Source: a virus. Taken from it: DNA of 32,480 nt. This document shows, one piece after another, positions 1 to 32,480 of the stretch. Location: IMG/VR virus record IMGVR_UViG_3300040809_001489, positions 1 to 32,480 of that record. One strand, given 5' to 3'. How positions within the stretch are numbered: position 1 is the first letter of the stretch; the number at the start of each line of letters is the position of its first letter. The notes under the pieces were generated by a model, which was given only the letters and a program-made list of their open reading frames with translations, had not been told where the DNA came from and searched no databases. The translations under genes and the position numbers were made by a program.

Positions 1-30
1 AACCTCCAAGTTGAGAAACGAAACAAACAG

Positions 31-103
31 TGGGTCGCCAGGGACTCGAACCCTGAACCGACGGTTTAAAAGACCGATACTCTACCGATTGAGTTAGCGA
101 CCC
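31..103 (-). tRNA. tRNA-Lys (anticodon UUU)
   Basis: Read on the minus strand this folds as a full cloverleaf. The acceptor arms GGGTCGC and GCGACCC pair perfectly, the D arm is ACTC/GAGT, the anticodon loop CTTTTAA carries TTT, and the T arm is CAGGG-TTCGAGT-CCCTG. The discriminator base is A and no CCA is encoded. The first anticodon-stem pair is a T-T mismatch. A consensus promoter lies about 10 bases upstream, so the primary 5' leader is only a few bases. The tRNA reads AAA/AAG; AAA is very frequent in the AT-rich plus-strand genes. Confidence 0.95.
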
Positions 104-112
104 GTTTAGCCC

Positions 113-140
113 ATTATAGCATGGGCAAGGCTGTTGTCAA
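113..140 (-). promoter_or_regulatory. sigma70-type promoter for tRNA-Lys
   Basis: On the minus strand TTGACA (135-140) is followed after 16 bases by TATAAT (113-118). Both hexamers are perfect consensus. The TGA stop of the upstream small gene (137-139) lies inside the -35 hexamer. Confidence 0.85.
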
Positions 141-403
141 GAGTAGGTTCTATCAGAATACAACTCAATACCCCTGTCGTCTGTAACCATAGTATCACAA
201 TGGTTCCAACCCACCTCGTCAGCATCATTCATAGCATGTTCCATGTCAAATATAGCATACTCATCTTTATACTCATCGTCAAGAGCAAGCCATTGTTTGC
301 CAGTGATAAACTCACGGCCATCGCCATCATTAAAACGCACAAACATTGTACGATTAGGATCAACGTGCATGTAGCCACTAAACTCAACAACAATCTTAGT
401 CAT
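137..403 (-). CDS. hypothetical acidic protein, 88 aa
   Basis: The start MTKIVVEF at 403 is preferred over the longer frame because AAGG sits 9 bases before it. The product is 88 residues and rich in Asp and Glu, with no recognisable domain, signal peptide or membrane segment. The start overlaps the stop of the upstream gene (396-596) by 8 bases, so the two are probably translationally coupled and transcribed from the promoter at 617-644. The stop TGA is embedded in the -35 box of the tRNA-Lys promoter. Function is unknown. Position and size suggest an early or accessory phage gene, which is inference only. Confidence 0.75.
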   Translation of the reverse strand: MTKIVVEFSGYMHVDPNRTMFVRFNDGDGREFITGKQWLALDDEYKDEYAIFDMEHAMNDADEVGWNHCDTMVTDDRGIELYSDRTYS

Positions 404-596
404 TATAGATAACCTTTCCATCTTCAACAGGGTGACTTACTTTGGTAGCAACAGTTTCATCCACCCAATAAACATTCCAAGATTCTAAGCCCGATACGTT
501 ACGATTCCTGAGATTTGGCAGTAGCACTTCTACTAGATTTACTGCTTCTTGGGCATCATTACAATCTGTGACGAACTCTACCCTAACTACTTGCAT
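396..596 (-). CDS. hypothetical protein, 66 aa
   Basis: The ATG at 596 (MQVVRVEF) has AAGGAG 7 bases upstream and is chosen over a TTG two codons earlier. The 66-residue product starts with a beta-strand-like segment, then a helix-like segment (DAQEAVNLVEVLLPNL) and an acidic end. No family is recognised. It is the first gene of a two-gene unit behind the promoter at 617-644 and overlaps the next gene by 8 bases. Such small alpha/beta proteins are common in phage early regions, but nothing here points to a specific role. Confidence 0.75.
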   Translation of the reverse strand: MQVVRVEFVTDCNDAQEAVNLVEVLLPNLRNRNVSGLESWNVYWVDETVATKVSHPVEDGKVIYND

Positions 597-616
597 GAGC
601 AATCTCCTTTTCTCTC

Positions 617-644
617 ATTCTACCAACTGTTATCGGTTTGTCAA
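617..644 (-). promoter_or_regulatory. sigma70-type promoter for the 596-137 unit
   Basis: TTGACA (639-644) and TAGAAT (617-622) are separated by 16 bases on the minus strand, 21 bases before the start codon of the 66-aa gene. Confidence 0.8.
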
Positions 645-718
645 GTCTCGAAACTTTAGAAAACTCGCTGGCTAATACTTCACTAATATCATCTTATAGG
701 ATAAGGTAAGACAATAAA

Positions 719-789
719 CTCGGGGGCAGGGATTCGAACCCCGACAAAAGGAACCAAAATCCTTTGTGCTACCGTTACACCACCCCCGA
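719..789 (-). tRNA. tRNA-Gln (anticodon UUG)
   Basis: The minus strand folds as a cloverleaf. The acceptor arms are TCGGGGG/CCCCCGA, the D arm is GTGT/GCAC, and the anticodon arm is AAGGA-TTTTGGT-TCCTT, giving TTG. The T arm has TTCGAAT in the loop. The discriminator is G and no CCA is encoded. It reads CAA codons, which are frequent in the late genes. It has its own consensus promoter (805-833). Confidence 0.95.
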
Positions 790-804
790 ATGGGATTATT
801 CTAC

Positions 805-833
805 ATTATACTCCCGACGCCACGCTTTGTCAA
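805..833 (-). promoter_or_regulatory. sigma70-type promoter for tRNA-Gln
   Basis: TTGACA (828-833) and TATAAT (805-810) are 17 bases apart on the minus strand, a perfect consensus promoter. The TGA stop of the upstream gene (830-832) is part of the -35 hexamer, the same arrangement as at the tRNA-Lys promoter. Confidence 0.88.
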
Positions 834-1102
834 CGCCAGATCGAGTTCGTTGGCGTTTGGGCCTGTTGTCCATTTCCGTATGGCAACGATCCTGCCTGTG
901 ACCACGAGCGACTTCCCAAACTGGTTTGATATTCAGTTTGATAGTTTCTGTTTTCTTGCGGTTGGACATAATAAGGAACCTGTGGTGGTTGTGGTTGATA
1001 ATAATGTTGAGCAGGGTACTGGTAAGGGTACTGTGGTGGCAACTGTTGAGGTGGCCGGATCATGCTCAAAATAATACCGATAACTGCGAGTGATTCTACC
1101 AT
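830..1102 (-). CDS. small Pro/Gln/Tyr-rich protein with hydrophobic N-terminus, 90 aa
   Basis: The ATG at 1102 is preceded by AAAGGAG at 7 bases. Residues 3-15 form a short hydrophobic stretch (ESLAVIGIILSMI), followed by a long low-complexity region dominated by P, Q and Y with repeated PPQ/QYP/QPQ motifs. It looks like a membrane-anchored or signal-anchored peptide with a disordered tail. The hydrophobic part is short for a full transmembrane helix. It forms its own transcription unit between the promoter at 1163-1190 and the tRNA-Gln promoter. No family is recognised and its function is unknown. Confidence 0.75.
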   Translation of the reverse strand: MVESLAVIGIILSMIRPPQQLPPQYPYQYPAQHYYQPQPPQVPYYVQPQENRNYQTEYQTSLGSRSWSQAGSLPYGNGQQAQTPTNSIWR

Positions 1103-1162
1103 ACTTATACTCCTTTGTCAAGTGAAACGTCCTAAAATACTTATCGGCCATCCGTAGCCGGG

Positions 1163-1190
1163 ACTTTAGCACAAAAAAGATACTTGTCAA
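1163..1190 (-). promoter_or_regulatory. promoter for the 90-aa gene, abutting repeat R1
   Basis: TTGACA (1185-1190) is followed after 16 bases by TAAAGT (1163-1168), a weaker -10. The -35 box directly abuts the six-G arm of repeat R1. Confidence 0.6.
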
Positions 1191-1250
1191 CCCCCCTAAT
1201 GGGGGGAACAAGGCCCGCCCCGCACCCCCACTACGGGGGGTACGGGTGTC
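1191..1250. repeat. dispersed double-hairpin repeat, copy R1
   Basis: On the plus strand six C, TAAT, six G (1191-1206) form a perfect hairpin. The spacer is AACAAGGCCCGCCCCGC, and a second hairpin ACCCCC/GGGGGT (1224-1241) follows. The block sits between the stop at 1255 and the promoter at 1163-1190. It could end minus-strand transcripts, but the bases after the first hairpin are the next promoter, not a pure T-run. Confidence 0.8.
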
Positions 1251-1254
1251 ACTA

Positions 1255-1476
1255 TCATTTAGATAGAAACTTTACTACTTGCTTGCGACTAACGGGCGTC
1301 CAATCCTTATGTAATCTTTTATTAAGTTTACTAGGACGCAGTGAGCCATTGCTCGCAAGAGTTAGTTTATAACCCACAAGGTGGTGATCTGTAGCATGAG
1401 TATACTTAACAGCTTCCGCCATGCAGGTCTTACGATTGAAACCAATACCGTACTGTGCGTCTTCGAACTTTGTCAT
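1255..1476 (-). CDS. hypothetical basic protein, 73 aa
   Basis: The start MTKFEDAQYG at 1476 has AAAGG 8 bases upstream. An upstream in-frame extension to 1518 would overlap the previous gene and lacks a better ribosome site. The 73-residue product is basic in its C-terminal half (RPSKLNKRLHKDW, SRKQVVKFLSK), which could contact nucleic acid, but no domain is recognised. It is the third gene of the 1907-1255 unit and is followed by repeat R1. Function unknown. Confidence 0.75.
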   Translation of the reverse strand: MTKFEDAQYGIGFNRKTCMAEAVKYTHATDHHLVGYKLTLASNGSLRPSKLNKRLHKDWTPVSRKQVVKFLSK

Positions 1477-1495
1477 AATCAAAACCTTTCTTAAG

Positions 1496-1756
1496 TTACC
1501 TTTTGGGAAGTTCCTCAATATCCTTTAGTATAGCAGCAACACCAGCAAAATCAAGCCAACCAATCGTATCATGCGTGACGGGCGTATCATATACTAGAAT
1601 CCCATCGTGCAGAACTCCTACTTCAAACAGGCCATGATCACCACCATAGGAATAATCGTGAGAGATGATACTAGCACCGTATCCATTCTCAAACTCAATA
1701 ACCCGAGAATATTCATTCTTCTTGTTTTTAACCATACCAACTTTGACCGTTTTCAT
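1496..1756 (-). CDS. hypothetical protein, 86 aa
   Basis: The true start is probably ATG 1756 (MKTVKVGMVKNKKNEYS), served by GGAGGA inside the end of the upstream gene. A longer in-frame reading to 1903 runs through that gene in another frame and is rejected. The protein is 86 residues with a basic N-terminus and a Gly/Asp/Tyr-rich middle (HDYSYGGDHGLFEVG). No family is recognised. One base separates the upstream TAA from this ATG, so translation is probably coupled. Confidence 0.75.
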   Translation of the reverse strand: MKTVKVGMVKNKKNEYSRVIEFENGYGASIISHDYSYGGDHGLFEVGVLHDGILVYDTPVTHDTIGWLDFAGVAAILKDIEELPKR

Positions 1757-1757
1757 A

Positions 1758-1907
1758 TTACCATTCTCCTCCGTCAAACTGCCCATGATCCCAATCGTCG
1801 CCACCGTACAGATCCTGCCACTCGGTGTACTCGTCGGGCTGTCCGTCCCCCTCATCGCCATAGTCGGGATAGAAGCGGTCGTCGTCGTCGCGGTTTTCGT
1901 CAAACAT
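1758..1907 (-). CDS. very acidic small protein, 49 aa
   Basis: A complete frame runs from ATG 1907 to TAA 1758 with AAGGAG 7-8 bases upstream. It begins MFDENRDDDDRFYPDYGDEG and contains repeated Asp/Glu, Gly and Trp/Tyr residues, giving a strong negative charge. Small DNA-mimic or host-takeover proteins can look like this, but no specific family is recognised. It is the first gene behind the perfect promoter at 1933-1960 and is followed, one base on, by the 86-aa gene. Confidence 0.78.
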   Translation of the reverse strand: MFDENRDDDDRFYPDYGDEGDGQPDEYTEWQDLYGGDDWDHGQFDGGEW

Positions 1908-1932
1908 GTCGTTTTCTCCTTGTGATGCTCTC

Positions 1933-1960
1933 ATTATACAGAGTATCGGCAGCCTGTCAA
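1933..1960 (-). promoter_or_regulatory. consensus promoter with A-tract upstream region
   Basis: TTGACA (1955-1960) and TATAAT (1933-1938) are 16 bases apart on the minus strand, both perfect. Two 7-base A-tracts (minus strand, 1975-1981 and 1985-1991) repeat at 10 bp just upstream, resembling an UP element or intrinsic bend. They lie within the 3' end of the upstream gene, where they encode EKNPKKSS. Confidence 0.88.
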
Positions 1961-1965
1961 CCCCC

Positions 1966-2139
1966 TCATGAAGATTTTTTTGGATTTTTTTCTAGCACCA
2001 CATCAAGCCAGATTTCCCCATCTTCCACAACATACCCATATTCATGAGTAGGAGTATAGACCCCAAGATAGACCCTATCACCCTCAATCCCCTCAAACCC
2101 AAACCCAAACCCAAACACCATAAAAAAAGCAGTGAACAT
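1966..2139 (-). CDS. small hydrophobic N-terminal protein with FG repeat, 57 aa
   Basis: ATG 2139 (MFTAFFMVFGFGFGFEG) has AAGGGG 6 bases upstream and is preferred over an upstream ATG at 2163. Residues 1-15 are strongly hydrophobic and could act as a membrane anchor or signal. Residues 8-15 come from a perfect TTTGGG hexamer repeat. The remainder is acidic to neutral with a Lys-rich end. Its stop lies 5 bases before the -35 box of the next unit. Function unknown; the gene is supported by its ribosome site and tight packing. Confidence 0.65.
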   Translation of the reverse strand: MFTAFFMVFGFGFGFEGIEGDRVYLGVYTPTHEYGYVVEDGEIWLDVVLEKNPKKSS

Positions 2140-2201
2140 TTGTATCCCCTTGACAAGTACCAATCTTTCCTATAGATAGTATCGGATCAATCCTGCACCA
2201 C

Positions 2202-2230
2202 TCTTTAGAAAAAGAAAAGATTTTTGTCAA
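2202..2230 (-). promoter_or_regulatory. probable promoter for the 57-aa gene, abutting repeat R2
   Basis: TTGACA (2225-2230) lies directly next to repeat R2. The best -10 at 17 bases is TAAAGA (2202-2207), which is weak. The arrangement copies that at R1 (1163-1190). Confidence 0.5.
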
Positions 2231-2290
2231 CCCCCCTAATGGGGGGACGTGGCCCGCCCCGCACCCCCCTCAGGTGGGATGTACGGGTGT
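2231..2290. repeat. dispersed double-hairpin repeat, copy R2
   Basis: Six C, TAAT, six G form a hairpin at 2231-2246, followed by the shared spacer ACGTGGCCCGCCCCGCA and a degraded second hairpin (CACC/GGTG within 2262-2276). The flanking TACGGGTGT (2282-2290) is also shared with R1. It lies between the stop at 2306 and the promoter at 2202-2230. Confidence 0.78.
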
Positions 2291-2305
2291 TCAGTGTACA
2301 GACGT

Positions 2306-2548
2306 TCAGTCCCAAAGTGAACGTTCGTTCAGTATGTTGTCCATGTCATTGTAGAAGGCCAGCGTCTTCGCTCGCGTCTCAGCCTCATGGTCAGCGGCTC
2401 GCTTCTTGGCTCGCTTCTCTTTACGCTTTGCCAACCACTCGTCATAGGCCTCATCCTGTTCAGGCGTATAGGTGAACTCAATGTCAGGTCCGCGGAAAGC
2501 CTCAAGGGCGTCGAAGAACTCTTCAGCAGTCAGAAAGTCGTCAGTCAT
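2306..2548 (-). CDS. hypothetical charged helical protein, 80 aa
   Basis: ATG 2548 has AAGGA 8 bases upstream and follows a strong promoter. The 80-residue product starts with an acidic segment (MTDDFLTAEEFFDALEAF). It then has a basic, Ala-rich helical stretch (residues about 38-58, RKEKRAKKRAADHEAETRA) likely to form a coiled coil or bind nucleic acid. No family is recognised. It forms a single-gene unit ended by repeat R2. Function unknown. Confidence 0.75.
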   Translation of the reverse strand: MTDDFLTAEEFFDALEAFRGPDIEFTYTPEQDEAYDEWLAKRKEKRAKKRAADHEAETRAKTLAFYNDMDNILNERSLWD

Positions 2549-2578
2549 GGTTAGGTTCCTTGGGTTGATGATGCTCTG

Positions 2579-2607
2579 ATTCTACGAAACTGGTTTGGGG
2601 CTGTCAA
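2579..2607 (-). promoter_or_regulatory. sigma70-type promoter for the 80-aa gene
   Basis: TTGACA (2602-2607) and TAGAAT (2579-2584) are 17 bases apart. The TAG stop of the upstream gene (2610-2612) is two bases from the -35 box. Confidence 0.82.
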
Positions 2608-2609
2608 CC

Positions 2610-2891
2610 CTATTTGTTGGCGATAATCCGTTCTGACAAAACGCTTTCGATGAACTCTAGTTCAGCCCTTCGCCAATCAAACTTTGTGGTCTTCTGCTTT
2701 TCAAGGCAGCGGTTGTAGTTGTCGTAGACTTGTTCTAGCGTCAGGTCAGCGGTCAACTTCCTGATCGCTTCCTGCCACAGCGGATCGCTGGCACGTTCAA
2801 CGGTAGTCTCAAATCGGATATGCTTTTCAGCGGTCACATGGCCGTCACGATTGTCACGGGCGAAGTCACAGCAAGCGGTTGAGTTTTTCAT
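2610..2891 (-). CDS. hypothetical helical protein, 93 aa
   Basis: The start is set at ATG 2891 (MKNSTACCDFARDNRD), which has AGGAAAG about 5-6 bases upstream. A longer reading to 2927 would begin inside the -10 box of the promoter at 2926-2954 and is therefore unlikely. The product is 93 residues and mostly charged helix, with CC near the N-terminus and a C-terminal segment WRRAELEFIESVLSERI. No domain is recognised. It is a single-gene unit. Confidence 0.75.
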   Translation of the reverse strand: MKNSTACCDFARDNRDGHVTAEKHIRFETTVERASDPLWQEAIRKLTADLTLEQVYDNYNRCLEKQKTTKFDWRRAELEFIESVLSERIIANK

Positions 2892-2925
2892 TTTTTCTTT
2901 CCTAGGTTCTTTCTTACTTATCGAC

Positions 2926-2954
2926 ATTATTGCAGATGGACTTTAGGCTGTCAA
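2926..2954 (-). promoter_or_regulatory. promoter with phased A-tracts, next to palindrome and R3
   Basis: TTGACA (2949-2954) and AATAAT (2926-2931) are 17 bases apart. Two 7-base A-tracts on the minus strand (2967-2973 and 2978-2984) repeat at 11 bp just upstream, followed further up by the palindrome at 2981-3020. Confidence 0.75.
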
Positions 2955-2980
2955 CAAGAAAAAAGATTTTTTTGCGATTT

Positions 2981-3020
2981 TTTTGGTACACCGTTTGCTC
3001 GTGCAAATACCATACCAAAA
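2981..3020. repeat. 40-bp dyad-symmetric element, copy 1
   Basis: A single-axis palindrome: TTTTGGTA (2981-2988) pairs with TACCAAAA (3013-3020), and TTTGC (2994-2998) pairs with GCAAA (3003-3007) around a TCGT loop, with a 4x4 internal loop between the stems. A second copy with a compensating base-pair change lies at 3614-3651. It could be an operator, a terminator stem or a structured RNA. Confidence 0.75.
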
Positions 3021-3023
3021 CTC

Positions 3024-3084
3024 TTACCCCCCTAATTGGGGGGACGAGGCCCGCCGCCACCCCCCGAAAGAGGGGGTTAACCCC
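3024..3084. repeat. dispersed double-hairpin repeat, copy R3
   Basis: Six C, TAATT, six G (3027-3043) are followed by ACGAGGCCCGCCGCC. A second hairpin CCCCC-GAAAGA-GGGGG (3061-3076) overlaps a perfect palindrome GGGGTTAACCCC (3073-3084). It follows the stop of the 64-aa gene (3112). Confidence 0.8.
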
Positions 3085-3111
3085 TCGATCGAGTTGGTGT
3101 ACAGATGCACA

Positions 3112-3306
3112 CTAGTTGAACCATCGCTTTCGCAACTCGGTTGCACCTTCAGTGATAACGCACCGCAGTAGTGTACGGTGTGCAGTACTGATCGTTTGAT
3201 CAGATAGCCTACGGCTTGCACCGTGCATGCGAGCGGTGATCTCCTTATCGCTCATGGTTTCGAGTACAGCCTGGAAGTATGGGCCATTGTTTTCGATACT
3301 GAACAT
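3112..3306 (-). CDS. hypothetical protein, 64 aa
   Basis: ATG 3306 has AAGGAG 7 bases upstream, and that ribosome site overlaps the TAA of the preceding gene (TAAGGAG). The 64-residue product is mixed helical with a basic C-terminal half (ARMHGASRRLSDQT, ELRKRWFN). No family is recognised. It is the second gene of the unit starting at 3488 and is followed by repeat R3. Confidence 0.75.
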   Translation of the reverse strand: MFSIENNGPYFQAVLETMSDKEITARMHGASRRLSDQTISTAHRTLLRCVITEGATELRKRWFN

Positions 3307-3317
3307 TTGTTTACTCC

Positions 3318-3488
3318 TTACAGTTGAACGGGCATGTGGTCGAGGATGACTTCACAGTGGTCACCACAGCAGGGGCACACTTCATACTCGACATGGGTGT
3401 CGTCGAGGAACTGGTTGCAGCAACCACTTACAGCGACCTGAACCTCAGCGAAAGTTTCCTCAACCTGAATGTGATCGAAAGCGTACAT
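3318..3488 (-). CDS. small zinc-ribbon-like protein, 56 aa
   Basis: A complete frame from ATG 3488 to TAA 3318 has AGGAG 8 bases upstream. It starts MYAFDHIQVEETFAEVQVAV and carries two cysteine clusters, CC at residues 23-24 and CPCCGDHC at 38-45. Together these could bind zinc as a ribbon or knuckle. It is the first gene behind the promoter at 3527-3555. Small zinc-binding phage proteins often bind nucleic acids or host proteins, but the partner cannot be told from the sequence. Confidence 0.72.
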   Translation of the reverse strand: MYAFDHIQVEETFAEVQVAVSGCCNQFLDDTHVEYEVCPCCGDHCEVILDHMPVQL

Positions 3489-3526
3489 GTCATTTACTCC
3501 TAAAAGTCGTTCTCAACTATGCCCTA

Positions 3527-3555
3527 AGTCTACAATAGATATCGGCAAGCGTCAA
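3527..3555 (-). promoter_or_regulatory. promoter with phased A-tracts for the 3488-3112 unit
   Basis: TTGACG (3550-3555) and TAGACT (3527-3532) are 17 bases apart. Two 8-base A-tracts on the minus strand (3569-3576 and 3581-3588) repeat at 12 bp just upstream. Confidence 0.68.
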
Positions 3556-3613
3556 CCCCTTGATCAAGTTTTTTTTGGAATTTTTTTTGTAGCAAATCCC
3601 ATGCCGAAAATAG

Positions 3614-3651
3614 TTTGGCACGTCGTTTGCTCGTGCAAATATCATGCCAAA
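3614..3651. repeat. dyad-symmetric element, copy 2
   Basis: TTTGGCA (3614-3620) pairs with TGCCAAA (3645-3651), and TTTGC (3626-3630) pairs with GCAAA (3635-3639) around TCGT. Compared with copy 1 the T-A pair 2987/3014 is replaced by C-G 3619/3646, so pairing is conserved although sequence is not. Confidence 0.75.
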
Positions 3652-3656
3652 ACTTT

Positions 3657-3710
3657 TACCCCCCTAATTGGGGGGACGCGGCCCGCTCCGAACCCCCCAT
3701 TATGGGGGTT
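3657..3710. repeat. dispersed double-hairpin repeat, copy R4
   Basis: Six C, TAATT, six G (3659-3675) are followed by ACGCGGCCCGCTCCG and a second hairpin AACCCCC-CATTAT-GGGGGTT (3691-3710) with a 7-bp stem. The short stretch after it (3725-3750) holds another C-rich/G-rich imperfect hairpin with a TAA loop. Confidence 0.8.
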
Positions 3711-3771
3711 ATCTCGCTGACTATATCCATACCCCTCCTAAGGGGGAGGATTAGGATATACAAATAAAGAA

Positions 3772-3795
3772 ACCCACCCTTCTTAGGGGGTGGGT
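3772..3795 (-). terminator. intrinsic terminator
   Basis: ACCCACCC (3772-3779) pairs perfectly with GGGTGGGT (3788-3795). On the minus strand the stem is followed by TTCTTTATTTG, a T-rich tail. It lies downstream of the small membrane peptide genes. Confidence 0.7.
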
Positions 3796-3800
3796 GATAT

Positions 3801-3816
3801 AGCCCCTTAGGGGGCT
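3801..3816 (-). terminator. hairpin, possible part of a tandem terminator
   Basis: AGCCCC-TTAG-GGGGCT is a perfect 6-bp stem with a 4-base loop, 16 bases after the stop of the 30-aa ORF on the minus strand. There is no T-run directly after it. It may work with the 3772-3795 hairpin. Confidence 0.5.
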
Positions 3817-3832
3817 GGCTTAGCTGGTACTA

Positions 3833-3925
3833 CTATACTATAGGAGTATAGCAGTAGAAGATACTGACCACAGTAACAACCAGAAATAATACCATACAAA
3901 GCATGTCTTGATCACCATCACTCAT
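3833..3925 (-). CDS. tiny membrane peptide, 30 aa
   Basis: A frame from ATG 3925 to TAG 3833 encodes 30 residues. The N-terminus is short and acidic (MSDGDQD), followed by a hydrophobic helix of about 20 residues (LCMVLFLVVTVVSIFYC) and a short tail. GAGG lies 8 bases upstream. The ATG overlaps the TGA of the upstream 21-aa ORF as ATGA, typical of coupled genes. Single-span phage peptides of this size may modify the host membrane or assist lysis, but no family is recognised. Confidence 0.6.
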   Translation of the reverse strand: MSDGDQDMLCMVLFLVVTVVSIFYCYTPIV

Positions 3926-3987
3926 AGGTTTGTCCTCAATAGTATAGCCCAACAGAATATAATCCACACTATAGCAATCGCAATCAT
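3922..3987 (-). CDS. tiny hydrophobic peptide, 21 aa
   Basis: A frame from ATG 3987 to TGA 3922 encodes a nearly all-hydrophobic 21-residue peptide starting MIAIAIVWIIFCWAILL and ending RTNL. A G-rich ribosome-site-like run (AGGGGG) starts within the TAG stop of the upstream gene, 10 bases away. It overlaps the next ORF by ATGA. Length and overlap make chance possible, but the two-peptide arrangement and matching hydrophobicity favour a real gene pair. Confidence 0.5.
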   Translation of the reverse strand: MIAIAIVWIIFCWAILLRTNL

Positions 3988-3997
3988 AGTGTACCCC

Positions 3998-4243
3998 CTA
4001 GTCTAGTATAACTTGCGGGTTACTGCCCACAAACTCTTCATGCACACACTCATGTGTTGGGTTACCATCCTCATCATTCGACACACGATATACTCTCACA
4101 CTGTACAAAGCATCCCAACCATCCCATATTTCCATCGACTCATCAATCGCAATCTCAATACAATCCCCGGTATAACCCTCTGCTAACTCAGCCCCGTGGA
4201 TATCACAAGCGACGGCAAGAAAGTGTGCATTCGACATTGGCAT
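3998..4243 (-). CDS. hypothetical acidic protein, 81 aa
   Basis: ATG 4243 (MPMSNAHFLAVACD) has AGGAG 8 bases upstream. The 81-residue protein is acidic with alternating strand-like segments (CIEIAIDESMEIWDG, YSVRVYRVSNDEDG) and ends in VGSNPQVILD. No domain is recognised. No clear promoter lies directly upstream, so it may be read through the terminator at 4285-4303 from the unit starting at 4549. It is followed closely by the two tiny membrane peptide ORFs. Confidence 0.72.
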   Translation of the reverse strand: MPMSNAHFLAVACDIHGAELAEGYTGDCIEIAIDESMEIWDGWDALYSVRVYRVSNDEDGNPTHECVHEEFVGSNPQVILD

Positions 4244-4284
4244 AGTATAATCTCCTAGTATATAAAACTCATAGACCCCTAAAA

Positions 4285-4303
4285 TACCCCGTTATGAGGG
4301 GTA
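4285..4303 (-). terminator. hairpin terminator containing a stop codon
   Basis: On the minus strand TACCCC pairs with GGGGTA around TCATAAC and is followed by TTTTAG. The TAA stop of the 85-aa gene (4292-4294) lies in the loop. Confidence 0.6.
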
Positions 4304-4549
4304 GGTGAATCTTCCGATCTTCTCAACACTCTTGATGCGAGAGAGTTTGATACTCTTGAAACCTTGCGTCTCACTGTACAATACCAGTGTGTGTGTGCTA
4401 TCTTTCTTGGAAGCATTGAATGATTCAAAGAAAAAGTTATCAAACACACGATTGTCGTCTCTCACAACACGGCAGATGATACGATCGGTAGTATTAAATG
4501 CTTCCTTGGCGATGCTCATGATATTGTCGATTTTCTGAAAGCCGTTCAT
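4292..4549 (-). CDS. hypothetical protein, 85 aa
   Basis: ATG 4549 (MNGFQKIDNIMSIAKEAF) has AAAGGA 8 bases upstream. An upstream extension to 4621 runs through the promoter and is rejected. The 85-residue protein has an N-terminal helix and then strands (RIICRVVRDDNRVFDNFFFESF, split by turns) and a basic tail (KSIKLSRIKSVEKIGRF). It could be a small beta-rich fold such as an SH3-like barrel, which is a guess from pattern only. Function unknown. It is the first leftward gene from the divergent control region. Confidence 0.72.
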   Translation of the reverse strand: MNGFQKIDNIMSIAKEAFNTTDRIICRVVRDDNRVFDNFFFESFNASKKDSTHTLVLYSETQGFKSIKLSRIKSVEKIGRFTYPS

Positions 4550-4589
4550 GGTTTCGATCCTTTGGGGTTGTCGTTGTCGTTCTGCATTC

Positions 4590-4617
4590 ATTCTACAAAC
4601 TGAATCGGCCATTGCAA
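4590..4617 (-). promoter_or_regulatory. sigma70-type promoter, first leftward unit
   Basis: TTGCAA (4612-4617) and TAGAAT (4590-4595) are 16 bases apart on the minus strand. The -35 is weaker than at the other units. Confidence 0.6.
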
Positions 4618-4876
4618 GCAAAAAACTTTTGAGATTTTCGGATTTGGTTGTAAGTCGTTGGTATCATTAGACTTACGTCGTTTTGGATTTTCAGATTTTC
4701 TCTCTAGACACTTGGGATTGTGAGAATCAAGAGAGATTTTCACTGGCGACGACACAAAGAGAATCGTCTTCCGCAGAAGTGTTCAAACGTACACTAGTGA
4801 ACAAAAGTATAAAATACCGATTTTAGAAAATAGGTATATACTAATAGTATAGTAAAGTATACTAAAAATAGTATGA

Positions 4877-4884
4877 TATAAATA
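4877..4884 (+). promoter_or_regulatory. T4-type late promoter motif, copy 1
   Basis: Exact TATAAATA, the -10-like element used by T4 gp55-type late sigma factors, 203 bases before the first late gene. The AT-rich context makes chance possible, but a gp55-like sigma gene lies 1.6 kb downstream. Confidence 0.42.
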
Positions 4885-5007
4885 GGTGGGGGTTTTTATA
4901 TTTATAATGGCTATATATTGTACTATATAAAAATCGCGGGGTCGTCCAAAAACAATAAGCCCCCCAAAAATAAAATGTAATACCTAAACTATCTTCTTGG
5001 GCCTCTC

Positions 5008-5015
5008 TATAAATA
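5008..5015 (+). promoter_or_regulatory. T4-type late promoter motif, copy 2
   Basis: Exact TATAAATA 72 bases before the ATG of the first rightward gene at 5087. No TTGACA lies at the proper distance upstream, as expected for a late promoter that does not need a -35 box. Confidence 0.5.
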
Positions 5016-5086
5016 ATCTTCTATATTGTTTCTTTGGTGTAAAGAATATTTGTAACTATAATCTAAAATAAAAAAAGGGACAGAAC

Positions 5087-5326
5087 ATGGCATACCAAAA
5101 CGGGTCTATAAACGGCAACGGAACATACTTAATGTATGGCAGCAAAATATTTAAGCCGACCCTCAACAACACAAATTTTGTTCCAAATCAACCCACACTT
5201 CCAGATACATATTATGGACTAGTTCAACTAGAACCCAACTATATTGAATTTGGAATAGATGAAACAAATAATCAAAACGAAAACAGAGACTACCCTTTTG
5301 CACCAAATTTTGAAAAAGGAAACTAA
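5087..5326 (+). CDS. hypothetical protein, first gene of the late operon, 79 aa
   Basis: ATG 5087 has AAGGGA about 7 bases upstream. The 79-residue product is rich in Asn, Gly and Tyr (SINGNGTYLMYGSKIF, YYGLVQLEPNYIEFG), a composition common in virion surface or fibre proteins. No family is recognised. It is followed two bases after its stop by the 195-aa gene. Because it opens the rightward operon it is probably expressed late, but its role is unknown. Confidence 0.75.
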   Translation: MAYQNGSINGNGTYLMYGSKIFKPTLNNTNFVPNQPTLPDTYYGLVQLEPNYIEFGIDETNNQNENRDYPFAPNFEKGN

Positions 5327-5328
5327 AA

Positions 5329-5916
5329 ATGGCATTAGATTGTTGTAAACAATATTATACTGAAAACACTTGGTATAAAATGTTTTGTGATATTGACGAC
5401 AAATTAACTGAATGTCTAAACGATATTCCAGGAGCTGTTTTTCGTATTAGAATAGACATTTATGGCTGGAAACGAAGAAACGGCCGAAACATAATAGACA
5501 GAAAACCACACACTAAAATTATTGATGGTTTCAATGAAATTGTGAACCTATACAACGAATGTGTCAATAGTCCAAAACCACCACAACAACCATATGTGAA
5601 AGAAGACTTATACAAAGGAAACGTAGCTACCCCTTGTGGGGCAGACATGCCAAAAGAACAGAATGACTTACCAAATCACCCAGCTTGTAAAGAATGGGCT
5701 AGAAAACAAATTGCTCTAAAGAAAGAGATAATAAATTTTGTAGAGAGATGGAGACAAAATACTTGTAGGAACTCAAAAAAAGGAACAGCAGACCCATTTC
5801 CACTACCAAATATAGTGGTTACCGGAATCTGCGCTCAGCCCGGTTTCGGAGGAAGAAGAAAACCACCAGAAGGTATCGGTCATTATGGACCAAATCCAGA
5901 TCATTTTAAAGTTTAA
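5329..5916 (+). CDS. hypothetical Cys-containing protein, 195 aa
   Basis: ATG 5329 follows AAGGA in the end of the preceding gene. The 195-residue protein contains about nine cysteines, including CC at residues 5-6 and others spread through the chain. It has a basic middle (YGWKRRNGRNIIDRK) and ends in a Gly/Pro-rich tail (GFGGRRKPPEGIG). There is no signal peptide, so disulfides are less likely than metal binding or free thiols. No family is recognised. It is probably co-transcribed with its neighbours from the late leader. Confidence 0.75.
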   Translation: MALDCCKQYYTENTWYKMFCDIDDKLTECLNDIPGAVFRIRIDIYGWKRRNGRNIIDRKPHTKIIDGFNEIVNLYNECVNSPKPPQQPYVKEDLYKGNVATPCGADMPKEQNDLPNHPACKEWARKQIALKKEIINFVERWRQNTCRNSKKGTADPFPLPNIVVTGICAQPGFGGRRKPPEGIGHYGPNPDHFKV

Positions 5917-5932
5917 ATCGGAGTAACACTTA

Positions 5933-6256
5933 ATGAAAAACGATATAGTATTTGCAAATCAAAGTAAAATTTATAAAAGAAAAACTCCTTTAGCTAATAT
6001 TTCAAAACACCAGGATTCTTTCGCAAGAGACATAACTCCTTATGCTCTTGACCAAAGACAAGATGTTCGAACCTTCTGGAGAGATAGCGCATACTGTATT
6101 ACTTCAGGATGTTTAAATAGTCTTATATCATATTCGGGAACAAACGCAGAAGATACATGTGGAGGTTTTGAATTTGATTCGTATGATCCATCAACACCTT
6201 TGCCTTTTCTTCCTACTCCAACTCCTGGTTCTACTCCAACTCCTTCGATTCCATAA
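5933..6256 (+). CDS. hypothetical protein with Thr/Pro-rich tail, 107 aa
   Basis: ATG 5933 has CGGAG 9 bases upstream. The 107-residue product has a basic N-terminus (QSKIYKRKTPLANISKH), a middle with three cysteines, and a C-terminal linker-like tail from about residue 89 made of TPTP and GSTPTPS units. Such tails are often flexible. No family is recognised. It is the last gene before the sigma70 promoters that precede the late sigma gene. Confidence 0.72.
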   Translation: MKNDIVFANQSKIYKRKTPLANISKHQDSFARDITPYALDQRQDVRTFWRDSAYCITSGCLNSLISYSGTNAEDTCGGFEFDSYDPSTPLPFLPTPTPGSTPTPSIP

Positions 6257-6267
6257 AATATTATTAT

Positions 6268-6296
6268 TTGACAAAAAGGTGTACCAATCTTAATAT
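6268..6296 (+). promoter_or_regulatory. sigma70-type promoter P1 ahead of the sigma gene
   Basis: TTGACA (6268-6273) and TAATAT (6291-6296) are 17 bases apart. It lies in the 82-base gap before the 54-aa ORF and would transcribe that ORF and the sigma gene. Confidence 0.72.
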
Positions 6297-6310
6297 AAGA
6301 ATGAATAAGA

Positions 6311-6338
6311 TTGACAAATTACACATAAAGGCTATAAA
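6311..6338 (+). promoter_or_regulatory. sigma70-type promoter P2 ahead of the sigma gene
   Basis: TTGACA (6311-6316) and TATAAA (6333-6338) are 16 bases apart. The -10 touches the ATG of the 54-aa ORF (6339), so a transcript from P2 would start inside that ORF and serve only the genes after it. Confidence 0.55.
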
Positions 6339-6503
6339 ATGAATAATATAAAATATGTTCCTAGCACACTCAATGTAGTTGCAAAAGGAGTAGACATATC
6401 TAAAGATTTAGAAGCCAACCAGGAACAAAGTGTAGCATCTCTGCTACAGAACGCTTATGAAGAAAAAGAAAACACAGAGGACACCCAAGAAGAGAGTAAG
6501 TGA
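6339..6503 (+). CDS. small acidic protein upstream of the sigma gene, 54 aa
   Basis: A complete frame runs from ATG 6339 to TGA 6503 with AAAGG 7 bases upstream. It starts MNNIKYVPSTLNVVAKGVDI and ends in a Glu-rich tail (NAYEEKENTEDTQEESK). It overlaps the sigma gene (start 6457) by 47 bases in another frame. The overlap and small size suggest a regulatory or coupled partner of the sigma gene, perhaps a co-activator, but this is inference and no family is recognised. Confidence 0.65.
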   Translation: MNNIKYVPSTLNVVAKGVDISKDLEANQEQSVASLLQNAYEEKENTEDTQEESK

Positions 6504-7077
6504 AGAAGAATTATTAGAAACAATAGAAATTATTAGCAAAAAATTAGCTTACAAATTTAAGTTTGGGTATCACGAAATAGAAGACATGAAACAGCAAATT
6601 AGTATATTTGCCCTAGAAGGACTTAAAAATTACGACCATAAAAGACCCCTAGAAAACTTTTTATGGACTCATGTTAGGAATAGGCTCTTTAATTTTAAGA
6701 GAGACAACTACCAAAGACCAGACAAACCCTGCAATACTTGTCCTTTTTTTGATCCTCATCTAAAAGAATCTCTAAACGGTTGTTCCAAATATACGGACAT
6801 TACTCAATGTGAAATGTATAATAGTTGGTACATAAGAAATATCAATAAGAAAAACTTAATGCACCTAAATACTATAGAAGAAATTAAAGAGTATTTACCA
6901 AACAACAAATATAATCATCAAGACAAAGTTTCTAATAATGAAATTATCAATAAAATAGAAGAAAACCTCAATGGAGAATATAGACAGACATACATTAAAT
7001 TAAAAAACGGAACTAAAGTTTCTAAAAATGATGTAGAGAAACTAGCAATTAAAATAAGAGAGATACTCAATGGCTAA
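6457..7077 (+). CDS. gp55-like late-transcription sigma factor, 206 aa
   Basis: Residues about 22-85 match the pattern of sigma70 region 2 as found in the T4 late sigma gp55. ISKKLAYKFKF leads into an acidic turn (IEDMKQQ), then GLKNYDHKRPLENFLWTHVR and RLFNFKR, with conserved aromatic and basic residues for promoter melting and -10 recognition. A four-cysteine insert follows (C92, C95, C109, C118), likely a zinc knuckle. The C-terminus (171-206) has a helical R..Y..L pattern like a small region 4. It would bind host RNA polymerase and direct it to TATAAATA-type late promoters such as those at 4877 and 5008. It has its own sigma70 promoters (6268-6338). The start lies inside the 54-aa ORF, and its stop overlaps the next gene. 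The assignment rests on motif reading without an alignment. Confidence 0.65.
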   Translation: MKKKKTQRTPKKRVSEEELLETIEIISKKLAYKFKFGYHEIEDMKQQISIFALEGLKNYDHKRPLENFLWTHVRNRLFNFKRDNYQRPDKPCNTCPFFDPHLKESLNGCSKYTDITQCEMYNSWYIRNINKKNLMHLNTIEEIKEYLPNNKYNHQDKVSNNEIINKIEENLNGEYRQTYIKLKNGTKVSKNDVEKLAIKIREILNG

Positions 7078-7891
7078 AAAAAGAGGACAGCTAAGTTTAG
7101 ATGAACAGCAATTCATCAAAAACAATATAGGGCAACTAACAGTAGAGCAAATAGCTGATCAAATAAACAGAAGTGTGAAGCCAGTAGAAAGATATATAAT
7201 TGAAAATAGACTTAGTTTCGACAAAGAAGAAAATATAACGGATGAAAACCTTAGATTAAAACTGCACGCAAAAACATTTTGGCCGGAAATTATCAGACAA
7301 TTTGATGAAGACACGGGAGAATTAGAATATTTTGAAAATACATGGATAGGACTAGTTAAACAATTTAGAGAGGACGTACTTCCTGCCGAAGAACTTCAGA
7401 TTAAACAATTTATTACAATAGATATTTTAATCAATAGAAGCATGAAAGAAAGAAAGAGACATATTAGCGAAACAGAAAGATTACAAGCTAAAGTTGATCA
7501 AGAATATAATTTGCCCGAAGAAGTAAGAGATGGACCAAAACTAGCAAATTTAGAAACACAATTAAGTTTTGCCAGAAATAGCATAGCAAGTTATACAAAT
7601 GAATATACTAAACTTTTAAATGAACAACAAAAAATTAGTAAAGACCTTAAGGCTACAAGAGAGCAGAGAATCAAAAGAATCGAAGACGGAAAAAGTAGTT
7701 GGGTCGGATTAATCCGAATGTTAGAAGATGAATTAATCAGAGAAAAAGAAGGAAAAGAAATGGAAATTATTGCTATGGCAACAAACAAAGCAAAAGAAAC
7801 GCTGTTTGAAAATCATCAATACCAGGACGGAAAAGTAGATGTTCCTATTTTGAGTCCAGAAAGTTTAGAGTATCAAGATGAGGAACTATAG
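7070..7891 (+). CDS. candidate terminase small subunit, 273 aa
   Basis: Residues about 21-46 form a helix-turn-helix (LTVEQIADQINRSVKPVERY), typical for DNA binding. The rest is long, charged and largely helical, with probable coiled coil around 160-205, and ends acidic (LEYQDEEL). Small terminases have an N-terminal HTH and helical oligomerisation regions and sit just before the large terminase, as here with HNH and nuclease genes between. It overlaps the sigma gene end by 8 bases and the HNH gene by 14. It could instead be a DNA-binding regulator; no direct family match is claimed. Confidence 0.5.
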   Translation: MAKKRGQLSLDEQQFIKNNIGQLTVEQIADQINRSVKPVERYIIENRLSFDKEENITDENLRLKLHAKTFWPEIIRQFDEDTGELEYFENTWIGLVKQFREDVLPAEELQIKQFITIDILINRSMKERKRHISETERLQAKVDQEYNLPEEVRDGPKLANLETQLSFARNSIASYTNEYTKLLNEQQKISKDLKATREQRIKRIEDGKSSWVGLIRMLEDELIREKEGKEMEIIAMATNKAKETLFENHQYQDGKVDVPILSPESLEYQDEEL

Positions 7892-8144
7892 TGATCCACA
7901 ATATAAAGATTGGCGTAAAAAGATTTATGCAAGAGATAAACATTCTTGTCAATGGCCAGGATGTAATAAACGTAAAAGTTTACAAGCTCATCATATATTA
8001 AAATGGAGCGAATTTCCAGGCTTAAGATTTCATATAGATAATGGCATAACCTTGTGTAGAACTCATCATGAGTCTATTAAAAATAATGAAGAAGCTTATA
8101 TTAATTTTTTTAATCAGTTGATTCTTAAAGGAAAACAAAAATGA
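7878..8144 (+). CDS. HNH endonuclease, 88 aa
   Basis: The short protein carries a full HNH motif: zinc ligands C24 and C29, catalytic HH at 38-39, N55, and C60 with HH at 63-64. Phage HNH proteins of this type next to terminase genes often assist terminase in cutting DNA during packaging, as HK97 gp74 does. Its start overlaps the preceding gene by 14 bases and its TGA overlaps the next ATG (ATGA), placing it inside the packaging operon. The placement argues for a packaging role rather than a free homing endonuclease. Confidence 0.88.
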   Translation: MRNYSDPQYKDWRKKIYARDKHSCQWPGCNKRKSLQAHHILKWSEFPGLRFHIDNGITLCRTHHESIKNNEEAYINFFNQLILKGKQK

Positions 8145-8722
8145 TTAACTTAAAAGAACCTGTAACAATACAGCCACCGAACTATAAGGATGAAAACAAT
8201 AAAATAGTTAGTCCAAATCCTATAGAGTTAGATGTGCTAGATGTAATCTATATAGATAACCCAACAGATAGACAATACTACATAGTAATAAAACATATAC
8301 CAAATCATACCTTGCTTTTCGAAAAAGAAGAGTACGATCAGTATCCTAACATAACAAAAGAACAAGCACAAGAAAGATTTTTTGAAATTACAAAAGGTGA
8401 CGTACAACATTTTCTGCAAAATACATTTCCAAGAACACTAGAAGATGATCCATATGGACCAGGAACCATTCTAGCTAGTATGTTTAGTGCTATTGGAATA
8501 AAGAGTACCCCAACATGTAGTTGCAGAAGGCATGCCCTAGAAATGAATAAAAACGGCATAGAATGGTGTGAAAATAATTTAGACACTATATGTGGTTGGC
8601 TTAAAAAAGAGTGTGAAAAAAGAAAGATACCTTATGTAGACACAGTAGCTAGAATGGTAGTAAATAGAGCCATTAATAAAGCTAAAAAATATAAAGATGA
8701 ATTACAAAATGAAGAAGGATGA
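8141..8722 (+). CDS. conserved phage protein with Cys-rich motif, 193 aa
   Basis: The N-terminal half is strand-rich. The second half has GPGTILASMFSAIGI (residues 106-120), then CSC at 126-128, and a helical part with C143, C151 and C158 (GIEWCENNLDTICGWLKKEC). The pattern GIxxxxxCxC-(x)n-GIEWCxxNxDTI recurs, as far as I recall, in many uncharacterised phage proteins, so it is probably a conserved metal-binding module. Its function is not known to me. ATGA overlap with the HNH gene and a 14- to 26-base overlap with the nuclease gene place it in the packaging operon. Confidence 0.75.
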   Translation: MINLKEPVTIQPPNYKDENNKIVSPNPIELDVLDVIYIDNPTDRQYYIVIKHIPNHTLLFEKEEYDQYPNITKEQAQERFFEITKGDVQHFLQNTFPRTLEDDPYGPGTILASMFSAIGIKSTPTCSCRRHALEMNKNGIEWCENNLDTICGWLKKECEKRKIPYVDTVARMVVNRAINKAKKYKDELQNEEG

Positions 8723-9170
8723 ATTTAATATAATAGTTGATACCAGAGAACAGAACCCCTGGGAATTTGGTAATCATACAACATCTAGAATAAAGTTAGA
8801 TACAGGTGACTATAGCATAGAAGGTCTAGAGCACTTGTTAGCTATCGAAAGAAAGCAAAGTGTTAGTGAGGTAGCCAATAACATTACTGAGAAGCGATTT
8901 CCGGCCTTTTTGGAAAGATTGAGTGAAATACCTCATCGGTTTATGTTATTTGAATTTGATCTAGAAGATGTGTATAATTTTCCTATCGGGTCTGATATAC
9001 CAAAAGATAAATGGAATAAATTGAGAGTATCAAATAATTATATTCTTAAATATTTGTCACTTATAAATATCAATTATAATATACAAACAATTTATTGTGG
9101 TGACGCTGCTAACGCAGAAAAAATGGCTGTTAGAATTATGAGAACAATATATGGCAAATACAAAGGATAA
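8697..9170 (+). CDS. ERCC4-type nuclease, 157 aa
   Basis: The ERCC4/XPF catalytic pattern is present: IIVDTRE (D15, R17, E18), TGDYS (G37, D38) and AIERK (E51, R52, K53). The usual acidic residue four places after the ERK lysine is Ser here with Glu next to it. Such proteins cut branched or flapped DNA. In phages they may resolve replication intermediates before packaging. The start is either 8697 or 8709; neither has a strong ribosome site. It overlaps both neighbours, including TerL by 20 bases. Confidence 0.82.
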   Translation: MNYKMKKDEFNIIVDTREQNPWEFGNHTTSRIKLDTGDYSIEGLEHLLAIERKQSVSEVANNITEKRFPAFLERLSEIPHRFMLFEFDLEDVYNFPIGSDIPKDKWNKLRVSNNYILKYLSLININYNIQTIYCGDAANAEKMAVRIMRTIYGKYKG

Positions 9171-11187
9171 ATCGATATTTGAAGACGCATGGTTGAATCT
9201 GGGAGATGTTAATAAATTAATACTTCCGGATAATCCTTTATTTGGTAGAACCAAAGAAGATATAGAAAATCCTGACCTTCATCTTTTAAGATTATTAAGA
9301 AATCCTAAATACTTCGGATCTACCGTTAAACTACTCATGGGAATAGAGCTTCATCCGATACAGGTTGCTTTATTACAAGAATTTTGGTATAGGCCATTTC
9401 CGATGTTTATAGCGTCTCGTGGTTTTGGTAAATCTTTTAGTTTAGCTCTTTATAGCATGATGAAGTGTATATTAGTTCCAGGTACAAAAATAGTTATAGT
9501 TGGTGCAGCTTTCCGACAGAGTAAGATTATATTCGAATATATGGAAAATATGTGGCGTAATAGTCCTATTATAAGGAGTATATTTAGTAGCAATGATGAT
9601 GGGCCGAGAAGAGATGTTGACAGGTGTACTATTCGTCTTGGTGATAGTTGGACTATTGCTGTTCCTATGGGTGACGGAAGCAAGATTAGAGGCCTCAGAG
9701 CGCATATTATCATTGCTGACGAGTTTGCTAGTATTAGTCCGGATATCTATGAAACGGTTGTGGCAGGATTCGCAGCAGTAAGCGCTAGCCCTATACAAAA
9801 TGTTAAAGAAGAAGCTCGTAAAAAAGCTATGCGTGAAGCTGGTTTATGGTCAGATGAGCTAGAAGCAGTTCAAATTAAAAAAGGAAACCAAGCTATTATT
9901 AGTGGAACTGCAGACTATAGTTTCAAGCATTTTGCTAGTTACTGGAACCGATACAAAGCCATTATTAATAGTCGTGGAGATCCTCATAAGCTAAAAGAAA
10001 TTTTCGGTGAAGATGTACCAGATAACTTTAATTGGTATGATTATAGCATAGTAAGAATCCCTTACGAATTGATACCTAAAGGATTCATGGATGATAAACA
10101 GGTTGCTAGAGCCAAAGCTACGATTCATACCGGTATATACAACATGGAATACGCCGCTTGTTTCACAGAAGATAGCGATGGATTCTTTAAAAGAAGTTTG
10201 ATAGAAAGTTGTGTTTGTAAAGAAAATAATCCTATTAAAATCAATGATAAGCCAATCATTTTTGATGTTAATACAAAAGGAAATGCTAATAAGCAATATG
10301 TTTACGGAATTGACCCAGCTTCCGAAAAAGACAATTTTAGTATAGTTGTTTTAGAAATACATCCAGACCATAACAGGATAGTATATTGTTGGACTACCAA
10401 TAGAAGTAATTTTAAAGATCGACAAAAAACAGGTTTGGTCGGAGAACATGATTTTTATGGTTTTTGTGCTAGGAAGATTAGAAATCTAATGAAAGTGTTT
10501 CCATGTTATCGTATAGGTATGGATGCACAAGGAGGAGGTGTTGCAGTAGAAGAAGCTTTGCATGATCCCAGTAAAATAACCGAAGGAGAACAACTAATAT
10601 GGCCTATAATAGATCCTGATAAAGAAAAAGATACTGATGATCAACAAGGTTTACACATACTAGAATTAGTACAATTTGCCAAAGCAGAATGGACAGCACA
10701 AGCAAATCACGGATTGAGAAAAGACTTAGAAGATAAAATTTTATTGTTTCCAAGATTTGATGAACTTTCTTTAGGTTTAGCTTTAGACAAAGAAGGAAAA
10801 GATATTGTAAATAGTGACATAGATAAGTTGTATGATAGTGAAAGTGAATGTATATTAGAGATAGAAGAACTTAAAGATGAATTAACAACAATTGTAATGA
10901 CTCAGACTAGCACTGGTGTTGGAGGAAGAGATAAATGGGATACTCCAGACGTTAAACTTCCAAATGGTAAAAAAGGAAAACTTAGAAAAGACCGGTATAG
11001 CGCTTTGGTTATTGCTAATATGATTGCGAGACAAATGAATAGACAATTAGTTGGTATTGATTATGGAGTAATAGGAGCTAATCTAAGAGCTATTCCAAAG
11101 AAGAAAAAAGATGGAGAGATGTATAAAGGACCAAATTGGTTTACTAATACAGCCAATATGGATATTTACAAAGGAGTATATCGTTAA
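9151..11187 (+). CDS. terL: terminase large subunit, 678 aa
   Basis: This is the ATP-driven packaging motor with a headful or site-cutting nuclease. The ATPase domain has Walker A SRGFGKS (89-95), Walker B HIIIADE (185-191) and a coupling motif ISGTAD (250-255). The nuclease domain is RNase H-like with D388 (YGIDPAS), D458 (RIGMDAQGGG) and D614 (RKDRYSAL). Length is at the upper end of the family (usually 450-650), with a C-terminal extension rich in Lys and Gly. ATG 9151 lies inside the nuclease gene end, consistent with coupling. Packaging genes precede it and the portal gene follows. Confidence 0.95.
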   Translation: MANTKDKSIFEDAWLNLGDVNKLILPDNPLFGRTKEDIENPDLHLLRLLRNPKYFGSTVKLLMGIELHPIQVALLQEFWYRPFPMFIASRGFGKSFSLALYSMMKCILVPGTKIVIVGAAFRQSKIIFEYMENMWRNSPIIRSIFSSNDDGPRRDVDRCTIRLGDSWTIAVPMGDGSKIRGLRAHIIIADEFASISPDIYETVVAGFAAVSASPIQNVKEEARKKAMREAGLWSDELEAVQIKKGNQAIISGTADYSFKHFASYWNRYKAIINSRGDPHKLKEIFGEDVPDNFNWYDYSIVRIPYELIPKGFMDDKQVARAKATIHTGIYNMEYAACFTEDSDGFFKRSLIESCVCKENNPIKINDKPIIFDVNTKGNANKQYVYGIDPASEKDNFSIVVLEIHPDHNRIVYCWTTNRSNFKDRQKTGLVGEHDFYGFCARKIRNLMKVFPCYRIGMDAQGGGVAVEEALHDPSKITEGEQLIWPIIDPDKEKDTDDQQGLHILELVQFAKAEWTAQANHGLRKDLEDKILLFPRFDELSLGLALDKEGKDIVNSDIDKLYDSESECILEIEELKDELTTIVMTQTSTGVGGRDKWDTPDVKLPNGKKGKLRKDRYSALVIANMIARQMNRQLVGIDYGVIGANLRAIPKKKKDGEMYKGPNWFTNTANMDIYKGVYR

Positions 11188-11252
11188 AAAAAGTGTATGT
11201 AATTATACTTCGATAGCAACAATACTATTACAATACTATTACAGATAAAGAT
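11188..11252. repeat. gap with 11-bp tandem duplication
   Basis: CAATACTATTA occurs twice in tandem (11220-11230 and 11231-11241) just before the portal start. No ribosome site stronger than a weak AAAG is seen before ATG 11253. Confidence 0.7.
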
Positions 11253-13409
11253 ATGAAGAATCCAAAAATACCTGATGCTGAAGTTATCTCAGAAAACGCT
11301 TATGTTACATGGGGTGATGAAGATCTTAATGATAAAAGAGCTGCGTTAAACGAAGCCTCTAAAAGCTTAGATGAGTTTGGAGGAATAGAAAGAACAGTTG
11401 CTAATAATGGTAGATATAGAATGGATTTTTCCAATCTAGATGGACCAACAAGCGGAAGACCAGGTTTAACCCGTAGTGATTACGATTACTTTAGACCAGA
11501 AGAAGCTATTCCAAAACAGCTTAAGCATATCTTTAAACAGTCTGATATGATCTATAACAGAGTTGGCTTAGTTAAAAATGTTATTGATCTTATGGGAGAC
11601 TTTGCTAGCCAAGGAATAAGACTAACACACCCAAACAAAAGAATAGAAAGATTTTATCGCAACTGGTTTAAAAAAGTTAGAGGAGAAGAAAGAAGCGAAA
11701 GGTTCTTAAACAATCTTTATAGAATAGGTAATGTTGTTATTAATAGGCAAACAGCCAAAATTAGTTTAAAAGTAGCAGATTCAATGTACAAAGCAACTGC
11801 TGCAGATCTTAATATAAACTATGATGAAAAAAACAACATAGAAAAAAGAGAAATTCCTTGGAAGTATACTTTCATAGACCCTTCTTGTGTTGATATTATT
11901 GGAGAATCTTTATCTAGTTTTGTTGGATATAAAATGTATTCAATAACATTACCAGCTTCGTTAAGAAAAATTATTAATAAACCAAAAAACGAAGCAGAAA
12001 GAAGTGTGATAGAACAACTACCAGCACCTATCATAGAAGCAGCCAAAAGCAAAAAACCATATATGTTGGATCCGAATAAAACTTTAGTATTCCATTATAA
12101 AAAAGATGATTGGAAGTCATGGGCCTTTCCAATTATATACAGTATTATGGATGATATTAATATTATCGAAAAACTCAAGTTAGCAGACCTTGCTGCTCTT
12201 GATGGAGCTATTAGTAATATTCGTATATTTAAACTTGGAAGTTTAGATCATAAAATTGCTCCAACGTCTGCTGCTGCTAGTAAACTTAGTAATATTCTAC
12301 AAAATAATGTTGGTGGTGGAACAATGGATCTTGTTTGGGGTCCAGATATCGAGTTAATTGAAAGTAAAACAAATGTTCATCAGTTTTTAGGAGAAGCAAA
12401 ATATGCACCGCATTTAAATAGTATTTATGCAGGTCTTGGAATTCCACCAACTCTTACTGGTACTTTTGGTGCTGCTGGTACTACTAATAATTTTATCAGT
12501 CTTAAAACATTAACACAAAGACTACAATATGGTCGTAGGGTGTTAATGAGTTTTTGGCAGCAAGAAATAGAAGCTGTTCAGAAAGCTATGGGTTTTAGGG
12601 TTGCTGCTAAGATTGAATTTGATAGAATGGATCTTAGTAATGAAGAAGCAGAGAAAGCTTTACTATTACAACTAGCAGATAGAAATATCGTTAGCGATGA
12701 ATTAGTGCAGAGAGTATTTGGTTTTGATCCAGACACAGAAAAGAGTAGATTAAACAGAGAGAACAGAGAAAGAAGTAGTGATAGGATGATTCAAAAAGCT
12801 GGACCTTGGCATGATCCACAATTCAATAATGCTCTTCGTAAAATTGCTTTACAAATTGGTTTAGCAACACCTAGTCAAGTTGGTCTATCTTTAGAAGACA
12901 AGAAACAAGGAGAAATGACTAGTGTTGAAATGAAAATGGCAAACACTCCAATGAAAACAGAAATATCAGATAAACAACCAGGACAACCTGGAGAAGGTAG
13001 ACCTAAAAATTCTAAAGACACAGAGCAAAGAAAAGAAAGAACTTTCAAACCTCAAACAGGAGCAACTATACAGTTGTGGGCTATAGAGGCTCAAGAAAAA
13101 ATTTCAGAACTAGTAAATCCATACATGCTTAGTTTTTACAATAAGAAAAACATGAGAAGCCTGTCTTCGTTGGAATATTCAGAAGCAGAGAACATTAAGA
13201 CAAAAATCTTTTTTTCGTTAGAGCCACAACAACAGATTACCAAAGAAGTTGTTTTATCCAAACTCAATACTATAGATAGTATTGAAAATAAAAACATATG
13301 TCATAAGTTTTCTATAATCAATAAAAATATAGCAAATGAGTTAGATAGACAATTAACAGCAGAAGAAGTTAAGTTTACGAAAGCTTATTTTTATAACGCT
13401 ATGGTGTAA
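11253..13409 (+). CDS. portal protein, 718 aa
   Basis: The portal forms the dodecameric ring at the head vertex through which TerL pumps DNA. It is recognised by position directly after terL and by portal-type segments. The first is around residues 103-165 (VGLVKNVIDLMGDFASQGI, then FYRNWFKKVRGEE and LYRIGNVVINR). The second is FLGEAKYAPHLNSIYAGLGI with an unstructured Ala/Gly/Asn-rich loop in the middle. The last 200 residues form a charged, Gln/Pro-rich region and a helical tail not typical of shorter portals, so the protein may carry an additional C-terminal domain. Product length is 718 aa, large for the family. Confidence 0.85.
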   Translation: MKNPKIPDAEVISENAYVTWGDEDLNDKRAALNEASKSLDEFGGIERTVANNGRYRMDFSNLDGPTSGRPGLTRSDYDYFRPEEAIPKQLKHIFKQSDMIYNRVGLVKNVIDLMGDFASQGIRLTHPNKRIERFYRNWFKKVRGEERSERFLNNLYRIGNVVINRQTAKISLKVADSMYKATAADLNINYDEKNNIEKREIPWKYTFIDPSCVDIIGESLSSFVGYKMYSITLPASLRKIINKPKNEAERSVIEQLPAPIIEAAKSKKPYMLDPNKTLVFHYKKDDWKSWAFPIIYSIMDDINIIEKLKLADLAALDGAISNIRIFKLGSLDHKIAPTSAAASKLSNILQNNVGGGTMDLVWGPDIELIESKTNVHQFLGEAKYAPHLNSIYAGLGIPPTLTGTFGAAGTTNNFISLKTLTQRLQYGRRVLMSFWQQEIEAVQKAMGFRVAAKIEFDRMDLSNEEAEKALLLQLADRNIVSDELVQRVFGFDPDTEKSRLNRENRERSSDRMIQKAGPWHDPQFNNALRKIALQIGLATPSQVGLSLEDKKQGEMTSVEMKMANTPMKTEISDKQPGQPGEGRPKNSKDTEQRKERTFKPQTGATIQLWAIEAQEKISELVNPYMLSFYNKKNMRSLSSLEYSEAENIKTKIFFSLEPQQQITKEVVLSKLNTIDSIENKNICHKFSIINKNIANELDRQLTAEEVKFTKAYFYNAMV

Positions 13410-13442
13410 TACAAACTATTTACAAAATTTAAGAGAAATACT

Positions 13443-14960
13443 ATGCAAATATTTGAACAAGAAAAACAAGATGGCCTAGAAGAAACAATTAAAGCTCAGG
13501 CCTCAGTAACATACGCTTGTCTTGTCGAGAAAGGTTCAGACAACACATTTTCTGCATCACAAAAAAAAGAGCTAAAAACAGTAGCAGGACTAAAAGACAA
13601 AGATCTATATTACACTCAATCAATTCTTGTTACCACTTCATGGAATAAGAATGATGATGTATTTGATAAGGAAGAGGTTTGGGCAGCAAGAAATACCCCA
13701 GTACATAAGCCAACTAATTTGGAGCATGATGAAAATTCTATAGTAGGACATATTACTGCAAACTGGCCTATAACAGAAGAAGGTATTTTAATTGATGAAA
13801 AAACGCCAGTAGAAAATCTCCCAGAAAAATTTCATATCCTCACCTCTTCTGTAATATATGAAGGATTTACAGATCCAGAACTTAAGTCCAGAGCAGATAA
13901 TCTAATCCAAGAAATAGAAAACGGTACTAAGTATGTTAGTATGGAATGTTTTTTTAATGGGTTTGATTATGGATTAGTCAATAAGTCAACCGGTGAATTC
14001 AAAGTTTTAGCTAGAGATGAATCAACAGCATTTCTTACAAAACATTTAAGATCATATGGTGGCGCAGGAGAACATGAAGACTATAAGATAGGTAGGGTAT
14101 TAAGAAACATTACTTTTAGTGGTAAGGGATTTGTTAATAAGCCTGCTAATCCTGAAAGTATAATTTTTACGAAAGATAGTTATCCTATCGAAGAAGAAAA
14201 AACAATGATAGAAAAAAATAGCTCTTTAGAAGAAATAGGTGTATTTTCTAATCAAGCCAATATAAAGGAGGCCGTAATGAGTTCAGAACAAGAAACAAAA
14301 CCCGAAAATAAGGTAGAAGCTATGAATGATTGTACAGATTTAGTTAAAGAGGCTTATGCTTCTCGTGATGAAATTAAAACTCAAGCCTCCGAGCTAGAAG
14401 TAGCCCTTGAAGCAGAGCGTGTCGCTCACGCTGAAACAAAGACTGCTTTAGAAACAGCATTAACAGAAAAAGAAGAAGCTGCCAAAATGTCTGAAGAAGA
14501 CATGAAGAAAAAGAAAGAAGAAATGGAAAAGATGAAGGCAGAACTTGATGCTGCAAACGAAATTCTTGCTGCTTATAAAGATAAAGAAGAAGAGATGAAG
14601 AAGAAAGAAGCCATGATGAAACGCAAGGCTTCTCTACTTGAAGCTGGTCTTGATGAAGAGTCAGCTGCTTCTAATGTTGAAAAATTTGAGTCATTAGACG
14701 ACGAAGCTTTTGATAATATGGTTTCTCTTCTTGCGGCTATGAAGCCAAAGATGCCATCATCAGAAGATGACGTTAAAGAAGAAAAAAAAGAAGGCAAGAA
14801 AAAAGCTTCAGAAGATTTATCAGAAGTTTTAGAAACAGCCGAACCAGAGAATAATGTTGATCTAAGTGTAGGTAGTGAAGCAGAGAGCGACATAGAAAAC
14901 ACTAGAGCAGCTTTAGTAGATTTTATTTCCAATAGACTAGGTAAAACACTTAATAAGTAA
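13443..14960 (+). CDS. prohead protease with C-terminal scaffold domain, 505 aa
   Basis: Residues about 15-245 resemble a prohead maturation protease. H95 (TNLEHDEN) and S166 (KYVSMECFF) fit the His/Ser pair of the herpes/T4-type head protease fold, and LTSSVIYEGF forms the core strand. Residues 279-505 are a long Lys/Glu/Met-rich coiled coil, as in scaffolds that fill the prohead and are cut away. A strong internal start (ATG 14277) could make this part alone. It lies between portal and capsid genes, as expected. The catalytic assignment comes from motif reading, not structure. Confidence 0.8.
   Translation: MQIFEQEKQDGLEETIKAQASVTYACLVEKGSDNTFSASQKKELKTVAGLKDKDLYYTQSILVTTSWNKNDDVFDKEEVWAARNTPVHKPTNLEHDENSIVGHITANWPITEEGILIDEKTPVENLPEKFHILTSSVIYEGFTDPELKSRADNLIQEIENGTKYVSMECFFNGFDYGLVNKSTGEFKVLARDESTAFLTKHLRSYGGAGEHEDYKIGRVLRNITFSGKGFVNKPANPESIIFTKDSYPIEEEKTMIEKNSSLEEIGVFSNQANIKEAVMSSEQETKPENKVEAMNDCTDLVKEAYASRDEIKTQASELEVALEAERVAHAETKTALETALTEKEEAAKMSEEDMKKKKEEMEKMKAELDAANEILAAYKDKEEEMKKKEAMMKRKASLLEAGLDEESAASNVEKFESLDDEAFDNMVSLLAAMKPKMPSSEDDVKEEKKEGKKKASEDLSEVLETAEPENNVDLSVGSEAESDIENTRAALVDFISNRLGKTLNK
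14277..14960 (+). CDS. nested in-frame scaffold protein, 227 aa
   Basis: ATG 14277 (residue 279 of the protease frame) is preceded at 5 bases by AAAGGAGG, a stronger ribosome site than the one of the full-length gene. The product begins MSSEQETKPENKVEAM and is the coiled-coil, Lys/Glu-rich part, with an acidic end. This repeats the lambda C/Nu3 arrangement, in which an internal start makes scaffold in excess of protease. Confidence 0.72.
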   Translation: MSSEQETKPENKVEAMNDCTDLVKEAYASRDEIKTQASELEVALEAERVAHAETKTALETALTEKEEAAKMSEEDMKKKKEEMEKMKAELDAANEILAAYKDKEEEMKKKEAMMKRKASLLEAGLDEESAASNVEKFESLDDEAFDNMVSLLAAMKPKMPSSEDDVKEEKKEGKKKASEDLSEVLETAEPENNVDLSVGSEAESDIENTRAALVDFISNRLGKTLNK

Positions 14961-14972
14961 GGGAGAGTAAAC

Positions 14973-15434
14973 ATGGCTTTAAAACCAGATCGTATTGAAG
15001 CATATACAGATATTTCATTTTTTATGAACGAAGTTGCCGAAAGAGGTGGCGTTGTAGTTCATAGCAATAGCGTAGTTGGTTCAGGCATTAGCATGGACGA
15101 CCCAGACGCTGTTGTAACATATGCAGCAGACCAATCAGGTAGAGCACCAGCAGGTGTTTTACTAAATGATGTTGTTAATTTAGACCTAACTAGACAACAC
15201 ATCAATTGGCACAAAGACGAAGTACAGCAAGGTAGCAAGGTTACCATTCTTCGTCAAGGTCAAGTTACAACTGATCAAGTTGTAAATGGTCTTACAATTC
15301 TTGGTGGAACACCAGCATACTTAGGTCCATCAGGTTATTTAACAACTTCAAGCACCAACAGTGTTCAAGTTGGTCGCTTTTTAAGCTCATATGATTTAGA
15401 CGGTTACGTCAAAGTAGACATTAACATTACATGA
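14973..15434 (+). CDS. candidate head decoration protein, 153 aa
   Basis: ATG 14973 has AAGGGAG 7 bases upstream. The protein is strand-rich and ends in repeated Gly/Thr-containing strands (GSKVTILRQGQVTTDQV, GLTILGGTPAYLGPSGYL). It contains AGVLLNDVVNLDL, similar in pattern to DUF2190/capsid-cement proteins that have GVALND-type strands. Its place between scaffold and major capsid genes is the usual one for decoration proteins. Role on the virion surface is inferred; no search was possible. Confidence 0.6.
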   Translation: MALKPDRIEAYTDISFFMNEVAERGGVVVHSNSVVGSGISMDDPDAVVTYAADQSGRAPAGVLLNDVVNLDLTRQHINWHKDEVQQGSKVTILRQGQVTTDQVVNGLTILGGTPAYLGPSGYLTTSSTNSVQVGRFLSSYDLDGYVKVDINIT

Positions 15435-15452
15435 TAAAGGGAGAAGAATACA

Positions 15453-16451
15453 ATGGCAAATAGATTTAATCCAACACCAGAGCTTACAGAACTTCTAAAA
15501 CGTTCTGGATCAGCTCGTAGAGAAGAAGCTTTAGCAGCAAATTATGAGTTTGCTAAGGCTCTAGAGCTACCATTACGTCAAGGAATTCTCAATGGAGATA
15601 TTCTAGATGGAATTTTTGAACCAATATCATTGGATCAAAGTGCCACCCCAGAATTTCCTTTAGATTTCTTAGCTCCAGGTACTGAAAAAGACTTTGTTGC
15701 TTATACCATCCCTAATCATGGATATATTCCACAACGTCATGTTGAAGGTGACTATGTCATGGTTCCAACCTATGACATTGGCGCATCCATTGATTATCTA
15801 CTAAAGTATGCCCGCGATGCTCGTTGGGATGTAGTTGGTAGAGCTATGGAGCTTTTAGAGGCTCAATTTGTTAAGAAAATGAACGACGATGGCTGGCACA
15901 CTCTTCTTGCTGCTGCTGTTGATCGTAACATCTATGTTAATGACGATGACGCTGATTTAGGTCAGTTCACAAAGAGACTAGTTTCTCTTATGAAAACAGT
16001 TATGCGTCGTAATGGTGGTGGTAACAGCACCAGTAATAATCGTGGTATGTTAACAGATCTTTATGTTTCACCAGAAGCAATGGAAGATATCCGCAACTGG
16101 GGACTAGATCAAGTAGACGAAATTACTCGTCGTGAGATCTATACAGCTGCTGATGGTTCCGTTAATAGAGTTTTTGGTGTTAATCTTCATGATCTAGACG
16201 AACTTGGTAAAGACCAAGAATACCAATTATTCTATGAGAATGTTCTATCAGCTCCAATGAGTGCTGATGAAGAAATCGTAGTTGGTCTCGATCTTCGTAA
16301 GAGAGACAGCTTTATCATGCCAGTACGTCAAGAAGTTCAAATTTTTGAGGATGAAACACTTCATCGTCAGAAGAGAGCAGGTTTCTACGGATGGGCTGAG
16401 CAAGGTTTTGCAGTTCTAGATAATCGTAGAGCACTTATTGGTACTCTATAA
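15453..16451 (+). CDS. major capsid protein, 332 aa
   Basis: A 332-residue HK97-fold-type capsid protein inferred from position and pattern. It has a helical N-arm (TPELTELLKRSGSARREEAL), a long spine-like helix (WDVVGRAMELLEAQFVKKMN), an A-domain with YVSPEAMEDIRNWGLDQVDE, and a strand-rich C-terminus (FIMPVRQEVQIFEDETLHRQKRA split by turns) ending in RRALIGTL. ATG 15453 has AAGGGAGAAG upstream. The gene is followed by a strong terminator, as expected for the most highly made late product. It differs from T4 gp23 in length and pattern. Confidence 0.85.
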   Translation: MANRFNPTPELTELLKRSGSARREEALAANYEFAKALELPLRQGILNGDILDGIFEPISLDQSATPEFPLDFLAPGTEKDFVAYTIPNHGYIPQRHVEGDYVMVPTYDIGASIDYLLKYARDARWDVVGRAMELLEAQFVKKMNDDGWHTLLAAAVDRNIYVNDDDADLGQFTKRLVSLMKTVMRRNGGGNSTSNNRGMLTDLYVSPEAMEDIRNWGLDQVDEITRREIYTAADGSVNRVFGVNLHDLDELGKDQEYQLFYENVLSAPMSADEEIVVGLDLRKRDSFIMPVRQEVQIFEDETLHRQKRAGFYGWAEQGFAVLDNRRALIGTL

Positions 16452-16477
16452 GAACTTCATATAATCAAAAGAAAAGA

Positions 16478-16506
16478 GGCTGGCCATAGTGCCGGCCTTT
16501 TTTTTT
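16478..16506 (+). terminator. intrinsic terminator after the capsid gene
   Basis: GGCTGGC (16478-16484) pairs with GCCGGCC (16491-16497), with one G-T pair, around CATAGT, followed by nine T. It is the only clear rho-independent terminator in the rightward operon and would set capsid levels above fibre genes. Confidence 0.88.
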
Positions 16507-16550
16507 AGGTGTATATATTATTGTATACATTTTAACATAAGGGAAAGACT

Positions 16551-16949
16551 ATGCCAGCTACCCAGTATGATTTCAATATCGAACAAGGATCATCTTTTAA
16601 GTTATCTATTACTTATAAAGATTCAGATAAAAATATCATTAATTTAACCGATTGGTGTGCAAGAATGATAATGAAAACCAACACCAACACAACAATGATA
16701 TTTGATACTACAAATTTAGATTATAGTGTATATAAGTTTAGTATTGATGGTCCCAATGGTAAAATTACTTTAATGATACCAGCAGAGACAACAAATGATT
16801 GGACGTTTAAAAAAGCAAGATATGACTTAGAAATTCAAAGTCCAGACGATATGTATAGTGGTGGAGGTAAATATACTAGTAGATTAATTTTTGGAAATGT
16901 TAATATTGTCAAAAGATTTAGTTTATCCTCTAGCAATATGAGTTGTTAA
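16551..16949 (+). CDS. beta-sandwich virion protein, 132 aa
   Basis: ATG 16551 has AAGGGA 7 bases upstream. The protein is almost all strands: QGSSFKLSITYKDSDKNIIN, WCARMIMKTN, GPNGKITLMIPAET, ARYDLEIQSPD, and RLIFGNVNIVKRFS. This pattern is found in phage proteins of the BppU/adaptor type that link fibres to the baseplate or tail. It sits at the start of the fibre module, just before a 66-aa protein and the long fibre. An adaptor role is plausible but inferred. Confidence 0.6.
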   Translation: MPATQYDFNIEQGSSFKLSITYKDSDKNIINLTDWCARMIMKTNTNTTMIFDTTNLDYSVYKFSIDGPNGKITLMIPAETTNDWTFKKARYDLEIQSPDDMYSGGGKYTSRLIFGNVNIVKRFSLSSSNMSC

Positions 16950-16950
16950 T

Positions 16951-17151
16951 ATGGAAGAATGTTGTCATTATCTTCTGGAAATAGAAAGTACCATTGGTGC
17001 TGATCTTAACGATGTTTACCTAGAAATAGATACATGCACAAGACCAATATTAATCAGTGATTTACCAGACAATATACCTGTTACGAGTATCAGTGGTTTA
17101 GACGATTATTTAGACGCATATCTAGATGAAATAGATTGCGGAACACCATAA
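16951..17151 (+). CDS. small acidic virion-region protein, 66 aa
   Basis: ATG 16951 lies one base after the preceding stop, so it is translationally coupled. The 66-residue product is acidic and contains four cysteines (CC at 4-5, and two further). It has segments LEIESTIGADLNDVYLEID and ISGLDDYLDAYLDEIDCG. No family is recognised. It stands between the beta-sandwich protein and the long fibre, so it may help fibre attachment, without direct evidence. Confidence 0.68.
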   Translation: MEECCHYLLEIESTIGADLNDVYLEIDTCTRPILISDLPDNIPVTSISGLDDYLDAYLDEIDCGTP

Positions 17152-17171
17152 TATAAACGGAGATAATACAA

Positions 17172-19718
17172 ATGCCAGTTAATACAAGATTACAAGTAAG
17201 AAGAGGATCAGCGGCTCTATGGACATCTCAAAACCCGATACTATATTCTGGTGAAATAGGATTTGAAACAGACACAAAGAAAATTAAGATTGGAGATGGA
17301 ACCACAGCATGGAATGATCTTAATTATACTTCTGTCCCTTTAAATTCTACAAACTTTGTAGAAAGCAGTGGTATTAATATAGTCTTTGATAGTGTTGTAG
17401 GAGGTTCTGGCTCATGGGAAAACGCAACATGGAGTGTTGATGAAACATGGTTGGCAAATTTTATTGCGACTTCTAGTGGATCCTTAAATGTAGAAGGTGT
17501 TCAAGATATTATCGGTAATAGTGGTGTTGTGGGCGGTTTTGGTATAGATAAGTCTTATGACGACCCTACAGGATTTACCACTGTTAGTGTAACAGGAATG
17601 ACACTAAGGGTTGAAGAAAGTACAGGAATTGGAGTTACAGAAACCACAGAAAGCAGTAATAAAGTATACAGTATAGCAGTTACAGGAATTGATCATACAT
17701 TGATTAATGACTGGGATGCAGCAATTAGCGGAAATATTGATACACAGCTTATTGCTGGTACTGGAATTAATTTTGTTTATGATAGCGGTAATAACACGCT
17801 TACAATTAGTACAGCAGTTCTAGATGATACTCATACCCATATCTGGGATAATATAACAGACGCTAAGGTTAAAGCAAGCCTTACTGAACTAGGATATCTT
17901 TCTGGGGTTGTTCCTGGTACTGCTAGTGCAAATAGAGTTGTTGTATTGGACTCTAGTAAAGATATAGATGGAATAAGAAATCTTACGGCTACAGACACAG
18001 TAACAGCAGTAACATTTTCTGGTGACCTAAGTGGAGATGTTACTTCTACTGGTTCTTCTTCTTTTGCTAGTGTAGATATTGATGGCGGAAGTATTGATGG
18101 AACAGTTATAGGTGCTAATAGTGCTGCTGTAGTTAGTGGTACAAGCGTCTATGCTAGCGTTGGTTTTGTTGGAGATCTTACTGGTGACGTAACAGGAAAT
18201 GCAGATACAGCTACAGAAGCAACCAACGTAACAGTTACTGCTAATAATGGTACAAATGAAACGGTTTATCTTACTTTTGTAGACGGTTCTACTGGAACTC
18301 AAGGAATAGAGACAGATACGGCACTATCGTATAATCCTAGTACTAATACTCTTACAGTTGGTACTGTTGTTGGTAATATTAGTAGTGCTGACCAAGTTAA
18401 GACAGTTACAACAGACACTGGAACCCATTACCTAACATTTGTAGATTCAGACAATGGTTCTGCTACTAATGAAACCGTTAGAACAGATGGGGATCTATCC
18501 TATAATGCTGCTACTAATCTTCTAACGGCAGGCAATGTAACCGCTACAGGAACTGTTACAGCAGATCATGTTCAAACAGCTACCCTAACCACAACTGGAA
18601 ACGTAACGGTTGGTGGTGATCTTACTGTTGCTGGTACTACAACCACAGTTAATTCTACTGTTGTAGAAATCGGAGACAATATTATTCGAGTAAATACCAG
18701 TGGTCTTCCTACTGGTGGTCTTGAAGTAAGAAATAGTGGAACAAGTGACTATAAACAACTTGTTTGGGATAATGTTGATGGTAGATGGGAAGTTGGGTCA
18801 GAAAACTTCCAAGCAAATAGATTCATTTCTACAGTTGCAAATGGTACAGCTCCATTTGTTGTAACATCTACTACTGCTGTTACAAACCTAAATGCTGATC
18901 TATTAGATGGTCAACATGGCTCACACTATCTAGATTGGGATAATTTCACAGATCTTCCCGATCCTGTTATCACAGTTGCTCTAACTGGAGACGTTGTTGG
19001 TTCAGATAATCTAACTTGGACTAATCTTAATGGCAATGTTAGTCTTTCTCTAAATACCACGATTCAGCCCGACAGTGTTGCTCTTGGTACAGATACTACA
19101 GGAAACTATGTTGCTGCTGTAGCAGTAAATGGGTCTGGCCTTACTCTTGGTGGTTCTGCTGGAGAAGGAGCAACATTTACAGTTGAAAGTAATGCTACTC
19201 CAGCTAATACAGCAGATACCATTGTAAGTAGAGACTCTAGCGGAAACTTTAGTGCTGGAACTATTAGTGCTACATTTAGTGGAAATGGTAGTTCTCTGAC
19301 AAATCTTAATGCCAGCAATATTTCGTCCGGGACACTAAATGAAGCTAGACTGCCTTCAGTATCTAGAACAAATGGTACAGCTGGTCCAACTAATAGCTTT
19401 GTTTCTTCTGTTACTACAGACACATACGGAAGAGTAACAGCAGTAAACACAACCACACATACTCTTGCTACAACATCTGTAAAAGGTATAGCTAGTTTTG
19501 ATAGCGGTGATTTTAGTGTGACTACTGGCGCTGTGTCTATCAAGGCGAGCGGAGTTGGTAATCTACAACTAGAAAATGATAGTGTTACTTTTGGAACAAC
19601 AGAAGTAGAATTAGGTTCAAGTAGCAATAGAATAGATGGTCTTGTGGCTATTAGTGGAGTAAGTGCAGCAGCACCAACAGTTCTCACCTTCTGCACAATA
19701 GATGGGGGCACACCATAG
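17172..19718 (+). CDS. long tail fibre protein with repeats, 848 aa
   Basis: Residues 1-53 (MPVNTRLQVRRGSAALWTSQ, SGEIGFETDTKKIKIGDGTTAW) are the attachment domain found at the start of many phage fibres, including the Mtd N-terminus of Bordetella phage. The shaft is made of Thr/Val/Gly/Asn-rich strand repeats (GDLTGDVTGNADTATEATNV, GNVTVGGDLTVAGTTTTVNS) likely forming a trimeric beta-helix. No lectin or peptidase domain is seen at the C-terminus. ATG 17172 has CGGAG upstream. It is the first large fibre after the capsid terminator and shares its N-terminal domain with the fibre at 28950. Confidence 0.85.
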   Translation: MPVNTRLQVRRGSAALWTSQNPILYSGEIGFETDTKKIKIGDGTTAWNDLNYTSVPLNSTNFVESSGINIVFDSVVGGSGSWENATWSVDETWLANFIATSSGSLNVEGVQDIIGNSGVVGGFGIDKSYDDPTGFTTVSVTGMTLRVEESTGIGVTETTESSNKVYSIAVTGIDHTLINDWDAAISGNIDTQLIAGTGINFVYDSGNNTLTISTAVLDDTHTHIWDNITDAKVKASLTELGYLSGVVPGTASANRVVVLDSSKDIDGIRNLTATDTVTAVTFSGDLSGDVTSTGSSSFASVDIDGGSIDGTVIGANSAAVVSGTSVYASVGFVGDLTGDVTGNADTATEATNVTVTANNGTNETVYLTFVDGSTGTQGIETDTALSYNPSTNTLTVGTVVGNISSADQVKTVTTDTGTHYLTFVDSDNGSATNETVRTDGDLSYNAATNLLTAGNVTATGTVTADHVQTATLTTTGNVTVGGDLTVAGTTTTVNSTVVEIGDNIIRVNTSGLPTGGLEVRNSGTSDYKQLVWDNVDGRWEVGSENFQANRFISTVANGTAPFVVTSTTAVTNLNADLLDGQHGSHYLDWDNFTDLPDPVITVALTGDVVGSDNLTWTNLNGNVSLSLNTTIQPDSVALGTDTTGNYVAAVAVNGSGLTLGGSAGEGATFTVESNATPANTADTIVSRDSSGNFSAGTISATFSGNGSSLTNLNASNISSGTLNEARLPSVSRTNGTAGPTNSFVSSVTTDTYGRVTAVNTTTHTLATTSVKGIASFDSGDFSVTTGAVSIKASGVGNLQLENDSVTFGTTEVELGSSSNRIDGLVAISGVSAAAPTVLTFCTIDGGTP

Positions 19719-19733
19719 TAAGGAGCTCTCCAT

Positions 19734-21326
19734 ATGAGTGTAAAAGGTGGTCCCGATATAGTAACAGATGGATTAGTATTTAATCTAGATGCTGCTGGTG
19801 CTGTGAGTGATAGGGCGTATCCTATTAATGGCCTTCCTGTTGAGTATTTGATAGTTGCTGGAGGTGGCGGCGGCGGTGGCGTTATTGGCGGTGGTGGTGG
19901 TGCTGGTGGCTTATTGCATGGGTATACTAGAGCTAGCTTATCTACTGGAAGTTATACAGTTACTGTTGGTGCTGGTGGTGCTGGAGGCACGGGATGGAAT
20001 ACTAGTAGTCAAGACGGTAAAGTTGGCGGTAATAGTTCAGCTTTTAGCGTTACTAGTACTGGAGGTGGCGGTGGAGATCATCATGGAGGAGCTACTTCTT
20101 CTACAACAAAAAACGGAGGATCTGGAGGAGGAGGTGCAAATGGGAGCTACAATGGAGGAACAGGAATTTCTGGACAGGGTAATAATGGAGGTAATAACGG
20201 CAATGGAGATTTAGGTGCTGGTGGTGGTGGAGCAGGAGGAGTCGGAACCAATGCCGGGAATGCTTTTGTTGTTAATAGCAAAGGAGGAAATGGTGGAATA
20301 GGTAGGTATTTTGGTTATTCTTTTGGTAGATCTTTAGGTGAAGATGGATGGTTTGCTGGTGGAGGAGGGGGTGGCGTCAGAAGTTATAGAGGCCCATATA
20401 TACCTGGAGTTGGTAGTAGTGGTGCTGGTAGTGGAGGTTTTAATTCCAATGATGCAAACATAAACGGAAATGCTTCGGCTAATACAGGTTCTGGTGGAGG
20501 AGGAGGAGGATATAATGTTAGTTACAGTAGTAGATCTGCGGGGAATGGTGGTTCTGGAGTTGTAATAATTAAATATAAAGGCCCACAAAAAGCTACAGGT
20601 GGAGACAGTATAATTACAAGAAAAGGATATACCATTCATGTATTTACTAGTAGTGGTACTTTTACTGTTGGTGGTAGAGTTGGTGGTTTAAGTACTAGTA
20701 AGATTGTTGGTACTTTAGAGAATATGGGACCAAGTGATTATAGTACAGGTAATAAGGGTTATTTTAGTTTTGATGGAAGTAATCAATATATACAAACCCC
20801 TGTAACTGCTGGTAATCTTGGCATTAGTTCAGCTGGTGGAAAATTTAGTATAGATATTTGGTATAGAGATAATAGTGACGGTAGTACAAACAGGGCTTTA
20901 TTTACAACATTTAGAGGATACAATGCAACTATTGAGATTCACGCTAATTCAACATATAGATTCTATGTTAATATAGAAGATAATAATGGAGATAGAGCAT
21001 TGTTTGGAACTGCAAATAATTCTTATGCTTCTGGAGAATGGGTAAATGGAACATTAGTTTGGGATGGTTCTGTAAAAACTGCATATGTTTATCTCAATGG
21101 TGAATTGCAGGGTTATAATACTAATACGCTTGTTGATAATACGCTTGAATACTATGGCGATCCACTACCTTTTAGAATAGGTTCCACTATTGTTCCAAAT
21201 TATCAATATGGTGCCCTGCCATTACTGGGAGACGTAGCTTCTGTAAAAGTTTATGATAATGTAGCTTTATCAGAAAAACAAATTAAAGACAACTATAATG
21301 CTACTAAAGGGAGGTTTGGATTATAA
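19734..21326 (+). CDS. LamG-like adhesin with inserted glycine-rich domain, 530 aa
   Basis: It opens with the LamG-type strand GGPDIVTDGLVFNLDAA (5-21) and ends with the LamG core (FSFDGSNQYIQT about 345-356, then VASVKVYDNVALSEKQI and NATKGRFGL). Between these, residues about 34-315 hold a long Gly-rich domain (VEYLIVAGGGGGGG, many GGGG runs, VVIIKYKG and GYTIHVFTSSGTFTV). This resembles adhesin domains that fold as polyglycine-II bundles in S16-like phages. ATG 19734 has AAGGAG 8 bases upstream. It is the first LamG paralogue, and its TAA overlaps the next ATG. Confidence 0.8.
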   Translation: MSVKGGPDIVTDGLVFNLDAAGAVSDRAYPINGLPVEYLIVAGGGGGGGVIGGGGGAGGLLHGYTRASLSTGSYTVTVGAGGAGGTGWNTSSQDGKVGGNSSAFSVTSTGGGGGDHHGGATSSTTKNGGSGGGGANGSYNGGTGISGQGNNGGNNGNGDLGAGGGGAGGVGTNAGNAFVVNSKGGNGGIGRYFGYSFGRSLGEDGWFAGGGGGGVRSYRGPYIPGVGSSGAGSGGFNSNDANINGNASANTGSGGGGGGYNVSYSSRSAGNGGSGVVIIKYKGPQKATGGDSIITRKGYTIHVFTSSGTFTVGGRVGGLSTSKIVGTLENMGPSDYSTGNKGYFSFDGSNQYIQTPVTAGNLGISSAGGKFSIDIWYRDNSDGSTNRALFTTFRGYNATIEIHANSTYRFYVNIEDNNGDRALFGTANNSYASGEWVNGTLVWDGSVKTAYVYLNGELQGYNTNTLVDNTLEYYGDPLPFRIGSTIVPNYQYGALPLLGDVASVKVYDNVALSEKQIKDNYNATKGRFGL

Positions 21327-22624
21327 TGGGAATTAATTATGGAAGTTTACAATCTACTTTTTATAGAGATTTTGAAAGACGTAAAGAAGTAAACCCAAAT
21401 TCAGGAGCAATAGGTGGTCCCGTAACGTATACTCGTAACTCCATAGGAACATATATTGGAAGTAATGGGTATTTACAAACAGCAAGTGTCAATGAACCTC
21501 GTTTTGGATATGAGTATGATAGTAATGACAATTTAGTATATAAAGGCTTACTAATAGAATCTTCGAGAAATAATGTATTTCTACATAGTGAAGATTTTAG
21601 TCAAAGCGTATGGACTAAAACGTCATCAACCATAAGTTCGTCATCAGTCTTGAGTCCAGATGGTATCAATAATGCTCAAAAATTATCAATATCTTCTTCT
21701 GGAGGAAATGTTAGTCAATCATACACAACAGGCTATGTCAATACTAATACTGGTAATAGAAGATGTTTTCATTTATCTGTTATGGTTAAAGCGGATGAAT
21801 GCTCATATTTAAATATAAAAATAGAGAATGGAACAGACAGTTTGTCTTGCTATTTTAACTTAACAAATGCAACTACAGGATCAAATGATTCTAACAGTAA
21901 TTATTTAGTATATACATACAAACATATAATGAGAATGGGGAATGGATGGTATAGATGTTTTTTATGTGTAAAAGACGATAATTTTACTAATAAAACCTAT
22001 ACTGTAACATACACACCAACTACATCTTCTAATTCTATCACCGGATCTTCTGGAGATGGTTTATACATATGGGGCGCAATGACTATGCATGAATCAAATA
22101 TCAGTTTTGCCTATCAGGCAACTGCTAGAAGTTATGTTAAAACTACAACATCTACAGCTAGTAACTCTAATGATTCTTTTTATGTTAGTACTAATTTTTT
22201 AGGAACCTATGGAAACGATAAATTGTCTTTATTTGGTCAGTTTTCAATGCCATTAAACAATTTTAAGGTTGGTGTTATATCAAGCTACATGGCCATCCAG
22301 CCTACTTCAACGACTTGTAGATTTAGACAGTATAGTAATAATTCTAATATTACTTTTAGAAAAAGTGGACAGGCCTCATATGATTATGGTAGTTTTCCTA
22401 TATTGGACGATAATAATAAAGGCATACTTACATATCAGGCTGGCTTAGGATCAAAAGCTTGTATGAATAATGGATCGGTCTACTCCTCAAACTCTGCTGC
22501 AAATTCAACTTACACAAGTACCATAAATAGTATTGCATTATATCCTGATGCTTTCTATAAAAAAATATTTTGCGTACCTACAATATTAAGTGATAGACAT
22601 ATGAAGGCATTAACAGTATTATGA
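21326..22624 (+). CDS. tail/adhesin protein with carbohydrate-binding-like domain, 432 aa
   Basis: Residues about 30-95 carry the pattern ATRNS-type: PVTYTRNSIGTYIGSNGYLQ, NEPRFGYEYDSN and GLLIESSRNNVFLHSEDFSQ. This is common in phage tail proteins that bind host glycans and lie beside LamG modules. The rest is strand-rich with Ser/Thr/Asn. ATG 21326 overlaps the TAA of the preceding LamG gene, and AAAGGGAGG in that gene end serves as ribosome site. Not a LamG paralogue by its ends (no GPxIVTDG start or KGRFG end). Confidence 0.75.
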   Translation: MGINYGSLQSTFYRDFERRKEVNPNSGAIGGPVTYTRNSIGTYIGSNGYLQTASVNEPRFGYEYDSNDNLVYKGLLIESSRNNVFLHSEDFSQSVWTKTSSTISSSSVLSPDGINNAQKLSISSSGGNVSQSYTTGYVNTNTGNRRCFHLSVMVKADECSYLNIKIENGTDSLSCYFNLTNATTGSNDSNSNYLVYTYKHIMRMGNGWYRCFLCVKDDNFTNKTYTVTYTPTTSSNSITGSSGDGLYIWGAMTMHESNISFAYQATARSYVKTTTSTASNSNDSFYVSTNFLGTYGNDKLSLFGQFSMPLNNFKVGVISSYMAIQPTSTTCRFRQYSNNSNITFRKSGQASYDYGSFPILDDNNKGILTYQAGLGSKACMNNGSVYSSNSAANSTYTSTINSIALYPDAFYKKIFCVPTILSDRHMKALTVL

Positions 22625-22791
22625 ATAAGTATACGATAACATTAAAAATTATAGACAAATTTGATCTAAGTGATGAGGAAACTCAAGAAATCTTATTGAT
22701 TACAGACGTATTAGCCAATTCACAAGAAGAAGCTATACAAAAATTAAATTTCTATAACATTGTAGAAGTTCTAAGTATAGAGGAGGAATAA
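22621..22791 (+). CDS. small acidic protein, 56 aa
   Basis: A complete frame from ATG 22621 to TAA 22791 starts MNKYTITLKIIDKFDLSDEE and ends in EVLSIEEE. It overlaps the preceding stop as ATGA and the next ATG as TAATG, a convincing sign of coupled translation. Strand-helix-strand pattern (TITLKII, NSQEEAIQKLNFY, NIVEVLSI). No family is recognised; function unknown. Confidence 0.75.
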   Translation: MNKYTITLKIIDKFDLSDEETQEILLITDVLANSQEEAIQKLNFYNIVEVLSIEEE

Positions 22792-23165
22792 TGGCACACT
22801 TTGCACAAATAGACGAGAACGGTACTGTTCAACAAGTAATAGTAGTAAGCAACGACAATTGCTGTGGAGGAGAGTTTCCCTCAAGCGAAAGTTGTGGGCA
22901 AGCGTTCATCAACCAGCTTGGTTTAGCGGGAACATGGAAGCAAACCAGCTACAATAGCAATTTCCGCAAGAGATATGCTGGAATAGGGTATAATTATAAT
23001 GAGGAAAATGATGTTTTTATCCCACCACAACCTTTTCCCAGTTGGACTTTAAACGAAGAGTTTGATTGGCAAGCTCCAGTTCCTTATCCTGAAGATGATG
23101 CTGAATACTATTGGGACGAAGAGAATCAAACATGGGTTTTAATGGAAGAGAATAATGGCGTATAG
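22791..23165 (+). CDS. conserved virion-region protein (MAHFAxIDxNG type), 124 aa
   Basis: The start MAHFAQIDENGTVQQVIVVS, the middle WKQTSYNSNFRKRYAGIGY and FIPPQPFPSWTLNEE, and the end YWDEENQTWV match a protein seen in many cyanophage and marine phage genomes near fibre genes. No biochemical role is known to me. AGAGGAGG precedes ATG 22791 in the upstream gene. It overlaps the next LamG gene by 11 bases. Similarity is from memory of the family's conserved stretches. Confidence 0.8.
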   Translation: MAHFAQIDENGTVQQVIVVSNDNCCGGEFPSSESCGQAFINQLGLAGTWKQTSYNSNFRKRYAGIGYNYNEENDVFIPPQPFPSWTLNEEFDWQAPVPYPEDDAEYYWDEENQTWVLMEENNGV

Positions 23166-23838
23166 AAATGGTCCTAAAATAACAACTGATGGTTTAGTTC
23201 TTTGTATGGATATTGCTATCAGCAAGAGTTATCCTGGTAGTGGTACTACAGTGTACGATCTTAGTCCAGCAAAAAATAACATATATAGAAGTGGACCAGC
23301 ACCACGCTCATTCTATGGAGGCTGTTTTGAATTGAATGGGTCAAATGATTATTTCGATACTGGTATACCTACAGGAACTTATGATGCTAATGGAAATAGT
23401 TTTTTTGCCTGGGTTTATACTACAACTTATGCTAGACAAAAAATATGGAGTTGGTATGCTCTAGTTAATAATATCCAGAATCGAGGAGATTTTGAATTAC
23501 AAAGCACAAGCAACAACTTAAAATTTCAAGCATATGGACAAACCACAGATAATGATACTGGTTTTACTATAACTACAAATACATGGTGGCATGTTGGCTT
23601 TGTTTGGAATCCCGGTCAGACTGTTACTATATATGTCAATGGAGAATCTAAGTTTAATGGAACTCAGACTTTATCTTCACAAGCAAATGGCGGTAATTTT
23701 AGAATAGGATGGCGACCATACGAAAACGAAAAACCGTGGCAAGGTTATATGTCCCAAGTAACATTATATGATCGTCAATTGTTAGCGAACGAAGTTCGTC
23801 AGAATTTCAACGCCACCAGAGGGAGGTTTGGAGTATGA
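23155..23838 (+). CDS. LamG-like adhesin paralogue 2, 227 aa
   Basis: LamG/concanavalin-like sandwich. It starts NGPKITTDGLVLCMDIAIS, then SYPGSGTTVYDLS, CFELNGSNDYFDT (about residues 58-71) and WWHVGFVWNPGQTVTIYVNG, and ends LLANEVRQNFNATRGRFGV. Such domains bind sugars or protein ligands on surfaces. The start overlaps the preceding gene by 11 bases, and the stop TGA overlaps a 15-codon ORF (23835-23882) leading into the next LamG gene. It differs from its paralogues by DIAIS in place of DAANR. Confidence 0.82.
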   Translation: MAYRNGPKITTDGLVLCMDIAISKSYPGSGTTVYDLSPAKNNIYRSGPAPRSFYGGCFELNGSNDYFDTGIPTGTYDANGNSFFAWVYTTTYARQKIWSWYALVNNIQNRGDFELQSTSNNLKFQAYGQTTDNDTGFTITTNTWWHVGFVWNPGQTVTIYVNGESKFNGTQTLSSQANGGNFRIGWRPYENEKPWQGYMSQVTLYDRQLLANEVRQNFNATRGRFGV

Positions 23839-23882
23839 GAAAAATAAATTTTTCATATAATAGAGAGGAGTTATCCTCATGA
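23835..23882 (+). CDS. 15-codon bridging ORF (possible coupling peptide)
   Basis: Reads MRKINFSYNREELSS. Its ATG overlaps the stop of paralogue 2 and its TGA overlaps the ATG of paralogue 3, both as ATGA. The codons AAAGGGAGG-like before it (GGGAGG) provide a ribosome site. It may only serve to couple translation. Open reading over 15 codons can arise by chance, so this is tentative. Confidence 0.35.
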   Translation: MRKINFSYNREELSS

Positions 23883-25159
23883 GTATTTATGGCGGTCCTG
23901 ATATAGAAACAGATGGTCTTGTTTTGCATTTAGATGCGGCAAATAGAAAATCATTCCCTGGCACTGGTTCAAGTTGGAAAGATCTTTCTGGTCGTGGAAG
24001 AAATTTTACACTCGTTAATAGTCCCAGTTTTTCTACAGCTAGAAAAGGAAAGTTTATACTTAGCGGATCTAACGATTATTTTAGTTTATCGGAATCTATT
24101 GTTGCCGGTAAAGATGAATTTACTTGGCAAGCGTTTGTTAAATTTCATAATATGCAACCAGCTAAGGCTTCACCGTATTATCAATTATATATTGAAGAAT
24201 CTCAATTATGGATAGCTCAGTATAAAAATGCTGTTGGAATAGATTTAAGGCAGTCAGACAATACTTGGTTTGATGGTTCTGGTGGAGATGCTAGAGGAGC
24301 ACAAATAGGTGAAGATTCTATTTGTCGAAATGTTTGGTATCATTTTGCATGGACATTTAATCGTTATGGTAATGGTGGAACATCTGGACAAGTTAAGGGA
24401 TATCTTAATGGAGAATTAGTTACGACAGCAAATACTAATAAAACAGGACCGATCAAAAATAATGGTACTCTCCCAGAAATAGGTCGTCGTGGTGCTTCTA
24501 ACCAGAATTTTGATGGTGAGATAAGTAAAGTTTCTTTTTATGATAGGCAATTATCAGATAAAGAAATAAAAGATAATTACAATGCGTTAAAAGGTCGATA
24601 CCCAGAAGAAGATCTTTCAGACTATGAGAATGTAACATATACTACAGATAATTCAGGAAATATCTATATAAGTAATAATGGCGGTAAAAATGTTGATATG
24701 TTTAGGATTGGTAGTACTGGATGGAACAGACAATTCTATAGTACAACCAGCTTTACCGCACCATGTACAATAGAATATAGAAAAAACGCAGCGGCTAGTA
24801 ATAATGGTCAAAGCTACGCTATGATATCATGGAATGTTGATCCTACATCTAACTCAAGTTACAATACTCTTGATTATGCTGCTTATCCATATCAACAAAA
24901 TTCCTTTGTTCTTTACAACAATGGTGCGGGTATCACTCCGTCTAAAACTTGGAACGCAAATGAAAAACTATACATTGTTTACAATACCGATGGCACTTTA
25001 AAACACTATAATGGCTCTTCTCTTTTATATTCTGTAAATTATGGCACTGGTAAAACAGTCTATGTAGACACATCTTTGTATAGTAATAATAATGTATATG
25101 GTGGATTCTATTCAGTTAGAGTTCGAAAACAAGCTTGGAATGGAACAGCATATGTATAG
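23879..25159 (+). CDS. LamG-like adhesin paralogue 3 with extra C-terminal domain, 426 aa
   Basis: LamG domain at residues about 5-243: GGPDIETDGLVLHLDAANRK, FILSGSNDYFSLS, VWYHFAWTFN, YLNGELVTT, and end KEIKDNYNALKGRYPEE. A second strand-rich domain follows (about 245-426), including NVDMFRIGSTGWNRQFYS and SFTAPCTIEYRKN and IVYNTDGTLKHYNGSSLLYS. This is the only paralogue with an added C-terminal domain. It may bind a second ligand or help assembly. The usual KGRFG end becomes an internal linker KGRYP. ATG 23879 has GAGGAG upstream. Confidence 0.8.
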   Translation: MSIYGGPDIETDGLVLHLDAANRKSFPGTGSSWKDLSGRGRNFTLVNSPSFSTARKGKFILSGSNDYFSLSESIVAGKDEFTWQAFVKFHNMQPAKASPYYQLYIEESQLWIAQYKNAVGIDLRQSDNTWFDGSGGDARGAQIGEDSICRNVWYHFAWTFNRYGNGGTSGQVKGYLNGELVTTANTNKTGPIKNNGTLPEIGRRGASNQNFDGEISKVSFYDRQLSDKEIKDNYNALKGRYPEEDLSDYENVTYTTDNSGNIYISNNGGKNVDMFRIGSTGWNRQFYSTTSFTAPCTIEYRKNAAASNNGQSYAMISWNVDPTSNSSYNTLDYAAYPYQQNSFVLYNNGAGITPSKTWNANEKLYIVYNTDGTLKHYNGSSLLYSVNYGTGKTVYVDTSLYSNNNVYGGFYSVRVRKQAWNGTAYV

Positions 25160-25171
25160 GAGAGAATTATA

Positions 25172-25852
25172 ATGGCAAATTTATATGGACCAAGAATAGT
25201 AACTGATGGACTAATGATATATTTAGATCCAGCTAATAGAAAATGCTATCCAGGTTCTGGAACAACGCTATATGATTTGTCTGGTCGTGGAAATAATGGT
25301 ATAATGTTAAACGGCATTTCAATAAGTAGTAATGTGATTAGCTTTGATGGAACTAATGATTATTTGGCAATTACTGATACGGGGACGAATTTTGACGGAT
25401 GGGCTACAGCACAAACATTATTAATATGGATGTATCATTCAGCTACTCAAGTTGGTAGAAGAAATCCTTGGAATCAAGCTTATGGTGGATATGGCACATG
25501 GACTCATGAACTTAATAATACCATAAGTTCTTATTGGGGTGATGCTGGGGGTAATTCTAGTCCATATGCAGGTAGAGCTAGTGCTGGTACACCAAGAAAC
25601 GAATGGATTTGCATGGGAACTGTAAGGAATACAACAGAGCATAGATGGTTTAAAGATGGATCTAGAACTGCTACATATAGCCATTCATATGGAACACTAA
25701 CAAATACTAGTGCTAGTGTTACTCTTGGTACTGGGTATACAGGTGGCTATTGGTCTGGGCAAATGGGATTAATTATGGCGTATGAAAGAGATTTAACAGA
25801 CGCTGAAGTGTTACAGAATTATAATGCATTAAAGGGGAGATTTGGAAAATGA
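25172..25852 (+). CDS. LamG-like adhesin paralogue 4, 226 aa
   Basis: LamG sandwich with GPRIVTDGLMIYLDPANRK, CYPGSGTTLYDLSGRGNNG, FDGTNDYLAITD, and end EVLQNYNALKGRFGK. The centre is rich in Trp, Tyr, Gly and Asn (WGDAGGNSSPYAGRAS), likely loops that form the ligand face. AGGAGA precedes ATG 25172. Its TGA overlaps the next start as ATGA, and its C-terminal codons AAAGGGGAG act as that gene's ribosome site. Confidence 0.82.
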   Translation: MANLYGPRIVTDGLMIYLDPANRKCYPGSGTTLYDLSGRGNNGIMLNGISISSNVISFDGTNDYLAITDTGTNFDGWATAQTLLIWMYHSATQVGRRNPWNQAYGGYGTWTHELNNTISSYWGDAGGNSSPYAGRASAGTPRNEWICMGTVRNTTEHRWFKDGSRTATYSHSYGTLTNTSASVTLGTGYTGGYWSGQMGLIMAYERDLTDAEVLQNYNALKGRFGK

Positions 25853-26508
25853 GCTACGCAAACGGCCCCAGAATAGTTACCGATGGATTAGTGCTGCATT
25901 TAGATGCAGCGAATAGGAAGAGTTATCCTGGTAGTGGAAATACTTGGTATAATCTAGCCCCATACAATATAAATTACATACTATACAATTCTCCCGCTTG
26001 GGATGGTAAATCCTTGGATTTTGCTACCAATGAATATGCAGATAAGACTGGAATAAACCTATATTATGGTGACAACTATACTGTTATTTCGTTTAATGAT
26101 ATGAAAGATTCACCATCTAATTGGAGAACTTTAGTAAGAGGAGATTCAGAGCATCCACTTATTGTATCAACAGCAAATAAACTAGGATGGTATTCTAATC
26201 TTGCAGGAGGTTTTAGGGACTGCGGCTATAATGTTGAAACTGGAGGTCTTGAAGCGAGATGGAATATGTTAACTCTTCTTGGAGAAAATGGTTCTACTAA
26301 TAAATTTTATATTGATGGCAGCACACAGGTTGGAAATTCAACTACTAATACTGCTGGAAATAATTGTTCTGGCATCAATAATTATAGAATATGTTGGCCG
26401 TCACAACCTTGGGGTAAGATATCTACAATATTAATGTACAATAGAGCATTGTCTATGGACGAATTAGATAAAAATTATGCAGCCCTAAAAGGAAGATTCG
26501 GACTATGA
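25849..26508 (+). CDS. LamG-like adhesin paralogue 5, 219 aa
   Basis: Starts NGPRIVTDGLVLHLDAANRK with SYPGSGNTWYNLAPYNINY. The usual FDGSNDY is changed to LDFATNEYADKTG. The end is SMDELDKNYAALKGRFGL. One LamG-type domain, 219 residues. The ribosome site AAAGGGGAG is inside the preceding gene, and ATGA overlaps occur at both ends. It therefore depends on coupled translation from its neighbours. Confidence 0.8.
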   Translation: MSYANGPRIVTDGLVLHLDAANRKSYPGSGNTWYNLAPYNINYILYNSPAWDGKSLDFATNEYADKTGINLYYGDNYTVISFNDMKDSPSNWRTLVRGDSEHPLIVSTANKLGWYSNLAGGFRDCGYNVETGGLEARWNMLTLLGENGSTNKFYIDGSTQVGNSTTNTAGNNCSGINNYRICWPSQPWGKISTILMYNRALSMDELDKNYAALKGRFGL

Positions 26509-27197
26509 GCAATAATTACGGCCCCAGAATAGTAACAGATGGACTCGTTTTGTGTCTGGATGCAGCAGACAAGAATAGCTACGCTGGAAGCGGTAGTACA
26601 TGGACAGATATTTCTGTAAATTCACACAATGGACAAATATTAAATGGTCCAAACTATTTGAATAATAACAATGGAATTTTTAATTTTGATGGCAGTAATG
26701 ATTTTATTAATGTTCCTGGCCTGAGTGATATTTTACCATTAAACAATTTTACCGCTTTAGGGTGGTTTAAAGCTAATATTACTGCTTTTAAAACATTAAT
26801 AGCCTACAGCAGCGGATCGCAAGGTTGGAATTTGTTAATAGCTCCTAATCGTACCCTAAATTGTAGAACGGACACAAGTAACTCCCCCAACCAATATCCA
26901 TCTGATGCTGGAATATTTGGTGATGATACATGGAGATACGCTGGTGTTTCTGGTAGTGTATGGAACGCTACTGGTATAAAAATTAAACTTTTTCACCAGG
27001 GTGAGTATAAAAGCCAAAAGAATTTAAACGGTCAATTTAATAATACTAGTGGTCATAATTTTAGAATAATGGGTCCAGGTTTAGGTACTGGTTATACTGC
27101 TGGAAGTTGTGCCTTGGTGCAGTTTTATAACAGAGCATTGTTGGATAGCGAAATTCTACAGAATTACCAAGCAACCAAGGGCCGATTTGGCCTCTAG
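26505..27197 (+). CDS. LamG-like adhesin paralogue 6, 230 aa
   Basis: Starts YGPRIVTDGLVLCLDAADKN, then SYAGSGSTWTDISVNSHNG, FNFDGSNDFINV (about residues 60-71), and end LDSEILQNYQATKGRFGL. One LamG-type domain. ATG 26505 overlaps the TGA of paralogue 5, with AAAGGAAG in its C-terminal codons as ribosome site. Its own end uses GGCCGA for Gly-Arg, which has no ribosome-site sequence, and the next gene begins 19 bases later with its own AAGGAG. Confidence 0.82.
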   Translation: MSNNYGPRIVTDGLVLCLDAADKNSYAGSGSTWTDISVNSHNGQILNGPNYLNNNNGIFNFDGSNDFINVPGLSDILPLNNFTALGWFKANITAFKTLIAYSSGSQGWNLLIAPNRTLNCRTDTSNSPNQYPSDAGIFGDDTWRYAGVSGSVWNATGIKIKLFHQGEYKSQKNLNGQFNNTSGHNFRIMGPGLGTGYTAGSCALVQFYNRALLDSEILQNYQATKGRFGL

Positions 27198-27215
27198 AAT
27201 AAGGAGCGAAGAGAC

Positions 27216-27863
27216 ATGGCAATTAGTGGTGGGCCAGATATCGTAGAAGACGGGCTTGTTCTTTATTTGGACACAGCCGATCCTAACTCTCTTCCTCCTG
27301 GTCAATCTATCAAAGACCTAGTTACTGGAACGGCCTTTTCTGGTGCAAACTATAACACAGCTGATTGGTCAAATAATGTTACTAAAATAACTATTTGTTT
27401 ATGGTGGCAAAAAATAGGTAATAGTACTCAATACTCCACTCGTTTTGTTAGAAAAGACGGAGGCACAAGCACATCTTCTTTTGTTTTATATCATTTTCAT
27501 AATTTTAATGGAACCACTCCTCACATGGAAGGACTTATAGGGTGGTATGCTAATAGAGGAGGTAATTGGGGAACGATTTCTAGTTATTATAACATGAGTT
27601 TAAATGAAACGGTTTTTATGTCATTACAATTTGATGTTGATAAAGGCGGGGGTCAAATGTGGGCAAATGATACTAAAATAGGTTCTAGGGTTGGTGGAGC
27701 AAATAATTTAGGAATAACAAATTCTGGTCCACTTGGACTTACGGGTTTGTCTGGAGATAGCGACACAACACGCATATATACATTTGCCTGTTATGATAGA
27801 GAATTGAGCGATGAACAAATATTACAAAACTACAACGCAACAAAAGGTAGGTACGGATTATGA
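27216..27863 (+). CDS. LamG-like adhesin paralogue 7, 215 aa
   Basis: The most diverged member. It starts GGPDIVEDGLVLYLDTADPN with SLPPGQSIKDLV in place of SYPGSG, lacks a clear FDGSNDY strand, and ends LSDEQILQNYNATKGRYGL. The centre is Trp- and Asn-rich (GWYANRGGNWGTISSYYN). ATG 27216 has AAGGAG 9 bases upstream. Its TGA overlaps the next ATG, with AAAAGGTAGG in its end as ribosome site. It may bind a different ligand or have lost part of the sandwich. Confidence 0.78.
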   Translation: MAISGGPDIVEDGLVLYLDTADPNSLPPGQSIKDLVTGTAFSGANYNTADWSNNVTKITICLWWQKIGNSTQYSTRFVRKDGGTSTSSFVLYHFHNFNGTTPHMEGLIGWYANRGGNWGTISSYYNMSLNETVFMSLQFDVDKGGGQMWANDTKIGSRVGGANNLGITNSGPLGLTGLSGDSDTTRIYTFACYDRELSDEQILQNYNATKGRYGL

Positions 27864-28591
27864 GTTACAGAACAGGTCCAAAAATAGTAACAGATGGTCT
27901 GGTGTTGTGTTTAGATGCAGCGGATCGTAATTCATATCCTGGCAGCGGAACAACTATATACAATTTAGCTCCGTACACTTATAACGGAAGTTTTATTTCT
28001 ACAAGTGCAAATACTAGTTGGAATAGTAATGGATATTGGCAAGTTAATGATTTTGGCGGATTGGCTTTTGGCGTTAGTGAAATTAGTACAGACCCAAGTA
28101 AATTTTTATACAACATATCTGGTGAATTAACATATGAAATTTGGCATTACCCAACTCTAATACAGGCACAAAAGAGACTTATGTCTACTGACAGATCAGA
28201 CTATCACTGTCTCATATGGTATGACGGTTTTTCTGGAAATGGAGTTAATATATCTTCATTAGAATGGGCATACGACGGTAAATTTTTATATTCATCTGGA
28301 TGGTCTACAAATCAGTGGTATCATATTGTTGGTACAGGTTCAAGAGCAAATTCTAGAATGAGAATATATAGAAATGGTCAACAAGTTGCGTCAACCAGTG
28401 TATCTGCTAGAAATCCTTTAGGCCCAGGTAGCACCAGACCTTTCGCTGTAAATAAGAATGTAGAAGCAACTGTTGATACACAATACGGAGGCACTGGCTA
28501 TACAAGTATTGTTAGGATTTATGGTAAAGAGCTATCAGCAGATGAAGTGAATAATAATTTTGAGGCAACAAAAGGCCGCTTTGGCCTATAA
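27860..28591 (+). CDS. LamG-like adhesin paralogue 8, 243 aa
   Basis: Starts TGPKIVTDGLVLCLDAADRN, then SYPGSGTTIYNLAPYTYNG. The middle contains LTYEIWHYPTLIQAQKRLMS, NQWYHIVGTGSRANSRMRIY and RNGQQVAS. The end is LSADEVNNNFEATKGRFGL. One LamG-type domain of 243 residues, the longest single-domain member. ATGA overlap joins it to paralogue 7. It is the last LamG gene and ends with GGCCGC for Gly-Arg, again without a ribosome-site sequence. Confidence 0.82.
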   Translation: MSYRTGPKIVTDGLVLCLDAADRNSYPGSGTTIYNLAPYTYNGSFISTSANTSWNSNGYWQVNDFGGLAFGVSEISTDPSKFLYNISGELTYEIWHYPTLIQAQKRLMSTDRSDYHCLIWYDGFSGNGVNISSLEWAYDGKFLYSSGWSTNQWYHIVGTGSRANSRMRIYRNGQQVASTSVSARNPLGPGSTRPFAVNKNVEATVDTQYGGTGYTSIVRIYGKELSADEVNNNFEATKGRFGL

Positions 28592-28628
28592 GTAAACAAG
28601 TTTACATTAACAAATGAAGGAGATGATT

Positions 28629-28883
28629 ATGTACGAAAATAGAAATTATATGATTTTTAATGTTAGCGAACTAGATGCTATTGATTTTGATACGGTTCTC
28701 GAAACGAGTGCGGAGACCGTGAGAAAAAGCGTCGATTCCACAAAAACTTTCGTAAAGTGGGAAGGTGAGATGCCAGCGTGCGTTTCGGGGCTCTCTACTA
28801 AAGAAGGTCCATACACCCACGCTGAAATTTTAGAAATTTTAAGTGGAGAAGATTGGACTGCTCCTATGGATGAACTACAATAA
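28629..28883 (+). CDS. small acidic virion-region protein, 84 aa
   Basis: ATG 28629 (MYENRNYMIFNVSELDAIDF) has AAGGAG 6 bases upstream and is preferred over in-frame ATGs at 28614 and 28623, which lie at or inside that ribosome site. The 84-residue protein has strand and helix segments and ends in a helix (HAEILEILSGEDWTAPMDEL). I recall similar small proteins near fibre genes in cyanophages, but function is not known. Codons such as GCG, CGT and TCG in 28700-28790 make this gene less AT-rich than its neighbours. Confidence 0.72.
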   Translation: MYENRNYMIFNVSELDAIDFDTVLETSAETVRKSVDSTKTFVKWEGEMPACVSGLSTKEGPYTHAEILEILSGEDWTAPMDELQ

Positions 28884-28949
28884 ATAGTGTATTAATAAGG
28901 TATAGTACTATTTTAGGAATATTCCAAAACCAGAGAAAGTGGCCCTATT
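28884..28949. promoter_or_regulatory. gap with two perfect 10-bp palindromes
   Basis: ATAGTACTAT (28902-28911) and GGAATATTCC (28916-28925) lie four bases apart in the short gap before the second long fibre. AATAAATA (28880-28887) just upstream is one base off the late motif. The gap may hold a late promoter or a binding site; the evidence is only pattern. Confidence 0.4.
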
Positions 28950-30560
28950 ATGCCCGTAAAGAATCGTATACAACTACGTCGTGGTACTAGTACCCAATGG
29001 TCAAATAATGTAATTTTAGCATCTGGAGAGCTAGGCTGGGATACTACTGTAAATAATGTAAAAATAGGTGATGGGTCTAATTTATGGGATGACTTGCCCT
29101 GGCTTGTTGTAGCCGGGGTAAGCGGCCAGATTATTAATCCAGCTACGATTAGTGGTGTTGATGAAATTTTCTTTGATTCTTCTTTAGCTGACATAGATCA
29201 AATTGAAGGTCAATTAAACTGGAACGATACTCTTGGTACACTTGATTTAGGATTAACAGATACTCTTACAACGCATCTTGGACAAGATGTATTTTATAGA
29301 GTTATTAATCTAAGTGGCGGGACAATATATAAGGGTCAGCCAGTATATGCTGCTGGCGTTAATGCTGGCGGTCAGAGAATAGAGATTGATAAATTTGTAG
29401 CAGATTTAAGTGTAGAGGAAGTTAGATATATCGGCCTTTTAGCTGAAACACTCAATAATGGAGATCTAGGATATGTTGTTCATTTTGGTCATGTAAGAAA
29501 AGTAGACTTACGATCATCAAATACTGCATTAAATCCAAATGGTGAAACTTGGGTAGAGGGAGATATATTATTTTTAGATCCATCAACTGCTGGTGGTTTA
29601 ACTAAAGTTCCTCCAAAACATATAATATATACTGCTATTGTTTTAAAAGATGGTAATAATGGAGAGCTGCTAGTAAGAATAACAAATCCGGGCGGCATCA
29701 ATGATCTACATAATGTAAATACTAGTGGAGTAGTAGATAATAATCTTCTTGTTTGGAATAGTGGGGCTGATTATTGGGAACCTACAACTAGTATGACTTT
29801 TGATGGTACTACTCTTCATCTAGATACAGACGGGGTTAGTGCAAAGTTTGGTAGGGACAATGGTTTGACTGGTGGTGGTAAAGTTAGAATTTATGTAGAT
29901 GATGGAGATACTGCTGGTAGCAATCAAGCGATTAAAGCATTTAACAATAAAAGCATAGGCACAAACTATGGAATCAATGCTACTGCTTATGGGTCTGGTA
30001 CTAGAAACGTAGCCCTTTATGGATATGCTCAGAGGGCAGATCAAAATTGGGGACTGCAAGTAGCAGCTGGAATAAGTTATTTTCAAGATAATATTGGAGT
30101 TAAAAATTCTAATCCAGTTTATGAGTTAGATGTAGCAGGTTCTGGAAATATAACCGGAGATGTTTTCTTTGGAAGCGATGCCACAGTAACCGGACATCTT
30201 GCTGCTTCTACAAAGAGCTTCTTGATTGATCACCCCACAAAGAAGGGGAAAAAATTACAATATGGGTCTTTAGAGTCTCCATATCACGGAGTAAGACTTA
30301 CAGGAAGAGACAAGCTCAAAGAAGGTGTTTGTGTTATAAAATTACCTTCCTATATGAAAAAACTTGTTCGAGAAGAAGATATCAGTATTCAAATCACAAA
30401 TTATAAACACCACAAAACTCTTTATGTAGATGATATTGATCTGGCCAAAAATACATTTACAGTTAAGGGTCATCGCTGCAAAACATTAGGAGAATTAGAA
30501 TTCTTTTGGAGCTTTACGGCTGTTCGAAAAGATGTTCCGGACCTTATAGTGGAGAAATAA
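28950..30560 (+). CDS. second long tail fibre protein, 536 aa
   Basis: Residues 1-51 (MPVKNRIQLRRGTSTQW, SGELGWDTTVNNVKIGDGS) are the same attachment domain as in the fibre at 17172. The middle has strand repeats and a segment (YGINATAYGSGTRNVALYGY) typical of fibre shafts. The last 115 residues begin KSFLIDHPTKKGKKLQYGSL and include YHGVRLTGR and KTLYVDDID. This C-terminal domain is common in cyanophage fibres and resembles self-assembly or chaperone domains. It is not the classic S74 peptidase, since no Ser-Lys dyad motif is recognised. No strong ribosome site is seen before ATG 28950. Confidence 0.82.
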   Translation: MPVKNRIQLRRGTSTQWSNNVILASGELGWDTTVNNVKIGDGSNLWDDLPWLVVAGVSGQIINPATISGVDEIFFDSSLADIDQIEGQLNWNDTLGTLDLGLTDTLTTHLGQDVFYRVINLSGGTIYKGQPVYAAGVNAGGQRIEIDKFVADLSVEEVRYIGLLAETLNNGDLGYVVHFGHVRKVDLRSSNTALNPNGETWVEGDILFLDPSTAGGLTKVPPKHIIYTAIVLKDGNNGELLVRITNPGGINDLHNVNTSGVVDNNLLVWNSGADYWEPTTSMTFDGTTLHLDTDGVSAKFGRDNGLTGGGKVRIYVDDGDTAGSNQAIKAFNNKSIGTNYGINATAYGSGTRNVALYGYAQRADQNWGLQVAAGISYFQDNIGVKNSNPVYELDVAGSGNITGDVFFGSDATVTGHLAASTKSFLIDHPTKKGKKLQYGSLESPYHGVRLTGRDKLKEGVCVIKLPSYMKKLVREEDISIQITNYKHHKTLYVDDIDLAKNTFTVKGHRCKTLGELEFFWSFTAVRKDVPDLIVEK

Positions 30561-30779
30561 ATGATTATATATGTTAATATAGATAAACAAAACGGGACAG
30601 TTAGTGTTGATACTTTAGAATATCCTGGGGATGAATCTCTCGTACAGTTTAACCCTCATACTCTGCTAAACAATGAAAATTCAATGTCTTTTGAGCTACA
30701 TTGTGACGAGAGTAGATATGCTGAATTAGCAGGACTAGAAATAAAAATACCAGAGTCAGAACCACTAATAGAGGAATAA
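30561..30779 (+). CDS. small acidic protein, 72 aa
   Basis: ATG 30561 follows directly on the TAA of the fibre gene, with GGAG 6 bases upstream inside it. The 72-residue product is acidic with strands (MIIYVNIDKQNGTVSVDTLE) and a C-terminal ESEPLIEE. It could be a fibre assembly partner because it is coupled to the fibre gene, but no family is recognised. Confidence 0.7.
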   Translation: MIIYVNIDKQNGTVSVDTLEYPGDESLVQFNPHTLLNNENSMSFELHCDESRYAELAGLEIKIPESEPLIEE

Positions 30780-30780
30780 T

Positions 30781-32480
30781 ATGGCTACATACACAAGTAC
30801 GCAAAGCGGACCATTCGGAGATCCTTCTACATGGGATTTGAACGCAGTACCTGGAGATGGTGATACATTTAATATTTCTAGGCAGCACATAGTAGCAGTC
30901 ACTGGAGATCATAGACCAACAAACGGATATGAAGATAGTAATGTTTATGGCAAGCTGCATTTTGAGGGTTCTGGATGTATGCTTCGTATGAATGGTTATT
31001 TGTTCGTTCAGTCTTTAAGTAATGCATATTTTTCTGAAGGAAGTTCAAGTACAGGGGCTTATTTTAGAATGGACCCAGGATCTATTTTAGAATTAAGAGG
31101 AACTAATACAGATGCCCATAGACTATATGTAAGAGCTAATACTCATAATCAAGTAGAGATTATTGGAACAAATCCAAATCCAGAAACAACAATAACTAGT
31201 GATATTAGCCCAAGTGGATCTCCTGGTCCAATTCCATTTACAGACGCTAGCGAATTTGCTGCTGGAGATTGGATAAATGTTTACATGCCGGAAAGAACTG
31301 GGAAAAGTTGGATATATAATAGAAGCGATGAAGCATTTTGGATTCATGATATTAATAATAATGATGTCTATTATCGTCAATTTGTGGGTCCAGAAGCTAC
31401 AATAACGGCAGTTTCTGGAAATAAAATAGTAGTTGATGATGCGGCAGTTTTTAGAAAAGGCTATCATATTATATTCGGTACTGGTAATAATAGAAATGTT
31501 AGAACTATTACAAACATTCGTTATGGAACTAATACTATTACTCTTGATAGTAATGTAACTGGTTCAGTAGTTGGAGAAAAGGCTTATCAAACAGGGGTCG
31601 ATAAACCACACCTATCCGGAGATCAAGTTTTAAGAGTTGCTGCTGTTACTACAGCAGACGCCGCTGTTGGAGATAACACAATAACCGTTAATAATACTAA
31701 CGGATTTAGTGTTGGAGATATGATTCTTATTCAACCCAATAGCGATAATTATAATGAAGTCACATATGGAAGTTTTATTGCAGATTATACTATTACAGCT
31801 ATAAACACAAGTACAAAAGTTATTACTTTTACAAATGGATTTGTTTCTTCTACTCAAACAACTTTACAAAAAGTAACAAAAGCCGGTGCATTAGTTATTA
31901 ATGCCACACGAGATACTCAAATCCGAGCACCGGAAGGTACAACTTATGGTTCTGATCAAAGAAGTAGTGTATATTTTCAGTACAGCAATAATTATTATCG
32001 AAGAGTAAAAATAAAAAATACCTTATTCAACATTGGTGCTCATAGCGATTATAATAATTATTCTATAATTGGCATAAGAGGGGGTATGAGTTATGAATTA
32101 ACTAGTTATGGTCAATATACTTGTGAGTTTGAAGGAAATGTTATTTATCCTGTTTATAGATATAACAGGAACACTGGTTATATGTGGGAAAGGCATCAAT
32201 TATGTCATAGGAATAATGTAAGTTATAATGCTGGTGGTGATTCTTTTTATACATATGGAAATAATTCTTCTTGGTTTTGCAACATTTCTATATGTGGTGG
32301 GGGTCATTCACTGAATTTTGGTAATTCCTATAATAATATTGAAATAGCCTACAACTATTCTGCCGCATGTAGTAATGGTCCATATACTCAACAGTGGGGA
32401 TGGACAGGAGCAAAATCTATTAATCATAATATTGTAATGAATTCCTCTACTCCCTGGTATAGTGACTATATTTATACATC
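30781..32480 (+). CDS. G8-domain beta-helix protein, partial
   Basis: The frame opens at ATG 30781 (MATYTSTQSGPFGDPSTWDL) and stays open to the window end (566 codons seen). The first 60 residues have the G8 pattern: SGPFGDPSTWD, AVPGDGDTFNI and QHIVAVTGD, found in surface proteins that bind polysaccharides. Later residues are Asn/Tyr/Gly-rich strands of a right-handed beta-helix type (NNYSIIGIRGG, CEFEGNVIYPVYR, HRNNVSYNAGGDSFYTYG). AGAGGAATAAT precedes the start, within the end of the 72-aa gene. It may be a large adhesin or a depolymerase; no catalytic motif is visible in the part present. Confidence 0.78.
   Translation, partial: MATYTSTQSGPFGDPSTWDLNAVPGDGDTFNISRQHIVAVTGDHRPTNGYEDSNVYGKLHFEGSGCMLRMNGYLFVQSLSNAYFSEGSSSTGAYFRMDPGSILELRGTNTDAHRLYVRANTHNQVEIIGTNPNPETTITSDISPSGSPGPIPFTDASEFAAGDWINVYMPERTGKSWIYNRSDEAFWIHDINNNDVYYRQFVGPEATITAVSGNKIVVDDAAVFRKGYHIIFGTGNNRNVRTITNIRYGTNTITLDSNVTGSVVGEKAYQTGVDKPHLSGDQVLRVAAVTTADAAVGDNTITVNNTNGFSVGDMILIQPNSDNYNEVTYGSFIADYTITAINTSTKVITFTNGFVSSTQTTLQKVTKAGALVINATRDTQIRAPEGTTYGSDQRSSVYFQYSNNYYRRVKIKNTLFNIGAHSDYNNYSIIGIRGGMSYELTSYGQYTCEFEGNVIYPVYRYNRNTGYMWERHQLCHRNNVSYNAGGDSFYTYGNNSSWFCNISICGGGHSLNFGNSYNNIEIAYNYSAACSNGPYTQQWGWTGAKSINHNIVMNSSTPWYSDYIYT

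Follow-up and report, generated by a model that had tools for sequence, protein, structure and literature searches.

At the two palindromes of this phage DNA, the conserved unit is not the dyad but a 17-bp asymmetric box, TTTGGCAYRNNATTTGC(W), whose GG-N10-GC core has a strict spacing. Clusters of these boxes probably act as a putative upstream control region for a subset of sigma70-type early promoters, in a class-I-like and helically phased manner. Judged by sequence, they would represent a conserved, phased, RpoN-like box array at the early promoters of an uncultivated phage family.

The window, i.e., the whole stretch of 32,480 nucleotides (32.5 kb) that was analyzed, is a fragment from an uncultivated tailed phage, taken from a virus record. 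Its left 4.5 kb hold small leftward genes, and the remainder holds rightward terminase, portal/capsid and tail genes. Tandem paralogous genes at 23170-27953 have a common GPxIVTDGLVLxLDAAN-type N-terminus and are probably tail-fibre related. Rfam gave two tRNAs and no other match. A search for cultured relatives found no close ones, as the terminase was only ~25% identical to Bacillus phages and the head protein only 21% identical to Bacillus phage G. Both palindromes lie ~27-60 bp upstream of the -35 hexamer of leftward sigma70-type promoters, in the following setting:

2610..2891, - strand: small early gene, 93 aa, MKNSTACCDFARDN..., downstream of the promoter at 2926..2954
2926..2954, - strand: sigma70-type promoter, TTGACA-N17-AATAAT
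2955..2981, - strand: A/T-tract DNA, UP-element-like, from box 1a to the -35 hexamer; A-tract repeat family D12
2982-3019: palindrome 1, consisting of boxes 1a and 1b
2982..2998, + strand: box 1a, TTTGGTACACCGTTTGC, promoter-proximal GG-N10-GC box directed away from the early promoter, 27 bp to the -35
3003..3019, - strand: box 1b, TTTGGTATGGTATTTGC, opposite box 1a over a 4 bp gap
3026..3077, strand-less: repeat R copy, two hairpins and a G+C-rich linker, next to the box cluster on its upstream side; family D6
3321..3488, - strand: small Cys-rich early gene, 56 aa, MYAFDHIQVEETFAEVQVAVSGCCNQ...CPCCGDHCEV..., downstream of the promoter at 3527..3555
3527..3555, - strand: sigma70-type promoter, TTGACG-N17-TAGACT
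3592..3608, - strand: box 2c, TTCGGCATGGGATTTGC, extra box directed towards the promoter, 36 bp to the -35
3614-3651: palindrome 2, consisting of boxes 2a and 2b
3614..3630, + strand: box 2a, TTTGGCACGTCGTTTGC, left half of palindrome 2
3635..3651, - strand: box 2b, TTTGGCATGATATTTGC(A), right half of palindrome 2; fits YTGGCAYRNNNNTTGCW
3658..3709, strand-less: second repeat R copy, beside the box cluster; family D6

An earlier note on this DNA had placed dyad elements at 2981-3020 and 3614-3651, and these are present at 2982-3019 and 3614-3651. The common core that it described, TTTGC-TCGT-GCAAA, has exactly two occurrences in the window, at 2994-3007 and 3626-3639. The difference between the outer arms, T-A in one copy and C-G in the other, is real in the sequence (TTTGGTA/TACCAAA in palindrome 1, TTTGGCA/TGCCAAA in palindrome 2), and so is the flanking context, with an R copy on the far side and the A-tract and promoter on the near side. 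The box at 3592-3608 (-) was overlooked. It has one mismatch to TTTGGYA-N5-TTTGC and adjoins palindrome 2 without being palindromic with it. This pattern has four exact matches in the window, which are the four palindrome arms. Allowing up to 2 mismatches gave 17 matches compared with 8.2 expected, a number reached in 0 of 100 shuffles. No box scoring like these five was found in the late region of the window.

Boxes are not found at every early promoter. The window promoter at 1933-1960 (-), with its -35 at 1960 and an A-tract at 1971-1991, is without a box, and the R copies at 1190 and 2229 indicate that early promoters can be boxless with or without R. The boxes therefore mark a subset of early promoters. 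Many early promoters also carry GCCGATA in the -35/-10 spacer, both in the window (3533-3549 and 1939-1954, - strand) and in L006, L007 and L010; this motif is possibly a second operator or a sign of a common cassette origin.

A terminase search of IMG/VR resulted in 424 related contigs, of which 80 were retained, and an IMG/VR scan with the palindrome pattern gave related phage contigs. The related contigs from the latter scan share the context of R hairpins, boxes, A-tracts, a sigma70-type promoter and a small gene. Genome matches to the palindrome pattern in Thioalkalivibrio, a betaproteobacterial MAG, Clostridia and Peregrinibacteria were rejected as unrelated perfect inverted repeats lacking promoter context. 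A match on L004, which resembles coding sequence and also lacks this context, was rejected too. For TTGGCAY...TTTGC in the relatives, the GG-N10-GC spacing occurs at 109 distinct places compared with 0-1 at each of nine other spacings. The pattern TTGGCAYNNNNNTTGC had 79 matches in 22 of 25 related contigs, while the reversed control pattern had 0, and on the longer of the 25 contigs the matches are usually confined to a stretch spanning a few kilobases. The logo of the box reads T-TTGGCA-Y-R-NN-A-TTTGC-W, and the box contains TTTGG and TTTGC as a direct repeat of 12 bp. Since the scan imposed the GG-N10-GC spacing, the GG and the GC, and scored the T's, the logo partly reflects the search itself; the imposed pattern has less influence on the spacing test and on positions Y, R and W.

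The arrangement of boxes in the relatives is changeable. Some boxes stand alone, while others face each other across 4-5 bp (a palindrome), lie back to back, or form direct tandems 9-10 or 20-21 bp apart. Among 75 non-redundant elements, each with a good promoter, 38 consist of one '-' box, 12 are '-+-' and 8 are '--'. The single '-' boxes in 38/75 elements mean that the two-fold symmetry of a dimeric-repressor dyad operator is not conserved.

These arrangements also bear on whether the palindromes are an RNA stem-loop under selection for pairing, a reading to which we assign next to no probability. The window palindromes do fold well as RNA (z -3.5 to -5.4). However, two tandem elements in the same position showed no folding beyond that of shuffles (z +0.7 and +1.1), and single-box and tandem elements occupy the equivalent place without a stem. 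Pairing is not kept through compensatory changes as in a structured RNA: at their five inner positions, the palindromes are complementary in 20 of 100 cases compared with 27.4 when partners are shuffled, and of the 20 palindromic elements, 18 are paired at the outer C/T position compared with 16.4 after partner shuffling, i.e., without significant covariation (p = 0.18). What the earlier note took for a compensating change at this position is a single event in one duplicated pair, and further copies with disrupted outer pairing, which it had named as evidence against its own proposal, exist (e.g., L006:3860). In addition, the element lies upstream of the accompanying promoter, and the transcript would therefore not contain it. 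Because of the inner pairs, the outer pair, the tandem folding and the upstream position, we read the element as a protein site and not as an RNA stem. The tandem and single arrangements together with the pair statistics rule out both the RNA-stem and the dyad-only readings. Selection, which the earlier note had suggested to act on a dyad structure, is evident, but single and tandem boxes in relatives speak against the dyad as its target. Of its alternatives, an RNA stem or a dimeric protein site, the stem is lost and the dyad is not the unit, while the protein site fits; its interpretation is to this extent partly supported.

A further explanation is that the copies are paralogous mobile promoter cassettes which merely share old sequence without function. 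The window palindromes do sit in a 98-bp duplicated cassette that is 84% identical and includes the R hairpins (family D10). However, across contigs the boxes stay constant, with strict spacing and phasing, while the flanks, R repeats and downstream genes have diverged, which makes non-functional duplication very improbable.

The promoter-proximal box is directed away from the promoter in 64 of the 75 elements (p = 3e-10, a value that overstates independence, as the elements are linked by descent and duplication), and the middle boxes in palindromes are directed towards it. The second window element has a proximal box of the minority orientation. The proximal box mostly lies 27-31, 39-43, 50-53 or 60-63 bp from the -35, with few exceptions (36, 69 and 69). 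The best period for these distances is 10.7 bp, with a Rayleigh p of about 1e-15 to 2e-15 and, without the first peak, p = 4e-4 against a uniform distribution with the period searched; shared descent and duplication make these values, too, look more independent than they are. Jumps of one turn occur within single contigs, as in L012 (40, 41 and 51 bp) and L044 (30, 31, 40 and 52 bp), and five of the 11 proximal boxes in the opposite orientation lie at 26 or 36-37 bp, one turn apart. Such one-turn steps could also arise when whole A-tract units are gained or lost, which counts against a phased regulator. For CRP and SoxS-type activation, activators located between -60 and -100 are established to depend on helical phase, and CRISPRa with SoxS in E. 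coli is active in windows of 2-4 bases every 10-11 bases between -60 and -100 (PMC7113249). Despite the overstated p-values, the phasing of the boxes matches that of upstream activators.

From these features we infer that a protein binds the boxes and may activate the promoter, although the same features would suit repression. A regulator on the proximal box would have its centre at around -74, or farther upstream by one to three turns, and would sit on a fixed helix face relative to RNA polymerase, across the A-tract/UP-like DNA. From this upstream position, like a class I activator, it may contact RNA polymerase or bend the DNA towards it, and thereby tune the early promoter. Additional boxes, facing (as in the palindromes) or in tandem, might recruit more copies of the regulator.

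In the relatives, the elements lie upstream of strong sigma70-type promoters. The promoters are likely real, because close downstream of the 76 elements examined lie 70 distinct small ORFs that have a Shine-Dalgarno-like site. Box-bearing promoters often drive Cys-rich, zinc-ribbon-like proteins of 40-66 aa (SDCCG...CPxCxEHCE), for example at 3321-3488 (-) in the window and in L003, L006, L007, L012, L044, L051, L055 and L073; for these small proteins, no relative of solved structure was found. On the other side of the boxes, copies of repeat R are found in the window (1190-1241, 2229-2280, 3026-3077 and 3658-3709) and in L005, L006, L007 and L044. The repeat consists of two hairpins and a G+C-rich linker of ~14-15 nt, and this layout is kept while the hairpin sequences vary between phages (C6TAATTG6, CTGCCAAAATGGCAG, GACGTAAGTC and others). 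It is not a standard terminator, as it has no clear U-tract.

The identity of the binder is suggested by the box itself. The reported RpoN consensus for -24/-12 elements is YTGGCACGrNNNTTGCW (PMC13207237), and the box logo correlates with it at 0.865, a value reached by 0 of 200,000 column shuffles; as the scan imposed part of the logo, this match is supporting and not independent proof. All the defining -24/-12 features are present: GG-N10-GC, TTGGCAYR, TTGC and a W after the GC (TTGCW). Because the box has the sequence of a sigma54 -24/-12 element, we propose a sigma54-type specificity, and host sigma54 (or E-sigma54), or a protein of equal specificity, is the leading candidate for the putative binder. 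On the 25 related phage contigs, neither sigma54 (PF04552) nor a sigma54 activator (PF00158) was found, and the literature searched held no precedent for sigma54 promoters in phages.

The phage contig G005, a relative which like the window has a sigma factor and an ERCC4 protein, also has Pol III alpha, DnaB and RecA genes and adjacent DUF1501 and DUF1552 genes (L133:10377-13112). Both DUF families are abundant in Planctomycetota, which suggests a Planctomycetota-like host for G005. Regulation by sigma54 has been reported in Planctomycetia, while sigma54 is effectively absent from Actinomycetota (PMC12316311). Host sigma54 is thus a possible binder. We propose only tentatively, and with some doubt, that this widespread phage family would use arrays of consensus -24/-12 boxes to employ host sigma54, alone or as E-sigma54, in a role other than that of an ordinary promoter factor: it would regulate sigma70 early promoters from upstream in helical phase, or serve as their divergent switch.

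The same sequence match and the Planctomycetia link of G005 would also suit boxes that are working sigma54 promoters, bound by E-sigma54 and activated by a host enhancer-binding protein. Most would then face away from the sigma70 promoter and transcribe the preceding early gene in antisense, and boxes in the opposite orientation would transcribe into the small gene, as a time or stress switch. We consider this unlikely. From most proximal boxes, transcription would run into the R hairpins and the previous gene's 3' end, the predicted start lies inside the first R hairpin where inspected, and transcription into the hairpins and preceding gene has no apparent purpose. Helical phasing to the sigma70 promoter is not expected of a divergent promoter either, the boxes are limited to a stretch of a few kilobases and are absent from the window's late genes, and the 25 contigs yielded neither the activator gene nor enhancer sites.

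Alternatively, the RpoN resemblance may be due to chance, and the boxes may be operators for an activator or repressor that is encoded by phage or host and has no relation to sigma54. A protein with two HTHs or a tandem dimer, for instance, could recognize TTTGG and TTTGC at a distance of one turn. This reading is possible, if on the whole doubtful. Transcription-factor sites typically show such orientation and phasing, the 12-bp direct repeat would suit a protein of this kind, and the phage contigs searched encode no sigma54. However, the consensus match extends to degenerate positions (Y, R, r and W), and among the top families listed for ~140 proteins of two relatives there is no conventional HTH regulator, which argues weakly against this reading. 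The only regulator standing out there is a sigma70-like factor. The sole transcription proteins detected are a sigma70-like factor (window 6457-7077, + strand), which is a phage-encoded sigma70 region 2 protein that also has counterparts in relatives, and a D5-like protein (window 7070-7891). A scan of G006 also gave a sigma region 4 match. The product of 6457-7077 is a candidate late sigma factor.

The anatomy of the boxes offers a testable regulatory code for early-gene control in a large phage family that has no close members in culture, and flags candidate host-takeover genes encoding small Cys-rich proteins. If the binder is sigma54, phage early promoters would, unusually, be wired to a host stress/nitrogen sigma factor, whose boxes would act in phase with a sigma70 promoter. 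If it is another protein, a second protein would read the RpoN-box sequence.

Compared with known systems, the boxes resemble the sigma54 -24/-12 element in sequence, in the strict GG-N10-GC spacing and in the degenerate YR and W positions. They differ in that they form clusters of 1-4, are in helical phase with a sigma70 promoter and are mostly directed away from it; in addition, the activator and enhancer sites were not found for the phage boxes, and transcription from them is putative. Class I sites (CRP; the MarA/SoxS/Rob marbox) are alike in lying upstream at about -74 to -106, at whole helical turns from a sigma70 promoter, with a preferred orientation and UP-like DNA between, and the boxes likewise show a fixed helical phase and an orientation preference (64/75); however, their motif differs from CRP sites and from the marbox, with a spacing 2 bp longer. 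MarA/SoxS and AraC sites have a similar two-box logic with a spacing 2 bp off. The PeSL of T4-type phages are mobile promoter/stem-loop cassettes, and are alike in being duplicated units of early promoter and hairpin scattered between small early genes. The phage box arrays, in contrast, sit between the hairpins and the promoter and belong to a different phage family.
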